From Leifsonia sp. ZF2019 (lineage in GTDB: Bacteria; Actinomycetota; Actinomycetes; Actinomycetales; Microbacteriaceae), in the NCBI RefSeq assembly GCF_019924635.1, contig NZ_CP065037.1, forward strand, positions 4,030,001-4,094,000: a stretch of 64,000 nucleotides of DNA, written 5' to 3'. Within the stretch, counting starts at the first letter, position 1, and every line of letters starts with the position of its first letter. Position numbers and translations under genes: made by a program. A model generated the notes under the pieces. It was not told the origin of the DNA and ran no database searches. It worked only from the letters and a program-made list of their open reading frames with translations. Below, piece after piece: positions 1 through 64,000 of the stretch.

Positions 1-15
1 GCGGGGCGCGCAGTG

Positions 16-1020
16 TCAGGCGCGCGTCTTGCGCTTGCGCTGCCAGGTGTCCGCGGCGACAGCCGCGACGATGACGAGACCGGTGACGACGGTCTGCCAG
101 AAGGACGAGATGCCGTTGATGTTGAGGATGTTCTGCAGGATGCCGATGAAGAGGACGCCGATGACGGTTCCCCACATCGTGCCGGAACCACCGAAGAGGG
201 CTGCGCCGCCGATGATGACGGCCGAGATGACGGTCAGCTCCAGGCCGGTCCCGGTGACGCCCTGCACGTAGCTCAGGAACGACAGGCCGAGCACGCCGGC
301 GACCGCCGCGGTGAATCCGGAGAGGACGAACGCGGTGAGCTTCACCGCGCCGACATTGATGCCGACGAGGCGGGCGGCCTCCCGGTTGCCGCCGACGGCG
401 TAGGTGTTGAAGCCGAGGCGTGAGCGCGACAGCAGCACGACGCCCAGCACGATGATGACGGCGAAGATGATGAGCTGCATGGGCACGACCCCGAAGAGGC
501 GCCCCTGGCCGAGCAGGTTGAAGTCGGCGACTCCGGCCTGGGAGGTGCTCAGCGAGATCGGCTTGCCGTCGGAGATCAGGAGCGCGACGCCGCGGAACAC
601 GCTCAGGCTGCCCAGCGTGACGATGAACGACGGCACCCCGAGCAGGACCACCGCGAGCCCGTTGACGAGGCCGGCGACCACACCGACCGCGAGGCCGATC
701 AGGATCGCGAGCGGCCACGCGACTCCGCCCGCGATCGCCATACCGGTCGCGATCGCCGAGAGCGCGTAGATCGAACCGACCGACAGATCGATCTCACCGT
801 TGATGATGACGAAGGTGGCGCCGATGGCCATGATGCCGATCTGGGACACCTGCTGGCCGACCGAGAGCAGGTTCCCCGCCTGCAGGAAGCTCGGCGAGAG
901 CACGGTGCCGAGCACCACCAGCAGCACGAGGGCCGCGAAGACGCCGGCCTCGCGGGCGTGCAGGAGCGTGCGGAAGTCGGGTGCGCTGCGTCGCGCGGGG
1001 GCGGTGGTGGTGGCGGTCAT
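16..1020 (-). CDS. rbsC: Sugar ABC transporter permease, RbsC type
   Basis: This 334-residue inner-membrane permease of the ribose/autoinducer-2/xylose ABC family would form the channel for a pentose-type sugar. It is almost entirely hydrophobic helices from about residue 28. The family signatures GEIDLSVGS (near residue 71) and the C-terminal GGAALFGGSGTMWGTVIG loop are present. A longer frame runs upstream through the kinase gene, but the ATG at 1018-1020 overlaps the ribokinase stop as ATGA and gives the normal family length. The ATPase and binding-protein genes are not visible; they would lie to the left of the window. Substrate assignment to ribose rests on the kinase neighbour. Confidence 0.93.
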   Translation of the reverse strand: MTATTTAPARRSAPDFRTLLHAREAGVFAALVLLVVLGTVLSPSFLQAGNLLSVGQQVSQIGIMAIGATFVIINGEIDLSVGSIYALSAIATGMAIAGGVAWPLAILIGLAVGVVAGLVNGLAVVLLGVPSFIVTLGSLSVFRGVALLISDGKPISLSTSQAGVADFNLLGQGRLFGVVPMQLIIFAVIIVLGVVLLSRSRLGFNTYAVGGNREAARLVGINVGAVKLTAFVLSGFTAAVAGVLGLSFLSYVQGVTGTGLELTVISAVIIGGAALFGGSGTMWGTVIGVLFIGILQNILNINGISSFWQTVVTGLVIVAAVAADTWQRKRKTRA

Positions 1021-1973
1021 CGGGCGGGTCCAATCGAGCCGGGGGTCGGGGTGGTGGGGAGGGCCGGGAGCTGATCGGCCGTGGGGAGCGCGGGGACGAC
1101 GCCCGGCGCGGCGACGGTGTGCGCGCCCGCGTGAGCGGCGTACGCGGCCGCGTCGGCGAGCGGGGCGCCCGCCGCGACCGCGACGGCGAGGGCCGCCGTG
1201 AAGGCGTCCCCGGCGCCGGTCGTGTCGACGACCGCCGTGGGCGCGACGGGTGCGATCTCGCGCTCCCCGTCCGCATCCGCCAGGAGGGCTCCGGAGGCCC
1301 CGCGGGTGAGGAGGACGGCGCCGCCGGTGCGGCCGCGCAGGGCGGCGACCAGGTCGCGCTCGGTCGCTCCGTCGCCGGGCGCGCGGCCGAGCAGCACCGG
1401 CGCCTCCGTCTGGTTGGGCGTGATGATGTCGATCAGCTCCCACGCGTCGTCGGGAAGGGCGCGGGCCGGCGCGGGGTTGAGCAGCGTGCGGGTCCCGACC
1501 TCCCGTGCGACGCGGAGGGCGTGCACGACGGCGTCGAGCGGGATCTCCATCGACACGACGAGGATGTCGGCGGCGGCGATCTCGTCCCGGAAGGCGTCGA
1601 CCGCAGCCGTGTCGAGCTCGTCGAGCGCGCCGGGGGCGATCGCGATGCGGTTCTCGCCCGACGGCTCGACGAGGATGAAGCCGACCATCGTGGCACCGCG
1701 CCCGGTGAGCGTCTTGCTCGCGTCGACTCCCTCGCGCGCCCACAGCTCGTGAGCGGCGCGGCCGAAGTCGTCGGCTCCGACGGCGGTGAGGAGGCTGACC
1801 TGCGCGCCGAGACGCGCGGCCGCCACCGCCTGGTTGGAGCCCTTGCCGCCCGGTCCGGAGTCGAACACGCCTCCGCTGAGGGTCTCGCCGGCCTCAGGCG
1901 AGCGCGGGACGCGCATGGTGAGCCCGGCGCCGTAACTGCCGACCACGGCGATCTTCATCGATTCGAGCGTCAT
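1017..1973 (-). CDS. rbsK: Ribokinase (PfkB family)
   Basis: This 318-residue cytoplasmic sugar kinase would phosphorylate ribose at the 5 position for entry into the pentose phosphate pathway. The PfkB N-terminal signature GGKGSNQAVAAARLG lies near residue 43 and the ATP-site/catalytic-base motif DTTGAGDAFTAAL near residue 248. The ATG at 1971-1973 has AAGGAAG about 8 nt upstream; a second possible start, MKIAVVG, lies five codons in. It is the first visible gene of its operon, overlaps the permease by 4 nt, and follows a TTGACA/TACGCT promoter with a perfect inverted repeat. Other PfkB sugar kinases remain possible, but the sequence and neighbour fit ribokinase best. Confidence 0.92.
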   Translation of the reverse strand: MTLESMKIAVVGSYGAGLTMRVPRSPEAGETLSGGVFDSGPGGKGSNQAVAAARLGAQVSLLTAVGADDFGRAAHELWAREGVDASKTLTGRGATMVGFILVEPSGENRIAIAPGALDELDTAAVDAFRDEIAAADILVVSMEIPLDAVVHALRVAREVGTRTLLNPAPARALPDDAWELIDIITPNQTEAPVLLGRAPGDGATERDLVAALRGRTGGAVLLTRGASGALLADADGEREIAPVAPTAVVDTTGAGDAFTAALAVAVAAGAPLADAAAYAAHAGAHTVAAPGVVPALPTADQLPALPTTPTPGSIGPAR

Positions 1974-1997
1974 TGACGGGTACTTCCTTGTACGTGA

Positions 1998-2034
1998 ACA
2001 ACTATGAACATGAGCAGCGTATGTTCATAGTTGT
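1998..2034. promoter_or_regulatory. Operator of the ribose-type operon
   Basis: There is a perfect inverted repeat: ACAACTATGAACAT (1998-2011) and ATGTTCATAGTTGT (2021-2034), separated by 9 nt. It covers the predicted -10 hexamer and most of the spacer of the ribokinase promoter, which suits a repressor. The regulator is not in the window; the family (LacI, GntR or DeoR) cannot be told from the site alone. Confidence 0.85.
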
Positions 2035-2045
2035 CCAGTTGTCAA
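2016..2045 (-). promoter_or_regulatory. Promoter of the rbsK-rbsC operon
   Basis: On the minus strand a consensus -35 TTGACA (2040-2045) is followed after 18 nt by -10 TACGCT (2016-2021). Transcription would begin near 2008 and leave a leader of about 35 nt containing an AAGGAAG ribosome site. Confidence 0.75.
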
Positions 2046-2080
2046 CTGTTGCGTCCCGCGTCCTCGCGCGCACGCGGAAA

Positions 2081-2116
2081 CGCCCGGGTCCGGCCGGCGT
2101 GCGGCGGACCCGGGCG
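2081..2116. terminator. Strong stem-loop after the SRPBCC gene
   Basis: The 12-bp perfect arms CGCCCGGGTCCG (2081-2092) and CGGACCCGGGCG (2105-2116) enclose a 12-nt loop. The structure sits 24 nt after the minus-strand stop at 2141 and is followed on that strand by TTTCC. It would insulate the downstream ribokinase promoter. The short T run makes it a weak intrinsic terminator by the textbook criterion. Confidence 0.65.
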
Positions 2117-2140
2117 CGACGACTCCGGGAAGGAGGAGGC

Positions 2141-2587
2141 CTACCCCTCCACGACCTGCTTGAGCTGGCGCAGCCCCTTCTCGAAGTCTTTGCCGACCAG
2201 CTTCTCGATGCTGAACACGCGCGACAGGAACGTCTTCGGGCTCTCCATGCGCCAGGTCACGCGGGTGCCGTCCCCCTCCGGGGTGAGCACGAAGCGGATG
2301 CGATTGCTCGATCGGAACGGCTTGGTGAAGTCGAGCGCGATCCCGACACCGTCGGGGTCCACCGCGGTGACCTGCATGCGCCCGGCGCCCGCCTTGCGGT
2401 TGCCCGACCAGGCGTAGCTGGAGCCGACCGTACCCGGCTCGCCCGCGTAGTCGCGGTCGAGCGCGGAGTCGAGGCCCTCCCACGGCGACCAGTCCACCCA
2501 GCCGGGGAGGTCGGCGAGGCGGCGCTGCAGGTCTTCGGGAGTCGCGGCGATGCGGAGAGTGCGCTCCACGACGATCGTTCCGGCCAT
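2141..2587 (-). CDS. SRPBCC family protein (polyketide cyclase/START-like)
   Basis: This 148-residue soluble protein has the helix-grip layout of the SRPBCC ligand-binding superfamily: an N-terminal strand VERTLRIAATPEDLQRRL, a middle run of alternating strands (TRVTWRMES), and a long C-terminal helix ending at FEKGLRQLKQVVEG. Family members bind hydrophobic ligands, and the ligand here is unknown. The start ATG (2585-2587) is preceded by TACCCT six nt upstream, a leaderless-promoter arrangement, so the much longer open frame upstream is not coding. The gene is divergent from the exonuclease gene. Confidence 0.8.
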   Translation of the reverse strand: MAGTIVVERTLRIAATPEDLQRRLADLPGWVDWSPWEGLDSALDRDYAGEPGTVGSSYAWSGNRKAGAGRMQVTAVDPDGVGIALDFTKPFRSSNRIRFVLTPEGDGTRVTWRMESPKTFLSRVFSIEKLVGKDFEKGLRQLKQVVEG

Positions 2588-2593
2588 GCCGTC

Positions 2594-2599
2594 AGGGTA
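2594..2599 (-). promoter_or_regulatory. -10 element TACCCT (leaderless)
   Basis: Read on the minus strand, TACCCT lies 6 nt before the ATG at 2587. Transcription would start at or next to the start codon. Confidence 0.5.
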
Positions 2600-2653
2600 G
2601 CGCCTCTGGCCCTCGGTGCGACCCCCTGCGTAACGTGGCAGGCGGAGGTTCCC

Positions 2654-3613
2654 ATGCCACAGCACACACCCGCGTCCGAGACCGAGTCCGGTTCGGGGCG
2701 CACGATGCTCCTGGACTCCGCGTCGCTCTACTTCCGCGCCTTCTACGGCGTGCCCGACACGGTGCGCTCCCCCGAGGGCGAGCCGGTCAATGCGGTGCGC
2801 GGCTTCCTCGACATCATCGCCCGTCTCGTCGCCGATTTCGGACCCGAGTCGCTCGTGGCGTGCTGGGACGACGACTGGCGGCCCCGGTGGCGTGTCGACC
2901 TCATCCCGAGCTACAAGGCGCATCGGGTGGCGCGGGAGGTTCCGGGTGGCGTGGACGTGGAGGAGACCCCCGCGGAGCTGATCGCGCAGGTACCCGTGAT
3001 CCGGGAGGTCCTGGGCGCGCTCGGGATCGCGATCGTCGGGGTCGCGCAGCACGAGGCGGACGACGTGATCGGCACCCTCGCGTCTCAGCGGACCGGACCG
3101 GCGGACGTCGTGACCGGCGACCGCGACCTCTTCCAGCTCGTGGACGACGCCCACGACGTCCGCGTCGTCTACACCGCACGCGGCATGAGCAACCTCGAGG
3201 TTCTGACCGACGAGGTCGTCGCGGGCAAGTACGGGGTGCGGCCCGATCAGTACGCGGACTTCGCCGCCATGCGCGGCGACAGCTCCGACGGGCTGCCCGG
3301 CGTGGCGGGCGTCGGCGAGAAGACCGCGGCCGCGCTTCTCGCCGAGTACGGGTCGCTCGACGCAATCCGGGCCGCCGCGGCTGACGCCTCGAGCGCGATG
3401 AAGCCGGCCGTGCGGGCGCGGTTCCTGGCGGCGGCGGCCTACCTGGATGTGGCCCCGCGTGTCGTCGAGGTCGTGCGCGACCTCGAGCTGCCCGCCGTGG
3501 ACACGCGCCTGCGCCGGCCGCAGGAGCACCAGCGCGAGGCGCTCGACGCGCTGGCCGCGCGCTGGGGTCTCGGCGGGTCGCTCGACCGCCTGCTGGCGGC
3601 GCTCCCCGACTGA
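2654..3613 (+). CDS. 5'-3' exonuclease / flap endonuclease domain protein
   Basis: This 319-residue stand-alone nuclease is related to the N-terminal domain of DNA polymerase I. The PIN-like domain starts with MLLDSASLYFRAFYG (acidic metal ligand plus family signature). It continues through the acidic motif EADDVIGTL and the metal site VTGDRDLFQLVDD, and then enters the helix-hairpin-helix GLPGVAGVGEKTAAALL. No polymerase domain follows. It would cleave 5' flaps in repair or RNA primer removal. The start ATG has GGAGG five nt upstream, which rules out the longer open frame beginning near 1973. Actinomycetes often carry such a gene beside polA-encoded activity. Confidence 0.9.
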   Translation: MPQHTPASETESGSGRTMLLDSASLYFRAFYGVPDTVRSPEGEPVNAVRGFLDIIARLVADFGPESLVACWDDDWRPRWRVDLIPSYKAHRVAREVPGGVDVEETPAELIAQVPVIREVLGALGIAIVGVAQHEADDVIGTLASQRTGPADVVTGDRDLFQLVDDAHDVRVVYTARGMSNLEVLTDEVVAGKYGVRPDQYADFAAMRGDSSDGLPGVAGVGEKTAAALLAEYGSLDAIRAAAADASSAMKPAVRARFLAAAAYLDVAPRVVEVVRDLELPAVDTRLRRPQEHQREALDALAARWGLGGSLDRLLAALPD

Positions 3614-3620
3614 CCCGGGA

Positions 3621-3685
3621 GGCGCCGAGACGGCTCGAAATCGGGTGCAGGGCGCCGAGACGGCTGACAATGGGCCGCCTCGCGG
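3621..3685. repeat. Palindromic junction repeat, copy A
   Basis: Two direct copies of a 24-nt unit begin GGCGCCGAGACGGCT (3621-3644 and 3651-3674). The second is followed by the inverted arm GGGCCGCCTCGCGG. The block fills the gap between the convergent exonuclease and GAF genes. It is related to the blocks at 16521-16588 and 41248-41314. Confidence 0.8.
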
Positions 3686-3687
3686 GC

Positions 3688-4899
3688 TCAGACGGCGTCG
3701 GGCTGCCAGCGCCAGAGCTCGCGCTGGGCGAGGAGGGCGAGCTCCCGGAGCACGTCGAGGTCGAACTCGCCGGTCTCGGCGTCACGCGGCGTGCGACTGA
3801 ACACGCAGAGCGCGCCGATGCGGGTGCCGTCCGGCGCCTCGACGGGGTAGCCGGCGTAGTAGCGCAGACCGGCGGGACCGGTCACGAGCGGGCTGGCGGC
3901 GAAGCGCTCGTCGTCGACGGCGTCGGTGACGACCATCCCGTCGGACGAGGCGATCGTGTGGAGACAGGCCGACTGCTCGATCGGGATCTCGCGCGGCGTG
4001 GTCCCGACGGCGGAGATCGGCCACTCCTTCTCGTCGTCCAGGATCGTGAACATCGCGATCTCGGTGCCGAGGGTGCGTTGCGCCGTGCCCACCAGGCCGT
4101 CGAGCCGGGCGTCGCGCCCACGCTCGGCCAGGCGCAACCGGTCGATGGCCTCCACCCGCTCGGCGGCCGACTGCGGCGAAGGCGGCTGCTCCGCGGGAAG
4201 CGAGCCGAGGACGGGGCTGAGGGCGTCGGCGATGCTGCGGGCCCAGAAGAGGTAGGCGGCGGGGCCGTGGGGCCGGGCGGACTCGGCGTGCGGCGGGGCC
4301 GCCAGGGCGACGAAATGCGCGCCTTCCTCCCGGCACACCCGCTCGGCCACCTGGTTGAGCCGCTCGCCGTGCTCCTCGGCGATCCGGGCGGGACCGATGT
4401 CGTCCGTGGCGGACGTCAGGATGGGCTGCGCGCCCAGCCAGGCCACGGCCGCCGCCCCGCCGCGGACGGCGAGCACCTCACGGAGGACGGCACGCACCCG
4501 CTCGCCCCACCGCCCCGGGTCGGGGAGGCGCAGCGAGTCCGCGAGCGTAGCGCTCAGCACCACGGCGTCGTAGCGTTCGGGCGTGGCCGCACGCACCAGG
4601 GATCGCAGCCTCCTGACGCCGGCGGACGGATGCGCGACCACGTCGACCACGGCGCCGCGCCCCGTCGACGAGGCCAGCGCCCGCGCCACGGCTCCGGGGA
4701 GCGCGAGATCGTGGCTGCCGACACCCCACCCGACCACCGGTCCCGAGCCCACCAGCAGCACGCGGATGTTCCGCCGCCCGGCGACGAAGCCCTGCGGCGC
4801 ATCCGACGGGCGCACCAGCCTGGTGCGGATGTTGACGACCTGCAGCAGCCGCGCCCGGTTCGCGAGGCGGAGCCCCGGTCTCAGGCTTTCAGCATTCAC
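3688..4899 (-). CDS. GAF domain protein with degenerate SGNH-hydrolase-like N-terminus
   Basis: This 403-residue cytoplasmic protein has two domains. Residues about 45-235 follow the SGNH/GDSL hydrolase order: VLLVGSGPVVGWGVG at block I, VVLSATLADSLRLP at block III, and an HGPAAYLFWARSIAD C-terminal helix. The usual GDS nucleophile motif reads GSG, and the GxND and DxxH residues are not recognisable, so catalysis is doubtful. Residues about 255-400 form a GAF domain resembling those that sense small ligands or redox state (SACLHTIASSDGMVVTD, YAGYPVEAPDGTRIGALCVF). A sensory role is inferred. It converges on the exonuclease gene. Confidence 0.75.
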   Translation of the reverse strand: MNAESLRPGLRLANRARLLQVVNIRTRLVRPSDAPQGFVAGRRNIRVLLVGSGPVVGWGVGSHDLALPGAVARALASSTGRGAVVDVVAHPSAGVRRLRSLVRAATPERYDAVVLSATLADSLRLPDPGRWGERVRAVLREVLAVRGGAAAVAWLGAQPILTSATDDIGPARIAEEHGERLNQVAERVCREEGAHFVALAAPPHAESARPHGPAAYLFWARSIADALSPVLGSLPAEQPPSPQSAAERVEAIDRLRLAERGRDARLDGLVGTAQRTLGTEIAMFTILDDEKEWPISAVGTTPREIPIEQSACLHTIASSDGMVVTDAVDDERFAASPLVTGPAGLRYYAGYPVEAPDGTRIGALCVFSRTPRDAETGEFDLDVLRELALLAQRELWRWQPDAV

Positions 4900-4983
4900 C
4901 CGGTTGACGGTATCCCGGCATACCGGTTCGGCCTAGCGGCGGCTCGCCGACGCACCCGGAATGTATGACGGCGAGCGGCGGGC

Positions 4984-5913
4984 TCAGGGCAGCGTGTGCC
5001 CGGACGCGCGGAACAGGCGGTACCACTCCTCGCGGGTGAGCGGGAGCTCCGACCCGGCGGCGGCGTCACGGACGCGCTGGGCGTTGGTGGTGCCGAGGAC
5101 GACCTGGATGCCGGCGGGGTGCCGGGTGATCCAGGCCGTGGCGATCGCGGTGGGCGTGACTCCGTAGTCGGCGGCGAGCTCGTCGATGACATCGTTCAGC
5201 TCCGCGTACTGCTCGCGGTCGCCGAGGAAGACGCCGTCGAAGAACCCCTTCTGGAACGGCGACCAGGCCTGCAGGGTGATGTCGTGGAGGCGCGCGTGAT
5301 CCAGGATGCCGTTGTCGCGGTCGATGGACTGCGGCAGGCCCGCCATGTTGGCGGCGACGCCCTGGGCGATGAGCGGGGCGTGCGTGATGCTGAGCTGCAC
5401 CTGGTTGGCGACGATGGGCTGCACGACGTACCGGCGCAGCAGGTCGATCTGCCCCGGCGTGTGGTTCGAGACGCCGAACGCGCGCACCTTGCCCGACTCC
5501 TTCAGTGCGTCGAAGGCGGCGGCGACTTCCTCCGGCTCGACGAGCGTGTCGGGACGGTGCAGGAGCAGGAGGTCGAGGTAGTCGGTGCGAAGGGCCGCGA
5601 GCGACTCGTCCACGGTGGCCAGGATGTGCTCGCGCGAGAAGTCGAAATAGCCGTCGCGGATGCCGACCTTGGACTGGATGACGACCTGGTCGCGCTCGGC
5701 GGCCGGGATCGCTCCCGCATCCCCGAACCGCCGCTCGCTGCCGTGGCGCCGGTCGCCGTAGATGTCGGCGTGATCGAAGACCGTGACGCCCTCGTCCCGG
5801 GCGCTGCGGACGAGTGCGCGGATCTCCTCGTCGGAGAGGGGCTCGATGCGCATCAGACCGAGGACGATGTTGGATGCGTCGACGGCGACGCCGGGGAAGG
5901 TGAGAGCTCGCAT
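4984..5913 (-). CDS. Aldo/keto reductase (YdhF-like)
   Basis: This 309-residue NADPH-dependent oxidoreductase has a TIM barrel. The catalytic tetrad is visible: Asp and Tyr in DHADIYGD, Lys in QSKVGIRD and His in LLLLHRPD. The nucleotide-binding end is seen in VVLGTTNAQRVRDAA. Length and order match the YdhF subgroup. The open frame extends upstream, but the ATG at 5911-5913 lies about 9 nt after GGAGGAGG, whereas the ATG three codons earlier directly abuts it. The substrate is unknown. The gene is divergent from the small gene at 6012. Confidence 0.9.
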   Translation of the reverse strand: MRALTFPGVAVDASNIVLGLMRIEPLSDEEIRALVRSARDEGVTVFDHADIYGDRRHGSERRFGDAGAIPAAERDQVVIQSKVGIRDGYFDFSREHILATVDESLAALRTDYLDLLLLHRPDTLVEPEEVAAAFDALKESGKVRAFGVSNHTPGQIDLLRRYVVQPIVANQVQLSITHAPLIAQGVAANMAGLPQSIDRDNGILDHARLHDITLQAWSPFQKGFFDGVFLGDREQYAELNDVIDELAADYGVTPTAIATAWITRHPAGIQVVLGTTNAQRVRDAAAGSELPLTREEWYRLFRASGHTLP

Positions 5914-5964
5914 GCCTCCCATCCTCCTCCCGTCAACCCCCTCCCCGGCCGCACGGAGCGGGGC

Positions 5965-5970
5965 TAGCGT
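5965..5970 (+). promoter_or_regulatory. -10 element TAGCGT
   Basis: TAGCGT lies about 40 nt before the ATG at 6012, whose leader carries an AGGAGG site. No clear -35 box is seen. Confidence 0.35.
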
Positions 5971-6011
5971 GCGGATCCTGAAGGTCCATGCGCGAAACAG
6001 GAGGACGTCCC

Positions 6012-6287
6012 ATGACGATGACACCGGAGATGCAGCTTGCCGTGCAGGACTTCCGCGCCGAGACCGACCTGGGCGCCCGCCGTGCCCCCGCCCGGCCGCG
6101 CTACGTGGTGCACGCGCTGGGCAGGGACTTCCGGGTCAGCGACGAGATGGCGCAGATCTTCGTGCGCCAGGTGGAGCGGGTGGCACACGACGACAGCTCC
6201 GCCCTCGTCGTGTTGCGTCACGAGGAGGGCGTCGAGTTGCTGCTCGTGACCGACGACAACTCGTTCAGCATCCGCACGTTGGCGTAG
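6012..6287 (+). CDS. Small conserved-looking protein, unknown function
   Basis: This 91-residue soluble protein has mixed charge and no membrane segment. An N-terminal helix-forming stretch (MQLAVQDFRAETDLG) is followed by a region that predicts as alternating strands (ALVVLRHEEGVELLLVTDDNSFSIRTL). I do not recognise the family. The ATG at 6012 follows AGGAGG by about 8 nt, which is better than the ATG 24 nt upstream. A possible partner is the gene starting 28 nt downstream on the same strand. Confidence 0.7.
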   Translation: MTMTPEMQLAVQDFRAETDLGARRAPARPRYVVHALGRDFRVSDEMAQIFVRQVERVAHDDSSALVVLRHEEGVELLLVTDDNSFSIRTLA

Positions 6288-6303
6288 CGGTGCGGGATCG
6301 TCC

Positions 6304-6309
6304 TACGCT
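6304..6309 (+). promoter_or_regulatory. -10 element TACGCT (leaderless)
   Basis: TACGCT ends 6 nt before the GTG at 6316, which has no properly spaced ribosome site. This predicts a leaderless transcript. Confidence 0.5.
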
Positions 6310-6315
6310 CGGAGG

Positions 6316-6873
6316 GTGAGCGAGGCGGACGTCGGGAAGGACGACGCGCTGGCCGTGGAGGAGTTCCGCGCCGCCGTCGAGGATGCCGTCGCGCGTCTGA
6401 CGGAGGCCAGCGCCCGCACGGAGGCGCTGGCCGTCTACGAGGCCCGGCAGCGCAAGCTCCTGATCATGCGCGAGCCGGTGCTGCGACCGGCCGGGCGTGT
6501 GTGGCGCCTGGGCGTGCTGCTGCTCGACGCGGACGGAGGCCTGCACGCGACAGGCTCCGTCGTCCGGGCCACCGAACCGGGGCGCACGCAGTACGTCTCG
6601 GTCTCGGCCGAGACGCGCCGCGCTTACCGCGCCGCGGCCGAGCGGGGTCACTTCCGTGACGGCGAGACCGTCGACTTCGACGCGGACCCGGTACCGCTCG
6701 ACGTGGAGACCCTCCGGGACGCAGCGCGCACCGGACGCGGCCCCCTGTTCCTGAGCGACGGCGTCGTGCGCGTGCGCTGGAGCACCGCGGTCGCGGACAC
6801 CGACGCCCGGGACGCGCTCGGCTACCTGGCGGAGCGGGTGGAGTTGCTGGCGCACCCGCCGCAGGGGGCGTGA
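6316..6873 (+). CDS. Hypothetical protein, 185 aa
   Basis: This soluble protein begins with a helical, acidic N-terminus (residues 1-55, ending KLLIMREPVLRP). A strand-rich domain follows (VWRLGVLLLDADGGLHATGSVVRAT, then VVRVRWSTAVADTDARDALGYLAERVELL). No motif I can name is present. The GTG start is supported by a -10 hexamer 6 nt upstream; the next in-frame ATG would remove about 50 residues. It is downstream of, and on the same strand as, the small gene at 6012. Function is unknown. Confidence 0.72.
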   Translation: MSEADVGKDDALAVEEFRAAVEDAVARLTEASARTEALAVYEARQRKLLIMREPVLRPAGRVWRLGVLLLDADGGLHATGSVVRATEPGRTQYVSVSAETRRAYRAAAERGHFRDGETVDFDADPVPLDVETLRDAARTGRGPLFLSDGVVRVRWSTAVADTDARDALGYLAERVELLAHPPQGA

Positions 6874-6885
6874 GGAGTCCGCCCC

Positions 6886-7167
6886 TCAGCTCGCCGTCGC
6901 CGCGCCGCCGCTCTTCTTGCCCGTCAGGTCGTCGATCGTGGCCGCCGCCTTGTCGGTGGCCTTGCCGACGGCGTCGCCGACGGTCTCGCCGATGTCGGAG
7001 GCCGCGCGGGAGGCGAAGTCCTTCACATCGTCCTTGACCTGCTGTACGGGGGCCGACTCGGTGAAGCCCCGCAGCTTCTTGCGCATGTCGTCGTAAGCCC
7101 CGCGTCCCGCCCGCGAACCGATGACGAATCCGACGGCGACCCCAGCGACGAAGATGAGTAGTTTCAT
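6886..7167 (-). CDS. YtxH-like small membrane-anchored protein
   Basis: This 93-residue protein has one N-terminal membrane helix (MKLLIFVAGVAVGFVIGSRAG). An amphipathic, Ala/Asp/Lys-rich tail follows, with repeated helix-forming segments (VKDDVKDFASRAASDIGETVGDAVGKA). This layout is that of YtxH-type general-stress proteins, whose biochemical role is not established. The GSRAGRxxYD signature recurs in the 55-residue protein at 50370-50537. The start is supported by TACGGT seven nt upstream. Confidence 0.8.
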   Translation of the reverse strand: MKLLIFVAGVAVGFVIGSRAGRGAYDDMRKKLRGFTESAPVQQVKDDVKDFASRAASDIGETVGDAVGKATDKAAATIDDLTGKKSGGAATAS

Positions 7168-7174
7168 GCCGGGT

Positions 7175-7180
7175 ACCGTA
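7175..7180 (-). promoter_or_regulatory. -10 element TACGGT (leaderless)
   Basis: On the minus strand TACGGT lies 7 nt before the ATG at 7167. Confidence 0.5.
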
Positions 7181-7234
7181 CGCGCGCCATCGCCGACGTG
7201 ACAGGGGCTTGCGGATGCCCGGGATCGCGGGGAG

Positions 7235-7240
7235 CAGAAT
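7235..7240 (+). promoter_or_regulatory. -10-like element CAGAAT (leaderless)
   Basis: CAGAAT lies 6 nt before the GTG at 7247 and departs from TANNNT at the first base. The same hexamer occurs before the TMEM175 gene at 53228. Confidence 0.35.
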
Positions 7241-7246
7241 GGCTGC

Positions 7247-7937
7247 GTGACCGGCTCCGCACCACGGCGAGGGGAGGCCGCCGCCTCAGCCGCGGCGGAG
7301 CTCGAGAACGCGCTGGCGCACTGGGCGGCCGGCGGCGGTACGCCGTCGGCCGACGCAGTCTCCGCCGTGCGCGTCGTGCTCCTCGTCGAGGGCGCGAGCG
7401 ACCGCGCAGCCGTGCTGACAGCGGCAGTCCTGCTCGGCCGCGATCTCGGCACGGAAAGGGTCGCCGTCGTGCCGATGGGCGGCGCGATGAGCGCTCGACG
7501 ATTCGCGGAGGCACTCGGGCCGCGGCGTCCCGCCGGCGGTGACGACGCCCCCGCCACCGCACACCGCCCCGAGGTGCGCGGCCTGTGCGACGCCGCCGAG
7601 CGCCGGTTCTTCGAGCGCGCGGGCATCCCGGACCCCGCCATCGCGGTGTGCCGTCCGGACCTCGAGGGCGAGCTGATCGAGGCATTGGGGATCGCCGGCA
7701 CGGAGGAGGTGCTCGCTCAGGAGGGGGACCTGCGGCTGTTCCGCACGTTCCAGAACCAACCAGCGCAGCGCGCCCGCACGCCTGCGCAGCAGTTTGCACC
7801 GGTTCTTCGGCACGACCTCCGGCCGCAAGGAGCGGTACGGCCGAGCGCTCACCGCCGCGCTGACGGCCGAGCGCCTCCCCGCCCCGCTGGTCTCCGCCCT
7901 GCTGGGCGACGCGGAGGGCTCGGACGCGCGCGCGTAG
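7247..7937 (+). pseudogene. TOPRIM nucleotidyl-transferase/hydrolase domain gene, frameshifted
   Basis: The reading frame encodes an OLD-nuclease-like TOPRIM domain: LLVEGASDRAAV supplies the TOPRIM glutamate near residue 51, followed by VAVVPMGGAMSARRF and the acidic CRPDLEGELIEALG. At 7793-7795 (TTT after CAGCAG) the frame slips. Removing one T restores QQLHRFFGTTSGRKERYGRAL and a stop at 7935-7937, about 230 residues in all. As written, the frame instead runs on through the next gene to 8614 in a low-complexity Arg/Ala/Pro shadow reading. Either a real +1 mutation or a sequencing error explains this. The intact protein would be a nuclease or nucleotidyl-transferase-like enzyme of unknown role. 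Confidence 0.8.
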
Positions 7938-7940
7938 GGT
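7935..7940 (+). promoter_or_regulatory. -10 element TAGGGT (leaderless)
   Basis: TAGGGT lies 7 nt before the ATG at 7948 and overlaps the stop codon of the TOPRIM gene, so the TPR gene has its own leaderless promoter. Confidence 0.5.
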
Positions 7941-7947
7941 GGAGCGC

Positions 7948-8502
7948 ATGCCCGCAGCCGACGACGCCCTCGACGCACGCCTCGCCACGATCTTCTCCGC
8001 CCGCGATCGCACGCGCATGGCCCCCACGATCGCCGCGTTCCTGCAGGTGCTCGCCGAGCATCCCGACGACGCGCGGGTGCTGTACGAGGTCGGCGGCTCG
8101 TACGACACGGCCGGCGAGGAGGAGACCGCAGCCGGCTACTACGAACGCGCCCTCGCTGGAGGCCTCGACGGCGAGACCCTGCGCAGATGCCTGCTCCAGT
8201 ACGGCAGCACCCTGCGCAACCTCGGCCGCTTCGACGAGTCGCTCGCTGTGCTCGACCGCGCCCTCGCGGAGTTCCCCGACTCCGAGTCGGTGCGCGTCTG
8301 GCACGCCCTGTCGCTCCACGCCGCGGGACGCAGCGACGCCGCGGTCGCCGCGCTCATGGACCTGGCCGCCGACCGCATCCGCACCCCCGACCTCCTGCGC
8401 TACGAGCAGGCGCTGCGCGGGAACGCGGAGTACCTGCGCGGAGTGGACCGGGAGCGGGGCGACGCGGCGGCGAACGCGTCCGAGCAGGCGCACCGGCACT
8501 GA
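7948..8502 (+). CDS. Tetratricopeptide repeat protein
   Basis: This 184-residue soluble protein is built of helix pairs. TPR-type units are seen at residues about 33-65 (ARVLYEVGGSYDTAGEEETAAGYYERAL), 70-100 (CLLQYGSTLRNLGRFDESLAVLDRAL) and 105-130 (VRVWHALSLHAAGRSDAAVAAL). Conserved small and aromatic positions are in register. Such proteins are binding scaffolds; the partner is unknown. The ATG at 7948 is chosen over a GTG three codons upstream because TAGGGT lies 7 nt before it. It starts 10 nt after the frameshifted TOPRIM gene. Confidence 0.85.
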   Translation: MPAADDALDARLATIFSARDRTRMAPTIAAFLQVLAEHPDDARVLYEVGGSYDTAGEEETAAGYYERALAGGLDGETLRRCLLQYGSTLRNLGRFDESLAVLDRALAEFPDSESVRVWHALSLHAAGRSDAAVAALMDLAADRIRTPDLLRYEQALRGNAEYLRGVDRERGDAAANASEQAHRH

Positions 8503-8513
8503 CCTCCGCCCGC

Positions 8514-9638
8514 TCAGCCCGGCGACGCCACCGCCAGCCGGAACCGCTCCGGCGCGCGCTCGCCGTGCAGGGCGAGCCGGGCGAGCACGTCGCCGAGCGC
8601 GGGGCCGAACTTGAACCCGTGGCCCGAGAAACCCGCGGCGACCGTGACCGGGCCGACGCGGTCGAGCACGAAGTCGGAGTCGGGCGTGGTGTCGTAGAGG
8701 CAGCTGATGGAGGCGGGGCGGGACGCGTCGACACCGGGGACCCATTCGGCGACGTACCTCTGCAGGCGTTCCAAGCGCACCAGGTCGATGGTGCGGTCGC
8801 GGTCGCCGGGGTCGACGACGGGGCCGCCGCCGTGCACGCCGACTTTGACGCCCTCGCCCGGGGTCAGCAGGCCGTAGACGCTCGGAACCTCGGGGTCGGT
8901 CGGATGGTGCACGAAGCTCGGCCAGACGCCCTCGTCGGATGCGGGGCCGGGCAGCAGCGGGAAGTGTGCGGGCTGCTCCTCGGTCACGCGCACGTCGGGG
9001 AGCGCGGCACCGTTGCGCGAGAGCCATCCGCCCGCGAGCCCCGGTGTCCACGAGCCCGCGGCGATCACCAGACGGGCGGCATGGTGCTCGCCGTCGTCCG
9101 CCGTCACGACGACACCGTCCCCGTCGCTGGCGATGGACGCCACCCGCACACCGAAGCGCAGGTCTGCTCCGGCCGCCGCGGCCGTGTCGAGGAGCGCATC
9201 GATCGCGTCCGCAGCGCGCAGCCTGCCCCCGCCGGGGCTGAACAGCACGTCGTCTTCGAACCGCAATCCGGGCCAGCGCTCCGCCGCCTCGGAGCCCCGC
9301 AGACGCTCGGAGGGGAGGGCCTCCGCCGTCATGGCGGCGGCGATGGCGTCGAGCGCGCGCGGATCGCCGTGGTCGAGGGCGCCGGTGCGATCGAAGACCG
9401 TGCGCCCTGTCTGCCTCTCCAGCCGCTGCCAGCCCGCGGCGGCGCGCACGGTGAGCTGTACGTAGTCCGCGGCGTCGTAGCCGTGGCGGAAGATGCGGCT
9501 GGCGCCGTGCGACGAGCCGCGGTCGTGCCCGCGGTCGAACGCCTCGAGCAGCAGCACGCGGGAGCCGGCCTCGACGAGGGAGCGAGCCGCTGCGGCGCCC
9601 ACGACGCCGGCTCCGATGACGATGGTGTCGACGGTCAT
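8514..9638 (-). CDS. FAD-dependent oxidoreductase, sarcosine/N-methyltryptophan oxidase family
   Basis: This 374-residue cytoplasmic flavoenzyme would oxidise the N-methyl group of an amino acid, releasing formaldehyde and hydrogen peroxide. The dinucleotide-binding fingerprint TIVIGAGVVGAAAARSL starts at residue 5. The family signature SHGASRIFRHGY follows. A cysteine in SCLYDTTPDSDF occupies the position that binds FAD covalently in MSOX and MTOX. The C-terminal GFSGHGFKFGP is also typical. The ATG is supported by TAGCGT seven nt upstream. It converges with the TPR gene. The substrate is not fixed by sequence. Confidence 0.9.
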   Translation of the reverse strand: MTVDTIVIGAGVVGAAAARSLVEAGSRVLLLEAFDRGHDRGSSHGASRIFRHGYDAADYVQLTVRAAAGWQRLERQTGRTVFDRTGALDHGDPRALDAIAAAMTAEALPSERLRGSEAAERWPGLRFEDDVLFSPGGGRLRAADAIDALLDTAAAAGADLRFGVRVASIASDGDGVVVTADDGEHHAARLVIAAGSWTPGLAGGWLSRNGAALPDVRVTEEQPAHFPLLPGPASDEGVWPSFVHHPTDPEVPSVYGLLTPGEGVKVGVHGGGPVVDPGDRDRTIDLVRLERLQRYVAEWVPGVDASRPASISCLYDTTPDSDFVLDRVGPVTVAAGFSGHGFKFGPALGDVLARLALHGERAPERFRLAVASPG

Positions 9639-9645
9639 GGGCCAC

Positions 9646-9651
9646 ACGCTA
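9646..9651 (-). promoter_or_regulatory. -10 element TAGCGT (leaderless)
   Basis: On the minus strand TAGCGT lies 7 nt before the ATG at 9638. Confidence 0.5.
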
Positions 9652-9684
9652 CCGGGCGACGCCGCGCGCACCCTGGGCGCATTA

Positions 9685-9705
9685 CGCCGCCTTTCGACGG
9701 CGGCG
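9685..9705. terminator. Stem-loop after the TspO-like gene
   Basis: The arms CGCCGCC (9685-9691) and GGCGGCG (9699-9705) enclose a 7-nt loop. The structure lies 32 nt beyond the stop at 9737 on the minus strand. No good T tract follows on that strand, so termination is uncertain. Confidence 0.4.
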
Positions 9706-9736
9706 ATTTCACGGCGGAATCCGTCTGTGAGGACTC

Positions 9737-10579
9737 TCAGCGTCGAGTGCGACGGGACGGCCGGGAGCGGTGGGCCACCCGCGCCGCGACCGCCACCAGC
9801 ACGATCAGGGCGGCCGCCGCGAACGCGGCCGCGGCGACAGGCGCCGACGGGAGGGCTCCGTCGAGGCGGGCGACCCCGATCCAGGCGAGACCCCAGGCGG
9901 AGGATGCGGCGGGGGCGAGTCGCCCGCCGTCCCAGAGCGCGAGCGCACAGCCGAGCAGGGCCACCACCGCCACGACCGCGAGGCCCCACGCGTGCGCGCT
10001 CCAGCCGAACCCGTCGAACCCGGCCGCCGTGAGCCCCGCGGCGACGTTCGCCACCGTGGCGACCATCACCCAGCCGAGGTAGAGGCCCGCCACGCCGTCG
10101 AACAGCACCGCGTCGGCGGTCGTGCCGCCCGGCCGGGCGATCAGGCGCGCGAACGTCACGACGAGCACCACGAGCAGCGCGGCGATGACGACCACGCTCA
10201 GCACGAGGAGGCCCGCCTGCACCACGAGGATCCAGGCGGCGTTGAGCAGCAGCGAGGCGGCCATCCAGTAGCCGGCGACCCGCTGCCGCGCGCGCGACGC
10301 TTGCGAGGGGAGCGCCTGCCAGATCGCATAGAGCACGAGGCCTGCGTAGATGACGGACCAGACGGCGAACGCAGGCCCGGCGGGCGCGACGAGCGTCGCG
10401 TCGGCGCTCAGGGCGCCGCCGGCCGCACGGGCGATGGAGGTCCCGCCCAGGAGCCCGGAACCCACCACCGCCCCGACGACGGCCGCCGCCGCGGCGGCGA
10501 TCACCGCGATCTGACGGACGCGGTCTGCCGCCATCGGTCGGGTCGCGGATCCGGCATCGCGCGCGGTCAGGGTGCTCAC
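9737..10579 (-). CDS. TspO/MBR-related polytopic membrane protein
   Basis: This 280-residue integral membrane protein has about seven hydrophobic helices. The segment PAGPAFAVWSVIYAGLVLYAIWQALPSQ matches the start of the tryptophan-rich sensory protein/TspO fold, and AAGYWMAASLLLNAAWI-like spacing follows. It is larger than classical TspO (about 160 residues), as in other actinobacterial homologues. TspO proteins bind tetrapyrroles and influence stress responses; a specific role is not shown. The GTG start has TACTGT seven nt upstream; MAADRVRQ at residue 16 is an alternative. Confidence 0.7.
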   Translation of the reverse strand: MSTLTARDAGSATRPMAADRVRQIAVIAAAAAAVVGAVVGSGLLGGTSIARAAGGALSADATLVAPAGPAFAVWSVIYAGLVLYAIWQALPSQASRARQRVAGYWMAASLLLNAAWILVVQAGLLVLSVVVIAALLVVLVVTFARLIARPGGTTADAVLFDGVAGLYLGWVMVATVANVAAGLTAAGFDGFGWSAHAWGLAVVAVVALLGCALALWDGGRLAPAASSAWGLAWIGVARLDGALPSAPVAAAAFAAAALIVLVAVAARVAHRSRPSRRTRR

Positions 10580-10586
10580 GCCCGTC

Positions 10587-10592
10587 ACAGTA
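10587..10592 (-). promoter_or_regulatory. -10 element TACTGT (leaderless)
   Basis: On the minus strand TACTGT lies 7 nt before the GTG at 10579. Confidence 0.5.
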
Positions 10593-10633
10593 GACCGCAG
10601 CCGGGCTCCCGAGAAGGCTGATGCGGATGCGCG

Positions 10634-10656
10634 CGTGTCAAGGTAGCCTTGACACG
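10634..10656. promoter_or_regulatory. Palindromic operator abutting a leaderless start
   Basis: The sequence CGTGTCAAGG-TAG-CCTTGACACG has perfect 10-bp arms and ends at the base before the ATG at 10657. The -10 hexamer TAGCCT (10644-10649) lies in its centre, 7 nt before the ATG. A dimer bound here would block the polymerase. The encoded helix-turn-helix protein is the obvious candidate binder. Confidence 0.85.
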
Positions 10657-11289
10657 ATGACAGCAGAACGGGATGCGGTGGCCGCGCTCGCGGCCGCCGC
10701 GAAGACGCTGGCCGAGCAGGCGGGCAACGCGGCCGACCGGGGGCACTGGCTCGAGCTGGTCGCGCATGCGGTCGCCCTGCGCGCCGACGCCGACGCGGCT
10801 CTCGCCGCCCTGGTCGACGCGGCGCGCGCCGCCGGGGCGACCTGGCAGGACCTCGGCCGCACGCTCGGCACGAGCAGGCAGGCGGCCTTCCAGCGCTTCG
10901 GGCATCCCGTGGATCCGCGGACAGGAGAACCCATGGACACGACACCACTGGCCGGCGCCGACGCGCTGGCGACCGAGATCTTCGGCGAACTTGCCGCCGG
11001 CCGGTACGACGCCGTCGTCGCACGCTTCGACGAACGCATGGCGGAGGGGCTGGATGCGGCCGGACTGGGCGCGGTGTGGGCGCAGATCGCCAGCGCGGTC
11101 GGGGCCTTCGACGCCGCGGACGAGCCCGTGGCGCGCCGGATGGGCGATCTGACGGTGGTCGACGTGCCGCTCCGCTTCGAGGCGGGCGAGATGGTCGGAC
11201 GGGTGTCGCTGCATCCCGACCGGCGGGTCGGCGGCCTGTTCGTGCTCGACCCGGCGCAGCTGGCCGAGTCGTCGGGAGACATCGCATGA
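10657..11289 (+). CDS. HTH protein with DUF3887-like C-terminal domain
   Basis: This 210-residue protein has a helical N-terminus (residues 1-58) and a helix-turn-helix at 61-81 (ATWQDLGRTLGTSRQAAFQRF). From about residue 100 it has an NTF2-like DUF3887 domain (ALATEIFGELAAGRYDAVVARFDERM). It probably represses its own leaderless promoter, whose palindrome touches the start codon. An upstream in-frame ATG at 10621 is rejected because the palindrome would lie inside the coding region. It is translationally coupled to the CPBP protease gene by an ATGA overlap, a pairing that suggests the two act together. The ligand sensed by DUF3887 is unknown. Confidence 0.82.
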   Translation: MTAERDAVAALAAAAKTLAEQAGNAADRGHWLELVAHAVALRADADAALAALVDAARAAGATWQDLGRTLGTSRQAAFQRFGHPVDPRTGEPMDTTPLAGADALATEIFGELAAGRYDAVVARFDERMAEGLDAAGLGAVWAQIASAVGAFDAADEPVARRMGDLTVVDVPLRFEAGEMVGRVSLHPDRRVGGLFVLDPAQLAESSGDIA

Positions 11290-12299
11290 GCGCCGCGCAG
11301 CCCGCCACCGCCGTCGGCGGCGGCGGCACCGGAGCCCCCGCAGGCGCACGCCCCGATCGCCCGCCGCGGGTGCCGTGGCTCGCCGTGGTCGCCTATGTCG
11401 TCGTCGCCTTCGGGCTCGCCTGGCTGGTGACGCTGCCGCTCTGGCTCGGCGGCGGCCTCACCGCCCCGTTCGCGGGCGTGCTCCTGATCGCGATGATGTT
11501 CACCCCGACCATCGGCGCCCTGGTCGCCGTGTTCCTCGTGCAGCGCCCGCGTCCACGATCGGTGCCGGAATATCTGGGGATGTGGCCCCTGCGCCCCGCC
11601 TGGCGGCTCATCGGCCTCTCGCTCGCCGGCATCTTCGGCTCCATCCTCGTCTCGGTGGCCGCCGTGTTCCTGGCGGCGGCGTTCGGTGCCGTCCGGCTCG
11701 ACCTCACCGGCTTCTCCGGCTTCTCCGAGCTGCTGCACTCCCAGCTCGCCGCCGCCGGCGTGCAGCAGGAGCTGCCCCTGCCGATCGGCGTCCTCGTGCT
11801 GATCCAGCTGCTGACCATCCCGTTCGGCGCGTTGATCAACAGCGTCGCGACCGTCGGCGAGGAGCTCGGCTGGCGCGGCTGGCTGCTCCCCAGCCTCCGC
11901 CCGCTCGGCACCTGGCCGGCGCTCCTGATCAGTGGCGTGCTGTGGGGCCTCTGGCACAGTCCGATCATCCTGCTCGGCTACAACTTCGGCGAGCCGAACC
12001 TCCTGGGCGTACTGCTGATGACCCTCGGCTGCACCGCCTACGGCGTGCTCATCGGCTGGCTCCGCCTCCGCTCCGGATCCGTGTGGCCCGCCGTCTTCGC
12101 CCACGGCGCCTTCAACGCGTCAGCCGGGGTCGGCGCTCTGCTGCTCGCCGCCGGTTCCCCGGCCTCGCCCGCCGCGCTGCTCCCCCTCGGCTGGACCGGC
12201 TGGATCGTCTGCACCGTCATCGCCGTCGTGCTCGTGCTCTGCGGTCAGTTCCGCCGCCAGCCGACGCTGGTCAGGAGGGCGCCGCTGCCCGCACGGTGA
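11286..12299 (+). CDS. CPBP family intramembrane metalloprotease
   Basis: This 337-residue protein has a Gly/Pro-rich cytoplasmic N-terminus (residues 1-30) and about eight membrane helices. The Abi/CPBP (Rce1-like) active site is intact: EELGWRGWL at 192-199 (Glu192, Glu193, Arg197), LWHSP with His224, and HGAFN with His273 and Asn277. Family members cleave membrane-embedded or prenylated substrates or protect against bacteriocins. Here, coupling to the HTH-DUF3887 gene suggests a regulated stress role. Its last 29 nt overlap the 3' end of the methyltransferase gene on the other strand. Confidence 0.88.
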   Translation: MSAAQPATAVGGGGTGAPAGARPDRPPRVPWLAVVAYVVVAFGLAWLVTLPLWLGGGLTAPFAGVLLIAMMFTPTIGALVAVFLVQRPRPRSVPEYLGMWPLRPAWRLIGLSLAGIFGSILVSVAAVFLAAAFGAVRLDLTGFSGFSELLHSQLAAAGVQQELPLPIGVLVLIQLLTIPFGALINSVATVGEELGWRGWLLPSLRPLGTWPALLISGVLWGLWHSPIILLGYNFGEPNLLGVLLMTLGCTAYGVLIGWLRLRSGSVWPAVFAHGAFNASAGVGALLLAAGSPASPAALLPLGWTGWIVCTVIAVVLVLCGQFRRQPTLVRRAPLPAR

Positions 12300-13068
12300 C
12301 GAGGGTCGAGCCTCGTTCGTCGTCGCGTTCGATCGCTGCGTCGAAGCCGGCGGCGGCGAAGAGGGCCGCGCTCGCGGGCGCCTGGTCGGCGCTCGCCTCG
12401 ATGAGGAGGAGCCCGTCGGGGGCGAGCCAGGCCTCCGCCTCGGCGGCGATGCGGCGATGCAGGTCGAGGCCGTCGTCCCCGCCGTCCAGGGCGGCCACGG
12501 GCTCGTGGTCGCGGGCCTCGGGAGGCAGGCTCGGGATGGCGCCGGTGGGGACGTACGGGGCGTTCACCGCGATGACATCGAACCGTCGGCGCAGGTGCGG
12601 CGGCACAGGCGCGAACAGGTCTCCCTCGACGACCGTGGCGTGCGGGAGGTTGACCCGGGCGCAGCGCACGGCGGCCGGGTCGATGTCCGCCGCGACGAGC
12701 CGGGCATCCGGGTCCCGGTCGGCGATCACGGCTCCGATCGCGCCGACGCCGCAGCAGAGGTCGAGGGCGGTCGCCGGCGCCCGGGCGACGGTTTCGGCTG
12801 CAGCGCGCTCCGCCAGCCTCTCGGTCCGCCGCCGGGGGACGAAGACGCCGGGCTCGACGTGCAGTCGCAGACCGGCGAACTCCACCCAGCCGAGCAGCGG
12901 CTCCAGCGGCTCACCGGCCACCCGGCGCGCGACAAGGAGCTCGAGACGGGCGGCCGATCCCGCGGAGGCCTGGATCAGGAGCGCCGCCTCCTCCTCCGCG
13001 AAGACGCAGCCCGCCGCCCGCAGCCGGGCGACGAGTGCGGGGCGGGGACGCGCCTCGGATCCGGTCAC
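12271..13068 (-). CDS. PrmC-like protein/glutamine N5-methyltransferase
   Basis: This 265-residue class I methyltransferase carries the SAM-binding motif LDLCCGVGAIGAVIA near residue 103. The acidic post-I motif VAADIDPAAVRCAR and the catalytic motif NAPYVP (NPPY type) follow. This matches the HemK/PrmC group that methylates glutamine in release factors. The motif has Ala instead of the first Pro, as in the actinobacterial putative protein N5-glutamine methyltransferases, so the substrate may differ from that of true PrmC. The GTG start has TAGCAT six nt upstream. It converges with, and overlaps, the CPBP gene. Confidence 0.85.
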   Translation of the reverse strand: MTGSEARPRPALVARLRAAGCVFAEEEAALLIQASAGSAARLELLVARRVAGEPLEPLLGWVEFAGLRLHVEPGVFVPRRRTERLAERAAAETVARAPATALDLCCGVGAIGAVIADRDPDARLVAADIDPAAVRCARVNLPHATVVEGDLFAPVPPHLRRRFDVIAVNAPYVPTGAIPSLPPEARDHEPVAALDGGDDGLDLHRRIAAEAEAWLAPDGLLLIEASADQAPASAALFAAAGFDAAIERDDERGSTLVTVRAAAPS

Positions 13069-13074
13069 CCCGCC

Positions 13075-13080
13075 ATGCTA
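13075..13080 (-). promoter_or_regulatory. -10 element TAGCAT (leaderless)
   Basis: On the minus strand TAGCAT lies 6 nt before the GTG at 13068 and overlaps the stop region of the flavodoxin-like gene just upstream. Confidence 0.5.
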
Positions 13081-13090
13081 GCCGCGGAGT

Positions 13091-13702
13091 TCAGTACGGC
13101 TTCTCGGCCAGCAGCCGCGCGAGATGCGCGGCGTTCTTCGCGGCCGTCGCGTTGGTACCCGCCACGGCCTCCGGGGTCTCGTCGAGGTCCTTGTAGTCGA
13201 CGGTCTGCATCGCCTCGCCGTTCCAGTAGGTCGCACCCTGCGACGGGATGGTGAAGCCGACGTCGTTGAGCCCCTGGAAAAGGTCGGCGATGATGGCGTG
13301 CGCGCCGTCCTCGTTCCCCACGACGCCCGCGATCGCGACCTTCCCCTCGACGAGCGGTCGGCCGTCGTCGTCGGTCTCCGAGAGCTCGGCGTCGAGGCGC
13401 TCGAGCACGCGCTGAGCGATGGAGGAGAGGTGCCCCATCCACGTGGGCGACACGATCACGAGGATGTCGGAGTCGATGATCTGACGCCGCAGCTGCGGCC
13501 ATTGATCACCCTCGCCCTCGTCGAGCCCCACGCCCGGCCTGACGTCGTAGTCGGCGACGCGCACCGCGGTCCCGGTGACGCCGTGCGTCGAGAGCTCGTC
13601 CAGGAGCTGGGTCGCGAGGAGCTGGCTGCTCGACTCGGCCGGCGACGGCTTGAGGGTGCAGACGAGGGCCAGAGCGCTGAGGGTTCGTGTGCTGTCTGTC
13701 AT
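13091..13702 (-). CDS. NADPH-dependent FMN reductase / flavodoxin family protein
   Basis: This 203-residue cytoplasmic flavoprotein has the flavodoxin-like alpha/beta order. A first strand (LSALALVCTLKPSPAESSSQLL) has the phosphate-binding loop, SDILVIVSPTWMGHLSSIAQRVLERLD carries the conserved SPTWMG FMN contact, and GKVAIAGVVGNEDGAHAI is the third strand and loop. Such enzymes reduce FMN, quinones or azo compounds. The ATG at 13700-13702 gives the family length; the open frame upstream has no homology-like features. It lies 22 nt upstream of the methyltransferase start on the same strand. Confidence 0.85.
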   Translation of the reverse strand: MTDSTRTLSALALVCTLKPSPAESSSQLLATQLLDELSTHGVTGTAVRVADYDVRPGVGLDEGEGDQWPQLRRQIIDSDILVIVSPTWMGHLSSIAQRVLERLDAELSETDDDGRPLVEGKVAIAGVVGNEDGAHAIIADLFQGLNDVGFTIPSQGATYWNGEAMQTVDYKDLDETPEAVAGTNATAAKNAAHLARLLAEKPY

Positions 13703-13874
13703 GCCCGCAGGCAACCCCTCACCGCGGCCGGGCACAACCGGGTTGACACGGCTCCGCCCTGGACGAACGGCGCGGATGCAGAACTGCACTGGCGAAACAT
13801 GCAACCCCGCGTACTATCGGGCGGGACGGCCTCCGGGTGAGGCAGACGATCGACGGAGAGCGAGCGGGAGAGGC

Positions 13875-14150
13875 ATGCAGGTGTTCCACGTCTACATCGA
13901 CGAGCTGCGCTTCACGTTCGTCGATCGGGCCCCTGTCGACGAGCTCAAGCGGCTGGTCGTGCAGGCGAGCAGGAGTGACGGCGACTTCGTCGCGATCACG
14001 CAGTCCAGCCGGCCGCCGACCGAAGTGTTCGTCACCAGTCAGACGAAGGTGCGGATCGAGACCGCGACCATCCCCCGAGAACCCGCCGCTCACGCCGCAG
14101 GGGAAGACGACGACGACGCCTTCTGGTTCGACTTCGACTCGCTCTCCTGA
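13875..14150 (+). CDS. Small acidic-tailed protein, unknown function
   Basis: This 91-residue protein has an N-terminal alternating strand pattern (MQVFHVYIDELRFTFVDRAP). A middle region (VDELKRLVVQASRSDGDFVAI) follows, and then a strongly acidic C-terminal tail (EDDDDAFWFDFDSLS). I do not recognise the family. The ATG has GGGAGAGG about 4 nt upstream. A possible -10 TACTAT lies at 13812-13817 without a clear -35 box. The next gene starts 74 nt downstream on the same strand. Confidence 0.68.
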   Translation: MQVFHVYIDELRFTFVDRAPVDELKRLVVQASRSDGDFVAITQSSRPPTEVFVTSQTKVRIETATIPREPAAHAAGEDDDDAFWFDFDSLS

Positions 14151-14223
14151 GCCCGGGCACCCCCGGGGCGCGCCCGCTGTCAACCGCTTCCCGAGCGCGG
14201 GATGCGGGAGGAGGCTGCCCCGC

Positions 14224-15768
14224 ATGACGACCTCTCTGTGGAACGACACGGCCCCGGTCATCCCCACCGACGCGTTCGAGAGAGACGGCCGCTGCGACAC
14301 GATCGTGGTCGGAGCCGGCCTCACCGGCCTCGCGACCGCGGTGATGCTCGCGCGCACCGGGATGCGGGTCGTCGTGCTCGAGGCGCGCGCCGTCGGCGCG
14401 GTGACGACCGGCGGATCGACGGGCAAGGTCAGCCTGTTGCAGGGCACGACCCTCGCGGGCATCCGGCGCCGCACCTCCGACCGTGTGCTCTCCGCCTACG
14501 TCGACGGCAATGTCGCCGGGCAGGGCTGGCTGCTCGACTTCCTCGACGCCCAGGGAACACCCTACGAGGTACGGGACGCGGTCACCTACGCGACCACGCG
14601 GCACGGGATCGACCTCCTCGACGCCGAGCTCGCGGCCCTCCACGCCGCTGGACTGCCGGCGACGCGACCGGAGATCTCGGAGCTGCCCTTCCCCGTCGAC
14701 GGCGCCCTGGCACTCGCCGGTCAGGCACAAGTGGACCCGATGCGGGTTCTCGCCGCGCTCGCGGCCGAGCTGCGCCGGCTGGGCGGGCGACTCATCGAAG
14801 GCGAACGGGTGACGCACGTGTCGGCCACCGACCCCGCAGTCGTGACGAGCGCCTCCGGGCGCACCCGGGCCGATCACGTCGTGATCGCGACCGGCACCCC
14901 CATCCTCGACCGCGGACTCTACTTCGCGAAGACCGCCGCGGAGCGCTCGTACCTCGGCGCGTTCCGCGTGCCCGGCCCGATCCCCCGCTCCATGCACCTC
15001 TCCGCCGAGTCGCCGGTGCGGTCCCTCCGCCAGGCGGCAGACGGAGACGGCGACCTGCTGCTGGTGGGCGGCAACGGGCATCCGACCGGCCGCGCCGACT
15101 CGCCCGCCCGCAAGATCGCCGAGCTGACGGCCTGGGCGGAGCAGCACTTCCCCGGGGCGCGGCGCACACACTGGTGGGCCGCTCAGGACTACCGGTCGGC
15201 CAACCACGTGCCGTTCGTGGGCTGGCTGCCGCGCGGACGGGGGAGGCTGTTCCTCGCGACCGGGTACGGCAAGTGGGGCATGACGAACGCGGTCGCCGCC
15301 GCCCTGAGCCTCACCGCCGACCTGACCGGCGAGACCATCGAATGGGCGCGCGTGCTCCACCACCGGGTCACCAGGCCCGGGGACCTCGCCGAAGGCGCCC
15401 GCATCAACGCCGCCGCGGGCGCTTCCGCCGCCGCTGCGTGGACCGTGGCCGAGACCTCCCCCGACATCGCCGACGCTGCGGCGCCCGCTGAGGGCACCGG
15501 GAGGGTCGGCCGCCGCGGCGCAGAGCCCGTCGCGGTCTCCACGGTGGGCGGTGCGTTGTGCGCGGTGTCCGGTGTCTGCACGCACCTCGGAGGGGTCGTC
15601 CGCTGGAACGACGCGGAACTCTCCTGGGACTGTCCGCTGCACGGCTCCCGCTTCGCACCGGACGGCTCGGTGCTCGAAGGCCCGGCCACGGCTCCGCTCG
15701 CCGCAGTCGCAACGCCGCTGGGCCACGCGGGGGAGGACCAGGATGCGGCACCCCGCGCAGAAGGCTAG
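14224..15768 (+). CDS. FAD-dependent oxidoreductase fused to a Rieske [2Fe-2S] domain
   Basis: This 514-residue enzyme has two modules. The N-terminal DAO-type flavoprotein starts with TIVVGAGLTGLATAVMLARTG at residue 19 and includes the substrate-side motif GGSTGKVSLLQG. At its C-terminus is a Rieske domain with CTHLGG and CPLHGSRF, supplying two Cys and two His ligands. The domain order is that of the widely distributed YhfW-like oxidoreductases, where electrons pass between FAD and the cluster; the physiological substrate is unknown. The open frame extends upstream to 13837, but the ATG at 14224 precedes the first recognisable residues. Confidence 0.9.
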   Translation: MTTSLWNDTAPVIPTDAFERDGRCDTIVVGAGLTGLATAVMLARTGMRVVVLEARAVGAVTTGGSTGKVSLLQGTTLAGIRRRTSDRVLSAYVDGNVAGQGWLLDFLDAQGTPYEVRDAVTYATTRHGIDLLDAELAALHAAGLPATRPEISELPFPVDGALALAGQAQVDPMRVLAALAAELRRLGGRLIEGERVTHVSATDPAVVTSASGRTRADHVVIATGTPILDRGLYFAKTAAERSYLGAFRVPGPIPRSMHLSAESPVRSLRQAADGDGDLLLVGGNGHPTGRADSPARKIAELTAWAEQHFPGARRTHWWAAQDYRSANHVPFVGWLPRGRGRLFLATGYGKWGMTNAVAAALSLTADLTGETIEWARVLHHRVTRPGDLAEGARINAAAGASAAAAWTVAETSPDIADAAAPAEGTGRVGRRGAEPVAVSTVGGALCAVSGVCTHLGGVVRWNDAELSWDCPLHGSRFAPDGSVLEGPATAPLAAVATPLGHAGEDQDAAPRAEG

Positions 15769-15789
15769 GCAGATGCGTCCATCCCGCAG

Positions 15790-15795
15790 TATGGT
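15790..15795 (+). promoter_or_regulatory. -10 element TATGGT (leaderless)
   Basis: TATGGT lies 6 nt before the ATG at 15802. Confidence 0.5.
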
Positions 15796-15801
15796 CGCCG
15801 C

Positions 15802-16509
15802 ATGACTATTCCGAACGACGAGAACACGCCCCAGCAGCCGGCGGGCGGCCCCGCCGGCTCGGACGCCGTCCCTCCGGCACCGCCCGTCCCGCCGGCTCCC
15901 GCGGCTCCGGAGCCGGCCGCCGCGCCTGCACCCGTGCCCCCGGCCGAGCCGGTCGCGCCCGCCGCTCCGGCCGCCGATCTGCCCCCGGCTCCCCCCGCAC
16001 CGCCGGCCTTCCCGGCCTACGGAGCGACCCCGGGCGCTCCCGTCGCCGCGCCGAGTGCGCCGCCGACCACCGTGAACACGGCGTTCTGGCTGTATGTCGC
16101 ATCGGCGCTCTTCAGCGTCATCAGCGGCATCATCACCGTGGTCGTCGTCGGCAACACGCGCCAGCAGCTGATCGACAGCCTCCGGAGCAGCTCCACCGAT
16201 CTGCGCGGTGTGACGACCGACCAGTTCGTCGACGGCGCGATCGCGGTGGGGATCACGTGGGCGATCGTCACCCTGATCTTCTGGGCGATCGTGTTCGTGC
16301 TGTTCGCGTTCTTCGCCCGCCGTGGGGCGAACTGGGCGCGCATCGTGCTCACCGTGCTGACCGCGCTCTCCCTGCTCAACCTGCTCGCCGGCTACGGCCT
16401 CGGCGCGCTGCAGGTCGTCGCCTCGATCGTCGCCGTGGTGCTCCTCTGGCTGCGCCCCTCGACGGAGTACTTCGCCGCCGTCAAGGCGTCGAAGGCGCCG
16501 CGCGCCTGA
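15802..16509 (+). CDS. Proline-rich membrane protein
   Basis: This 235-residue protein has a long disordered N-terminus (residues 1-88) made almost only of Pro, Ala, Glu and Val. Four membrane helices follow (AFWLYVASALFSVISGIITVVVV, ITWAIVTLIFWAIVFVLFAFF, IVLTVLTALSLLNLLAGYGL and VVASIVAVVLLWL). The C-terminal STEYFAAVKASK tail is cytoplasmic by the positive-inside rule. This is a common actinobacterial membrane layout with no assigned reaction. A hairpin terminator with a T tract follows directly. Confidence 0.82.
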   Translation: MTIPNDENTPQQPAGGPAGSDAVPPAPPVPPAPAAPEPAAAPAPVPPAEPVAPAAPAADLPPAPPAPPAFPAYGATPGAPVAAPSAPPTTVNTAFWLYVASALFSVISGIITVVVVGNTRQQLIDSLRSSSTDLRGVTTDQFVDGAIAVGITWAIVTLIFWAIVFVLFAFFARRGANWARIVLTVLTALSLLNLLAGYGLGALQVVASIVAVVLLWLRPSTEYFAAVKASKAPRA

Positions 16510-16518
16510 CCCTCCTCG

Positions 16519-16560
16519 AAGCGTCGAGGCGGCCGATTATGGGCCGCCTCGGCGCTTTTT
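16519..16560 (+). terminator. Intrinsic terminator within junction repeat copy B
   Basis: The arms AAGCGTCGAGGCGGCC and GGCCGCCTCGGCGCTT (one G-U pair) enclose the loop GATTATG, followed by TTTTT (16556-16560). It begins 10 nt after the stop of the proline-rich membrane protein gene. Confidence 0.85.
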
Positions 16561-16588
16561 CGTGTATTTTGAGCCGCCTCGCCGAGCG
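16521..16588. repeat. Palindromic junction repeat, copy B
   Basis: Forward unit GCGTCGAGGCGGCCGATTAT (from 16521), its inverted arm (16542-16555), and a second inverted unit reading on the minus strand CGAGGCGGCTCAAAATA (within 16565-16588). It occupies the gap between convergent genes ending at 16509 and 16601. Confidence 0.8.
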
Positions 16589-16600
16589 CAAGAGCGCGGG

Positions 16601-17458
16601 TCAGGCGTCGGCGCGGGCGTCGCGGAGGGCGCGCTCGGCGTCGCGGAGGGCGGCCTGCGCCGCCGCGATGCGCCTGCGGAGATCCCGCTCGACGGCCCGC
16701 GCCTCCGCGAGCTCCTCGGTGGTTCGTTCCAGACGCCGTTCGAGAGTGTCCCGCTCCCCTTCGAGGTCGGTGCGGCGGTCGACCTCCGCATCCAACTCGT
16801 CGTCGAGGCCGTCTGCGTCGGCACGTGCGCGCTCCAGCGCCTTCTGGGCGGTGCGGATGCGGCGCTGGCGCTCGCGTCGTTCGCTCGCCGTCTCGCGCGG
16901 CGCCTCGTCGACCGTCTGGCCGGCGGCCTGCTTCACGGCGGCCTGCTTCGCCGAACGGGGCGGGCGACGCGAAGGCGCCGCGCTCGTGTCGACGGGGAGC
17001 GCGACGGCGTCCGACACATCCACCTCGTCGACACCGGTGGATTCGAGGGAACGCAGGAGCATGCCGCTGCGCACCGCCGCCGCGGCCGCCGGGTCGACGA
17101 CGGCCGCTTGCAGGGTCTCCTCCACCTCCCGCGCGACCGCGGCACTGAGCCCGAGGCCGCGGGTCGCCGCCTGCAGCAGGCGCTGGCGTTCGCGGGTGAG
17201 CTCGCGGATCGCCGCGCGATCACGGGCAGCGAAGGCGTCGCGCAGGCGGTCGCCGATCTCGAGAACGTCGTGGACCGCCTCCGGATCGTTCCGCATGAGC
17301 GCGTTGAGGGCGGCCGCGGAGGCCGTCGGCTTGCGGAGCGCGCGGATCCGCCGGGCGAGGTCACGGTCGTCGGTCTCCTGGGCCGCTGCGCTGCGGCGCT
17401 CGACGAACGCGGCGGGCGCGCTCGCGTAAAGCTCCTCGGCGACCTCCCTCAGATCCAT
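16601..17458 (-). CDS. Coiled-coil protein, unknown function
   Basis: This 285-residue cytoplasmic protein has an N-terminal helical domain (residues 1-145, including LARRIRALRKPTASAAALNALMR). A basic, Ala/Lys-rich linker follows, and then a long charged coiled coil from about residue 190 to the end (ERRERQRRIRTAQKALERARADADG, ERDTLERRLERTTEELAEA). No catalytic motif is seen. A structural or nucleoid-associated role is possible but not shown. The ATG has TATGCT six nt upstream. It ends 15 nt past junction repeat B. Confidence 0.8.
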   Translation of the reverse strand: MDLREVAEELYASAPAAFVERRSAAAQETDDRDLARRIRALRKPTASAAALNALMRNDPEAVHDVLEIGDRLRDAFAARDRAAIRELTRERQRLLQAATRGLGLSAAVAREVEETLQAAVVDPAAAAAVRSGMLLRSLESTGVDEVDVSDAVALPVDTSAAPSRRPPRSAKQAAVKQAAGQTVDEAPRETASERRERQRRIRTAQKALERARADADGLDDELDAEVDRRTDLEGERDTLERRLERTTEELAEARAVERDLRRRIAAAQAALRDAERALRDARADA

Positions 17459-17464
17459 GCCGCG

Positions 17465-17470
17465 AGCATA
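17465..17470 (-). promoter_or_regulatory. -10 element TATGCT (leaderless)
   Basis: On the minus strand TATGCT lies 6 nt before the ATG at 17458. Confidence 0.5.
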
Positions 17471-17511
17471 CGCGCGGCGACCCGAGCCGAGGGGCTCGGC
17501 GATCGAGAGGG

Positions 17512-17775
17512 TCAGTGATCGCGGAGCGCGGAGATGAGCTCGCTCTTCGTCTTCTTCGAGTAGCCCGTCAGGCCGAGCTCCTTCGCACGCTTCTTCAGCT
17601 CGGGCACCGTCCAATCGTCGTACGACCCGGACTCGCCGCCTTTCCGGCCGACCGACTTCCGGCCGCGCGCCGCGGCCGCGTTGGAGATGCGCGCCGACTT
17701 CTCCTTCGAGTTGCCCTCGTCGCGGAGCTTCTCGTACAGCTCCTCGTCCTTCAGCGTCGGCTGTCGTCCTGGCAT
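17512..17775 (-). CDS. Rho N-terminal/SAP-like small DNA- or RNA-binding protein
   Basis: This 87-residue basic protein has two parts. Residues 1-50 (LKDEELYEKLRDEGNSKEKSARISNAAAARG) form a conserved KSARISNAAA helix-turn segment seen in small actinobacterial DUF7218-type proteins. Residues 53-86 (DWTVPELKKRAKELGLTGYSKKTKSELISALR) are a SAP/Rho-N helix-extended loop-helix that binds nucleic acid. GGAAGGAGT precedes the ATG and TACCGT lies about 30 nt further upstream (17807-17812). The cellular role is unknown. Confidence 0.85.
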   Translation of the reverse strand: MPGRQPTLKDEELYEKLRDEGNSKEKSARISNAAAARGRKSVGRKGGESGSYDDWTVPELKKRAKELGLTGYSKKTKSELISALRDH

Positions 17776-17829
17776 GCGGCACTCCTTCCGTTGCCCCGAC
17801 GGGCACGGTACCCCGCGATGGAGCGATCG

Positions 17830-18393
17830 TCAGGGGGTCAGCTCGGCCCGCACCTGGACGAGCAATGCGGCCGCGACGGTGTCGAAGGGTTCGAGCTCTC
17901 GGGCCGCCCGGCTGAGGATGACACCACCCTCCGCTGCGGCGAGCAGGAGCGTCGCCGTGCGCCGGGCGGAGTCCTCCCGCAAGCCGCCGCGCGCGAGCAG
18001 GGCGGCCAGATGCGCGCGCCACACGGAGAAGGCCTCCGCGGCGCGTTCCCGCAGAGCTTCCGTGTCCGCATCGACGGTCACGGCCACGAGCGCACAGCCC
18101 GCCTCGAAGCCCGAGCGGGTGAGGAGCAGTCGCCAGGCGTCGAGGAACAGCTCGGCGACGCGGTCCGCGGGTTCGCCCGCACGCTGATCCAGCAGGGCGA
18201 CCGCGTTCTGGGCGGAGCGGTCGACGGCCGCGCCGATGAGTTCGTCCTTGCCTCCGGGGAAGTGATGGTAGATCGAGCCGCGCGGCGCTCCCGTGGCCTC
18301 CAGCACCTCCGAGAACGAGGTTCCCGCGAGCCCGCGGGTCGCGAGCAGGCGGATGGCTCCGTCGACCATGCGCGAGCGGACGTCTGCGGTCAC
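17830..18393 (-). CDS. TetR/AcrR family transcriptional regulator
   Basis: This 187-residue repressor has its N-terminal helix-turn-helix at about 24-44 (GTSFSEVLEATGAPRGSIYHHF). A ligand-binding domain of the LmrA/YxaF type follows (GFEAGCALVAVTVDADTEALRERAAEAF). The GTG start follows GGAGG by about 10 nt. It is divergent from the tautomerase gene. The 93-nt spacer holds a TATGACG-CC-CGTCATA palindrome and a second looser one, so it most likely represses both genes. The inducer is unknown. Confidence 0.9.
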   Translation of the reverse strand: MTADVRSRMVDGAIRLLATRGLAGTSFSEVLEATGAPRGSIYHHFPGGKDELIGAAVDRSAQNAVALLDQRAGEPADRVAELFLDAWRLLLTRSGFEAGCALVAVTVDADTEALRERAAEAFSVWRAHLAALLARGGLREDSARRTATLLLAAAEGGVILSRAARELEPFDTVAAALLVQVRAELTP

Positions 18394-18424
18394 GGGCGAG
18401 CTCCCTCCGACGGCGGGTCTTGAC

Positions 18425-18467
18425 TATGACGCCCGTCATAATCTACCGTCTATGCACACCATCATAG
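18425..18467. promoter_or_regulatory. TetR-type operator pair
   Basis: The first site, TATGACG-CC-CGTCATA (18425-18440), has perfect 7-bp arms. The second is CTATG-(8 nt)-CATAG (18450-18467). Both lie between the divergent TetR and tautomerase genes. A candidate plus-strand promoter, TTGACT (18420-18425) with TACCGT (18444-18449), is overlapped by the first site. Confidence 0.7.
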
Positions 18468-18486
18468 TTTTGACAGGAGCCCCATC

Positions 18487-18918
18487 ATGCCCATGATCGA
18501 CGTCTACGCACCCGCGTCGCTGTTCCCCGCCGACGCGGACGAAAACCTGGTCGACGCGCTCACCCACGCCGTGCTCCGCGCCGAGGGCGTCGCACAGCCG
18601 GGTCCGTTCCACCTCGACAACACGGCGGCGTTCATCCACCGACTCCCTGAGCCGGCGATCGGAACGGCGGCCACACCGGCGGCACCGGTCGTCCGGGTGC
18701 AGATCGTGACGCCTCCCGCCTCGCTCGACCGGGAGGGACAGCGAACCATCACCCGGGAGGCGACCGAGATCGTCCAGGCCGCAGCAGGCGCGGACGTGCG
18801 CACCTGGGTCATCCTCACCGAAGCCGCGGAGGGCGGCTGGGGCATCCAGGGAACGGCGTTCGGAGCCGAGGAGTTCGCGGCTCTCGCCCGGGCGGCGGCC
18901 GCAGCGGCGGACGCCTGA
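18487..18918 (+). CDS. Tautomerase family protein
   Basis: This 143-residue enzyme belongs to the 4-oxalocrotonate tautomerase/cis-CaaD superfamily. The start MPMIDVYAP exposes Pro after Met removal, and that N-terminal proline is the catalytic general base. The second half (VVRVQIVTPPASLDREGQRTITREATEIVQAA, then TWVILTEAAEGGWGIQGTAF) matches the beta-alpha-beta repeat and closing strand. The length fits a fused two-unit tautomerase. GGAG lies 8 nt before the ATG. Divergent control by the TetR gene suggests induction by its substrate or a related toxic compound. Confidence 0.87.
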   Translation: MPMIDVYAPASLFPADADENLVDALTHAVLRAEGVAQPGPFHLDNTAAFIHRLPEPAIGTAATPAAPVVRVQIVTPPASLDREGQRTITREATEIVQAAAGADVRTWVILTEAAEGGWGIQGTAFGAEEFAALARAAAAAADA

Positions 18919-18935
18919 CCGCCCAGCACGCACGA

Positions 18936-18969
18936 ACGCGCCGCCCGGTCGGGTGACCGGACGGCGCGT
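18936..18969. terminator. Stem-loop between convergent genes
   Basis: The 15-nt arms ACGCGCCGCCCGGTC and GACCGGACGGCGCGT, with one mismatch, enclose loop GGGT. It is placed between the tautomerase stop (18918) and the M1 peptidase stop (18986). It lacks a T tract in either direction but probably serves both genes. Confidence 0.6.
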
Positions 18970-18985
18970 CTGCTGCGATCGAGGG

Positions 18986-21343
18986 CTACTCCTGCTCAGA
19001 GCCCTCGACCACGATCCGGGCGGACACGCGGCGGCGCCAGGCGGCGACGAGAAGGGCCGCGACCCCGGCGAGCAGCACCGCGCCGGCGATGCCGAGCGGG
19101 AGCGCCACGGACGACCCGGTGCTGGCGAGAGCATCGCCGCCCGCCGTCCCGGTCGAGGGCGACCCCGGGTCGTCGGAGCCGGCCGCCGCGACGAGTGTCA
19201 GGTCGTCCCAGCCGATCAGCGCGCCCTGCGCGTCGACCACTGCCAGCTTGTGAGCGCCGAGGGGCGCATCCGCCGGAATGGTGACGGAGAAGGCGCCACC
19301 CTCGACGACGGCGTTCGCAAGCGCCCGCGGGGCCGAGAAGAGCACCGGAGTGACGGTCTCGCCCTCGTTCGCACCGCCGATGATCGTGACATTCACCGTG
19401 CTTCCCGGCACCGCCGTGTCGGGAACGCGCACCGGCCCGCGGGTGGCGTCCGTCAGGTCGCCTTCCTCGATCGGGTCCGGCTCCGGGATCACCGGAGTGC
19501 TCAGTGTGGAGGCGCAGGTCGCGCAACTGGCGCCCAGCGCACCGGCGGACGCGGTGACGGCGAGCGTGCCGCCCGAGGAGGTCGCGGAGACGACGGCCTC
19601 GAACGCGATGGAAGCCGTGGCCCCCGTCGCCGTGTCCGGCACGCTCCAGGTGAGCGTCGTGCCGTTCAGGGCGAGCTCGGCGGGCAGCGTCGCGGGGTCG
19701 ATCGCGGCGTCGTCCAGCAGGTCGGCGAGGTCGACGGATGCCGTCGCGCCGCTCAGCGCGATCTGCCCTGTGTTGGCCGCCGTGAGCGTGTACGTCAGCG
19801 TCTGGCCGGGGGCGACCTGCCCGTCGGCAGGGTCGGACGCGAGCCCGAGGGTCCAGACGGACGGCCACGCCGGCTTGTCGGCGTCGTACACCCAGTCCTG
19901 GAAGAACGCGGTCAGGTCGCGTCCCGAGAGCTCCTGGGCGAGGGCGATGAAGTCCTCCGTCGTCTTGCTCTGTCCGGCGTACCGCTGCACCCACGTCTTC
20001 ATGATGCCGTCGAAGGCGGCCTGGCCGACGGACTGCCGGAGCGCCTCCAGCGTCATCGCACCGCGCGTGTACACCTGCCAGTCGAACAGATCGGCCGGGT
20101 CCGTCATCGCCGCCGGCGGGATGGTCCAGCGGGCGCTGCTCGCGGCCGTCGAGTTCCAGGTGCCGAAGAGGGTGGAGGCGGTGGTCGTCGCGCTGCCGTG
20201 GTCCTGGTTGTACTGGGTCGGGATGAAGGTGGCGGGACCCTCGTTGAGCCAGATGCTGTTCCAGTCGGCCGGCGTCACCGAGTCGCCGAACCACTGGTGC
20301 GCGAGCTCGTGGATGAAGGTGTTCGCGGAGACCGACCGCTCGAAGTACGGGCGGTCCTGGGTCTCGAGCGCATATCCGAGGCTCGTGATGTCGACGACGA
20401 AGCCGGTGCTGCCGCCGGGGTAGGCGCCGTACTTCGACTCGAGGTAGTTGAGGATCTCGGGCAGCGCCGCTCGGCGGGTCTGGATGGTCGCCTGGTTCGC
20501 GGTGCTGACGGCCGGATCGACGAACGTCCACTCGTGGATCGTGCGGCCGCTGACCGCGAGGGCGATGTCCGACTCGTAGACCAGGTACTTGCCGATGGTG
20601 ATCATCGCGAGCTCCGTGGCCATCGGCCGGCTCTGCCGCCAGTGCCAGGAGGTGCGGGTGCCGTCGCTGCTCGGGGTCTTGGAGACCAGCTCGCCGTTGC
20701 TGACGGCCGCGGCCGAGACGCCGTCGATCGTCGTGGGCGCGTCGATCGTGATGTCGTAGGTGGCCTTGTCGGCGGGCGTGTTGTTGCTCGGGAGCCACGT
20801 CATGTTCCCGACCGGCTGGCCGAGCGCGGTGGCCCCGTCCGATGTGGCGACCCATCCCTCGCTCGAGTCGTCCGGGTCCACGTGGGTGACCGGGGTGCCC
20901 GCGTACGCCACCGCCACCGTGAAGGCGCCGGTGAGGGTCGAGGTCGGCGTGATGACGAGCTTGTAGGAGCTGATGCTCGGGTCGCTGGTGCGCGTGAAGG
21001 CGGCGGGCGTGCCGTTCACCAGCACGGACGACACCGTCAGGCCCTCGAAGTCGAGGGAGAACGAGGAGAGCGCCTGCGTGGCCGTCGCGCTGATGACGGT
21101 CGTCGCCGTGATCGACTTGTCGGGATTGAAGGCGAGGGAGACGTCGTAGTGCGTGACGTCGTAGCCGCCGTTGCCGATGCCGCGGAAGAGCGAGTCGCCG
21201 ATGGCGGTCGCGCCCGGCGTTCCGTCGGCGGCCGAGGCCGCGGTGGCGAGAGGGATCTGGGTCGCGCCGATCAGCGCGGCCGCGGAGACGGCGGCCAGCG
21301 AGCGCGCCAGCCTCCGTCGCGTGGGGGTGTTCCGGGGTTCCAA
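18986..21343 (-). CDS. Secreted M1 family zinc aminopeptidase with LASTG sorting signal
   Basis: This 785-residue exported peptidase starts at a TTG (21341-21343) with GGAGG five nt upstream, giving MEPRNTPTRRRLARSL as the signal-peptide n-region, with a hydrophobic core to about 38. The M1 zinc site is HELAH at 345-349 and the third ligand Glu368 lies in LNEGP, exactly 18 residues later. An APHP/DUF11-like Ig module (about 500-590) and another Ig-like region follow. The C-terminus is LASTG, a membrane helix and WRRR, typical of class E sortase substrates. It would trim N-terminal amino acids from extracellular peptides while anchored at the surface. A long overlapping frame one base off is a shadow. 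Confidence 0.9.
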   Translation of the reverse strand: MEPRNTPTRRRLARSLAAVSAAALIGATQIPLATAASAADGTPGATAIGDSLFRGIGNGGYDVTHYDVSLAFNPDKSITATTVISATATQALSSFSLDFEGLTVSSVLVNGTPAAFTRTSDPSISSYKLVITPTSTLTGAFTVAVAYAGTPVTHVDPDDSSEGWVATSDGATALGQPVGNMTWLPSNNTPADKATYDITIDAPTTIDGVSAAAVSNGELVSKTPSSDGTRTSWHWRQSRPMATELAMITIGKYLVYESDIALAVSGRTIHEWTFVDPAVSTANQATIQTRRAALPEILNYLESKYGAYPGGSTGFVVDITSLGYALETQDRPYFERSVSANTFIHELAHQWFGDSVTPADWNSIWLNEGPATFIPTQYNQDHGSATTTASTLFGTWNSTAASSARWTIPPAAMTDPADLFDWQVYTRGAMTLEALRQSVGQAAFDGIMKTWVQRYAGQSKTTEDFIALAQELSGRDLTAFFQDWVYDADKPAWPSVWTLGLASDPADGQVAPGQTLTYTLTAANTGQIALSGATASVDLADLLDDAAIDPATLPAELALNGTTLTWSVPDTATGATASIAFEAVVSATSSGGTLAVTASAGALGASCATCASTLSTPVIPEPDPIEEGDLTDATRGPVRVPDTAVPGSTVNVTIIGGANEGETVTPVLFSAPRALANAVVEGGAFSVTIPADAPLGAHKLAVVDAQGALIGWDDLTLVAAAGSDDPGSPSTGTAGGDALASTGSSVALPLGIAGAVLLAGVAALLVAAWRRRVSARIVVEGSEQE

Positions 21344-21451
21344 CGGGTCCTCCAGGGGATGCGTCGTCCGAGCGCGCGGTCGGGCGACCGCACGGGTGGG
21401 GCAGGGAGGTGCTGAGCGCTTGTGGCGGGGGTTCTTTGCGAGAAGTCTCGC

Positions 21452-21484
21452 GTTCACGCACGGTCGTTGCATGCGAGCGTGAAC
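21452..21484. repeat. Inverted repeat in divergent spacer
   Basis: GTTCACGC (21452-21459) and GCGTGAAC (21477-21484) are perfect 8-bp arms 17 nt apart in the 273-nt spacer between the M1 peptidase and CrtC-like genes. It may be a regulator site for one or both. The GTTCAC half-sites are inverted here, unlike the direct repeats of a Pho box. The rest of the spacer shows nothing I can name. Confidence 0.5.
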
Positions 21485-21616
21485 ATTCGGTGAGGAGCAC
21501 CGTATCGGACGTTTGTTACGAACATGAGTCTTCTCTCAGGGAGCGCGCCTCGCGGCTCCCGCGACCCCCTCTTGCGGTCCTTGTCCGCGCGCCGCCCCAT
21601 CCACGACCCTGGCTGC

Positions 21617-22705
21617 ATGACCGCTCACGACATCCCCGACACCGCTGAGGTCCGCGAGAAGATGGCCGCCGGCCAGGTGGAGGGCATGACCGCTCTCGGC
21701 CTGACGCCGACCATCGAGGTGTGGGAGGACGGGTACCGTGCGGCCGGGACCGCCGACAGCACCTTCGAGTGGTGGTACTTCGACTGCCAGTTCGACGACG
21801 GGTCGACCCTGGTCGTCACGTTCTCGAACAAGCCGCACACCGACCCGTCCGGCCCGCTCACCCCGACCGTGCTCATCATCCGCCAGCTCGCCGATGGCAC
21901 GCGTCTGCACCTGGAGCCGCACTTCGACGCGACCGAGTTCAGCGCCGCCGCCGACCGCTGCGACGTGCGCATCGGCCCCAACACCGTGACGGGCGACCTG
22001 GACCGTTACGAGATCCACATCGAAGCCGACGGGATCACCGCCGACGTCACCATCGACCGTGCGGCGCCGTCGTGGCGCCCCGGCGCCGGCATCAGCTACT
22101 TCGACGCCGCACGCACGCACTTCCTCGCCTGGGTCGTGCCGGTGCCGTACGGGACAGTCTCGGCGACGATCGCGCAGAACGGCACGACAGCCTCCCTCAC
22201 CGGCAGCGCATACCACGACCACAACTGGGGCAACCAGCTGATGGGCTCGTTCCTCGACCACTGGTATTGGGGTCGCGCGCACGTCGGCGACTACACCGTC
22301 GTCTACGTGCGGATGACCACAAAGGGCCTCTTCGGCTTCGGCGAGATCAACATCCCCACCTTCTACCTCGCGACGGCCGACCGCATCATCACGGACGACC
22401 TGCTCCCGCTGCGCCTCACCACGAGCGCCGACGTCGACGGCCCGGGCCACCAGACCTACCCCACCCGCATGGAATGGACCTGGTCGTCCGAGCGCGGCAC
22501 CATCACGATGACCGCGACGAACCCCACCCTCATCGAGTCGCTCGACATGCGCACGCCGCGCCACGGCCTCTCGAAGGCGCTCCACGCCGGCGAGCACCCG
22601 ACGTACTACGACTTCAACGCCGACCTCGAGCTCGACATCGCCCTCGACGACCTCACGGACCACGTCACGGGCCGCACCCTCTACGAGAAGATGATGTTCC
22701 GGTAG
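21617..22705 (+). CDS. CrtC/AttH-type lipocalin-fold hydratase-like protein
   Basis: This 362-residue protein has the two-lipocalin CrtC/AttH architecture. The marker motif FEWWYFDCQFDDGSTLVVTF is near residue 50 and YHDHNWGNQLMGSFLDHWYWGRAHVGDYTVVY near residue 195, with a histidine/aspartate cluster at the expected hydratase site. In carotenoid biosynthesis CrtC hydrates terminal double bonds, but many members act on other isoprenoids or lipids. No carotenoid genes lie nearby, so the substrate is open. There is no signal peptide. No ribosome site is obvious before the ATG. It is divergent from the M1 peptidase gene. Confidence 0.8.
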   Translation: MTAHDIPDTAEVREKMAAGQVEGMTALGLTPTIEVWEDGYRAAGTADSTFEWWYFDCQFDDGSTLVVTFSNKPHTDPSGPLTPTVLIIRQLADGTRLHLEPHFDATEFSAAADRCDVRIGPNTVTGDLDRYEIHIEADGITADVTIDRAAPSWRPGAGISYFDAARTHFLAWVVPVPYGTVSATIAQNGTTASLTGSAYHDHNWGNQLMGSFLDHWYWGRAHVGDYTVVYVRMTTKGLFGFGEINIPTFYLATADRIITDDLLPLRLTTSADVDGPGHQTYPTRMEWTWSSERGTITMTATNPTLIESLDMRTPRHGLSKALHAGEHPTYYDFNADLELDIALDDLTDHVTGRTLYEKMMFR

Positions 22706-22728
22706 AGGAGGTCAGGGGTCGGGCACGC

Positions 22729-23055
22729 TCAGCCCGGCAGGTGCTGCCCGATCTCGTCCTCGGCCATGACGACCATGCCGCCGGTGCGCTGCGAGGTGTG
22801 CATGAGGGCCTCCAGCCACTGGGTGTTGATCGCCGGAGGGCGGCTGCCGCTGAAGTGGAAGGCCAGCGGCACCTCGCGGCTGATCCAGAGGGAGACCCGG
22901 CCGGAGCCCTGCTCGACCGGCACGTCCCAGTTGAGGAGGAAGCTCTCGTGCCGGCGCAGCTTGGCCACGATCGCGAGCTTGACGTGACTCAGCACGCGAT
23001 CGTCCAGGTCGTATTCCTGACCTGAGCCGTAGAGGAGTTTTCCCATGATGTTCAT
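22729..23055 (-). CDS. DUF7882-like small protein
   Basis: This 108-residue soluble protein begins MNIMGKLLYG, a start typical of a family widespread in Microbacteriaceae and related to the DUF7882 group; its function is unknown. The body is strand-rich (RHESFLLNWDVPVEQGSGRVSLWISREVPLAFHFSGSRPPAI) and may be a small ligand-binding or stress protein. GTGAGG lies about 6 nt before the chosen ATG; the internal MGKLLYG three codons later is an alternative. It converges on the CrtC-like gene with a 23-nt gap. Confidence 0.75.
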   Translation of the reverse strand: MNIMGKLLYGSGQEYDLDDRVLSHVKLAIVAKLRRHESFLLNWDVPVEQGSGRVSLWISREVPLAFHFSGSRPPAINTQWLEALMHTSQRTGGMVVMAEDEIGQHLPG

Positions 23056-23160
23056 AGTGTGCCTCACAGATGCCACGCTCAGGTGCGTTTGTCAGGGGGA
23101 TTGACTGCGGGGGGTCTTCGTGGTTTGCGAACGGACGAGACGCCTCGCGCGCGGCGGCCC

Positions 23161-23190
23161 TTGATCGCTCACGCGTCGGGCGGATAGCCT
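23161..23190 (+). promoter_or_regulatory. Promoter of the alpha-mannosidase gene
   Basis: -35 TTGATC (23161-23166) and -10 TAGCCT (23185-23190) are 18 nt apart, about 60 nt before the ATG at 23250. Confidence 0.5.
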
Positions 23191-23249
23191 CGGCAGGAGG
23201 GTCGGCCCGAAGGACCCGCAGGGCACGTTCTCCGAAGCCGAAGGCACCC

Positions 23250-26200
23250 ATGCACGACGACATCCCCCTCACCACGGGCCGCGCCCGCCGCGTGCTCGAC
23301 GAGCGCATCCTCCCCGCCGTGCACGGCGTCTCCGTGCCGCTCGAGGTCGCCTGGAACGCGCTGCCCGGTGAGCCCATCCCGCCGGCCGAGGGCCTGGCCC
23401 TGGACTACGCGCCGTATGCGCTCGGGACCCCGTGGGGGCCGGCCTGGGGCACGACCTGGTTCCGGCTGACCGGCACGGTGCCCGCGGAGTGGGCGGGCCG
23501 TCGTGTGGAGGTGGTGGCCGACCTCGGCTTCGACGCGAACATGCCGGGGTTCCAGTGCGAGGGTCTCGTCTACCGCGCCGACGGCTCCCCGGTGAAGTCA
23601 CTCAACCCCCGCAACCAGTGGATCCTCATCGCGGAGGAGGCCGTGGGCGGCGAGACCGTCGAGCTGTACGTGGAGGCGGCGGCCAACCCGGTGCTGCTCG
23701 ACTACCACCCGTTCCTGCCGACGCGGGAGGGCGACATCCTGACCTCGTCGCGCGCTCCGCTTTACACGACCCGGCGCATCGACGTGGCCGTCTTCGAGTC
23801 GGAGGTGCACGAGCTGGCGCTGGATGTCGAGGTGCTGCTGGAGCTGCAGGCCGAGCTGCCGGAGGGGCCGCGCCGCATGCGCATCCTGCAGGCGCTCGAC
23901 GACGCGCTCGACACGCTCGATCTGCAGCGCATTCCCGAGACGGCTGCCGCAGCACGTGCGGCGCTCGTCCCCGCGCTCTCCGCGCCGGCCGACGCGTCCG
24001 CCCACCGGATCTCCGCCATCGGCCACGCCCACATCGACTCGGCCTGGCTCTGGCCGGTCCGCGAGACCGTGCGCAAGGTGGCACGGACCACGTCGTCCAT
24101 GACGGACCTGATCGACCAGACCGACGACTTCCTCTACGGGATGTCGAGCGCGCAGCAGTACGCGTGGGTGAAGGAGCACCGGCCCGAGGTGTGGACGCGC
24201 ATCGTGGCCGCGGTCGCCGCCGGGCGTTTCCTCCCGCTGGGCGGCATGTGGGTGGAGTCCGACACGGTGATGCCGACCGGGGAGGCCCTGGTGCGGCAGT
24301 TCACCCAGGGGCAGCGGTTCTTCCGCGAGGAGTTCGGGATCGCCCCGAAGGGCGTGTGGCTGCCGGACAGCTTCGGCTACTCGCCCGCCCTTCCCCAGCT
24401 GATGCGCCGGGCCGGGTTCGAGTGGTTCTTCACCCAGAAGATCTCGTGGAACCAGGTCAACACGTTCCCGCACCACACCTTCCTCTGGGAGGGGATCGAC
24501 GGTTCCCAGGTGTTCTCGCACTTCCCGCCGATGGACACCTACAACTCGCGGCTCGCCGGCGAGGAGGTCGCGAAGGCGTCGCGGCAGTTCCGCGAGAACC
24601 GCCGCGCGACGGGGTCGATCGCCCCGGTCGGCTGGGGCGACGGCGGGGGCGGGACCACCCGCGAGATGGTCGGCAAGGCCGCGCGTCTGGCCGACCTCGA
24701 GGGCAGCGCCCGCGTGCGCTGGGAGCACCCCGACGCCTTCTTCGACCGTGCGCGCGCCGAACTTCCCGCTCCCCCGGTGTGGGTCGGCGAGCTCTACCTC
24801 GAGCTGCACCGCGCGACGCTCACGTCGCAGCACCGCACCAAGCAGGGGAACCGCCGCGCCGAGCACCTGCTCGTCGAGGCCGAGGTGTGGTGCTCGGCCG
24901 CCGCTCTCCGAACGGGCGAGCCGTACCCCTACGAACGGCTGGACGCGCTGTGGCGGCAGGTGCTGCTGCTGCAGTTCCACGACATCCTGCCCGGCACCTC
25001 CATCGCCTGGGTGCACCGGGAGGCCGCCGCCACCTACGCGCAGGTCGTGTCCGAGCTGCAGGGTCTCATCCGAACCGCTCTGAGCGCCCTCGTCGGCGAG
25101 GGCGACATGCCGCTCGTGGCCAACCCGGCGTCGGCCGCGCTCGGAACGGTCGCGCCGTACGGGATCGCCTCATCGGGCGACGGCGACCCCGCCGTGCGCC
25201 TCGCCGAGACCGCGGAGGGCTTCGTGCTGGAGAACGCGCTCGTGCGCGTCGCCGTGTCCCGGGAGGGGCTCGTCACCTCCGCCGTCGACCTCGCCACAGG
25301 CCGCGACGCGGTCGCGCCCGGACACGAGGCGAACCTCCTGCAACTGCACCAGGACTTCCCGAACATGTGGGACGCGTGGGATGTGGACCGCTTCTACCGC
25401 AACCGTGTCGAGGACATCCGCTCCGTCGACGCGATCGACGCGGAGGTCGGCAGCGACGGCGTCGCCCGCGTCGTCGTCCGGAGGTCGTTCTCCGCGTCGA
25501 CGGTCGAGCAGACGCTGTCGCTCGCGCCGGCCTCGCGGACGCTCGAGATCGCCCAGTCGACCGACTGGCACGAGACGGAGAAGTTCCTCAAGGTCGCCTT
25601 CCCGCTCGATGTCCGTGCCGAGCACACCATCGCCGAGACGCAGTTCGGGGCGCAGAAGCGGGTGACGCACACGAACACGTCGTGGGAGGCCGCGAAGTTC
25701 GAGACGTCGATGCACCGCTTCGTGCTCGTCGAGGAGCCCGGTTTCGGCGTCGCCCTCGTCAACGACTCGGTCTACGGCTACGACACGGAACGCGCGGTGA
25801 CCGACGGCGACGTGGTCACGACGCTGCGCCTCTCGCTGCTGCGCGCCCCGCGCTTCCCGGACCCCGAGACGGATCAGGGCGTCCAGACGCACCGGTACGG
25901 CCTCCTGATCGGAGCGACCCTGGCGAGCGCGACCGACGCGGGCATCCTGCTCAACCAGGACGCGCGTCCCCTCACCGGCGGCCGGGAGGTGGCTCCGCTC
26001 GTGACGGTGGAGGGCGGCGCCGTGCTCTCCGCGGTGAAGCTGGCGGACGACGGGAGCGGCGACCTCGTGGTCCGCCTGTACGAGCCGGCCGGGCAGCGCG
26101 CCACGGCACGGCTCCGGGTGGATGCGGCGGTGACCGGCGCGCACACCGCGACGCTGCTCGAGGAGCCCCTCGCCGGCTTGGAGACCGCCGTCGACGGGTC

Positions 26201-26264
26201 GTTCGACCTCGCGCTCTCGCCGTTCGAGGTGCGGACGCTGCGCTTCGCGCCTGTCGTACGCTGA
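23250..26264 (+). CDS. Alpha-mannosidase, glycoside hydrolase family 38
   Basis: This 1004-residue cytoplasmic enzyme removes terminal alpha-mannose. An N-terminal beta-sandwich (about 60-200) precedes the catalytic (beta/alpha)7 domain. The zinc site is HAHIDSAWLWP at 259-269 (His259, His261 as spacing partners and Asp263), and the nucleophile Asp373 lies in LPDSFGYSPALPQ. A middle helical domain with the zinc histidine in LLLQFHDILPGTS follows, then the C-terminal beta domains. AAGG lies 7 nt before the ATG at 23250; the open frame upstream to 23070 is not needed. It would act on imported manno-oligosaccharides. It is followed 25 nt later by the P-type ATPase gene. Confidence 0.93.
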   Translation: MHDDIPLTTGRARRVLDERILPAVHGVSVPLEVAWNALPGEPIPPAEGLALDYAPYALGTPWGPAWGTTWFRLTGTVPAEWAGRRVEVVADLGFDANMPGFQCEGLVYRADGSPVKSLNPRNQWILIAEEAVGGETVELYVEAAANPVLLDYHPFLPTREGDILTSSRAPLYTTRRIDVAVFESEVHELALDVEVLLELQAELPEGPRRMRILQALDDALDTLDLQRIPETAAAARAALVPALSAPADASAHRISAIGHAHIDSAWLWPVRETVRKVARTTSSMTDLIDQTDDFLYGMSSAQQYAWVKEHRPEVWTRIVAAVAAGRFLPLGGMWVESDTVMPTGEALVRQFTQGQRFFREEFGIAPKGVWLPDSFGYSPALPQLMRRAGFEWFFTQKISWNQVNTFPHHTFLWEGIDGSQVFSHFPPMDTYNSRLAGEEVAKASRQFRENRRATGSIAPVGWGDGGGGTTREMVGKAARLADLEGSARVRWEHPDAFFDRARAELPAPPVWVGELYLELHRATLTSQHRTKQGNRRAEHLLVEAEVWCSAAALRTGEPYPYERLDALWRQVLLLQFHDILPGTSIAWVHREAAATYAQVVSELQGLIRTALSALVGEGDMPLVANPASAALGTVAPYGIASSGDGDPAVRLAETAEGFVLENALVRVAVSREGLVTSAVDLATGRDAVAPGHEANLLQLHQDFPNMWDAWDVDRFYRNRVEDIRSVDAIDAEVGSDGVARVVVRRSFSASTVEQTLSLAPASRTLEIAQSTDWHETEKFLKVAFPLDVRAEHTIAETQFGAQKRVTHTNTSWEAAKFETSMHRFVLVEEPGFGVALVNDSVYGYDTERAVTDGDVVTTLRLSLLRAPRFPDPETDQGVQTHRYGLLIGATLASATDAGILLNQDARPLTGGREVAPLVTVEGGAVLSAVKLADDGSGDLVVRLYEPAGQRATARLRVDAAVTGAHTATLLEEPLAGLETAVDGSFDLALSPFEVRTLRFAPVVR

Positions 26265-26289
26265 CACAGACGCGGGAGCGGAGGGACGC

Positions 26290-28734
26290 ATGGTCGAGCA
26301 GGCGGTCGCGGAGTCCGCTGGGCTGACGGAGGCGGAGGTGCGCGACCGCGTCGAACGCGGGCAGACCAACGCCTACGACGCCGCGTCGAGCCGGTGCGCG
26401 TGGAGCATCGTCCGGGCGAACGTCTTCACGCTGTTCAATGCGATCATCGCCGCGTGCTTCCTGGTGCTGCTGGTGCTCGGTCACTGGAAGGACGCGCTGT
26501 TCGGAATCAGCGCGCTGGCCAACACGATCATCGGATCGGTGCAGGAGTTCCGGGCCAAGGCGGCGCTGGACAAGCTCGCATTGATGCACGCCCCCGCGGC
26601 CCGGGTGCGGCGAGCCGGCGAAGTGCGCGAGATCCCCGTCGCCGAGGTCGTGCTCGACGACGTCCTGCTGCTGCGCGCCGGGGACCAGGTGCCCGCCGAC
26701 GGTGTCGTGACCGCGTCGTCACGCCTCCAGCTCGACGAGTCGATGCTGACGGGCGAGTCGGATGCGGTGGACAAGGCACCCGGTGACCGCGTGCTCTCGG
26801 GGTCGATCGTCGTGGGCGGCGAGGGGGTGGTGACCATCGCAGCGGTCGGGGCCGACTCGTTCGCGAACCGGCTCGCGAGCGAGGCGAAGAGGTTCTCCCT
26901 CGTGGCCAGTGAGCTGCGCTCCTCCATCGACCGCGTGCTGCGCTGGATCGCCTGGATCGTCGGCCCGATCGCCCTCCTGGTCCTGAACGCCCAGATGATC
27001 GCGCTCGGCGGGTGGGCGCACGCGGTCGCCGACGGGCGCTGGCAGCAGGCCGCCGTCAACACGATCGCTGCGGTCGTCGCGATGATCCCGCTCGGCCTCG
27101 TGCTGATGACGAGCATCGCATTCGCCGTCGGCGCCGTGAAGCTCGCCCGTCAGCAGGTGCTCGTGCAGGAGCTCCCCGCGGTCGAGGGACTCGCACGCGT
27201 CGACACGATCTGCCTCGACAAAACCGGCACGCTCACCGAGGGAGAGATCGTGTTCGACGGCGCGCATCCCCTCGCCGACGATCCGACGGCCGCGCCGCCC
27301 GCCGACTGGGAGGCCGTGCTCGCCTGGAACGGCGCCGACCCGGATGCGAACGCGACGGCGCGCTGCCTCGCCGCCGCATACGCACGGCCTGTCGCCGCGC
27401 CGCCCAGCGGACGCATCCCGTTCTCCTCCGCCCGCAAATGGAGTGCGGTCGCCTTCCCGGCGGGCGGGGAAGCGGAAGGCACGTGGGTGCTCGGCGGACC
27501 GGAGATGGTGTTCCCGGCGGGCGGGGGAGGCGATGCGGGCGGCCGTCTGCGGGCGCGGGCGGTGCAGCTCGCCAGCACCGGACGCCGCACCCTCGTGCTC
27601 GCCCACTCCCCGGCCGTGCTCGCGCCCGACGATGTCGCCGCCGAGCGGCTGCCGGCCGCGCTCGAGCCCGTCACCCTGCTGACGTTCCGCGAGAAGGTGC
27701 GCGACGACGCCGCGCAGACGCTCCGCTACTTCGCCGAGCAGGATGTCGCCGTGCGCGTCATCTCGGGCGACAACCCGCAGACGGTGGCCGCCATCGCCCG
27801 CGAGGTCGGCCTCGACGCACCCGACGGCTTCGACGCGCGCGAGCTGCCGGCGGACGACGCCGAGCTCGCGAGCGTGCTGGAGGCGCACACCGTCTTCGGA
27901 CGCGTCACCCCCACGCAGAAGAAGCGCATCGTGCTCGCGCTGAAGGCCTCCGGTCGCACCGTCGCGATGACCGGTGACGGAGTCAACGACGCGCTCGCGA
28001 TCAAAGAGGCCGACATCGGCATCGCGATGGAGACCGGCTCCCCCGCGACCAAGGCCGTCGCCCGGCTGGTGCTGCTCGACGGCAGGTTCTCGCACCTCCC
28101 GTCGGTGGTGGCGGAGGGGCGGCAGGTCATCGCCAACATCGAGCGCGTCTCGATGCTGTTCCTGACCAAGACCGCGTACGCGACCGCGCTGGCGGTACTG
28201 TTCGGGGCGACGCTGATGCAGTTCCCCTTCCTCCCGCGCCAGCTGTCCGTCATCGACGGCCTCACCATCGGACTGCCCGCGTTCTTCCTCGCGCTCATGC
28301 CGAACGCGAGGCGCTACCGCCCGGGGTTCCTGCGACGCTCGCTGAGCTTCGCCGTTCCTGCCGGTCTCGTGATCGCGGCGGCGCTCTGGCTGTACGCGTG
28401 GGCGGCGACCTCCGCGGGCATCCCGGAGCAGGAGCTCCGCACCGGTTCGACGCTCATCCTCACGATCGTCGGGCTGTGGGTGCTGACCGTGCTCTCCCGC
28501 CCCATCGACGGCTGGAAGATCCTGATCATCGGCGCGATGATGGTCGGCCTGGTGCTGGTCTACTCCGTGCCGATAATCTACGACTTCCTGCAGTTCGCCG
28601 ACCCGTCGTTCGTGACGGCGGTCCTTGTGCTAGTGGTGTCGGCGGCGACCATCGGCGCCATCGAGATCATCCGGTTCGCGCACCGTCGCTTCGTGAGAAG
28701 AACCGCGCCACTCGCCCCGTCCACAGCACAATGA
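26290..28734 (+). CDS. ctpE: CtpE-like cation-transporting P-type ATPase
   Basis: This 814-residue membrane pump has the P-type motifs in order: TGES at 154-157 (actuator), DKTGTLTE with phosphorylated Asp310, and TGDGVND near residue 562. N-terminal MRANVFT-type sequence (SIVRANVFTLFNAIIAAC) and the M4 motif IPLGL instead of PEGL resemble mycobacterial CtpE, reported to take up calcium. It lacks heavy-metal-binding N-terminal domains and CPC-type M4 residues. About ten membrane helices are predicted, four of them at the C-terminus. GGAGG lies 6 nt before the ATG. Its last 68 nt overlap the convergent gene at 28667. Confidence 0.85.
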   Translation: MVEQAVAESAGLTEAEVRDRVERGQTNAYDAASSRCAWSIVRANVFTLFNAIIAACFLVLLVLGHWKDALFGISALANTIIGSVQEFRAKAALDKLALMHAPAARVRRAGEVREIPVAEVVLDDVLLLRAGDQVPADGVVTASSRLQLDESMLTGESDAVDKAPGDRVLSGSIVVGGEGVVTIAAVGADSFANRLASEAKRFSLVASELRSSIDRVLRWIAWIVGPIALLVLNAQMIALGGWAHAVADGRWQQAAVNTIAAVVAMIPLGLVLMTSIAFAVGAVKLARQQVLVQELPAVEGLARVDTICLDKTGTLTEGEIVFDGAHPLADDPTAAPPADWEAVLAWNGADPDANATARCLAAAYARPVAAPPSGRIPFSSARKWSAVAFPAGGEAEGTWVLGGPEMVFPAGGGGDAGGRLRARAVQLASTGRRTLVLAHSPAVLAPDDVAAERLPAALEPVTLLTFREKVRDDAAQTLRYFAEQDVAVRVISGDNPQTVAAIAREVGLDAPDGFDARELPADDAELASVLEAHTVFGRVTPTQKKRIVLALKASGRTVAMTGDGVNDALAIKEADIGIAMETGSPATKAVARLVLLDGRFSHLPSVVAEGRQVIANIERVSMLFLTKTAYATALAVLFGATLMQFPFLPRQLSVIDGLTIGLPAFFLALMPNARRYRPGFLRRSLSFAVPAGLVIAAALWLYAWAATSAGIPEQELRTGSTLILTIVGLWVLTVLSRPIDGWKILIIGAMMVGLVLVYSVPIIYDFLQFADPSFVTAVLVLVVSAATIGAIEIIRFAHRRFVRRTAPLAPSTAQ

Positions 28735-29089
28735 TGACGGCGCCCGTGATCGCCACGTCGATGCCGCGGAACCACACGTCGTCGCCCGCGGTGACCAGCA
28801 CGTAGACGCCGAGCGCCGCGGAGACGCCCATCAGCGCGGTGAGCAGGACGCGCGCATCCCGGCGCGCCCGCCCGAGGCCGGAGGCCAACGACACGACGAG
28901 CAGCCCGAGAAGCATCGTCAGTGCACCGATCAATGTCACGACGAAACGGTCCGTGCCGTCGAGATCGGGCAGATAGCGCACGAAGACGAGCGCGATCCCG
29001 ACCAGGATCTGCCCGATCCCGACCACGTACGACAGGACGATCGCGACCACCAGCTCCGCCGGGGGCCTCGCCGCTCGCGCTCGCGTCAT
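28667..29089 (-). CDS. Four-helix membrane protein, unknown function
   Basis: This 140-residue protein has four hydrophobic helices (VVAIVLSYVVGIGQILVGIALVFV, FVVTLIGALTMLLGLLVVSLA, VLLTALMGVSAALGVYVLV and AITGAVIIVLWTGRVARFF) separated by short charged loops. I do not recognise the family. The ATG has TATGAT six nt upstream, a leaderless arrangement, which supports a real gene despite the 68-nt antisense overlap with the end of the ATPase gene. The C-terminal 22 codons lie in the overlap. Confidence 0.75.
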   Translation of the reverse strand: MTRARAARPPAELVVAIVLSYVVGIGQILVGIALVFVRYLPDLDGTDRFVVTLIGALTMLLGLLVVSLASGLGRARRDARVLLTALMGVSAALGVYVLVTAGDDVWFRGIDVAITGAVIIVLWTGRVARFFSRSDGARTG

Positions 29090-29095
29090 GCTCGG

Positions 29096-29101
29096 ATCAT
29101 A
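29096..29101 (-). promoter_or_regulatory. -10 element TATGAT (leaderless)
   Basis: On the minus strand TATGAT, one base from the TATAAT consensus, lies 6 nt before the ATG at 29089. Confidence 0.55.
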
Positions 29102-29110
29102 CGGGGTACG

Positions 29111-29134
29111 AAAAAGGCCCGCTGGGTGCGGGCC
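29111..29134 (-). terminator. Intrinsic terminator
   Basis: On the minus strand GGCCCGC-ACCCA-GCGGGCC is followed by TTTTT (29111-29115). It lies 28 nt after the stop of the gene at 29162 and directly before the promoter of the next gene. Confidence 0.88.
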
Positions 29135-29161
29135 TGGACTGCTGCGGTGGGGCGATGCGTG

Positions 29162-29497
29162 TCAGCGCTTCGCGATCGCCGCGGTCCAGACCGCCTGCAG
29201 AGCTTCGACCTCGTCGGGTTCCAGCTGATCCTTGTAGGCCTCCCCCAATCCCGCCCAGCGCACGGCGGACTGTGCCGCCTGACGTGCACCGACGTAGCCG
29301 ACCGACCGGGCGGATTCGAGGAAGGCGCTGTCGATCTCTGCGACGAGGTCGCGCTCGGCGTCGAGGCGCGAGACCTTGACGCGCGCGGCCTTCTCCAGGG
29401 TGGCGCGGCCTCCGCGCTGGGCGGCGAGCTGCAGTTCGACGAGGCGGGCGATCTCGTCCGCGCTCAGCTTGCCGACACGACGAACGAACGTCTTCAT
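29162..29497 (-). CDS. Hypothetical helical protein, 111 aa
   Basis: This soluble, mostly helical protein opens with a basic stretch (MKTFVRRVGKLSADEIARLVELQLAAQRGGRATLEKAARVKVSRLDAERDLVAEI). A Trp-containing C-terminal helix region follows (LEPDEVEALQAVWTAAIAKR). The family is not recognised. GGAGG lies 6 nt before the ATG, and a candidate -10 TAAGAT lies at 29531-29536 on the minus strand. The leader contains a GATTC-GAATC inverted repeat. It ends at a good intrinsic terminator, so it is a single-gene unit. Confidence 0.75.
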   Translation of the reverse strand: MKTFVRRVGKLSADEIARLVELQLAAQRGGRATLEKAARVKVSRLDAERDLVAEIDSAFLESARSVGYVGARQAAQSAVRWAGLGEAYKDQLEPDEVEALQAVWTAAIAKR

Positions 29498-29626
29498 GGC
29501 AACCTCCGTGATTCTCGAAACGAATCTGACATCTTACCGCGTCATGCTCCGAGAATGTCGGGAGGCGCGCCGGGGGTCCGACGCGCCTCCGTCTCCGCCG
29601 CCGCTGCCCGCGCTGCGGCGGCGGAA

Positions 29627-30043
29627 TCAGGCGCCCAGCCGCACGGTGATCGTGTCCCGGCTCGGCTCGTGGTTCGCATCGCCGCCGTAGACGACATCGA
29701 GCTGTACGTCGCCCGACCAGGTCATCGGCACCGCGAGCTCGAACCGGTACGCACCGCCGTCGAGCGTCGCCGTCCCCACCGTGTCGGTGCCGCGCACGAG
29801 CGTCACCGTCCCCGTCGGGGTGGTGCCGTACTGCGCCTCGATCCGGCCGGTGATGACGGCCGTGCGCTGATCGATGACCTTCATCGAGAGGTTCAGGTAG
29901 GCGCTGTCGTTGTACCCGGCCGTCGTCTGTGCCGGACCGAACCCGCCAGCGAGCAGCATCCCGCACACGACAGCCGCCGTCATCAGCAGACCGACGGCCG
30001 ACCGTCCCAGCACCCCGAGTCGGGTGAGCGTCGTCGCGATCAT
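29627..30043 (-). CDS. Exported Ig-like (Big_3-type) protein with SipW-like N-terminus
   Basis: This 138-residue protein is the last gene of the SipW locus. A long signal segment (residues 1-42) ends in TTAGYNDSAYLNLS, which parallels the YTDNAYLNL and YIDNAFLNL starts of its locus partners. The rest is one Ig-like bacterial domain (PTGTVTLVRGTDTVGTATLDGGAYRFELAV, DVQLDVVYGGDANHEPSRDTITVRL). Its ATG shares a base with the preceding stop (TGATG), so it is translationally coupled. It is probably an extracellular structural or adhesive module processed by the locus signal peptidase. Confidence 0.82.
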   Translation of the reverse strand: MIATTLTRLGVLGRSAVGLLMTAAVVCGMLLAGGFGPAQTTAGYNDSAYLNLSMKVIDQRTAVITGRIEAQYGTTPTGTVTLVRGTDTVGTATLDGGAYRFELAVPMTWSGDVQLDVVYGGDANHEPSRDTITVRLGA

Positions 30044-31737
30044 CAGCGCACCTCCACATTCGTGTCCACCACGGTCGTCGGGGCCTTGGCGACCACGTAG
30101 TCGGTCGCCGCTGTTCCCGTGTCACGGCCGCCCGGAGCGACGAACGACACCTCCGCCGGATACGTTCCGGCAGGATGCTCCGCCGGCCCGAAGTCGAAGA
30201 TCGCCGTTCCGGACGCGTCCGTCCCGGCCTCGTGCTGCTCCCCGTTCAGCTTGAGTTGGACGGTCACCGGCACGCCCAGCCCCGGCACGCCCGCCGCGAT
30301 GCGCCCCTCCTGCCCGTACACGATCGACGGGGCGTCGACGGTCATCGGCCACTCGGTGACGTTCGGGATGATCGGGGAGAAGAGGTAGGCCTGTCCGGTG
30401 CGTCCCCAGATGGTCTGCCCCACGCTGGCGACGATCGCGCGCCCTCCGTCGACTCGAAGACCTCCGCCATTGAGGGATCCGCCGAACCAGTCGCCCGGCC
30501 GCGCGCCCGTGCCTCGCAGAACCTGCACCGGCTCAGGTTGCTGTCGCATCAGGTCACCCGGAACGCTCGTCGTCGCCAGGTCCCCGATGTCGTACACCTG
30601 GATCTCGCCGACCTCGCCGTCGAGGCGGGTGACGCTCGACATGAGCAGTGCGTTCCTCTCGACGGCCATGTTGAACCCGCCGGCCCGCTCATGCGGCGGC
30701 GGCACGATCTTGGGTCCGACCTGATGGAGGTCGGAGAGCGAGAAGCGGTAGATCGCACCCACTGTCGTCGTACCCGCGTCGACCGAGGAGTTGTTCCACC
30801 CGCCGAGCAGGTCGCTGGGGTCTTCGGCCGTGTAGGTGGTCTCTCCTGGCGAGGAGACGAAGAGGTCCGTGTCATTGGCGGCGAGGGCGTAGCCGAAGCC
30901 GCCGGTCACGCCGCCACTGGAGAACAAGCCGGTCCGGTGCTCGACTGCGTCGACACCCCACAGCGGATGGTCGATGAACATCGCCGGGGTGGACAGATCG
31001 TCGAGGTCCCACACGTAGAGACCGCCTGTCTGCACCAGCACGTTGGCCGCGTTTCGCGTCTTCTTCTGGTGAGCGGACGAGATGAGCCACCGATCGGTCA
31101 ACAAGACCTCGTCACCGAGAAGCCCGTTGATGTAGAGTCCCGTAACCCCCGCACGTTGTACGGCGCCGGTGGCGAGGTCGGCGACATAGACCCCACCCGT
31201 GGAGTAGTACGGTCCGATGTCGTCGCTCTTGGCTTCGTATGCTCCGATGGCGAGCCTGTCGCCTCGCAGTGAGAGCGACTCTCCGAAGGTGACGTTCGTG
31301 GTGCCGTCGCCGGGGGTGAACACCCGGCCCTCGCGCCAGTGCCAGTCACCGTCGTCGGTCGAGAGGAGGTACTCGAACACTTGATCGCTCTTGTAGGCCC
31401 CCACGTAGAGGAGACCGCGTGACTCGTCGAGCGCGAGTGAGGCCCCGAAGTAGCGCGCCCCCGGTGGAGTCGACAGGGTCTGTGAGTCGAGTACCGTACC
31501 GGCCTCGTCGACGCGCATCACCTCGACGGCGGCTTCCCCAGCGGTCGAGCTGATCGCACGGGTGACCGCGACGACGTCGTGGGAGATCGCCACGCGCGCC
31601 GCGCTCTGACCATCCCAGTTGTAGGACGCTACTTCCTGGTAGACGTCCGCCGCGTTGGACGCGGCGGCAGGCAGGACGGCGAGCACCACTGCGATGAGCA
31701 GTGCGGGGAGGGATCTGAGAGCCGTGGGGCGTCGCAT
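30043..31737 (-). CDS. Secreted beta-propeller-like protein with C-terminal Ig-like domain
   Basis: This 564-residue protein has an ordinary Sec signal peptide (MRRPTALRSLPALLIAVV, cleavage after ASNAA). Residues about 30-450 contain repeated blades (VYVGAYKSDQVFEYL-like, GESLSLRGDRLAIGAYE, GFGYALAANDTDLFVSSPG) similar to FG-GAP/integrin-alpha-type propellers. An Ig-like domain follows (about 460-564: GVPVTVQLKLNGEQHEAGTDASGTAIFDFG). Unlike its partners it lacks the SipW-type N-terminus. It is coupled on both sides: start TGATG with the RCC1 gene and stop TGATG with the Ig-like gene. The role is inferred as surface display or binding. Confidence 0.78.
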   Translation of the reverse strand: MRRPTALRSLPALLIAVVLAVLPAAASNAADVYQEVASYNWDGQSAARVAISHDVVAVTRAISSTAGEAAVEVMRVDEAGTVLDSQTLSTPPGARYFGASLALDESRGLLYVGAYKSDQVFEYLLSTDDGDWHWREGRVFTPGDGTTNVTFGESLSLRGDRLAIGAYEAKSDDIGPYYSTGGVYVADLATGAVQRAGVTGLYINGLLGDEVLLTDRWLISSAHQKKTRNAANVLVQTGGLYVWDLDDLSTPAMFIDHPLWGVDAVEHRTGLFSSGGVTGGFGYALAANDTDLFVSSPGETTYTAEDPSDLLGGWNNSSVDAGTTTVGAIYRFSLSDLHQVGPKIVPPPHERAGGFNMAVERNALLMSSVTRLDGEVGEIQVYDIGDLATTSVPGDLMRQQPEPVQVLRGTGARPGDWFGGSLNGGGLRVDGGRAIVASVGQTIWGRTGQAYLFSPIIPNVTEWPMTVDAPSIVYGQEGRIAAGVPGLGVPVTVQLKLNGEQHEAGTDASGTAIFDFGPAEHPAGTYPAEVSFVAPGGRDTGTAATDYVVAKAPTTVVDTNVEVR

Positions 31738-33188
31738 CACTTCACCTTCTTGGGGGTTGTCTGGGCGTTCGACGACCACGAGCTGCGGCCGTCGCCGAGC
31801 AGGTTGATGGTGTTCATGTTGGTCCGGCCCCAAGCCCAGACACCGCCATTCACATCCACCGCGACGCCGCCGAAGTATTCGGCGGCCACAGCCGCGATCT
31901 TCACGCTGAAATCGACCTTGGTCGGCGAGAGCGTGTCCTGCGCCGAGGTCCCATTGCTGGTCGTTCCGATGCCGGTGTTGCCGAAGCGGTTGCCGCCCCA
32001 CGCCCACACCGCGCCGTTGGCGTCGAGCGCGTAGAAGTGCGACTCGCCCGCCGAGATGTTCGTGAAAGGGGCCTGCCCGGCCGCGCGTCCGACCCGGAGC
32101 GGTTTGCAGACCGCCGAGAGCGCGGTGCTCTGCTCGGACTCGTTCGACCACTTGCAGAGTTGCGCAGTGGTCGGATTCAACCCGAGCGTGGTGTTCGACT
32201 GGGTCCCGCTCTTCGAGCCCCAGGACCAGACGTAGCCGTCGCGATCCAGCGCATAGGCGGTGCGGCCCCCCATCGCCACCTTGACGATGTTGGAGAGGTA
32301 GGGCGATCGCGTCGGCGTGACGACCTCGGAGGTCGAGTAGGTGTCCGAGAGGGCGAGCCCTGCCATGTGGTTGCTGCCCCAGGCGTACACGGATCCGTCG
32401 CGAGCGACGGCCATGTTCTTGTCCCATCCGACGGACACGTCCACGAAGTCGATGCCGGTCGTGATCTGCTTGGGCGCATTCCGGTTGACGCTGGCCGAAT
32501 CGCCCAGCACATGGAACCTCGTCTGTGCCCCGCCGTTCCACGCGCCCCAGCTCCAGAGGTTGCCGTTGGTGTCGATGGCGTAGCTCGTGCTGGTCTGGTT
32601 CTGTCCGGTGCCGAGGTTGAGGTAGCCTCCGGCCGCGACCTTGCGGTACTTCGTCGCGGTCGAGACGATCTTCACCGGGGTCGGCTGGTCGGTGTAGGAG
32701 CCGAGCGCACCCGTCTGCCCGTAGCCCCACCCCCAGATGTCGCCGTTCTGGTCGATGGCGAGGTTGTGCTTCGGGCCGAGGGCGATCTCCGTGAACGTGG
32801 TCCCCGCGGGTACGCGGACCTGCTGCAGCGAGTCCGAGTACGTGCCGACTCCGGAGGCCTGGCCGCCGGCCCAACCGTAGAGCGTTCCGCCGGCGCGCGC
32901 CAGCGAGTGGACGTTCGAGAAGTTCTGGGTCGGCACACCGTTGCCGGAGCCGGGAGGGGTCGTCGGCGTCTGCGTCGGCGTCGAGGTCGGTGTCTGGGTC
33001 GGGGTGGAGGTCGGCGACGATGTGGACGCGCCCATCGTGACCAGGTAGTTGAACTGGCCGCGATCGGTGAAGTCGGCGCCCGTTGCTCCGATAGTAATCA
33101 GAGTCGCGACAGCCGCAACGCCGCCGATACTGAGAAGCACGGGCCTGAGATGTCGACGTCGACGGCGGACGGAACGGGGAACACTCAT
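31737..33188 (-). CDS. Exported RCC1-repeat propeller protein
   Basis: This 483-residue protein has a basic start (MSVPRSVRRRRRHLRP), a membrane-export segment and ADFTDRGQFNYLV, a variant SipW-type mature N-terminus. A Thr/Pro linker (residues about 52-78, TPTQTPT repeats) follows. Seven or so RCC1 blades follow from about residue 85, each with an IWGWGYG- or VYAWGSN-type Gly-Trp-Gly core. RCC1 propellers bind proteins or nucleotides; in secreted bacterial proteins the partner is usually unknown. It overlaps the signal peptidase stop as ATGA. Several Cys residues lie in one blade. Confidence 0.85.
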   Translation of the reverse strand: MSVPRSVRRRRRHLRPVLLSIGGVAAVATLITIGATGADFTDRGQFNYLVTMGASTSSPTSTPTQTPTSTPTQTPTTPPGSGNGVPTQNFSNVHSLARAGGTLYGWAGGQASGVGTYSDSLQQVRVPAGTTFTEIALGPKHNLAIDQNGDIWGWGYGQTGALGSYTDQPTPVKIVSTATKYRKVAAGGYLNLGTGQNQTSTSYAIDTNGNLWSWGAWNGGAQTRFHVLGDSASVNRNAPKQITTGIDFVDVSVGWDKNMAVARDGSVYAWGSNHMAGLALSDTYSTSEVVTPTRSPYLSNIVKVAMGGRTAYALDRDGYVWSWGSKSGTQSNTTLGLNPTTAQLCKWSNESEQSTALSAVCKPLRVGRAAGQAPFTNISAGESHFYALDANGAVWAWGGNRFGNTGIGTTSNGTSAQDTLSPTKVDFSVKIAAVAAEYFGGVAVDVNGGVWAWGRTNMNTINLLGDGRSSWSSNAQTTPKKVK

Positions 33189-33817
33189 CGGGCAGACTCC
33201 TTGCGCAGGGCTCGTCGACCGGAATTCGGTGGCACTCGTGAGGAGCCGCTCTCGACGTCATCGACGAGTGTTTCCTCCGCCGCAGTGACCTCGACTACCT
33301 GATCGAACTCCTGGGGGCGTCGCTCGAATCTGGCCGGGTCGAGCACGAGCAGCGCGGCGATCACGCAGACGAGGACGACACCGACGAGGATCCCTTGGCG
33401 TTGCAGGAAATCGGCGACATAGCCCAGGTAGGGAATGGTGAAGAACACGACGGCGGCGTTCGTGACGACGTAAGGTTCAGGATCGGTCACGGCGTTGGCG
33501 TCACCCTGGAGCGTGAGCGCCGTGCGCCCTGCCGACTTCTCCATGGACACGATGCGGTGGGTGACGAGCCCCTCGTCGTTCGGGCGCTCGACCATCACGA
33601 CGTCCCCAACCCCGAGATCAATGGCCGCCCGGTCCAAGGAGAAGGTCATCGCACCGATGGGGATGGTCGGTTCCATCGAGCCGGAGATCACGATGGAGGG
33701 CTTGACACCCACGTACAACCCGATGGCGAAGATGAGAACGCACGCGGCACCCACAATCGCGCCGACCGTGAGCAGGACATTGCGGGCGACCGCGTAAATG
33801 CGCCAGCCGAGGCTCAT
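33185..33817 (-). CDS. sipW: SipW-type (ER-like, S26B) signal peptidase I
   Basis: This 210-residue membrane protease has an N-terminal helix (residues 13-38), then SGSMEPT with catalytic Ser47 and VTHRIV with His87. His replaces the Lys of ordinary bacterial signal peptidase I, as in SipW and eukaryotic/archaeal enzymes. The motif LQGDANAVTDPEPY follows, and a second helix (about 148-160) and basic tail complete it. In Bacillus SipW processes TasA and TapA, the matrix-fibre proteins. Here it sits among proteins with TasA-like N-termini, so it probably cleaves them. It overlaps both neighbouring genes as ATGA. Confidence 0.92.
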   Translation of the reverse strand: MSLGWRIYAVARNVLLTVGAIVGAACVLIFAIGLYVGVKPSIVISGSMEPTIPIGAMTFSLDRAAIDLGVGDVVMVERPNDEGLVTHRIVSMEKSAGRTALTLQGDANAVTDPEPYVVTNAAVVFFTIPYLGYVADFLQRQGILVGVVLVCVIAALLVLDPARFERRPQEFDQVVEVTAAEETLVDDVESGSSRVPPNSGRRALRKESAR

Positions 33818-34398
33818 CCTCGCCGAGCTTCCGAACGGCGCCGGGACACCGCGAACACGACCACCCCGCCTGCGACCAGCACGACGGCCACCACGATCGC
33901 GGCGGTTGCGATCGTTCCACCGGTGCGCGCGAGGTCACCGGCGCCCGAATCGCTCGGGCTCTCGGCGACGGCCGTGAAGACGACGGTGAGGTCACCGCTC
34001 TGCCGGGCGTACTCGTTGCCCGCCTCGTAGGACTGGCCGAAGTCGAGAGTGACGCTGGCGGTCGCTCCGGAAGCGATTGAGCCGAGATCGATCGACTGCT
34101 GCTCCACCCGGACATCGCCGCTCGACACCGTCACCGGGTGCGGGCCCGTCCAGATACGGCCGACCCGGTCGACGACCGTGACGCTCACACGAGCGGACGA
34201 ATCACTGACGTTGCGCGTCGAGTAGGTCTGCGACCAGGTCTCGCCCGGAGCCGGCGACTGCACGGTGACGGTGGCGCTCTCCACCGAAAGCAGAGGGTCG
34301 GCGGCATGGGCCGCGGTCGGCACGGCGAGAGCGACGAGACCGGCGCCGACCCCGAGCAGCAGGCGGGAGAAGAAGCGCATGGCGACGTTCCTGTTCAT
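33814..34398 (-). CDS. Exported protein with LARTG-type wall/membrane anchor
   Basis: This 194-residue protein has a signal peptide (MRFFSRLLLGVGAGLVALAVPTAAHA). A strand-rich domain of about 110 residues follows (TVTVQSPAPGETWSQTYSTRNVSDSSARVSVTVV). The C-terminus is DLARTGG, a hydrophobic helix and SRRRSEARRG. LAxTG is the class E sortase motif of actinobacteria, so it could anchor the locus products at the envelope. The ATG at 34396-34398 overlaps the preceding stop; an internal MRFF six codons later would give a tighter signal peptide. No sortase gene lies in the window. Confidence 0.83.
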   Translation of the reverse strand: MNRNVAMRFFSRLLLGVGAGLVALAVPTAAHAADPLLSVESATVTVQSPAPGETWSQTYSTRNVSDSSARVSVTVVDRVGRIWTGPHPVTVSSGDVRVEQQSIDLGSIASGATASVTLDFGQSYEAGNEYARQSGDLTVVFTAVAESPSDSGAGDLARTGGTIATAAIVVAVVLVAGGVVVFAVSRRRSEARRG

Positions 34399-35054
34399 TC
34401 GAAGGCCGATCGAGCGGTGGGGTTGGTACTCGTTCCGGTGAACTCCACCTGCACGGCGGTTCGCAGACCGGCCACGTCCTCGGGGGCATCGACCGGCAGA
34501 GTGATGTCGATCTCGAAGGTGCGGACGCCGCCGGAGCTCACGGGCTCGGGAAGACGGCGGAGAAGCGCGGCGGCATCGGCCCCGCTTGCTTGGTCCATCA
34601 CAACGGCATCACCCTCCCGAACGGTAAAGCGCAGCTCCTCGAAGAGCCTCAGGGCGTTCTGCCCTTCGGGTGTGTCCGCAGCGGGAGGCGTGATCGCCAT
34701 GGTGAGCTCGGCAGCGAGCCGCGGGCTCGCGTTGCGCACCGCCATGCGGAAGGTGTGCGCGACACCGCGCTCTAGAAGCCGGTCGCCGTCGAGGTCGAGC
34801 GTGAAGGAGGCGTTCTCGGCCTCGCTCGGCCAGGCGGCGAAGTCAGCGCCGATCTCGGCGGCAGTGGTCTGGAGGGCGATGTAGTTGGTGCGCCCGTCGA
34901 GATGGGTTACGACGGGCGCCGAGCCGGTGAGAACGGCCGCCGTGCAGACGAAGCTGACACCGATCAGAGCACTCGCGGTCAGCAGTGCGCGCTTGCGTCC
35001 GCGAGGACGTTCCGTGCGCACGGTGGAAGAGGGAGGGTTCACGCTCGGCACCAT
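34395..35054 (-). CDS. Exported protein of the SipW locus
   Basis: This 219-residue protein has a basic N-terminus (RTERPRGRKRALLTASALIG), one export segment (residues 23-45) and HLDGRTNYIALQTTAAE, a diverged version of the SipW-type mature start. The body is a strand-rich domain (NASFTLDLDGDRLLERGVAHTFRMAVRNASPRLAAELTMAI, then VRTFEIDITLPVDAPEDVAGL). This resembles camelysin/TasA-like beta-sandwich proteins in layout. It is the first gene of the tightly overlapping block, preceded by a strong stem-loop. The function is inferred to be structural, possibly a minor subunit. Confidence 0.75.
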   Translation of the reverse strand: MVPSVNPPSSTVRTERPRGRKRALLTASALIGVSFVCTAAVLTGSAPVVTHLDGRTNYIALQTTAAEIGADFAAWPSEAENASFTLDLDGDRLLERGVAHTFRMAVRNASPRLAAELTMAITPPAADTPEGQNALRLFEELRFTVREGDAVVMDQASGADAAALLRRLPEPVSSGGVRTFEIDITLPVDAPEDVAGLRTAVQVEFTGTSTNPTARSAFE

Positions 35055-35083
35055 TTCTCAGTCGACGGGCTGGGAGGAGGAAG

Positions 35084-35130
35084 CGACACCGGTGGCGAGG
35101 CGATCGGGGATCATCCCGCCACCGGTGTCG
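35084..35130. other. Intercistronic stem-loop downstream of the putative major subunit gene
   Basis: CGACACCGGTGGCG (35084-35097) and CGCCACCGGTGTCG (35117-35130) are perfect 14-bp arms around a 19-nt loop. It begins 8 nt after the stop at 35138 on the minus strand. There is no T tract, only CTTCCTCCTCC beyond the stem. It may be a partial terminator or an mRNA-stabilising structure that raises the level of the upstream gene relative to the rest of the operon. Confidence 0.75.
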
Positions 35131-35137
35131 GGGTCGA

Positions 35138-35782
35138 TCAGTTGGCCGCGTGGACGACGGCCTGGATCTTCGACGTCAGACCCGCGAGCGCGTTGTTCGC
35201 AGCGTCGGAGCCCTGGTCGGGCAGGTTGACACCGATGGTGAGGACGCCGCCCTCCCCCGGCGCGATCTCGCCCAGGCTCGCGTTGGCGACTGCGGAGTAC
35301 GCGACGTTTGTCAGACCGGGCAGCGGTGCGCCGTCCAGGGAGACGGTGAAACGCAGCGCGTCGCGCAGCGCGGTGTCGCCGCCGCGGTCCGCGAGCGAGA
35401 CGTCGAGGTTTCCAGTGGAGCTGTCCTCGTCGTTGATGAACGGGATGTTGACAGACTTCCAGTCGGTGTGTCCGGGGATGAGGGTGTCCGAACCGCGGAT
35501 GGCGAACGAGACGCCCGCGGGGTCATCTGCTTCCTGCCAGGCGCCAGCGGCCTTCGCACCCGCGAAGGTCTCGAACTTGGGCGTGTAGTCCGCATTGGTC
35601 TCGACGACCTGGATGTTGAGCGGGCTGCTCGTTCCGAAGCTGCCGTTGCCGTCGCCCGCACCACCGAGGTTCAGGAAGGCGTTGTCGATGTAACCGGCAG
35701 CCGTGGTGAGGGCCGCGACGCCCAGGAGGGCACCGCCCGCGATGATCGCCCGGCGGCGACCGTTGTGCTTGGTCTTCTGCAC
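35138..35782 (-). CDS. TasA/camelysin-like SipW-dependent exported protein (putative major subunit)
   Basis: This 214-residue protein has an N-terminus of KTKHNGRRRAIIAGGALLGVAAL followed by AAGYIDNAFLNLGG, the actinobacterial alternate (SipW-type) signal form. The mature domain is strand-rich and Gly/Asp/Asn-rich, with no cysteine (GNLDVSLADRGGDTALRDALRFTVSLDG, GEGGVLTIGVNLPDQGSDAANN). The GTG start (35780-35782) follows AAAGGA by about 7 nt, better than longer options in the frame. A strong hairpin follows the stop. By analogy with TasA it may form fibres, but this is inference from signal type and locus. Confidence 0.82.
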   Translation of the reverse strand: MQKTKHNGRRRAIIAGGALLGVAALTTAAGYIDNAFLNLGGAGDGNGSFGTSSPLNIQVVETNADYTPKFETFAGAKAAGAWQEADDPAGVSFAIRGSDTLIPGHTDWKSVNIPFINDEDSSTGNLDVSLADRGGDTALRDALRFTVSLDGAPLPGLTNVAYSAVANASLGEIAPGEGGVLTIGVNLPDQGSDAANNALAGLTSKIQAVVHAAN

Positions 35783-35864
35783 AATGTTCCTTTCGTGAGT
35801 TCGGTGCGTCCCGGGGTGGGAGCACCCGTACCGCTGCTTGTCGCGGACGTGTGTGGGTGGCTCG

Positions 35865-36638
35865 CTAGGGCGAGACAACGGATCGGCCGTGGAGCTTGAT
35901 CTGCAGGCTCACGGGTTTGCCGACGACCGCCGCGTTGAGCGCGGCGCCCCGGTCGGAGAGGTAGAAGACGAACTCGAGACGACCCCCGACCACGGGGACC
36001 CCCATGACCGCGGGACCGGGCGCAAGTGGCGGACGGAAGGCGTCTGCACCCCGGATCGGCACGACATCGCCGATCGATCGGACGGAGGCCTCGAGGCGTC
36101 GATCGGACGCGTTGTCGGATGCGGGGAAGGCGGAGTACACCGAGTACTTGAGCGCCGAGGCCGCCGTCGCATCCGATCCGGGTGCGGCATCGACGCGCAC
36201 CTGCAGCGTGGATGCGATACCGGGACTACGGTTGGCGACATGGATCTCTATGCGGCACGCGCTTGATCCCGAGGCATCGGACTGCGGACGCAGAGGAAGG
36301 GGGCACGCTCCGGCGGGAAGGGTGAGTTCCTGCCCTCTGTCGTCGTCCGCCTGGATCCACGACGTCACGCCGAGCTCCGTGCCGACGCTCCAGTCGCCTG
36401 TCTGCCGCCACCGGAACACGAGATCGTAGACGCCCGTCCCGATCGGCTTGCCTCCGCCGGCTCCCAGATTCAGGTACGCGTTGTCCGTGTACGCCGCGAC
36501 CGTGCCCGTGACGGCGGGAACGACGATCGCGGCGGTCGCGGCCACGGCCAGGGCGCCGCAGACGGAGAGCGCACCGAGCATACGACGGCGGGTCGCGCGG
36601 CGCCGCAGGTCACGACGTGTGCGGCTGAGGGACTCCAT
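35865..36638 (-). CDS. TasA-like SipW-dependent exported protein (first gene of the locus)
   Basis: This 257-residue protein starts with a very basic n-region (MESLSRTRRDLRRRATRRRM), then a hydrophobic core to about residue 46. TVAAYTDNAYLNLG follows, a textbook SipW-type cleavage region. The mature domain has two cysteines in PAGACPLPLRPQSDASGSSACRIEI, probably a disulfide, and strand-rich segments (RLEFVFYLSDRGAALNAAVVGKPVSLQIKLHG). The ATG at 36636-36638 is chosen; a longer frame to 36722 has no signal-like start. It is the promoter-proximal gene of the SipW locus, 82 nt before the next. Confidence 0.8.
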   Translation of the reverse strand: MESLSRTRRDLRRRATRRRMLGALSVCGALAVAATAAIVVPAVTGTVAAYTDNAYLNLGAGGGKPIGTGVYDLVFRWRQTGDWSVGTELGVTSWIQADDDRGQELTLPAGACPLPLRPQSDASGSSACRIEIHVANRSPGIASTLQVRVDAAPGSDATAASALKYSVYSAFPASDNASDRRLEASVRSIGDVVPIRGADAFRPPLAPGPAVMGVPVVGGRLEFVFYLSDRGAALNAAVVGKPVSLQIKLHGRSVVSP

Positions 36639-36684
36639 GCGGGCTCCGGGGCGATCGATGCGGTTCGGGATGACCCCGGCTGTA

Positions 36685-36701
36685 CTGCATGTGAGATGCA
36701 G
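36685..36701. repeat. Small hairpin upstream of the SipW locus
   Basis: CTGCAT-GTGAG-ATGCAG lies 47 nt before the first gene start, in the spacer 36639-36836. This spacer also holds an AT-rich patch (around TATATATGG, 36809-36817). It could be part of the locus promoter or leader. No clear -35/-10 pair was identified. Confidence 0.35.
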
Positions 36702-36714
36702 AATCGTCGAGGAC

Positions 36715-36816
36715 ATGACCAACCAAGCACCGGCCGAACGGCAACGCAGGAGAACTCACGCCATTACAGCGGCCCAACTGCGGCATCTCCGGAATGCCTA
36801 TATATGGGCTGCGTAG
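36715..36816 (+). CDS. Possible 33-residue peptide
   Basis: ATG at 36715 opens a 33-codon frame in the spacer upstream of the SipW locus. The peptide is basic (Arg/Gln/His-rich, QRRRTHAITAAQLRHLR) and ends in NAYIWAA. GAGG lies immediately before the ATG, closer than ideal. There is no further support, and it may be chance. Confidence 0.2.
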   Translation: MTNQAPAERQRRRTHAITAAQLRHLRNAYIWAA

Positions 36817-36836
36817 TCAAATGAGGCTTAAAAGCA

Positions 36837-37598
36837 CTATCTCGCGTCGAGGTGGGCAACCAGGAACGGAAGCGTTCGACGCAGTGCCGCGTCGTCCCCA
36901 CCGGACGCGAGCACCTCGCCGAGATAGTCCCCGTGGTTCCCGGGGACGACGAGCAGCCGCGCGTCGGCCAGCCGGGACGCGAGCTCCACCCCCTCCTGCA
37001 CCCGCACCACGTCGCGATCGGCCACGACCACCAGGGTCGTCGCGGTGACGGCGTCGAGCAGCTCGTCCGGGAAATCCTGGAACCCGAGCATGAGGTCGCG
37101 ATCGAGGTCGAACATCCTCCGTGCGTGATCCGGATCTCCGCTCACAGCCAGGTCCGCCCGACGATACGGAGCGGGGAGGTCGTCGAACGTTCCGGCGGCC
37201 AGCCCCTCCCAGAAGCCCTCCACCATCCCGGAGCGGCGGAACGGCGCCGACGCCACGATCAGCCGCCGCACGGCTGCCGGATACCGCCCGGCGAGCTGCA
37301 GCGCGACCTGGCCTCCGTTGCTGAACCCGAGCACGTCCACCGGTCCGCAGTGCAGCGTCGCGAGCAACGCGGCCACGTCGTCGGCCGAACGCTCGAACGA
37401 GGCAGGGCCGTCGCCGGTCGCCGTGCGGCCGTGGCCCTGCAGCTCGACGGCGAGCACCGAGCGGGTCGGCGCCAGTCGCGGCAGCAGCAGCCCCCAGTTC
37501 GACGCGATCGTCGAGCCCCCGCCGTGGAGAAGGAGCAGTGGCGGGTTCGGCGAGTCCGGGTCGCCGTGCCATTCGTGATGCAGCGCGTTCGGGATCAC
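36837..37598 (-). CDS. Alpha/beta hydrolase
   Basis: This 253-residue cytoplasmic hydrolase has the oxyanion region LLLLHGGGST, the nucleophile elbow GFSNGGQVAL with Ser near residue 93, an acid in VVVADRDVV, and the catalytic His in VPGNHGDYLG. These are all in the correct order for an esterase or lipase-like enzyme of the alpha/beta fold. The substrate is unknown. The GTG start has TAGCCT six nt upstream. It is divergent from the Stealth gene. Confidence 0.9.
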   Translation of the reverse strand: MIPNALHHEWHGDPDSPNPPLLLLHGGGSTIASNWGLLLPRLAPTRSVLAVELQGHGRTATGDGPASFERSADDVAALLATLHCGPVDVLGFSNGGQVALQLAGRYPAAVRRLIVASAPFRRSGMVEGFWEGLAAGTFDDLPAPYRRADLAVSGDPDHARRMFDLDRDLMLGFQDFPDELLDAVTATTLVVVADRDVVRVQEGVELASRLADARLLVVPGNHGDYLGEVLASGGDDAALRRTLPFLVAHLDAR

Positions 37599-37604
37599 GC
37601 GGGA

Positions 37605-37610
37605 AGGCTA
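37605..37610 (-). promoter_or_regulatory. -10 element TAGCCT (leaderless)
   Basis: On the minus strand TAGCCT lies 6 nt before the GTG at 37598. Confidence 0.5.
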
Positions 37611-37673
37611 CACCCCTGGCGCGGAACGCAACCCCCTGCCGCTGTCGCCGCCGCAGCCTAGAGTGGGGAGCGT

Positions 37674-39305
37674 ATGACAGAGCATCCGCCCGCCTCCCTC
37701 TCCGCCCAGCCCGAGCCCGTCGTCGTCACCGGCGGCTCCGACCCGTCCCTCACCCGCTTCGAGCGCGGGGATGTCGTGCGCCGCAAGGGCCTCTTCACGC
37801 TCGTCTCCGGGCCGTTCACACCGCGCGAGTCGATGATCGAGGACCTGCTGGCGGTGCACGACGCCCTCGAGGCCGCCGGTTTCGACTTCCTGCTGGTGCG
37901 CGGCGACGACGGTCGCCTCATCGTCGCCGTCGACCGGCGCCGGCGCAAGGAGCTGGAGGCCGTGCTCGCCGACGCCTTCGCGAGCGAGCCGTTCTACGCG
38001 CGCCCGATCGACGCCGAGGGCCGTCCGGGAGACGAGGCGTTGCTCATCGCAGACGGGCGCCTCTCCCGGCGCAAGGCCGACATCCTGCGCCTCTACCGCC
38101 CGCGCCTCGAACCGGTCGGCCGGCTGCGCTACGGCTCCGACACCGCCTTCCAGCTGGAGCTCTGGCGCTTCGGCGACGACGAGATCGAAGCCCCTTGCCC
38201 CAACGCCCTCATGCGCACGCGCCTGCCCCGCAGCGAGGCCGTGGAGGCCGAAGTGGAGCTCTACGGCCGCCGCTGGCGCACCCTGCAGCACATGTTCGAC
38301 CCGCTCGCGAGCGACGTGGCGTTCGACATCGACATCGTCTTCTCGTGGGTGGACGGATCGAGCGCCGAGTACCAACGCCAGCGTGCCGCGCAGATGGCCG
38401 CCTATGTCGTCGGCGAGGGCGACGACAACGAGGCACGGTACCGGCAGATCGACGAGCTGAAGTACGCCCTGCGGAGCGTCCACATGTTCGCACCCTGGGT
38501 GCGCAACATCTACATCGCCACCGACTCGCCCGTGCCCGCATGGCTCGACGCGGAGCATCCGCGCATCCACATCATGCGGAGCGAGGACTTCTTCGCCGAC
38601 ACCTCCACCCTCCCCACGCACAACTCGCACGCGGTGGAGGCCCAGCTGCACCACATCCCGGGCATCTCGCAGCACTTCCTGTACTCGAACGACGACATGT
38701 TCTTCGGCCGGCCGATCTCCCCCGACGTGTTCTTCTCGCCCGGTGGCATCACGAAGTTCGTCGAGGCGGGCACGCGCATCGGGCTCGGCGAGTCGGACCC
38801 GGCGCGGAGCGGCTTCGAGAACGCCGCCCGGGTGAACCGCCGCCTGCTCTGGGAGCGCTTCGGCGCCGTCACGACGCGGCACCTGGAACACTGCGCGGCC
38901 CCGCTGCGGGTCGACGTGCTGCAGGAGATGGAGCGGGAGTTCGCCGAGGAGTTCCGGCGCACCGCGGCCAGCCCGTTCCGCTCGGCGACCGACATCTCGG
39001 TCACGAACTCTCTGTATCACTACTACGCGCTGATGTCGGGCCGCGCGGTCACGCAGACGCAGGCGCGCGTGCTCTACATCGAGACGACGCTGCGGCAGGC
39101 GCCCGAGATGATGAAACGGCTGCTGAAACGCCGCGACCAGGACATGTTCTGCCTGAACGACGGGTCGAAGCCCGAGATCCCGGCGGAGGTGCGCACCCGC
39201 GTCGTGACCGACTTCCTCGAGCGCTACTTCCCGTTCGCGGCGCCGTGGGAGGTGACGGCGCCGCAGGAGATCACGGCGCCGCAGGAGATCACACCGGGAG
39301 CGTGA
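37674..39305 (+). CDS. Stealth family sugar-phosphate transferase
   Basis: This 543-residue enzyme belongs to the Stealth family, which transfers hexose-1-phosphate to capsule or wall polysaccharides. Residues 1-200 form a variable N-terminal domain. CR1 is [11 protein letters not shown] at 218-228. CR2 (about 255-352) includes [27 protein letters not shown] and [15 protein letters not shown]3 and CR4 continue to about 520 ([20 protein letters not shown]). The C-terminus carries a tandem TAPQEI repeat. TAGAGT lies 9 nt before the ATG. A role in surface phosphopolysaccharide is expected. Its last 17 nt overlap the convergent phosphodiesterase gene. Confidence 0.9.
39255..39290 (+). repeat. In-frame 18-bp tandem repeat
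   Basis: Two identical copies of ACGGCGCCGCAGGAGATC (39255-39272 and 39273-39290) encode TAPQEI twice in the Stealth protein tail. Such a perfect pair can expand or contract by slippage. Confidence 0.9.
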
Positions 39306-40215
39306 CCGGCTCGGTCGGCGCGTCCAGGCGCGGGCGCGCCGGCGGAATGCGGATGCCGTCAGCGGCGAGCCGGCGTGCCGACTCCTCCGCGTCGATGTAG
39401 TCGAGGGTCGGGTACTGGCCGAGCGGGACAACGGAATGCAGCACGGTCGTCGGGTACACGTGCACGAGGTTGAACGCGAGCGCACCGTCGCGACCCTTGG
39501 TGCCCCCGACGGGGACGTTGAGGTCCTGCGTGTAGCAGCTCGCCGACGCGACGGAGACGGGGATGCCCGCGAACGTCGCCGTGGACGAATAGTGGAGGTG
39601 CCCGGCGAGGATGCTGCGGACGTCGCTGCCCTCGAGCACCTCCGCCAGCTGCGCCTGGTCCCGCAGCTCCACGGAGACGGCGAGGTCGAGGACGCTCGGC
39701 ACGGGCGGGTGATGCATCGCGAGGATGGTGCCTTCGGGGGCGGTGGTCGCCAGCTCGGCGGCCAGCCAATCGAGCTGCGACTCGCTCACGTCTCCGTAGT
39801 GGTGACCGGGGACGCTCGAGTCGAGCACGATGATCCGCAGGCCGCCGAGCCAGTGCACCTCGTCGACCGGCTCGCCGGTGGGCGCATCGCCGCGCAGCCC
39901 CGACCGGAAGGCTCCGCGGTCGTCGTGATTGCCCATCACCCAGACGATCCGGGAGCCGAGCCTTTCCGCCACGGGCTCGACGAGCTCCCGCAGCCGCGCG
40001 TAGGCGCCGGGTTGGCCGCGGTCGGCGAGATCGCCCGTGAACACGATCGCCTCCGGGCGGCCTCCTGACGCCTCCACCTCGGCCAGCAGGGCGCGCAGGT
40101 GGGCGTCGCTGTCGACCGAGCCATAGAGGCGCTCCCCACCTGCGAGCAGGTGGGTGTCGCTGATGTGCAGCAGGAAGTGGTCGGGCCGCGGGTACTCCGC
40201 GATTCGCGTCTTCAC
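39289..40215 (-). CDS. Calcineurin-like phosphodiesterase (GpdQ/CpdA type)
   Basis: This 308-residue binuclear metallophosphoesterase has the full set of metal motifs in order: [38 protein letters not shown] and [10 protein letters not shown]. The closest groups cleave cyclic nucleotides or glycerophosphodiesters. A Pho-box-like repeat 23-40 nt upstream suggests phosphate scavenging, favouring a phosphodiester role. The start is GTG at 40213-40215 ([11 protein letters not shown]); a GTG two codons earlier is possible. It has no signal peptide. Its 3' end overlaps the Stealth gene by 17 nt. Confidence 0.87.
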
Positions 40216-40237
40216 GCGCACAGTCCACCACCCCAGC

Positions 40238-40254
40238 CTGAACGAGCCGTGAAC
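40238..40254 (-). promoter_or_regulatory. Putative Pho box
   Basis: On the minus strand GTTCAC (40249-40254) and GTTCAG (40238-40243) are direct repeats spaced exactly 11 nt, the layout of actinobacterial PhoP sites. It lies upstream of the phosphodiesterase gene. A second such site precedes the alkaline phosphatase gene (52563-52579). Confidence 0.65.
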
Positions 40255-40347
40255 GCGCGCGGCGTGGCGATTCCTTGACCCCCGAAAGGGGCAGTGGAAC
40301 GCGATCTTCTTCATTTCATGCTCTGTCCAGCTGTTCGCGCCTCGGGC

Positions 40348-40353
40348 TAGCAT
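40348..40353 (+). promoter_or_regulatory. -10 element TAGCAT (leaderless)
   Basis: TAGCAT lies 6 nt before the ATG at 40360. Confidence 0.5.
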
Positions 40354-40359
40354 GCAGCC

Positions 40360-40572
40360 ATGAGCACCACCACGCACGATGAGTACATCGCCGTGCCCTC
40401 CCTGCGCCAGGGTCAGCTCATCTCGCTGATCCGCTGGACGAAGGACGCGGACGAGTGGACGTACACCACCCTCCTCGCCGAGTATCTCCACCGGGACGAC
40501 ACCAGCTGGCACGTCGTCCTCGACGGGGAGCCGACCCGGATCAGCCGGGACGAGTGGGCGATCTTCAACTGA
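40360..40572 (+). CDS. Small protein, unknown function
   Basis: This 70-residue soluble protein alternates strand-like segments with charged turns ([52 protein letters not shown]). This suggests a small beta-barrel or SH3-like fold. The family is not recognised. The start is supported by a leaderless -10 element. It is divergent from the phosphodiesterase gene and 102 nt before another small gene on the same strand. Confidence 0.7.
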
Positions 40573-40674
40573 TCGCGCCCCTCGGGCCGACCTCCCGCGG
40601 CGGGGCGCGTCTTGCCAAGGCAGCCCTCGCAGGCGTTGGATGCTGAGAGAACGGCAACCGACGAAGGGGGCAGC

Positions 40675-40980
40675 ATGTCCGCCAGTGAGCTCGAGATGTC
40701 CAGCGTCCGCTTCCCGTACCGGGAGCGCGTCTTCCACGTCGAGAAGAAGGCGCCGGGGGTGTGGGTGGTGCTGGACGAGTCCCACGCCGAACTCGGGACG
40801 CTGGTGCGGGTCGCACCGGAGGGCGAGGAGCACGAGCCGGTCTTCGGCACGGTGCCGCCCGGGCAGACGGAGACGCTGCGCGAGGGGTCGGACTGGAAGA
40901 CGCTCGTGTCGTCGATCATCAACGAGGCGATCGACGCGGACGCCGAGCCGTCGGGCACCGGCAACCTCGGGGGCTCCTGA
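40675..40980 (+). CDS. Hypothetical protein, 101 aa
   Basis: This acidic soluble protein has a strand-rich core ([40 protein letters not shown]). A C-terminal helix ([19 protein letters not shown]) and a Gly/Ser tail follow. The family is not recognised. GAAGGGGG lies about 5 nt before the ATG at 40675; the frame is open back to 40612 but without a ribosome site. It probably forms a run with the small genes on either side. Confidence 0.65.
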
Positions 40981-41035
40981 TCGCGGCACGCGCACTCCCG
41001 CCGATCACGGTCAGCCCGCGGGCAGGTGCGGCGAG

Positions 41036-41041
41036 TACGAT
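41036..41041 (+). promoter_or_regulatory. -10 element TACGAT (leaderless)
   Basis: TACGAT lies 7 nt before the ATG at 41049. Confidence 0.5.
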
Positions 41042-41048
41042 ACCCGGG

Positions 41049-41246
41049 ATGAACGCGGCGCTGCGCAGGACACTCGGCTGGATCGCCGCGGTGCTCCTCA
41101 ACGTCGGCGCGCTGCTCTTCGTCGTCGGGCTCATCGTGCCGCGGGCAGGCGGCACGATCTCGGTCCTGACCGTCGGTGTCGGCCTGCTGATCGGCGGTCT
41201 GGTCATCGGGACCGGCTGGTTCCTGTCGTCGCGCGAACGGTCGTAG
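41049..41246 (+). CDS. Two-helix membrane protein
   Basis: This 65-residue protein consists of two membrane helices (LGWIAAVLLNVGALLFVVGLIV and ISVLTVGVGLLIGGLVIGTGWFL) joined by a short PRAGGT turn. It has a positively charged end (SSRERS). There is no recognised family or function. A long overlapping frame (40761-41246) is explained by this gene plus a shadow of the previous one. Junction repeat C begins immediately after the stop. Confidence 0.72.
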   Translation: MNAALRRTLGWIAAVLLNVGALLFVVGLIVPRAGGTISVLTVGVGLLIGGLVIGTGWFLSSRERS

Positions 41247-41247
41247 G

Positions 41248-41314
41248 CGCGCCGAGACGGCTGATTCTGCGCCGCCTCGGCGCGATTCGTGCGATTTTCG
41301 GCCGCCTCGGCGGC
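41248..41314. repeat. Palindromic junction repeat, copy C
   Basis: The forward unit CGCGCCGAGACGGC (41248-41261) pairs with GCCGCCTCGGCGCG (41271-41284), with one mismatch, around a 9-nt loop. A second inverted unit lies at 41291-41314, reading CGCCGAGGCGGCCGAAAATC on the minus strand. It lies between convergent genes ending at 41246 and 41331 and may terminate both. Confidence 0.8.
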
Positions 41315-41330
41315 CGGAGCGGTGCGCGGA

Positions 41331-41654
41331 TCAGTCCGGAGGCTCGGTGTTCTGCACGAGATCGGGGTTGGACGGCTGCTGCGCCGGGTCGAAGTCGGCG
41401 GGCGGAGGCTCGGCCGCGTCCCCTCCCGTGGTGTCTGCGGTCGTGACGTCTTGCGCACCCTCGGGAGACACACCGGTCTCGCCGGGCTCGCTGACGTCGT
41501 CCGACGTACCGTCCTCGCCGGGCGCGGTCTCCGGCGGTTCGGCCGCCTGGGCGTCGGCGGCATCGGCGGTGGAGCCGGCCTCGAAGCGCTCGGGGCGCTC
41601 CTCTGCGGGCACCCCCTCGGCGTCGGCGTTCTGCAGTCCACTGGTGTCGCTCAT
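41331..41654 (-). CDS. Acidic disordered protein
   Basis: This 107-residue protein is dominated by Asp, Glu, Pro, Ala, Gly and Thr, with no predicted fold (VPAEERPERFEAGSTADAADAQAAEPPETAPGEDG). It lacks a signal peptide or membrane helix. It is coupled to the gene upstream by an ATGA overlap at 41651-41654 and shares its MSD-type start and composition. Function is unknown; such proteins occur near cell-surface or stress genes in related actinomycetes. Confidence 0.65.
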   Translation of the reverse strand: MSDTSGLQNADAEGVPAEERPERFEAGSTADAADAQAAEPPETAPGEDGTSDDVSEPGETGVSPEGAQDVTTADTTGGDAAEPPPADFDPAQQPSNPDLVQNTEPPD

Positions 41655-41863
41655 GGCGTGCCCTCCTCGCTGTACGGAGTGACCGCTTCGTCGTCGGATG
41701 CATCGTCCACCCGGTCGCGGTCGAGGTCGCGAACGACCTCCTGAATCACGTTCTGGTCGGCGGTCGGCTCCACGGAGCCGCCGTCGTCGCCCTCGAGATC
41801 GCCGGCCAGTCCGTTGGTGGGGTCATGGCCGACGATCGGTTCCTGCTCCGTCGGATCGCTCAT
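41651..41863 (-). CDS. Acidic small protein
   Basis: This 70-residue acidic, probably disordered protein (IVGHDPTNGLAGDLEGDDGGSVEPTADQNVIQEVVRDLDRDRVDDASDDE) starts MSDPTEQEP. Only one short helix (NVIQEVVRDLDRD) is predicted. It is the first gene of a two-gene unit with the acidic protein at 41331. The start at 41861-41863 is preferred over an ATG three codons upstream. Function is unknown. The 232-nt spacer to the next gene shows no other feature I can name. Confidence 0.6.
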   Translation of the reverse strand: MSDPTEQEPIVGHDPTNGLAGDLEGDDGGSVEPTADQNVIQEVVRDLDRDRVDDASDDEAVTPYSEEGTP

Positions 41864-42083
41864 GACGCACACGAAACGCCGAACCCCCTCGCTCTCGCAA
41901 GGGGGTTCACCGCGTCGGAAGAGCGGCGTAGGTTTGCGGCGTATCTGATGAACATCGCGGCTGATCGTCGAGAGCCTCGGCGGGTCGACAGCCTCGGTGG
42001 CGGGTCGGGATTCCGGTTGCTCATCGCCGATGCCGAGCCGGCGCTGGTGAAGTCTTCCTGTGCATCGTCATCGATGGCGAGGA

Positions 42084-42089
42084 TAAGGT
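42084..42089 (+). promoter_or_regulatory. -10 element TAAGGT (leaderless)
   Basis: TAAGGT lies 6 nt before the GTG at 42096 and decides that start over the adjacent ATG at 42099. Confidence 0.5.
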
Positions 42090-42095
42090 GACCGC

Positions 42096-43085
42096 GTGAT
42101 GTTCGACGGCAGTAGGAAGAAGCAGGCGGCAGCGGCGCGCGCGTCGCTCGCGCGTGACGCCCAGGCGGCCGGGTGGGTCTGGCAGGGCCCGACCCCGCCG
42201 CCACCGCAGGAGATCTGCGAGGCGGCGCTGCGCGGCACACGTCGCTCAGCCCTGCCCTGGACGAACGGCATCCAGCCCGTCTGGACGGTCGGGCTCGCCG
42301 ACGGCGTCAGCGGAACCGTCGGCGACCGGGCCTTCGTCGCCGGCCGCCTGGCGGGGTATGCCCGTGGCACCACCAACGACGGGACGGTGTTCGGTCACCT
42401 CACGGAGACGACGATCGTCTGGTCCGCGCTTCCCGCTGCGCTGCCCGAGATCCGTCTCGTCGACCGCAGCGGCACCCAGGACGACGCCGGCATCCGGCTC
42501 CCGGCGACGACCGCGCCCGGGGAGGCGGGAGCGCGATGGTCCGCCGAGGGGTTCCTGCCGGCCTTCGCTTCCGACGTGCTGACAGCGGACTTCATGGCCG
42601 CACTGGAGGCGGCGGCGCCCTGCTCCGCGATCGTCATCCGCGCCGGCGTCATCCTCGCCTACGGGTTCGAGCCGTGGGATGCCGCCGCGATCCGCGACCG
42701 CGTGACCACACTCGACCGTCTCATCCGTGCCGTGCCCGCCCCCTGCTGGAATCGTGCGGATGCGCTCGTCGCCGGTACCGGGGTCTTCCCTCACGACATC
42801 GCCGACGGCGACCGTCTGCGACTGGACCACCGCCTCGTCGGCCCCGACTGGCAGGGCGGGGGCTTGTCGAAGTTCCGGTGGGAGGACGTCGACACGCTGG
42901 ACAGCCGGGTCGTTTTGAGCGGACGCGAGTCCGTCGAACTCGAGGTGTATCCGATCGATCGGGAGCCCGCCGGACTCGGGCGTGGCGCAGGGGTGCAGTT
43001 CGGCGGCTTCGGCGACCCGCTCGCCGAAGCCGCCGCCCGCGGCATCCCCACGGTCGCCTCCACCCTGCAACCGCCCCCGGCGTAG
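42096..43085 (+). CDS. Hypothetical protein, 329 aa
   Basis: This soluble protein has a basic helical start (DGSRKKQAAAARASLARDAQAAGWVWQGP), a central region (TTIVWSALPAALPEIRLVDRS) and a C-terminal part with acid-rich strands (DTLDSRVVLSGRESVELEVYPIDREP). No signal peptide, membrane helix or catalytic motif is evident, and I do not recognise the family. Overlapping plus-strand frames in this area are Arg/Pro-rich shadows. It converges with the GH3 gene across an 84-nt gap. Confidence 0.75.
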   Translation: MMFDGSRKKQAAAARASLARDAQAAGWVWQGPTPPPPQEICEAALRGTRRSALPWTNGIQPVWTVGLADGVSGTVGDRAFVAGRLAGYARGTTNDGTVFGHLTETTIVWSALPAALPEIRLVDRSGTQDDAGIRLPATTAPGEAGARWSAEGFLPAFASDVLTADFMAALEAAAPCSAIVIRAGVILAYGFEPWDAAAIRDRVTTLDRLIRAVPAPCWNRADALVAGTGVFPHDIADGDRLRLDHRLVGPDWQGGGLSKFRWEDVDTLDSRVVLSGRESVELEVYPIDREPAGLGRGAGVQFGGFGDPLAEAAARGIPTVASTLQPPPA

Positions 43086-43169
43086 GCTCAGCGCCTCACC
43101 CGGGGGGGGCGATGCGCGAAGGGTCCGCTGCCTCCCGCGCTCCCGCGGGCCGACGATCCCGGCCCCGCT

Positions 43170-45416
43170 CTACGCGTTCGCCGCGGCGACCAGCTGGTCG
43201 AGCTGGTCGCTCGTGATGGCGTTGCCCGAGAGGGCGGCGGCGCGCACGAGGGGGATGGCCTCGGCCATGCGGCGCATCCCGGGGTCGGCGAGCAGGCCCG
43301 AGATGGCGGCGTCGCCCGACTGGGCGAGCGCGGCGCCGAGCACCTGGGAGCCGACCGGGTGGTCGAGCCACTCGCCGAGCGTGGACTCGGCGGACAGCGG
43401 TACAGACGTGCCGTCGCCGGCGAGCGCGAGGGTGACGGTGCCGCGCAGGTCGCGGGAGGAGGCGCCGACCGACACCTCGTAGTCGCCGCCCTCGACGATC
43501 CAGCCGCCGAGGTCGATGTCGTAGTACGCCAGATCGTCGGCGGGGATCTCGATGACGACGGTCTCGGTCTCACCGGCGGCGACGGCGACGTTCGCGAAGC
43601 CCTTCAGCTCGCGGATGGGGCGGGTGACCGCCGAGCCCGGGAGCGCGACGTAGACCTGCACGACCTCCCGGCCGTCGCGGGCGCCGCTGTTGGAGATGTC
43701 GACCGTGACGCGGATGCCGCCTTCGGCCGTGGCTTCCACGGCAGGGGCCCCGAAGTCGAAGGTCGTGTACGAGAGGCCGTGCCCGAACGGGAAGCTCACG
43801 GCGACATCGCGCGCGTCGACATCGCGGTAGCCGACGAACAGGCCCTCACCGTAGCGGACGTGCCCCTTCTCGCCCGGGAAGTTGAGCGACACGGCGGAGT
43901 CTTCGAGGCGCAGCAGCAGAGTCTCGGCCAGGCGGCCCGACGGGTTCACGACACCGAAGAGCACGTCGGCGATCGCGCCGCCGCCGGCCTGGCCGAGCAG
44001 CCAGCCCTCGACGATCGCGGGAACGCGGTCGGCCCATCCCGAGACCCGCACCGCGCCACCGTTGGAGAGCACGACGGCGACGCGCGGGTTGGCGGCAAGC
44101 ACCGCCTCCAGCAGTGCGGTCTGTGCGGTGGGAAGTTCGATGTGCTCGCGGTCGAAGCCCTCGGACTCGTCCTCGCCGGGGAGACCGAGGAAGAGCAGGA
44201 CGTCGTCGGCGGAGGTCGCCGCGGCGACGGCCTCCGCCGTCAGGGAGGCGGCGTCGCCCTCACTGCCGAGCGCGTAGCCGGCGGCGAAGGAGACCTCGGC
44301 GTCACCGGCGAGCGCGCGGATCTCGTCGAGCGCGTTGTCGAGGCGGGTCGGGACGATCTGCGACGAGCCCGCGCCCTGGTAGCGCGGAGTGCGGGCGAAC
44401 TCGCCGATCACGGCGATGCGGCGCCCCGCTGAGGCCGCGAGCGGCAGCACACCGTCGTTCTTGAGGAGGACGATGCTGCGGCCGGCGACCTCCCGGGCGA
44501 GCGCGTGGTGCGCATCCACGTCGTAGGTCGCCTCGGGGTCGAGGTTGTCCACCGACTTCTGCACGAGGTCGATGACGCGCTGCGCGCCGGTCTCGAGCAC
44601 CGCCTCGTCGAGCGAGCCGTCGCGCACGGCGGCGACGAGCTGCGCGTCCGTCGAGCCGCCCGTCGAGGGCATCTCGAGGTCGAGGCCGGCGATGAGCGCC
44701 GAGACCCGGTCGTTGACCGCACCCCAGTCGGAGACGACGAGGCCGTCGAAGCCCCACTCGTCGCGCAGCACCGTCGTGAGCAGCCACGGGTCCTCGCTGG
44801 CGTAGACGCCGTTGATGCGGTTGTAGGAGCACATGACCGTCCAGGGCTGTGCATCCTGGACGACGCGCTGGAACCCGCGCAGGTAGATCTCGCGCAGCGG
44901 TCGCTCGTCGACGTCGGCGCTCACGCGCATCCGGTCGGTCTCCTGGTTGTTGGCGGCGAAGTGCTTGAGGGAGGCGCCGACGCCCTGCGACTGGAGGCCG
45001 CGCACCAGGGCCGCGCCGAGACGCCCGCTGACGATCGGGTCCTCGGAGAGGTACTCGAAGTTGCGGCCGCAGAGCGGCGAGCGCTTGATGTTGATGCCCG
45101 GGCCGAGCAGCACGCTGACGCCTTCGGCCTTGGCCTCCTCGCCGAGGGCGCGGCCGACGCGTTCCAGCAGGCCGGCGTCCCACGAGGAGCCGAGCGCGAC
45201 GGCGGGCGGGAAGCAGGTGGCGGGCACGCTGTCGCCGATGCCGAGGTGGTCGCCGCCCTGGCTCTGCTTGCGCACGCCGTGCGGGCCGTCGGTCAGGTAG
45301 ATGGAGGGGATGCCGACGCGCTGCACCGCCTCGGTCTCCCAGAAGCTCGCGCCGGAGGTGATCGACGCCTTCTCCTCAGTGGTCAGTTCGGGTGCGCGGA
45401 CGAGACGGTCGACCAT
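43170..45416 (-). CDS. Beta-glucosidase, glycoside hydrolase family 3
   Basis: This 748-residue cytoplasmic glycosidase (no signal peptide) has the full GH3 layout. The TIM barrel carries LTDGPHGVR (41-49), KHFAANNQ (151-158) and the nucleophile Asp230 in LVVSDWGAV. The alpha/beta sandwich contains the LGLPGEDESEGFDRE region with the acid/base. A fibronectin III-like domain follows (SFPFGHGLSYTTF, about 560-690), then a short extra C-terminal region of about 85 residues. It would hydrolyse beta-glucosides or related oligosaccharides taken up by the cell. AAGGAGA lies about 4 nt before the ATG. The upstream spacer is AT-rich but shows no clear operator. Confidence 0.93.
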   Translation of the reverse strand: MVDRLVRAPELTTEEKASITSGASFWETEAVQRVGIPSIYLTDGPHGVRKQSQGGDHLGIGDSVPATCFPPAVALGSSWDAGLLERVGRALGEEAKAEGVSVLLGPGINIKRSPLCGRNFEYLSEDPIVSGRLGAALVRGLQSQGVGASLKHFAANNQETDRMRVSADVDERPLREIYLRGFQRVVQDAQPWTVMCSYNRINGVYASEDPWLLTTVLRDEWGFDGLVVSDWGAVNDRVSALIAGLDLEMPSTGGSTDAQLVAAVRDGSLDEAVLETGAQRVIDLVQKSVDNLDPEATYDVDAHHALAREVAGRSIVLLKNDGVLPLAASAGRRIAVIGEFARTPRYQGAGSSQIVPTRLDNALDEIRALAGDAEVSFAAGYALGSEGDAASLTAEAVAAATSADDVLLFLGLPGEDESEGFDREHIELPTAQTALLEAVLAANPRVAVVLSNGGAVRVSGWADRVPAIVEGWLLGQAGGGAIADVLFGVVNPSGRLAETLLLRLEDSAVSLNFPGEKGHVRYGEGLFVGYRDVDARDVAVSFPFGHGLSYTTFDFGAPAVEATAEGGIRVTVDISNSGARDGREVVQVYVALPGSAVTRPIRELKGFANVAVAAGETETVVIEIPADDLAYYDIDLGGWIVEGGDYEVSVGASSRDLRGTVTLALAGDGTSVPLSAESTLGEWLDHPVGSQVLGAALAQSGDAAISGLLADPGMRRMAEAIPLVRAAALSGNAITSDQLDQLVAAANA

Positions 45417-45502
45417 GGTTCTCCTTCGATGTGGTCGGCGGGCGGTGGCAATACCTTACATCACTCGGTTTTAAGGGCGGAAGGGTTCTCAGGGACTTCA
45501 CG

Positions 45503-48367
45503 TCACAGGCGCCGGGAGAGATCCCGCAGAGCCGTCATGTACTGCGCCGACGCGGGATACCCGGGATGCGTCGCCACCTTGACCAGGTAGCGGGCGGGCC
45601 CGAACTCGTCGGCGCCGCGGTCGATGTCGTTGTCGTCGTAGGAGTCGTCGGGGAAGCCGAGATAGTCCGTCCGGCGCCAGAGGTTGATCCACGCGATCTC
45701 GCCGTCCGGCTGGGTGAGCAGCTCGCGGAGCGTCGGCTCCGGGCCGTCCCCCGGCCGCTCGACCGGAGGGTCGGCCTGGTCGCGATTGACCTGCCGCAGC
45801 CACGGGTCGGCGCTCCACAGCGATGGCCCGGCGCTCCTGCGCACTCCCAGGACCTCGCCGCCGAACAGTTCGGGGAAGAAACGGCCGAAGAACGCCCGCA
45901 GCTGGGTGCCGTAGGTGAGGAGGCCGACGTTGCGCAGGCCGCCCGTCGTGTCGGCCCCCAGCGTGAAGAGGCACGAGACCGCGAGCACTCCGCCGAGGCT
46001 GTGCGCGCTCAGGATGACCTTGCGCCGCTGCGGCGTGCCGAGCGCGGCGAGCTCGTCGTCGGCCCTCTCGAGCTCGGAGCGCGTGTCGCGACCGTCGACG
46101 ATCCTGCCCGCCAGCAGATCCGTCTCGAGCCACGCGACGATGCGGCCGCGCAACTCCGGGATGACGCGCTCGGCGTAGCACGGCGGGCCATAGGGATGGC
46201 CGGCCCGCGGCAGGAAGCACATCAGGTCCCACATCACCCCGATCGGCCGCTCCTTCGTGGCGATGGCGTTCTCGGCGATGGTGACGATGGCGGACACCGC
46301 GATCAGCCCGAGCGCGGGCAGCGCGAAGTCGAGCAGCGCGGTCGGGCGCCAGGTGTCCGGGAACGACACCGCCACCGCGCAGCCGACGGCGAGGAGGCCC
46401 GCGAGGGCGCCGAGGATCGGTTCGCCGCGGTGGAACAGACCGGCGAACCGGCGGGCGTGCAGCATCCGGGTGGTGAGCTTGCCGGAGGTCGTCGTCAGGG
46501 GCACGTGCCCGTCGCGGTAGCGGCGCAGCGGCGCGAGCAGCGGACGGCCGCCCTCGGTCCGCGGCGTCGTGAACTGGGGCGTGGTGCGCATCCGTGCCAC
46601 CGCGACGACGGCCACGAGCAGGAGGAGGAGCACCGCGAGCACCGGGACCGTGCTGCCGAAGTTGCGGTACGCGCCGGGGGTGATCAGGGCCGCGTCCCCC
46701 GGCGAGAGCGGGCAGATCGGGACCGCGCCGGGAGAGCTGAGCCAGCACTGCGCCCCGAGCACCACCAGCGTGGAGAGCAGCATCGCGCCTCCCAGCGAGA
46801 GCAGCAGGACGACGCCCGGGCCGGTTCCGCCCCAGCCTTCGTAGCGGAGCACCTCCCGTCGCCGGGCCCGGGACGGCTGGAAGGCGATGACCAGCGCGAG
46901 CAGCACGAGGGCGCCGAGGCTCATCGAGTAGGCGATGATCGAGGGCGGCTCCGGCGGCCTCCCGTCCGGGGGGAGGAGCACCGCGAGCGCCACCGCGAGC
47001 CCGGCGACCACCACGAGCGCGATGCAGGCGACCGCCGGAAGCCACTCGCGCACGCGCGCTGCGGACCTCGGCCACTCCGGGAGCCTCCGCCAGCCGAGGG
47101 CGGAGAGTGCGATCGCCAGCAGCACGCCCGTCACGATGGCGGGGGAGATCACCAGTCCGAGGAACGGGATGCGCGCGTAGTTCAGGTGCGGGTCGGGCAC
47201 CGCGACCGCCACGAACACCAGGACGTAGACGGCGACGGACACGAGGAGCGTCCATCCCGCCCACCTCTCCCGGAGCCGCAGCCTGCGGCGGACGAGATTG
47301 CGGCGCGCGGCGGTCGAGACGGTCCGCGACGGCCTGGTCACCGTGTCGGTGTCGGCCATGACGCGGGCGATCGCGACCACGAGACCGACGATCGCCGCGA
47401 GGACGGCCGCCGACACCCACCATCGGGCGAGCGGAGCGGGCTCCCCGCCCCAGCACGCCGCCGGGATGCGACTGCTGCCGCGAGAGCACGCCGCGAACAC
47501 GTCGTCCCAGCCGAGCAGGATGCTCACGAGGAAGAGGGAGCCGGCGAGGTGCAGCAGTTCGGAGGGGAGCCTGACCCTCGTCATCCCCCAGAACCCCTCC
47601 GTCGCCAGCGGTGTGCGGCCGTTCGGATCGGCCGCCGCCGCACCGCCGCGCTCCTCCGCGTGGCGCATCTTGTCGACCGTGCCGAAGATCCCGGCCTCGT
47701 AGCGTGTGCGCGCCGTGTGCGAGACCACCAGCAGCACGACGACTCCCAGCACCGGCACGAGGGAGAGCATCGCCAGCCGGATTCCCCGGCGGTCGAAATC
47801 GGGCAGGGCGAAGAAGTCGTTCAGCCAGCCCGGCATCGACGGGCAGGAGGCGGTGCCGGCCAGGCACTGCGAGCCGATGAGGTCGAGCGCCACCGAGGCC
47901 AGGGCGCAGACGTAGAGCAGGGTCAGGCAGAGTGCGAAGACGCGGAGGGAGGCTGCGCCGCGCCCGGCCCGCCACTCTCCTGCCACGATCTGCCGGGGGA
48001 TGCGGCGCGTCCAGTACGCGGTGTTGCACAGCCCGAAGGGCAGGATGAGCAACCACGCGAGCTGTACGAAGAACTGCCCGACGACGACGAGCGCGCCGCC
48101 GCCGTACCGGGCCATGAGTCCCCAGGAGTACCCCTCGCGGCGGATACGGCTCGGCGGGTACGCCGGATCGGTCGGGTCGACAGGGTCGACGGTCGGCACG
48201 AAGAAGCCGCCGTTCTCATCCGCCTGATCCGGCCGCACCTCCCCCGGGGGCACGCCGAGCATCTCGGCGGGGGGCGTGTTCTTGATGCCGTGGATGCGCA
48301 GTTCGAGGATGTCCTGCTCGGGGGCGCCCCCGCGGCGCGCACCGAACAGCGTGCTGAACCAGCCCAT
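45503..48367 (-). CDS. Large membrane protein with embedded lipase-like motif
   Basis: This 954-residue protein has a short soluble N-terminus (DILELRIHGIKNTPPAEMLGVPPGEV) and about 12 hydrophobic helices between residues 80 and 720. A soluble C-terminal region carries KVILSAHSLGGVLAV with a candidate nucleophile serine near residue 790. This is the GxSxG-like elbow of alpha/beta hydrolases with Ala at the first Gly. The C-terminus continues with SLWSADPWLRQVNRDQ, then HPGYPASAQYMTALRDL. The family is not recognised; a membrane-linked esterase or lipase is a guess from the motif. It is followed, after 87 nt, by the GH3 gene on the same strand. Confidence 0.72.
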   Translation of the reverse strand: MGWFSTLFGARRGGAPEQDILELRIHGIKNTPPAEMLGVPPGEVRPDQADENGGFFVPTVDPVDPTDPAYPPSRIRREGYSWGLMARYGGGALVVVGQFFVQLAWLLILPFGLCNTAYWTRRIPRQIVAGEWRAGRGAASLRVFALCLTLLYVCALASVALDLIGSQCLAGTASCPSMPGWLNDFFALPDFDRRGIRLAMLSLVPVLGVVVLLVVSHTARTRYEAGIFGTVDKMRHAEERGGAAAADPNGRTPLATEGFWGMTRVRLPSELLHLAGSLFLVSILLGWDDVFAACSRGSSRIPAACWGGEPAPLARWWVSAAVLAAIVGLVVAIARVMADTDTVTRPSRTVSTAARRNLVRRRLRLRERWAGWTLLVSVAVYVLVFVAVAVPDPHLNYARIPFLGLVISPAIVTGVLLAIALSALGWRRLPEWPRSAARVREWLPAVACIALVVVAGLAVALAVLLPPDGRPPEPPSIIAYSMSLGALVLLALVIAFQPSRARRREVLRYEGWGGTGPGVVLLLSLGGAMLLSTLVVLGAQCWLSSPGAVPICPLSPGDAALITPGAYRNFGSTVPVLAVLLLLLVAVVAVARMRTTPQFTTPRTEGGRPLLAPLRRYRDGHVPLTTTSGKLTTRMLHARRFAGLFHRGEPILGALAGLLAVGCAVAVSFPDTWRPTALLDFALPALGLIAVSAIVTIAENAIATKERPIGVMWDLMCFLPRAGHPYGPPCYAERVIPELRGRIVAWLETDLLAGRIVDGRDTRSELERADDELAALGTPQRRKVILSAHSLGGVLAVSCLFTLGADTTGGLRNVGLLTYGTQLRAFFGRFFPELFGGEVLGVRRSAGPSLWSADPWLRQVNRDQADPPVERPGDGPEPTLRELLTQPDGEIAWINLWRRTDYLGFPDDSYDDNDIDRGADEFGPARYLVKVATHPGYPASAQYMTALRDLSRRL

Positions 48368-48484
48368 GAGACCCCTCTCGCGCAGACCCTCGCGCGCGCA
48401 GGGTACCGCTCCGCGACGATGTGCGGCCAGCCTCGGATTCCGTGCCGAATCGGCGGCGCTCTACTCCTGGCGGCCCGCCGGGCG

Positions 48485-48490
48485 TAATGT
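48485..48490 (+). promoter_or_regulatory. -10 element TAATGT (leaderless)
   Basis: TAATGT lies 7 nt before the ATG at 48498. Confidence 0.5.
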
Positions 48491-48497
48491 CTGCATC

Positions 48498-48719
48498 ATG
48501 AGCACCCCAGCAGACCCGGCCGACACGCCGCGCGAGGACCTCGAGGGCAGCTACACCGAGGTCGACGGCGAGGCCCCCCACGAGCGCACCGTCCACGGCC
48601 AGTACACCGAGACCGAGGACCATCCCGGGCCCGAGACCGATATCGAGGGCACCTACACGGACGTCGACGAAGCCGCCGACGCGCCGCAGGGCGAGTACAC
48701 CGACACCGACGAGCCGTAG
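48498..48719 (+). CDS. Small acidic protein with four YT[ED] repeats
   Basis: This 73-residue acidic protein is made of four imperfect units: GSYTEVDGE, GQYTETEDH, GTYTDVDEA and GEYTDTDEP, spaced by 14 to 19 residues. It has no membrane helix and no signal peptide. The regular G-x-Y-T-[ED] spacing suggests a repeated metal- or protein-binding element or phosphorylation sites. No family is recognised. It starts from a leaderless promoter, divergent from the 954-residue membrane protein gene. Confidence 0.72.
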   Translation: MSTPADPADTPREDLEGSYTEVDGEAPHERTVHGQYTETEDHPGPETDIEGTYTDVDEAADAPQGEYTDTDEP

Positions 48720-48759
48720 GCCGCCGACCCGCGGCCAGTGGGGCGCTTCGGAGAGACGT

Positions 48760-49596
48760 TCACCGGAAGAGGTGGACGTTGTCTTCGACCCAGGTGCGGA
48801 AGCTGCGGGACGGCGCGCCCGTGAGGCGCTCGTACTCGTGCGAGATGGCCGGCGTCGCGCCGACGGCTTCCCGCCAGTCCTTCACGATCTGCCGCACCCA
48901 CACCTCGGGCACGTGCTGCGAGAGCAGCGCCGTGGACTCCGCCTCCGTCTGCTCGATCACCACGACCGGGCGACCGATGACCGCTCCGATCGTCTCGACC
49001 TGCTGCCGCAGCGTGAGTCGTTCGGGACCGGTGAGGACCGGCTTCTCGCCGATGAGGGCGTCGCCGGTGAGGGCGAGGACGGCGACATCGGCGATGTCCT
49101 GCTCGTGCACGGGCACCTGCACCGCCTCCGGATAGGGCAGGGGCACAGCGCTCTCCCGCTGCACGCTCCAGCTCCACCGCGCGGCGTTGCTTGCGAACCC
49201 GCCCGGACGGAGGAACGTGTACGCCGCCCCCGACTCCTCGATCGCCCGTTCGACACGCAGGAATCGGGAGCCGTTGAAGTCCTCCGCGGCGCCGGGGAAC
49301 GTCACGGACGAGGACGAGAGCAGCACGACATGCCGCACCCCGGCCGCGACGAACGCCGCGACCAGCGCTTCCGGATGCTCGAGGTCCGCGTAGAGGAAGA
49401 CCCGGTCGACGCCCTCCAGCGCGGCGGCGAACGACGCGGGCTCGTTCAGGTCCGCCGCGAACACCCGGACGCTCTCCGGCAGGGACAGCTTCGCCGGCGT
49501 GCGGCTCGACGCGCGCACATCCACACCCCGCTCGATCAACCCGGCGACGACCGCGCCTCCGATCGCTCCGCTCGCACCGACGACGAGTACCGCCAT
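48760..49596 (-). CDS. NmrA-like NAD(P)-binding oxidoreductase
   Basis: This 278-residue cytoplasmic protein of the atypical short-chain dehydrogenase (NmrA/SDR_a) type begins AVLVVGASGAIGGAVVAGL, the GxxGxxG dinucleotide fold. It continues with FLYADLEHPEALVAAFVAAGVRHVVLLSS and the C-terminal GEKPVLTGPERLTLRQQVETI domain. Such proteins act as quinone or redox reductases or redox sensors. GGGAGG lies 5 nt before the ATG (49594-49596). It is divergent from a TetR gene across a spacer filled with GTTCG/CGAAC half-sites. Confidence 0.88.
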   Translation of the reverse strand: MAVLVVGASGAIGGAVVAGLIERGVDVRASSRTPAKLSLPESVRVFAADLNEPASFAAALEGVDRVFLYADLEHPEALVAAFVAAGVRHVVLLSSSSVTFPGAAEDFNGSRFLRVERAIEESGAAYTFLRPGGFASNAARWSWSVQRESAVPLPYPEAVQVPVHEQDIADVAVLALTGDALIGEKPVLTGPERLTLRQQVETIGAVIGRPVVVIEQTEAESTALLSQHVPEVWVRQIVKDWREAVGATPAISHEYERLTGAPSRSFRTWVEDNVHLFR

Positions 49597-49613
49597 GACA
49601 ACCTCCCGCTCAA

Positions 49614-49661
49614 CGAACAACGTTCGCGAACAGTATTCGTCACGAATGACGTTCGTGTCAA
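49614..49661. promoter_or_regulatory. TetR operator cluster between divergent genes
   Basis: There are three perfect inverted repeats: CGAAC-AAC-GTTCG (49614-49626), ATTCGT-C-ACGAAT (49635-49647) and ACGAA-TGACG-TTCGT (49642-49656). A minus-strand -35 TTGACA lies at 49656-49661, with a -10 region around 49630-49637. The sites overlap the promoters of both the NmrA-like and TetR genes. Confidence 0.75.
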
Positions 49662-49665
49662 CTGA

Positions 49666-49671
49666 TAGGCT
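49666..49671 (+). promoter_or_regulatory. -10 element TAGGCT (leaderless)
   Basis: TAGGCT lies 6 nt before the ATG at 49678. Confidence 0.5.
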
Positions 49672-49677
49672 TCCCCC

Positions 49678-50364
49678 ATGTCCGATCACGCAGACACCCT
49701 CGGCGCCCGACGGGGACGATCAGCGAAGGCCCCCCTCACCTCCCGATCGATCGTCGAGGCAGCCCTGAGTCTGATCGAGGAGCGCGGCGCGGACGCGGTG
49801 GCCCTCCGGCACGTCGCGGAGCGGGTGGAGACCGGAGCAGCATCCCTCTACGCGTACTTCGCCGGCCGCGACGCGCTGCTCGAGCACGTGCTCGACGCCG
49901 CGTACGCGCAGGTCGAACTGGTCGAAGCGGACGGCCGGGAACGTGGGTGGCGCGAGGCGCTCGCCGACACGATCGCGAATACGATCACCACCCTGGAGCG
50001 CTACGCCGGGCTCGGCTCGGTCGCACTCGGCACGATCCCCGTGCTTCCCGGTGCGCTCAGGCTCGCCGAACACGAGCTCTCCCTCATGGAACACGGCGGC
50101 GTTCCGGGTGAGCGCGCCGCGCTGGGCGTCGACCTCATCGCGCAGTTCGCCGCCTCGTCCGCGATCGAGCGCACCGTACGCGCGAGCGGCGACCGCGGTG
50201 CCGGCGAGCGTCAGCAGGTTCTCTCGGCCTACGAGAACGCCGATCCCGAGCGCTTTCCGCGCGTGCGCCGACAGGCCGCGCTCCTCACCGGTCCCGACGA
50301 GCGGACGCGGCGCGATTTCGCCATCCGCGCGCTCATCGCGGGCATCGAACGCACCGCTCCCTGA
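49678..50364 (+). CDS. TetR family regulator with TetR_C (tetracycline-repressor-type) domain
   Basis: This 228-residue repressor has its helix-turn-helix at about 41-62 (AVALRHVAERVETGAASLYAYF). The C-terminal dimer domain is of the TetR_C type (LADTIANTITTLERYAGLGSVALGTIPVLPGALRLAEHELSLM). It most likely binds the GTTCG-type palindromes in the spacer and controls itself and the divergent NmrA-like oxidoreductase gene. The inducer is unknown. Confidence 0.9.
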   Translation: MSDHADTLGARRGRSAKAPLTSRSIVEAALSLIEERGADAVALRHVAERVETGAASLYAYFAGRDALLEHVLDAAYAQVELVEADGRERGWREALADTIANTITTLERYAGLGSVALGTIPVLPGALRLAEHELSLMEHGGVPGERAALGVDLIAQFAASSAIERTVRASGDRGAGERQQVLSAYENADPERFPRVRRQAALLTGPDERTRRDFAIRALIAGIERTAP

Positions 50365-50369
50365 CCGGC

Positions 50370-50537
50370 CTAGCGGGTCGCCTTCTTGAGCTTCTTGCGC
50401 GTCTTCTTCACGTTCGGGTCGTTCCAGAACGAGCTGACCGCGCCGACGATCTGCTCGTAGCGCTCGCGGCCGGCCCGCGAGCCGAGCACATAAGCCGTGG
50501 CGATCGCGATCAGAACGAGAAAAGTCTTGAAGCGCAT
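50370..50537 (-). CDS. YtxH-like small membrane protein
   Basis: This 55-residue protein has one N-terminal membrane helix (FLVLIAIATAYVLGSRAG). A cytoplasmic tail (RERYEQIVGAVSSFWNDPNVKKTRKKLKKATR) ends in a cluster of Lys and Arg. The GSRAGRExY motif is shared with the protein at 6886-7167. GGAGG lies about 7 nt before the ATG, and TACTGT (minus strand, 50565-50570) is a plausible -10 element. Its role is unknown; related proteins are stress-induced. Confidence 0.75.
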   Translation of the reverse strand: MRFKTFLVLIAIATAYVLGSRAGRERYEQIVGAVSSFWNDPNVKKTRKKLKKATR

Positions 50538-50581
50538 CCGGTCCTCCTGAGTCCGTCTGGGCCGACAGTAGACCGGAGGCC

Positions 50582-50622
50582 GCCGTCGCGCCACCCCGCG
50601 TCGCGCGGTGATGCGACGGCGA
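50582..50622. terminator. Possible terminator of the alkaline phosphatase gene
   Basis: CGCCGTCGC (50582-50590) and GCGACGGCG (50614-50622) are perfect arms around a 23-nt GC-rich loop, just after the stop at 50628. There is no T tract. Confidence 0.35.
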
Positions 50623-50627
50623 CGGCG

Positions 50628-52508
50628 TCAGGCGCGCGGCAGGGAGCCGAAGCGGCGACCGCGGCCGAGCAGCAGGTAGCCGGCGACGAGGAGCGCGAGT
50701 GCGGCGGCCACTATCGGCGCGACGACGGAACCGGTGGACGCGAGCGCGTTCGACGAGCCTCCCCCTGCAGTGCCAGACCCCGGGCCGCCGGTCGCGGCCG
50801 GCAGCGTGCCGGTCGGCTGGCCGTCAGCGGTCACCTCGAACGCGAGGGTCACCGACTTCGCGCTCTGCGCGCCCGTCACGGTGATCGTGTGCTGACCGAG
50901 CTCGGTGGGGGCCGTCGCCGTGATGGTGGCCGCGCCGCCGAGCACGTCCGTGCGCGGGAGGTCGACCGGGTCGGACTGCAGGACGCCGCTCACCTGGCGG
51001 TCGCCGTTGAAGCCGACGACACCGATGCTGATCGGGTCGCCCGGCTTGACCGTGCGAGCCGGGAGCGAGACGGAGGCGCCGGCGCTCAGGGCCGCGTAGC
51101 TGCGCTCCAGCTGCAGGGCGCGCGCGATGGTGAAGAACGTGTCGGTCTGGTCGGTGAGCCCGACGACGTCGGCCGCGCCGGGGCCGTAGCCCGCCACGCG
51201 CAGCTGCGCACCCGTGTGCTGCTGCGAGCCGCCGGCCGCCGCGGTGCCGTACGCCACCTTCATGACAGTCCCGTCGGCCGTCGTGAGCGCCGTGCTGAGA
51301 GTCGCGGGCGGGGTGCTGTCCACGATCTGGCTGGTGTGCGCGTGGTCGGCCGTCACGATGACGAGCGTGTTGCCGTCCTTCTTCGCGAAGGCGAGCGCGG
51401 CCTGCACCGCCTCGTCGAGGTCGACCGTCTCACCGATCTGGCCGCAGGCGTCGGCCGAGTGGTCGCGCTTGTCGATGCTCGCCCCCTCGACCTGGAGGAA
51501 GAAGCCGTTGCTCCCGGCGGTGTCGAGGAGCGAGATCGCCTTGTTCGTCAGCGACGCCAGCGAGAGCTCCGGGGCCAGCCTGTCGGGGTTGGCGGAGCAG
51601 GTCACGGGAGCCGCGTCGGCCCCGCCGACGGTCGCCGTCGTGGAGGCATACCGGGTCGGGAAGTTGCCCGGGGTGAACACGCCGAGCAGCGGCTTGCTCT
51701 CGTCGGCCGCCGTCACGGCGGAGAGCCCGGCCGCATCGTTCACGACCTGGTAGCCGCGGTCGGCCGCCTGCTCGAAGAGGGTCTGGTCCTTCCACGCCCC
51801 GGCCTTCGCCTTCTGCGTGAAGGAGGTCGAGCCTCCGCCGAGGGTCACGTCGGCACGCGCGTCGAGCAGCTGCTCGCTGATCGAGCCGAGGCCACCCTTC
51901 TCGAGCGCGTCGGAGCCGCAGCTGGCGCTGTCGGGCCCGTAGCAGGAGCGAGCGCCCACGTGGGCGACCTCGACGGCCGGGGTCGCATCCTGGATCTCGG
52001 CGGTGCTGACGTTGCCGGTGCGGAGACCGTTGGCTCGGGCGAGCTCGAGGAGGGTCGCTTGCGGCGACCCGTCGATGTCGACCGACACGGCGTTGTCGTA
52101 CGTCTTCGTGCCGGTCGCCCACGCGGTGCCGGTGGCGGCGGAGTCCGGGACGTAGTCGGGCTTGCCCTTGTTCGCGCCGTCCTTGTAGAGCGAGTACGTG
52201 GTGTACTGGCCGGTCAGCGGGAGGGCGTCGATGCCCGGGAGCATCCCGCCGGCGCCGTACTGGTAGTTGCGGGCGACCGTGATCTCGCTGTCGCCCATCC
52301 CGTCGCCGATGAGGAGGATGACGTTCTTGGCCGGACCGTTCACGATCGACTGCCGGAGCGCCGTCGTGGAGTCGTCGGGGTTGCGGGCGGCGCCGCCGTT
52401 GTCGGAGGTGGCGGCGAGCGCGGAGGCGGGGATCAGCGCGGCGGCGAGGATGCCGCCGGCGGCGGCGATCACCGCTCCGGCGCGCAGCCGGGTCAGGGCA
52501 CGGGACAT
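50628..52508 (-). CDS. phoA: Secreted alkaline phosphatase with LASTG anchor
   Basis: This 626-residue exported enzyme cleaves phosphate monoesters outside the cell. A signal peptide ([32 protein letters not shown]) precedes the PhoA fold. [11 protein letters not shown] holds the first metal ligand, [13 protein letters not shown] the nucleophile Ser, HSADACGQ and TADHAHTSQ further ligands, and QHTGAQL the last histidine. A strand-rich domain (about 490-570) follows. The C-terminus is ALASTGS, a membrane helix and GRGRR, a class E sortase signal. A Pho box 55-71 nt upstream indicates phosphate-starvation control. Confidence 0.93.
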
Positions 52509-52562
52509 TGCGTGAGGTCCTTTCGCGTATCTGGTGAGGTCACCCCAGCCCAGCGAGGCGGC

Positions 52563-52579
52563 GTGAACCCTCCGTGAAC
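52563..52579 (-). promoter_or_regulatory. Pho box of the alkaline phosphatase gene
   Basis: On the minus strand GTTCACGGAGG-GTTCAC has two identical GTTCAC units spaced exactly 11 nt, as in actinobacterial PhoP binding sites. It lies upstream of the alkaline phosphatase ATG at 52508. Confidence 0.8.
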
Positions 52580-52607
52580 GCGGAGAGGACGTTGTCTGAA
52601 AGATCTC

Positions 52608-53228
52608 TCAGTCAGCCGAGCGGCGACGGAGCGCCCGCGTCACCGCGTACAGCGGACCCTGCAGGAAGAGCAGCAGCAGCCACCAGATGCCGATCTGCGG
52701 GAACACCACCGCCAGCACCAGGGCCGCCGCCATGAGGATGTCGACGAACCAGCCGCGCGACTCGTTCATGGCCGGGCGGGCGTCCTCACGGACGAGCTCG
52801 GGAGAGCGCCGGAGGATCTCAGCGATCACCTGCATCGTGAGCGAGGCCACGAGCATGTTGCCGATGTACACCGCGTAGACGACGCCGTCGTGCTGGTTGC
52901 TGCCAGAGAGGAGGTTGGTGGTGAACGGCATGACCACGATGGCGGCCAGCCACAGGAAGTTCAGCCAGATGATCCGGGTGGTGTAGTCCGTTACCCATTC
53001 GAAGATGCGGTGGTGGTTGATCCAGAACCGGGCGATCACGACGAAGGAGATGGCGAAGGAGATCACATCCCAGTAGTGGTCGTGGTACCACGGCCCGAAT
53101 CCCTCCTTCGCGGCCTGGCCCGCCTCATCCACCAGCGGCAGGATGAGCAGGGTGATCGCGATCGCGACGGTCGCGTCCGAGAAGTTGACGAGCCGGTCCA
53201 GCCCGCGCTCCGTCCTCACCACTGCCAT
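52608..53228 (-). CDS. TMEM175-type potassium channel (DUF1211)
   Basis: This 206-residue membrane protein has six hydrophobic segments. The signature RLVNFSDATVAIAITLL (RxxxFSD, near residue 12) opens the first helix, as in prokaryotic TMEM175 potassium channels. The second helix pair includes DVISFAISFVVIARFWINHHRIFEWV. It is the last gene of an operon with the MFS exporter and two-component genes and starts 4 nt after the response regulator stop. The start at 53226-53228 has CAGAAT six nt upstream, so it may also have its own weak promoter. Channel function is inferred from the family. Confidence 0.88.
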   Translation of the reverse strand: MAVVRTERGLDRLVNFSDATVAIAITLLILPLVDEAGQAAKEGFGPWYHDHYWDVISFAISFVVIARFWINHHRIFEWVTDYTTRIIWLNFLWLAAIVVMPFTTNLLSGSNQHDGVVYAVYIGNMLVASLTMQVIAEILRRSPELVREDARPAMNESRGWFVDILMAAALVLAVVFPQIGIWWLLLLFLQGPLYAVTRALRRRSAD

Positions 53229-53232
53229 GCGC

Positions 53233-53871
53233 TCATTCTGGCGCGTCGCCGAGCAGTCCGAGCTCCAGGGCACGCCGCACGGCCGAGGTCCGGTCGGAGG
53301 CGCCGAGCTTCTCGTAGGCGCGGCTGAGATAGGTCTTGACCGTCGCCTCGCCGATGAACAGCTCCGCGCCGATCGCGGCGTTGGTGCGGCCGTCGGCGGC
53401 GAGCCGCAGCACCTTGACCTCCTGGGGAGACAGGGCGGGAGGGGGCGGCGCGCCGCCGCCGCGCAGCCTGCCGAGCAGGGCGGTGGCGGCCGAGGTCGCG
53501 AGCACGGTCTCCCCCGCCGCCGCGCGCACGGAACGGGCCAGCTCGGCCGGGGCGATGTCCTTGAGCAGGTAGCCGCTGGCTCCGGCCTCGATCGCGCGCA
53601 GGATGTCCTGGTCGGTCTCGTACGTCGTCAGCACGACGACACGGGTGGCGGGGTGCGCGGCCGCGATCGCCCGGGTGGCCGCGACGCCGTCGCCGCCGGG
53701 CATCCGCAGGTCCATGAGCACGAGGTCGGGCCTGAGGGTCGCGACGAGGGCGACGGCCTCCGGACCGCTGGCGGCCTGCCCGACCACGTCGATGTCGTCG
53801 TAGCCGGTCAGCATGCCGCGGATGCCCTCCCGCACGACGGGGTGATCGTCGGCCAGGACGATGCGGATCAT
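53233..53871 (-). CDS. Response regulator, NarL/LuxR family
   Basis: This 212-residue cytoplasmic regulator has a receiver domain (residues 1-118) with acidic pocket DD at 8-9, phosphorylated Asp54 in LVLMDLRMPGGDG, switch threonine in VVLTTYE and Lys104 in YLLKD. A linker precedes the LuxR-type DNA-binding domain (about 147-205, LSPQEVKVLRLAADGRTNAAIGAELFIGEATVKTYLSRAYEKLG). It overlaps the sensor kinase gene as ATGA and lies downstream of the MFS exporter gene, which it may control. Confidence 0.95.
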   Translation of the reverse strand: MIRIVLADDHPVVREGIRGMLTGYDDIDVVGQAASGPEAVALVATLRPDLVLMDLRMPGGDGVAATRAIAAAHPATRVVVLTTYETDQDILRAIEAGASGYLLKDIAPAELARSVRAAAGETVLATSAATALLGRLRGGGAPPPPALSPQEVKVLRLAADGRTNAAIGAELFIGEATVKTYLSRAYEKLGASDRTSAVRRALELGLLGDAPE

Positions 53872-55094
53872 GCGGGCTCCTCGGTGGATGCGGACGCCGA
53901 CGCGGCGCCGACGACGGCCGGCGCGGGCAGCTCGACCGTGATTCCCGTGCCGGCGCCGGGAGACGACTCCACGCTGAAGGCGCCTCCCGCCTCGCGCACA
54001 CGGGCGGCCATGCCGTCGAGTCCATAGCCGTCGCGCGGGGTGTGGCGGTCGAAGCCGCGGCCGTCGTCGGTCACGCGGAGGCGAAGGGCGTCGGGCAGGT
54101 AGGCGAGCTCGACATCGACCGTGCGGGCGGCAGCGTGCTTGCGGACGTTGGACAGCGACTCCTGCAGCACGCGCAGGGCGACGACGTCGACCGCGGGCGG
54201 GGCCGGCCGGGCGTCACCATCGACCACGAAGCCCGCGCCGACCCCGGTCTCCTCCGCGAAACGGGCGACGACGCGCTCGAGCGCTTCCGGCAGCGCGGAG
54301 CCGCTGAGCCGGCCCGGCGTCATAGCGGCGATGATACGTCGTGACTCCTGGAGGTTCTCCTGCGCGGTCTCGGTCATCAGCTCCACGTGGCGGCGCGCGG
54401 CGGCGGGATCCGCATCGAGCTCCCCCTGCACGGCGTGCCCGAGCGTCACGATGCTGGTGAAGCCCTGCGCGAGGGTGTCGTGCATCTCGCGCGCGATCCG
54501 CTCCCGCTCGCTCGCGGCGCCCTGCTGCTCGGAGAGCTCGGCGATCTCCTTCTGCTGCTGGCGGAGGCGGTCGATCAGCCTCCCGCGCTCGGCGCTCTGC
54601 TTGCTCACGGCGGCGATGCGGTGGCCGAAGAAGATCGAGAAGGCGATGACGAGCAGGGTCATCGCGCCGGCGTCGACGATGGAGTCTCCGGGGAGGTCGC
54701 CGATCGCCCAGCGGACGAGGACGCCTCCCGCGTTCACCACCGTGATCGCGATCGACGCCGGAACCATCGAGAGCAGCAGGAAGAACTGGGGCGACAGCAC
54801 GAAGAGGGCGACGTTGGCCCAGTCGTTCATCGAGAGGGCGACGAGGTAGCCGGCCGCGGCGAGCAGGCAGTAGCCGACGTCCCACGGGCCGTCGTCGCCG
54901 TCGCGGCGGAGCCGGACGACCAGCCAGAACAGCGGGAACAGGATGAGGATGATCGCGGCGGACGCGACCGACCTGGCGAACCCGGTGTACGGGTTCGCCA
55001 GGATGATCACGACGGTGGCGACGGTCGCGGCCGCCGAGTAGGCGATCCAGGCGCGGAGCTCGAAGAACTGCCCGTCGCGTCGTTGCTGCTGCAC
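53868..55094 (-). CDS. Sensor histidine kinase (HisKA_3 type)
   Basis: This 408-residue kinase is anchored by about five N-terminal helices (residues 15-160). A coiled-coil signalling helix (165-195, RLRQQQKEIAELSEQQ) follows. Phosphoacceptor His205 lies in REMHDTLAQGF. A GHKL ATPase domain has the N box ESLSNVRKHA and G box DDGRGFD plus GYGLDGM. The GTG start (55092-55094) is 2 nt from the MFS stop; the very long frame upstream is a shadow of the MFS gene. Linked genes suggest it senses an envelope or drug-like signal. Confidence 0.92.
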   Translation of the reverse strand: MQQQRRDGQFFELRAWIAYSAAATVATVVIILANPYTGFARSVASAAIILILFPLFWLVVRLRRDGDDGPWDVGYCLLAAAGYLVALSMNDWANVALFVLSPQFFLLLSMVPASIAITVVNAGGVLVRWAIGDLPGDSIVDAGAMTLLVIAFSIFFGHRIAAVSKQSAERGRLIDRLRQQQKEIAELSEQQGAASERERIAREMHDTLAQGFTSIVTLGHAVQGELDADPAAARRHVELMTETAQENLQESRRIIAAMTPGRLSGSALPEALERVVARFAEETGVGAGFVVDGDARPAPPAVDVVALRVLQESLSNVRKHAAARTVDVELAYLPDALRLRVTDDGRGFDRHTPRDGYGLDGMAARVREAGGAFSVESSPGAGTGITVELPAPAVVGAASASASTEEPA

Positions 55095-55096
55095 GG

Positions 55097-56671
55097 TCAG
55101 ACTGTAGCCGCTCGCTCCGCCTCGGCCGCGGAGGCCTCGGCGACCGACGTGCGGCCCGCCGGATAGAGCACGCCGATCACGGCGACGACGAGCATCGCCC
55201 CGGCCATCCCCCAGAACGCCCACTGCACCGCGCCCGCGTAGTCGGAGGCGACGGCGTGCATGATCTGGTCGCGCACCGCGGTCGGCACCTTCGCGAGGGA
55301 GCCGCCGTCGCCGGAGGCCCCGCTGATGCGGTCCACCGCGCTCTGCGCGTCCGCCGCCGTTCCGCCGATCTTCTCGAAGGAGGCGGTGAGCAGGTCGGTG
55401 AGGCGCGAGGTGACGATCGTCGTGAAGACGGCCAGGCCCAGCGCGCCGCCGAAGTTCTTCATCGTCTGGGAGATCGCGGTGACCTCGCCGTAGCTCGCGC
55501 CGATCGCGCGGTTGACCGCGTCGGTCGAGACGGCGGAGAACATCAGGCCGATGCCGGCGCCGGCCACCATGATCGGCCAGGTCTGCTGGTTGAAGAACGA
55601 CGTCGCGTCGAAGTCGAGGTCGGTGGCCTTCAGCGCGAGCCAGCCGAAGCCGACCGCGCCGACCAGGCCGCCCAGGAGGACCACCCCGCGCGCGCCGTTC
55701 TTGTCGAACCGCACCGAGCCGATGCGGCTGGCGACGACGAAGCCGATGAAGAACTTGAGGAACAGGAGCCCCGTCAGGCCCGCGGAGAGGCCCAGCGACA
55801 CCTGCCCGTAGACGCTGAGGAAGAAGAACGTCGCGATGAAGGCCACCGACGAGAAGAGCGTGGCGAGGGTGGAGAGGGTGAAACCGCGATCGCGGAACGC
55901 GGCGAGCTGCACCAGCGGCTGGGCTGTGCGGCGCTGGAGGAGCACGAACACCACCACCAGGGCGGCGCCGGCGATCAGCGAACCGATGACGGCCGCGTTC
56001 GCCCAGCCCCAGGGGCTCGCCTGCTGCAAGCCGAAGACGATCAGCCCCATCCCGGCGGCGACGACGACCGCGCCGAGCCAGTCGATGCGTTCGTGCCGCG
56101 GGGCCGATGGACGCGCGGCGATCGCGACGATGACGAAGGCGGCGACCGCGATCGGCACATTGACCCAGAAGATCGCGCGCCACGTCCACTGCGTGAGGTA
56201 ACCGCCTGCGATCGGGCCGAGCGCGGTCATCGCCCCGGTGATCGCGAAGAAGATCGCCATGGCGCGACCGCGGCTCTCGCGCGCGAAACCCTCCACGACG
56301 ATGCCGATCGCGGCCGGGAACATGATCGCGCCGCTGACGCCCTGCAGGGCGCGGGCGGCGACCAGCCACGGCTCGGCGAAGTCGCCGGTTGGGGCCAGGC
56401 CGCACAGCAACGAGGTGATGCCGAAGCCGGCGATGCCGACGAGGGCCATCCGCTTGTGACCGACGACGTCGGCGACGCGGCCGCCGAGGAGGAAGAACGC
56501 GGCGGTGGTGAGCAGGTAGACGTTGACCGCCCATTGCATCCCGTCGTGGCTGAGCCCGAGGTTCTGCTGGATGGTGGGCGCGGAGAGGGCGACGATCGTC
56601 TGATCGATCGTCGTCATGGAGACGGCGAGGATGAGCCCGGCGAGGGCCAGACGGGACGAGGAGGTTGACAT
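55097..56671 (-). CDS. MFS transporter, DHA2 (EmrB/QacA) family exporter
   Basis: This 524-residue inner-membrane proton antiporter has 14 predicted helices. The family motifs are present: MTTIDQTIVALSAPTIQQNLG in helix 1 (motif D1), GRVADVVGHKRM (motif A) and LGPIAGGYLTQWTWRAIFWVNVPI (motif C and following loop). It would export drugs or other amphiphiles. The ATG at 56669-56671 is preceded by GGGAGG about 7 nt upstream; an ATG 12 codons earlier is less well placed. It is the first gene of the operon with the two-component system and TMEM175 channel. Confidence 0.93.
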   Translation of the reverse strand: MSTSSSRLALAGLILAVSMTTIDQTIVALSAPTIQQNLGLSHDGMQWAVNVYLLTTAAFFLLGGRVADVVGHKRMALVGIAGFGITSLLCGLAPTGDFAEPWLVAARALQGVSGAIMFPAAIGIVVEGFARESRGRAMAIFFAITGAMTALGPIAGGYLTQWTWRAIFWVNVPIAVAAFVIVAIAARPSAPRHERIDWLGAVVVAAGMGLIVFGLQQASPWGWANAAVIGSLIAGAALVVVFVLLQRRTAQPLVQLAAFRDRGFTLSTLATLFSSVAFIATFFFLSVYGQVSLGLSAGLTGLLFLKFFIGFVVASRIGSVRFDKNGARGVVLLGGLVGAVGFGWLALKATDLDFDATSFFNQQTWPIMVAGAGIGLMFSAVSTDAVNRAIGASYGEVTAISQTMKNFGGALGLAVFTTIVTSRLTDLLTASFEKIGGTAADAQSAVDRISGASGDGGSLAKVPTAVRDQIMHAVASDYAGAVQWAFWGMAGAMLVVAVIGVLYPAGRTSVAEASAAEAERAATV

Positions 56672-56855
56672 GCTCCCAGCCTCCCGGGCGGCGGCCCGGC
56701 GCGGCACCGGCGGCCGGGGGTCACCCGTGTCCGCCGATCGGTGGACACGGCCTCGTCCGCCGCGCGCCCACGACCCAGGAGGGGACCGCGGCCCCGCGGG
56801 ACATCGGCGGTGCGGCGCACGACCGCGGACGTCCCGAAGCGCAGCGGTCGCCGGC

Positions 56856-57452
56856 TCAGACCGCCGCGAGCGCGCCGATCAGCTCGTCGATGGTGACGAC
56901 GGCGGCCTGCTGCGCCGGGTAGACCTTCTCGGTCAGGACCCGGTGGACCTCGGGGTCGCGGTCGAAGGTGCCGTCGGAGAGGACGACGATGCGGTAGTCC
57001 TTGTCGACGCCGTCGCGGGCGGTGGACAGCACGACCCCGCTGGTGGAGATGCCGGCGAGGACGAGCGTGTCGATGCCGCGGGCCCGGAGCTGCTCGTGCA
57101 GGTCGGTGGTGCTGAAGGCGCCGTAACGGGACTTGCGCACGACGATCTCCCCGTCGGCGGGGGCGATGCGCGGGTCGACCGAGACGGCGGGGTGGTCGGG
57201 GCCGATCTCGCTCACGCGCTCCGCGGCGGCGGCGAAGCGGGAGTGGGCGGGGACGTGGGCGGCGTCCTCCTCCGAGAGGGCCACACGCACGTAGCCGATG
57301 GTGGCTCCGGCCGCGCGAGCGGCCTCCCGAGCGCACCCGAGCTCGGCGAGGAAGGCGTCGGCGTCGGGGTGGGAAGCGAGGATGGAGGGCTGCAGATCCA
57401 TGAGGAGCAGCGCGGTACGGGAGGGGTCCAGCGACAGATCGTTCACATGCAT
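56856..57452 (-). CDS. Isochorismatase-like hydrolase lacking the catalytic cysteine
   Basis: This 198-residue cytoplasmic protein has the isochorismatase/cysteine-hydrolase fold. The acid is in ALLLMDLQPSIL and the lysine in VRKSRYGAFSTTDL. The nucleophile position reads GISTSGVVLSTARDG, with Val where cysteine hydrolases have Cys. The same substitution is common in a subgroup of annotated family members, so this may be a distinct activity or a binding protein, not a nicotinamidase. The ATG at 57450-57452 is preceded by a spacer shared with the divergent sugar importer operon. Confidence 0.85.
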   Translation of the reverse strand: MHVNDLSLDPSRTALLLMDLQPSILASHPDADAFLAELGCAREAARAAGATIGYVRVALSEEDAAHVPAHSRFAAAAERVSEIGPDHPAVSVDPRIAPADGEIVVRKSRYGAFSTTDLHEQLRARGIDTLVLAGISTSGVVLSTARDGVDKDYRIVVLSDGTFDRDPEVHRVLTEKVYPAQQAAVVTIDELIGALAAV

Positions 57453-57488
57453 AAACTACCTCGCCGCCCCATGGAATCCCTGGAAGGC

Positions 57489-57517
57489 TTGCATCCCCTC
57501 GCTGCCTACTGTATACA
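57489..57517 (+). promoter_or_regulatory. Promoter of the sugar ABC importer operon
   Basis: -35 TTGCAT (57489-57494), a 17-nt spacer and -10 TATACA (57512-57517). The leader of about 40 nt carries AAGGAACGAGG before the ATG at 57563. Confidence 0.8.
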
Positions 57518-57524
57518 GAATACA
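57509..57524. promoter_or_regulatory. GntR-like operator
   Basis: CTGTATACAG (57509-57518) is a perfect palindrome, and TGTAT-ACAGA-ATACA (57510-57524) a second overlapping one. It covers the -10 hexamer, so a repressor would block initiation. TGTATACA cores are typical of GntR-family sites. No regulator gene lies nearby. Confidence 0.75.
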
Positions 57525-57562
57525 GACCACCACAGCAGAGACTCTCAAGGAACGAGGTACTC

Positions 57563-58858
57563 ATGTCTCGCGTCGACTCAAAGGTGAGAAGGGCGCTGGC
57601 CATCACGGCGGCCGCCGCACTGGCCCTCAGCATGGCGGCGTGCTCCGGATCGGGCGGAGGCGGCACCAAGACCGTCGTCTGGTCCACCTGGGGCACCCCC
57701 GAGGAACTGACCAGGTACAAGGAATTCGACACCCAGTTCATGAAGGAGCACCCCGACATCAAGGTCGTGCTCCAGCCGGTCGCCGACTACGGCGACTACC
57801 ACACGAAGCTCCTCGCGCAGCTGGCCTCCGGCACAGCCCCCGACGTGTTCTACATCGGCGACGACAAGATCGGGCAGTTCGTCAACTCCAAGGCGCTCAT
57901 GCCGCTGACGTCGCTCATGAACTCGTCGGCCAGCAAGACCAAGCCGGAGGACTTCGCGCAGGGCCTGTTCGGCGCGACGAAGAAGGGCGACGAGATCTAC
58001 GCCGCCCCCAACGACTCCAACCCCGACGCCCTCTGGTACGACAAGGAGGCGCTGAAGAAGGCCGGCGTCACCGATGACCCGGCGACGCTCGCCGCCGAGG
58101 GCAAGTGGACGACCGAGGCGTTCCTCGACATGAACGCCAAGCTCCACGACGCGGGCCTCACCGGCTCGATGTTCTGGAACTACTGGTCCACCCACTACAG
58201 CTGGATCTCGTCCCAGGGCGGCAAGGCGTTCGACGACTCCGGGAAGTTCGTCGCCAACACCGACCCGACCAGCGTGAAGGCGATGGATGTGCTGGCCAAG
58301 AACTTCCAGGACGGCACGTTCGTCGTCGCCGACACCCTCCCGGAGGGCGCGGGCGCGGACAGCGTGTTCGTCACCCACAAGGCCGGCTTCTTCATCCAGG
58401 GCCGCTACACGATCGGCACGGTGAAGGCCGCGGGCGACCCCGAGAACTACGACGTCGCCCCGTGGCCGACCCCGAGCGGCAAGGCCGCGCCCACCGGCGT
58501 CGCGGTCAGCTACCTCGCCATCAACGCGAAGACCAAGAACAAGGATGCGGCGTTCGAGTTCTGGACGAACTTCCTCTCGGCCCAGGGGCAGACGTTCCGC
58601 CTCAAGGGCGGCGGCAACGCCGTCCCGTCGATCAGCGGCGGCGACTCGGTGGTGCTGGACGGCTACCCCGCGCACGCGCAGACCCTGCTCGACATGCGCG
58701 ACATCGGCTTCGAGGACTACGCCACCGAGGCCTCCGTCCCCGGCCTCTCGAGCGACATCAGCGACAAGATGCTCGCGCTCTACCAGGGCAAGGCCTCCAC
58801 GAAGGAGACGCTCGACGAGGTCGCGAAGATGATCGCCGACAAGACCGGCGGCAAGTGA
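57563..58858 (+). CDS. Sugar ABC transporter substrate-binding lipoprotein
   Basis: This 431-residue lipoprotein captures a sugar outside the membrane. The signal peptide ends in the lipobox SMAAC with Cys27 as the lipid-modified residue. A bilobed solute-binding protein (family 1, MalE-like) follows, with VVWSTWGTPEELTRYKEF at the start, GTAPDVFYIGDD in lobe 1 and FWNYWSTHYSWISSQGG and FFIQGRYTIGTVKAAGDPENYDVAPWP in lobe 2. It is the first gene of a four-gene operon with two permeases and a GH63-like hydrolase. The substrate is probably an oligosaccharide or glycoside. Confidence 0.92.
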   Translation: MSRVDSKVRRALAITAAAALALSMAACSGSGGGGTKTVVWSTWGTPEELTRYKEFDTQFMKEHPDIKVVLQPVADYGDYHTKLLAQLASGTAPDVFYIGDDKIGQFVNSKALMPLTSLMNSSASKTKPEDFAQGLFGATKKGDEIYAAPNDSNPDALWYDKEALKKAGVTDDPATLAAEGKWTTEAFLDMNAKLHDAGLTGSMFWNYWSTHYSWISSQGGKAFDDSGKFVANTDPTSVKAMDVLAKNFQDGTFVVADTLPEGAGADSVFVTHKAGFFIQGRYTIGTVKAAGDPENYDVAPWPTPSGKAAPTGVAVSYLAINAKTKNKDAAFEFWTNFLSAQGQTFRLKGGGNAVPSISGGDSVVLDGYPAHAQTLLDMRDIGFEDYATEASVPGLSSDISDKMLALYQGKASTKETLDEVAKMIADKTGGK

Positions 58859-58868
58859 GGCATCGAGC

Positions 58869-59834
58869 GTGAGCGCAGTCAGGGAAGCACTGGTCGCCCC
58901 CGAGGCCGAGACTCCTCCCGCGACGCCGGGCGGGCTCCGCAAGGAGTCCGCCTGGCGGCGTCGCGACCGCCGCTGGGGCTACGTCTTCGTCGGCCCGCAG
59001 CTGTTCGGCATGGCCCTGTTCGTCGTCGTGCCGTTCATCGCGAGCCTCGTGCTGGCGTTCGCCCAGTGGGACGGCCTGAACGACCTCAGCTGGGTCGGCT
59101 TCGACAACTTCCGCACCGAGCTGAGCGACCCGCTCTTCGGACGGTCGATCGTCAACACGCTCCTCATCGCCCTCATCACGGTGCCGATCGGGCTCGGTCT
59201 CGCCGTCGTGCTGGCGGTCGCGCTGGAGAAGCTGAAGACGCGCACGCTCTACCTCATCCTGTTCTTCGCGCCCGTCGTCACGTCGTCGGTCGCGGTGGCG
59301 ATGATCTGGCAGCAGCTGTTCCGCAAGGACGGCGTGCTGAGCGGGTTCATCGCGAACGTGTTCCACACCGCCCCGCCGGACTGGCTGGGCGACCCCCACC
59401 TCGCGCTCATCGCCGTCTGCATCGTGACCATCTGGTCATCGGTCGGCCTGAACGTGATCATCTTCCTGGCGGGCCTGCAGAACATCTCGCCGGCCGTGAT
59501 CGAGGCGGCCCGGCTCGACGGCGCGGGCGCGATCACCCTGTTCTTCCGCGTGCGGCTGCCGCTGCTGTCACCGATCATCTTCTTCTCGACCGTCATCGCG
59601 TTCATCAGCTCGCTACAGACGTTCGACACCGTGTTCATCCTCACCGCGAACGCGGGACCCGACAACGCGACCCGCACGATCGTCTATCACATCTACGACC
59701 TGGGCTTCGGCAAGTTCCAGTTCGGCCCGGCCAGCGCCGCGTCGATCATCCTGCTGATCATCACGCTGGTGATCACGGGCATCCAGTTCGCCGCCCAGAA
59801 GAAGTTCGTCCACTACGAGGATGGTGCCGCATGA
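58869..59834 (+). CDS. Sugar ABC transporter permease 1 (MalF type)
   Basis: This 321-residue inner-membrane permease of the CUT1 family has six core helices after a 35-residue cytoplasmic N-terminus. The EAA loop that docks the ATPase is near residue 215 (VIEAARLDGAGAITLFFRVRLPLLSPII). The GTG start is 10 nt after the binding-protein stop. It pairs with the next permease (ATGA overlap). Confidence 0.93.
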   Translation: MSAVREALVAPEAETPPATPGGLRKESAWRRRDRRWGYVFVGPQLFGMALFVVVPFIASLVLAFAQWDGLNDLSWVGFDNFRTELSDPLFGRSIVNTLLIALITVPIGLGLAVVLAVALEKLKTRTLYLILFFAPVVTSSVAVAMIWQQLFRKDGVLSGFIANVFHTAPPDWLGDPHLALIAVCIVTIWSSVGLNVIIFLAGLQNISPAVIEAARLDGAGAITLFFRVRLPLLSPIIFFSTVIAFISSLQTFDTVFILTANAGPDNATRTIVYHIYDLGFGKFQFGPASAASIILLIITLVITGIQFAAQKKFVHYEDGAA

Positions 59835-60724
59835 CCACGGCCACGGCCCCCACCGAATCCCCGGCCCGTATCCCCGACGCGCACCCGGGCCGCGCCGCCT
59901 CCCGCACCCGCAAGGCGCTGCTGCACGTCGTCCTGCTGCTCGGCGGCCTCGCGATGGTGTTCCCCTTCCTCTGGATGCTCATCACCTCGTTCAAGTCGCT
60001 CCCGCAGCTGCTGAACGACCCGCTGAGCGTCTGGCCGCAGCCGTTCACGCTGCAGAACTACGTAGACGCCTGGAACGACGTGCCGTTCGGACAGGCGTAC
60101 TGGAACACGATCTACATCGCCGTGCTCGTCGTCGTCGGCACCCTCGTCACCGCCGCCATGGCCGGGTACGCGTTCGCGCGCATCCCGTTCCGCGGCAGCA
60201 AGGTGCTCTTCGTGCTGTTCCTGGCGACGCAGATGATCCCGATGCAGGTCACGCTCATCCCCTTCTACTTCCTGATGGCGAAGCTGGGGTGGGTGGACTC
60301 GCACCTCGCGCTGATCGTGCCCGCCGCGCTGGCGAACCCGTTCGCGGTGTTCCTCATGCGCCAGTTCGTGCTGTCCCTGCCGCGCGAGCTGGAGGAGGCG
60401 GCGCTCGTCGACGGCGCGGGCCGCTGGCGGATCTTCTGGAGCATCATCCTGCCGAACCTGAAGCCCGGCCTCGGCGCGCTCGCGATCATCGTGGCGCTGA
60501 GCACCTGGAACAACTTCCTGCTGCCACTCGTGCTGCTCAACTCGCAGGACCTGTTCACGGTCCCCCTGCTGCTGCAGAGCTTCCGCGGCCAGTACGGGTC
60601 TGTCAATTACGGGCTGATCATGGCCGCCTCGGCCATCGCGACCATCCCCATGCTGATCGCGTTCGTGATCGGCCAGCGCCGCATCCTGAACTCGATGGCG
60701 GCGTCGGGGCTGGGCGGCCGATGA
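59831..60724 (+). CDS. Sugar ABC transporter permease 2 (MalG type)
   Basis: This 297-residue inner-membrane permease of the CUT1 family has six helices. The EAA loop lies near residue 193 (LEEAALVDGAGRWRIFWSIILPNLKPGL). The ATG overlaps the permease 1 stop, and its own stop overlaps the hydrolase start. No ATPase gene lies in the operon, so a shared MsmX/MsiK-type ATPase encoded elsewhere is expected to energise this importer, as is common in actinomycetes. Confidence 0.93.
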   Translation: MTTATAPTESPARIPDAHPGRAASRTRKALLHVVLLLGGLAMVFPFLWMLITSFKSLPQLLNDPLSVWPQPFTLQNYVDAWNDVPFGQAYWNTIYIAVLVVVGTLVTAAMAGYAFARIPFRGSKVLFVLFLATQMIPMQVTLIPFYFLMAKLGWVDSHLALIVPAALANPFAVFLMRQFVLSLPRELEEAALVDGAGRWRIFWSIILPNLKPGLGALAIIVALSTWNNFLLPLVLLNSQDLFTVPLLLQSFRGQYGSVNYGLIMAASAIATIPMLIAFVIGQRRILNSMAASGLGGR

Positions 60725-62397
60725 GCCGCGCCGCCGCGACCGCCGCACGGGTCTCCCCGTTCCTCGACCTCGAGTCGGCGCCGTTCACCTTCCCGGGCTC
60801 GCGCATCCTGGTGCAGCGGGCCGGCGACGGGGTGACGGTGCGGCTGGCCGAGTACGAGCGACGGCTGGAGGACTGCGTGCTCGTGCGCACCCTGCGCGTT
60901 CTCGGACCGTCCGGCCGCGCGGCCGCCGTGACCGCCGTGACCGCCGACCGCATCGAGTTCGGGGAGGCCGGAGTCACGCTGACCTTCGATGGCTCGGACG
61001 CCCTCAGCCTGGGCGGCGACGGCACGGTCGCCTGGTCGGCCGAGCTCGACCTCCCGTTCGCACCGGCCGTGCGGACGTCCTCCGCGTTGCGCATCGCCGT
61101 GACTCCGGCCTCCACAGAGCTCCGGCCGGACGCCCGATTCGTGGCACAGGTCTCGGAGCATCCCGACGCCGAGGGACATGCGCGGGCGCTCGATGAGACG
61201 GCGCGGGTGTGGGATGCGTGGTTCGAGCGCACCCCTGCCGTGCGCGAGGACCTCGCCGACATGACCGCCTTCTGCTGGTGGGTGCTCGGCGCCAACATCG
61301 TGTCGCTGCCCGGCCGCGGCGCCCGGGCCGTCGTGCCGTCGAAGATCGGGTACGTCGGTCTGTGGCAGTGGGACGCCTACTTCATCGCCTCCGGCCTCCG
61401 CCACGGCGACCCCGAGCTCGCCCGCGAGCAGCTGGAGCTCGCCTTCGCGTTCCCGACGGCCGACGGACAGCTGCCGGACGTCGTCCACGACGAGGGTGTG
61501 CTCGCCTCCAGCGACGACCTCCCGCCCGGCGACCGCGAGAACCTGCGCCGCGCCGGTTCCGCCATCGCCGATCCGTCCGCGCCCATCCCGCTGACCAAGC
61601 CGCCCCTCGCCGCCTGGGCGCTGCGCCGCCTGGAGGACTTCGTCGACGACCCGGCCTGGTTCGACACCGCCTGGGCGACCGTCGCGCGCAGCCAGGACTG
61701 GTGGTTCGCGCACTCCGACCTCGACGGCGACGGGATGCCCGAGTACGGCCACCCCTATTCCTCCGGCCTCGACGACAGCCCCGTCTTCGACGCCGAGCTG
61801 CCCGTGGCCTCCCCCGACCTCGCGGCCTACCTGATCGTGCAGGACGACCTGCTGGCGACCCGCGCGCGGTCCGTCGGCGACGCCGCGGGTGCCGCCCGGC
61901 ATGCCACCCGCTCGGCGCGCACCCTGGAGCTGCTGGAGGGGATGTGGGACGACTCGGCCGGGTTCTTCCGCTCGGCGGGCGCCGGGACGCCGGTCGATGC
62001 GGAGGCGGTGGTCTCCCTGCTGCCCCTGCTCACGGGCCGACTTCCGGGCCGCTACGTCACCGGTATCCTCGCCGCGTTGGACGACCCGGACCGGTTCGCG
62101 TCGACCTGGACCGTGCCCACCGTGGCGCGCCGCGACCCGTCATATTCCGACGAGCGCATGTGGCGCGGCCCGGTATGGGTGAACGTCAACGCGCTGCTGG
62201 CCGAGGGGCTCGCCGTGTCGGGGCAGGCCGAGCGTGCGCGCGAGCTGATCGAGCAGACGCTGCGGCTCGTGATCCACGGCGGCGGGCCGCACGAGTACTT
62301 CAACCCGGCGACGGGCGAGAAGGCGCGCACGGCCACGACCGCGTTCGGGTGGTCGGCGGCGCTGTTCGTGGATCTGGCGGTGGGGGTGTCGCGGTAG
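60721..62397 (+). CDS. GH63/MGH1-like glycoside hydrolase
   Basis: This 558-residue cytoplasmic enzyme has an N-terminal strand-rich region (residues 1-150). An (alpha/alpha)6-barrel follows, with the family motif IGYVGLWQWDAYFIASGL (catalytic Asp in WDAYF), RSQDWWFAHSDLDGDGMPEYGHPYSSGLDDSP and RMWRGPVWVNVN. PHEYFNPATGEKA supplies the probable general base Glu. This matches glucosidase/mannosylglycerate-hydrolase-like enzymes of clan GH-G. It is coupled to the importer operon and so probably degrades the imported glycoside. The exact linkage cannot be read from sequence. Confidence 0.85.
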   Translation: MSRAAATAARVSPFLDLESAPFTFPGSRILVQRAGDGVTVRLAEYERRLEDCVLVRTLRVLGPSGRAAAVTAVTADRIEFGEAGVTLTFDGSDALSLGGDGTVAWSAELDLPFAPAVRTSSALRIAVTPASTELRPDARFVAQVSEHPDAEGHARALDETARVWDAWFERTPAVREDLADMTAFCWWVLGANIVSLPGRGARAVVPSKIGYVGLWQWDAYFIASGLRHGDPELAREQLELAFAFPTADGQLPDVVHDEGVLASSDDLPPGDRENLRRAGSAIADPSAPIPLTKPPLAAWALRRLEDFVDDPAWFDTAWATVARSQDWWFAHSDLDGDGMPEYGHPYSSGLDDSPVFDAELPVASPDLAAYLIVQDDLLATRARSVGDAAGAARHATRSARTLELLEGMWDDSAGFFRSAGAGTPVDAEAVVSLLPLLTGRLPGRYVTGILAALDDPDRFASTWTVPTVARRDPSYSDERMWRGPVWVNVNALLAEGLAVSGQAERARELIEQTLRLVIHGGGPHEYFNPATGEKARTATTAFGWSAALFVDLAVGVSR

Positions 62398-62402
62398 CGC
62401 TC
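62382..62402. repeat. Direct repeat, left copy
   Basis: The 21-nt GGGGGTGTCGCGGTAGCGCTC spans the end of the GH63-like gene and differs at two positions from 63436-63456. The two copies flank two membrane-protein genes. Confidence 0.6.
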
Positions 62403-62839
62403 TACCTGCGACCTCGCTCGCCTTCGGTCGCCGGCGCGCTCCCCTCACGAGAAGGCGAACTAAAGCGTACCCACGTGGTCACGCCCACGAGGAGCGCGAG
62501 GAGCGCCGCGACGATCATCCCTGCTACCGATCCTTGGATTGCGGAGAAGACCCCGAACCAGATGAGTATCGCGCCGAACATCGCGCTGGCAAGGACGACC
62601 GCCACCGAGCCCGGCCGCCTGAGCGAGGCCTGCTCGAACGAGATGAGACCCACCAGTGCCAGCCACAGCGCCAACGCGAGTCCACCGGGCAGTACGACGA
62701 GCACCAAGCTCGCGAAGACCCAGCCCCAGACGACGTGGCTCGCATCAGTGAGCGCCACTTCCAGGAGTCCTGCGCCCTGGTACACGAGAGTGCTCAGAAG
62801 CCCAACCAGCACCGCGAACACCAGCAGCTTCCTGCGCAC
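62402..62839 (-). CDS. Four-helix membrane protein, unknown function
   Basis: This 145-residue protein has four hydrophobic helices (FAVLVGLLSTLVYQGAGLLEV, WGWVFASLVLVVLPGGLALALWLALVGLI, VAVVLASAMFGAILIWFGVFSAI and AGMIVAALLALLVGVTTWV) and a charged C-terminal tail (PSREGSAPATEGERGRR). The family is not recognised. GGGAGG lies about 7 nt before the GTG start. Surrounding DNA looks less GC-rich than the operon upstream. It lies within the segment bounded by the direct repeats. Confidence 0.68.
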   Translation of the reverse strand: MRRKLLVFAVLVGLLSTLVYQGAGLLEVALTDASHVVWGWVFASLVLVVLPGGLALALWLALVGLISFEQASLRRPGSVAVVLASAMFGAILIWFGVFSAIQGSVAGMIVAALLALLVGVTTWVRFSSPSREGSAPATEGERGRR

Positions 62840-62890
62840 GATCGCCCCTCCCGCCCTGTTCGGACACCGTCTCGATGAGCCGAGACACGT

Positions 62891-63397
62891 TCAGCTCGCT
62901 ACGTCGATCTCTCCACGCCGCTCAGCGGGTTCGTCCACGACGGCTGCACGACCATCACGAGACGACTCCCATCGGGCTCGAGCGAAAACGCCGCGCACGA
63001 TCAGGATGCCGGCAAGGGCGCCAACCGCCGCTCCGTACGCGGTACCCCACCACACGGCGGTCGTCCACAGCCGTCCGAAGACTACTGCGAAGCATCCCCC
63101 CGCCACGACGGCGTAGCCGGCGACGATGAGCGTCTCGGCTATCGCCCCTGTCCGATGTGATCGGAGGGCGGTGGCAGGTACCACCCACCCGTAGAATCCG
63201 AGGATCGCTCCCGCCGCAAGCGCAGCCGGAATCGTCCAAGCGATAAGGAACGCCAGGTAGAAGCCGCTGAACAGCGGCTCCGTCAGGCCGAGGGACGGGA
63301 TCATCGCGATCAGGTGCCCTGCCACCGCGGAGACGAAGGTGAACGAAATGGACATCCAGAATGGATGGGGCCGCGACGGAATCCGGATCACCTCCAT
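62891..63397 (-). CDS. Multi-helix membrane protein, unknown function
   Basis: This 168-residue protein has five hydrophobic helices (SISFTFVSAVAGHLIAMI, GFYLAFLIAWTIPAALAAGAILGFYGWVV, ETLIVAGYAVVAGGCFAVVFG and VWWGTAYGAAVGALAGILIV among them) and an acidic/basic C-terminal tail (ESSRDGRAAVVDEPAERRGEID). The family is not recognised. It lies on the same strand as the neighbouring membrane gene, 51 nt upstream. The 217-nt spacer to the next gene holds no other feature except the right-hand direct repeat. Confidence 0.65.
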   Translation of the reverse strand: MEVIRIPSRPHPFWMSISFTFVSAVAGHLIAMIPSLGLTEPLFSGFYLAFLIAWTIPAALAAGAILGFYGWVVPATALRSHRTGAIAETLIVAGYAVVAGGCFAVVFGRLWTTAVWWGTAYGAAVGALAGILIVRGVFARARWESSRDGRAAVVDEPAERRGEIDVAS

Positions 63398-63435
63398 TTG
63401 ATGGTTGAACGAAGAGTATCCGGTTTGTCATCGAT

Positions 63436-63456
63436 GGGGGTGTCGCGCTAGAGCTC
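63436..63456. repeat. Direct repeat, right copy
   Basis: The 21-nt GGGGGTGTCGCGCTAGAGCTC matches 62382-62402 except at two positions. It lies in non-coding DNA, so it looks like a remnant of the GH63-like gene end. Confidence 0.6.
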
Positions 63457-63614
63457 CGGCTGTGGCAGTCTCGGAACCTGACCACGACGGTCGGCCGCGG
63501 TGAGGGGGACTCGAGACTATCCCTTCCTCGTCTCGCCCGGCGGGCCCGGCTGGGGCACGTCGCGCTCCGGATGCTTGGCCCGGGCGTCGATCAGAAGGCC
63601 GCCGCCGGAATCTG

Positions 63615-63992
63615 CTACCGGTCGTGGATCCTCTGGACGCCCGTGGATTGCGTAGTCGCGGAGAACCAGACGATCGCGGCACCCGAGAGCCAGATCGCGA
63701 TCGCCAAACCGCCCCACGACGTCGCCGGAGTAGCCAACAGGGCTTTGTAAAGTGATGCGACAACCGCGAACCCCAACCCCAGGGCGAGCACTGCCAGAGC
63801 TGCCAGCAACGCCCTTCCGCGAAGCCCACTGGTATAGCGGCGTACCCGACCGTACATACTGACTCGGCCACGAAGCGGGATCAACGAACGGCCTCCCCAT
63901 CGAACCAACGCATCAGCAAACACCGCCACCGAATAGACGACCGCACAGAGAGCAGCTATCAGACCAACCGTTGCATTTTGCAGCTCCGGCAC
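63615..63992 (-). CDS. Three-helix membrane protein, possibly partial
   Basis: This protein of 125 residues as bounded here has helices at GLIAALCAVVYSVAVFADALV, LLAALAVLALGLGFAVVASLY and WGGLAIAIWLSGAAIVWFS, with a basic loop between the first two (RGRVSMYGRVRRYTSGLRGR). The GTG at 63990-63992 is the first start before the window edge; a longer form beyond 64000 cannot be excluded. The family is not recognised. Base composition matches the less GC-rich segment next to it. Confidence 0.55.
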   Translation of the reverse strand: MPELQNATVGLIAALCAVVYSVAVFADALVRWGGRSLIPLRGRVSMYGRVRRYTSGLRGRALLAALAVLALGLGFAVVASLYKALLATPATSWGGLAIAIWLSGAAIVWFSATTQSTGVQRIHDR

Positions 63993-64000
63993 CGCAAATG

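Follow-up and report, generated by a model that had tools for sequence, protein, structure and literature searches.

TasA-type fibres have been described in Bacillus and Clostridium. In B. subtilis the operon tapA-sipW-tasA carries the signal peptidase SipW beside exported subunits, the main one being a beta-sandwich whose N-terminal segment immediately follows the signal; according to the passages used here of PMC9674648 and PMC10151520, TasA polymerises through this N-terminal donor strand, and TapA is a complete Ig fold that gives its N-terminus. The B. cereus system of SipW, TasA, CalY and CapP has, in the passages used of PMC13082335, at least two TasA-like subunits, together with an assembly partner associated with the cell wall, and is termed sortase-independent there. 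As for C. perfringens, the passages used of PMC7395162 describe a SipW operon, sipW-bsaABCRSD, that yields filamentous polymers; they give BsaA no predicted LPXTG-like motif and name no propeller.

We analysed a stretch of 64,000 nt from Leifsonia sp. ZF2019 (hereafter the window), in which the original prediction had placed eight co-oriented genes around a SipW-type peptidase, six of them linked by 1- or 4-nt overlaps. All eight ORFs, named g1 to g8, are present on the minus strand at 29627-36638 (Table 1), and those from g3 to g8 are indeed joined by overlaps of 4, 4, 4, 1 and 1 nt, while gaps of 82 and 83 nt separate g1 from g2 and g2 from g3, respectively. We placed the start of g2 at a GTG with a ribosome-binding site; a longer TTG start seems less likely. 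Like the B. subtilis operon, the locus sets SipW beside exported proteins and has a predicted TasA-like main subunit with a segment right after its signal, but it adds an RCC1 propeller and a wall-anchored putative TasA-like core, has three TasA-like subunits and gives no match to PF12389. With the B. cereus system it would share the plural subunits and the wall-associated partner, CapP being likened to g4 by description and not by sequence, although g4 carries a sorting signal.

Table 1. Positions of the genes and other features of the locus in the window
Feature	Position	Strand	Description
g1	35865..36638	-	257 aa, TasA-like exported subunit; putative donor segment YTDNAYLNL and, by profile, a beta-sandwich-type core
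g2	35138..35782	-	214 aa, A-type TasA-like; YIDNAFLNL; probable major fibre subunit
Stem-loop	35084..35130	-	directly 3' of g2; 16-bp outer stem
g3	34395..35054	-	219 aa, B-type TasA-like subunit; HLDGRTNYIAL
g4	33814..34398	-	194 aa, LARTG protein; putative TasA-like core, no donor segment
g5	33185..33817	-	210 aa, SipW-type signal peptidase; Ser47/His87
g6	31737..33188	-	483 aa, SipW-type signal, donor-like FTDRGQFNYL, Thr/Pro linker, RCC1 beta-propeller
g7	30043..31737	-	564 aa, secreted FG-GAP protein; ordinary-looking signal peptide
g8	29627..30043	-	138 aa, putative donor segment YNDSAYLNL and bacterial Ig domain (Big_3_5)
Accessory island	29541..36842		7.3-kb block, from BLASTN of the flanks

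With 74.5 bits against TIGR02228, the product of g5 exceeds the cut-off of 51.85, and its Ser47 and His87 are identical in 12 of 12 aligned SipWs, which bears out the type of peptidase that had been proposed; against the Bacillus SipW equivalog NF046067 it reaches 64 bits, below the cut-off of 190. The same genome holds a second SipW locus (L038) and a third SipW match (C2, L039). Generic actinobacterial SipW loci such as L038 resemble the one studied here in joining SipW to SipW-type exported proteins. However, two cargo proteins of L038 pass TIGR04088 (SipW-cognate signal, cut-off 19 bits), none of the window proteins does, and no propeller match was found in the L038 stretch. Precisely, TIGR04088 has five matches in the genome, all of them outside the window operon, and matches the A proteins (the family of g2) weakly in 6 of 15 cases, with a best E of 0.007.

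Pfam and NCBIfam gave no named family for g1, g2 or g3. The predicted model of g2 is a beta-sandwich, as had been suggested for this product, and its best Foldseek match among solved structures is the archaeal bundling pilin of Pyrobaculum calidifontis (7ueg, E 9.5e-5), with the TasA fibre also among the best; residues 1-52 of the model are of low confidence and form no strand. Archaeal bundling pili are built by donor-strand assembly; the likeness to them, across domains of life, is by the fold of g2 alone. In HHalign comparisons g1 matches the A profile over residues 46-255 (Prob 98.1), and the profile of B, the family of g3 (14 homologues aligned), matches that of A over nearly its full length (Prob 99.8). 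No match to PF12389 (TasA/camelysin) was obtained in the genome at E<=10, the B. subtilis control being positive; of 15 A proteins, none matched it at E<=1. The TasA-like subunits of the window appear to lie outside that sequence family. PDB sequence searches with the A and B profiles returned nothing at E<=1.

A shared N-terminal pattern had been read in at least four of the partners, and possibly also in g3. We built an HMM from 79 N-termini of other loci, excluding the window and its two closest relatives, and ran it on the 336 window ORFs of at least 60 aa. The top four were g2 (4.2e-15), g1 (1.6e-7), g8 (4e-7) and, weakly, g6 (0.04), the fifth standing at E=1. A free segment after a SipW-type signal is thus present in g1, g2 and g8 and weakly indicated in g6, whereas g3 (E 5.5, rank 7 of 336) lacks the motif and belongs to the set by the homology of the B and A profiles. 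If we infer that this segment serves as a donor strand, three classes of part can be told apart: putative donor segment plus core in g1, g2 and, probably, g3; putative donor segment plus an unrelated domain in g8 (Ig) and, less securely, g6 (propeller); and what looks like a core with a wall anchor and no donor in g4.

For g4, also predicted as an LARTG-anchored protein, the score against the LAVTG-type anchor model NF058582 is 33.1 bits (cut-off 27); it combines a sorting motif, a membrane helix and a basic tail, and the genome has a sortase. LAxTG-type motifs are used by actinobacterial class E sortases. By a lenient definition, 30 of 33 ORFs of the same family (L) have the motif close to their end, and of the eight window products g4 alone was flagged; the same pattern also flagged the B-family ORFs of L023 and L024, which we took as chance. 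As the g4 fold search gave only middling matches, its likeness to TasA rests on profile comparison: against B the Prob is 96.6 over g4 residues 42-149 and against A 84.1, the unrelated controls giving 0.6 and 0.1. At E<=0.1 the N-terminal HMM matched none of the 33 L-family ORFs. The protein looks like a distant TasA-like core devoid of the post-signal stretch.

The RCC1 propeller and the Ig-like protein were both recovered where they had been announced. The former, g6, matches PF25390 with an E of 2.6e-51, also matches PF13540 and PF00415, has solved RCC1-type relatives (best E 2.4e-25) and is the only ORF of its genome with PF13540 at E<=0.001; the latter, g8, matches Big_3_5 at E 3.6e-10. 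Neither is TasA-like overall, only the signal and post-signal stretch being in common by the N-terminal HMM and HHalign; for g8, precisely, residues 37-58 only are shared with the A profile (Prob 14.9). In layout g8, with a putative donor segment before an Ig domain, resembles TapA as described in passages of PMC9674648 and PMC10151520, and so in layout does g6. Across loci the propeller protein is of RCC1 type in 32 of 34 scanned and a DUF5122 propeller in the other 2, with a SipW-type N-terminus at E<=0.01 in 24 of 35 propeller ORFs, part of which had trained the HMM. We also considered the co-occurrence of RCC1 repeats and operon at the genome level as a link and discarded it as not specific, such repeats being present in 9 of 25 relatives without the operon.

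The neighbours of this peptidase do not vary at random in relatives. Of 34 uncut loci, counting the window, 30 combine the genes for the TasA-like subunit (A), the anchored protein (L), the propeller (P) and SipW (S), and 19 of the 34 share the order A-B-C-L-P-D-S, the C place being open in these 19 to any TasA-like type, L098 having an extra L match and L099 A and B in one frame. The 34 derive from a table of 36 loci, of which L087 and L096 are cut; this table omits L037, L038, L073 and L075-L080, whose A is weak or broken in frame, and L089, which a contig end truncates. The HMMs for SipW, C, D and the propeller were built partly from L023-L036 and the window, themselves in the table. In named genomes we found 18 loci, unused for those four HMMs (although two of them are the probable source of two A-profile members, P0001 and P0010), and A, L, P and S are present in all 15 that are uncut. 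The loci are not phylogenetically independent (L023 and L024 are close, as are L028-L030). Two per-genome scorings took at most seven candidates per genome, which makes absences there weak, and two similarity scorings were limited to the candidates with most words in common (7997 and 7996). The same gene set, mostly in the same order, recurs in other actinobacterial genera and families, and as read from the sequences the eight-gene form of the window is a local variant of the commoner A-B-C-L-P-D-SipW operon.

The block is also an accessory island, missing at the same site from a genome of the same genus. In this genome (L128) the BLASTN matches of the window flanks, 26635-29540 (87.6%) and 36843-39253 (85.1%), adjoin and meet within about 55 nt, the whole 7.3 kb being absent; in G002, 97 bp separate the matches of the two flanking genes. 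Plasmid records held no near match to the locus.

Directly after g2 lies a stem-loop with a minimum free energy of -38.7 over 70 nt (z -6.2), reached by 0 of 200 shuffles. Structures with z<=-2.5 follow 20 of 34 A genes versus 7 of 135 B, C, L, P and D genes (Mann-Whitney p 1.4e-6), a tally of genes and not of loci, in which L026 contributes two A genes while L074 and L099 drop out. In 26 of 30 loci the codon bias of A exceeds that of B (p 1e-5). Because of the stem-loops and of this stronger bias, g2 is the probable main subunit; the stem-loop could possibly be an attenuator or mRNA stabiliser that sets its dosage apart from that of g3-g8.

We consider it probable that the locus builds a SipW-dependent, TasA-type donor-strand surface fibre that ends in a propeller and has its base anchored in the wall. 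What the analysis shows is the gene order, the predicted g2 fold, how the profiles relate, the three part classes, the conservation and the island status; the assembly itself is inferred. In this assembly g2, mainly, with g1 and g3 would be exported and then cut by g5, which would free an N-terminal beta-strand, Y/F-x-D-x-A-x-L-N-L, able to slot into a groove on the following subunit and so to polymerise. Since they have the segment and no TasA-type core, the propeller g6 and the Ig protein g8 would initiate the fibre or cap its end, as proposed for Bacillus TapA, and they could confer binding ability, hence adhesion, on it; we propose g6 as fibre initiator or end adhesin. The opposite end would be closed by g4, because it has a groove-type core and no donor segment, and the genomic sortase would attach it to the wall. 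It is quite possible, though we hold this less firmly, that such loci form an actinobacterial pilus class: a non-covalent donor-strand chain with a donor-only propeller adhesin outermost and an acceptor-only TasA-like base sortase-fixed to the wall, the order of the ends being set by which proteins carry strand and groove.

A loose matrix fibre only, in which g2, g1 and g3 polymerise while the propeller, Ig and anchored proteins are separate proteins of surface or matrix and merely share SipW and operon, seems to us rather unlikely. It would agree with g7 having no TasA similarity (HHalign 0.2 against the A profile), with the RCC1 repeats of operon-less relatives, with BsaA polymers that, in passages of PMC7395162, are for the most part extracellular and independent of sortase, and with the sortase independence stated in those of PMC13082335. 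However, it leaves aside an anchored protein related to the TasA-like core yet free of the donor segment, the SipW-type N-terminus of most propellers (with the reservation on HMM training made above) and the co-linearity of the parts across loci.

We give little credence to the absence of any fibre, with g5 as private export peptidase for individual proteins that bind surfaces or capture substrates, or for a camelysin-like protease group. Fibre formation by the members is so far a prediction, and the name of PF12389, Peptidase_M73, reflects a protease role proposed for relatives; yet PF12389 has no match here, fibre subunits head the fold search, and the high-dosage signs of gene A suit a structural protein. 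Least probable is a classic sortase-assembled pilus with covalently linked subunits. An LARTG protein in the operon and a sortase in the genome speak for it, but the sorting motif is confined to one product instead of several subunits, and the sole PF04203 match, at C1:16627, lies outside the operon.

If the preferred donor-strand fibre is correct, TasA-type fibres, known from the parts used of the Bacillus and Clostridium sources, would extend to a recurring operon of Micrococcales and Propionibacteriales, as a cell-attached form with built-in binding head and wall anchor. Starter, main subunit and base each have a candidate gene of their own, which can be deleted singly. Among the matches listed, by title and abstract start, from the openly licensed PMC literature there was no study of a SipW/TasA/propeller operon in actinobacteria.

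As regards g7, announced as a second propeller with an Ig-like domain, Pfam gives one FG-GAP_2 match (E 4.7e-8) and no Ig-like domain at E<=1; a PDB sequence search gave nothing at E<=0.1. Among the loci mapped, its homologues are confined to L023 and L024, the two closest relatives. The N-terminal HMM finds one of three g7 ORFs at E<=0.1, that of L024, whose frame overlaps part of the neighbouring propeller gene. At the g7/g8 boundary, strands of one Ig domain might lie on both sides.

The operon of the window consists, as originally predicted, of eight co-oriented genes (g1 to g8), which we read and translated on the minus strand; successive genes from g3 to g8 overlap by 4, 4, 4, 1 and 1 nt, and intervals of 82 and 83 nt separate g1 from g2 and g2 from g3, respectively. 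The claimed identities were recovered for g5, a SipW-type signal peptidase with both Ser47 and His87, for g4, whose LARTG sorting signal scores over the curated cut-off, and for g6, an RCC1 propeller. A single FG-GAP repeat was matched in g7 and an Ig domain in g8. For g1, g2 and g3 there was no convincing family match in Pfam or NCBIfam. The TasA-like proteins of the window fell outside PF12389; the label TasA-like therefore refers to their fold and layout and does not place them in this sequence family. Strong GC-rich hairpins immediately 3′ of g8 are perhaps the end signal of the operon.

Conserved synteny among actinobacterial genomes, put forward by the original prediction as a check, was found. 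The order common to the mapped loci is A-B-C-L-P-D-SipW (A, g2; B, g3; L, anchored protein; P, propeller; S, SipW). We considered 36 loci, two of them cut, leaving 34 uncut loci with the window counted in. A, L, P and S are all present in 30 of these; the other four lack, as mapped, P (L026), S (L027) or L (L070, L074). In 19 of the 34 the complete order is kept, the C place being taken by a TasA-like protein. Among the 18 loci from named genomes, A, L, P and S occur in 15/15 uncut ones, the rest being cut by contig ends. The window-type order g1-A-B-L-S-P-FG-GAP-Ig was found in L023 (G021) and L024 (G015), with flanking genes identical in kind to those of the window. In L026 the A-B pair is duplicated, a SipW domain lies inside a 780-aa ORF and no RCC1 protein was found adjoining; in L099 (Arthrobacter sp. 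Hiyo8) A- and B-type subunits share a single 442-aa frame, either a natural fusion or a sequence error.

RCC1 families account for 32 of the 34 propeller proteins scanned and a DUF5122 propeller for 2/34, hence another propeller type can occupy this place; both delta-60-type propeller genes are in L027. RCC1 repeats occur in 22 of 42 relatives tested (13/17 with and 9/25 without the operon), and g6 is the sole RCC1-repeat ORF of its genome.

The shared N-terminal motif is real. An HMM trained on 79 N-termini from other loci, excluding the window and its two closest relatives, was run against 336 ORFs of the window, each 60 aa or longer. The best four were g2 (E 4.2e-15), g1 (1.6e-7), g8 (4e-7) and g6 (0.04), the fifth having E=1; g3 went unrecognised (E 5.5). 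At E<=0.01 in the mapped loci, the HMM matched A in 42/42, C in 8/11, D in 21/25 and propeller in 24/35 ORFs, counts that contain training members, and, with no training members, B in 20/36, g1 in 3/3, g8 in 3/3, g7 in 0/3, L in 0/33 and SipW in 0/43.

The main subunit is probably A. Of the 34 A genes, 20 have a strong stem-loop (z<=-2.5) 3′ of the stop codon, versus 7/135 B, C, L, P and D genes (p 1.4e-6), six of these seven being after D; SipW genes gave 6/34. The A stem sequences vary among the loci compared. Codon bias (effective codon number) of A exceeds that of B in 26/30 loci (p 1e-5), that of L in 24/27, of P in 24/29 and of SipW in 23/30, without significance against C (5/9) and D (15/20).

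A single-query g2 search matched 14/119 genomes, own genome counted. With at most seven candidates scored per genome, the g2 profile matched 19/398 genomes within the family, own counted, and reached >=150 bits in 11 of these; among 396 phylum-wide it matched the own genome alone. Named operon carriers are Leucobacter, Microbacterium thalli, a Microbacteriaceae MAG, Oerskovia enterophila (Cellulomonadaceae), Sanguibacter inulinus (Sanguibacteraceae), Arthrobacter, Propionicicella superfundia (Propionibacteriales) and Propionibacteriaceae MAGs. One 2.9-Mb genome (G051) holds three operon copies (L032-L034) and 69 RCC1-repeat matches.

The two genes that flank the window operon adjoin each other in G002, a genome of the same genus, so the 7.3-kb block was cleanly gained or lost; nothing resembling it was found in plasmid records at megablast sensitivity. 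A Stealth-type phosphotransferase gene (CR1-CR4 domains) adjoins the island.

A LuxR-type regulator ORF, possibly a dedicated regulator, lies near the operon, often immediately adjoining, in 13/36 loci (L086, L087, L031, L035, L036, L071, L072, L074, L091, L097, L099, L100, L103), six of which supplied training sequences for the HMM used in this search; none adjoins the window operon. These ORFs measure 579-919 aa, except in L099 (187 aa). Pfam found GerE in 7/7 examined and an AAA/STAND-type ATPase part in several. The own genome has another SipW locus, L038, distinct from the window operon, in which two small cargo proteins (TIGR04088) accompany a SipW ORF that contains an LAATG motif; an LADTG protein of 1561 aa and a LuxR-type ATPase regulator are also encoded there. 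A third SipW-like match (L039, 31% identity) is on its second, 102-kb contig.

Coordinates of the operon, its surroundings and selected loci
Feature	Location	Remark
Eight-gene operon	window 29627-36638	minus strand
Stem-loop after g2 (A)	window, about 35084-35130	z -6.2
Hairpins 3′ of g8	window 29500-29626	
Flanks joined in G002	window, to 29540; from 36843	within about 55 nt; 85-88% identity
Stealth-type phosphotransferase	window 37674-39305	plus strand
Duplicated A-B pair	L026:5500-16500	
Single A/B frame	L099:9992-11320	
Locus L038	own genome C1:3360000-3379900	
Locus L039	own genome C2:15000-34900
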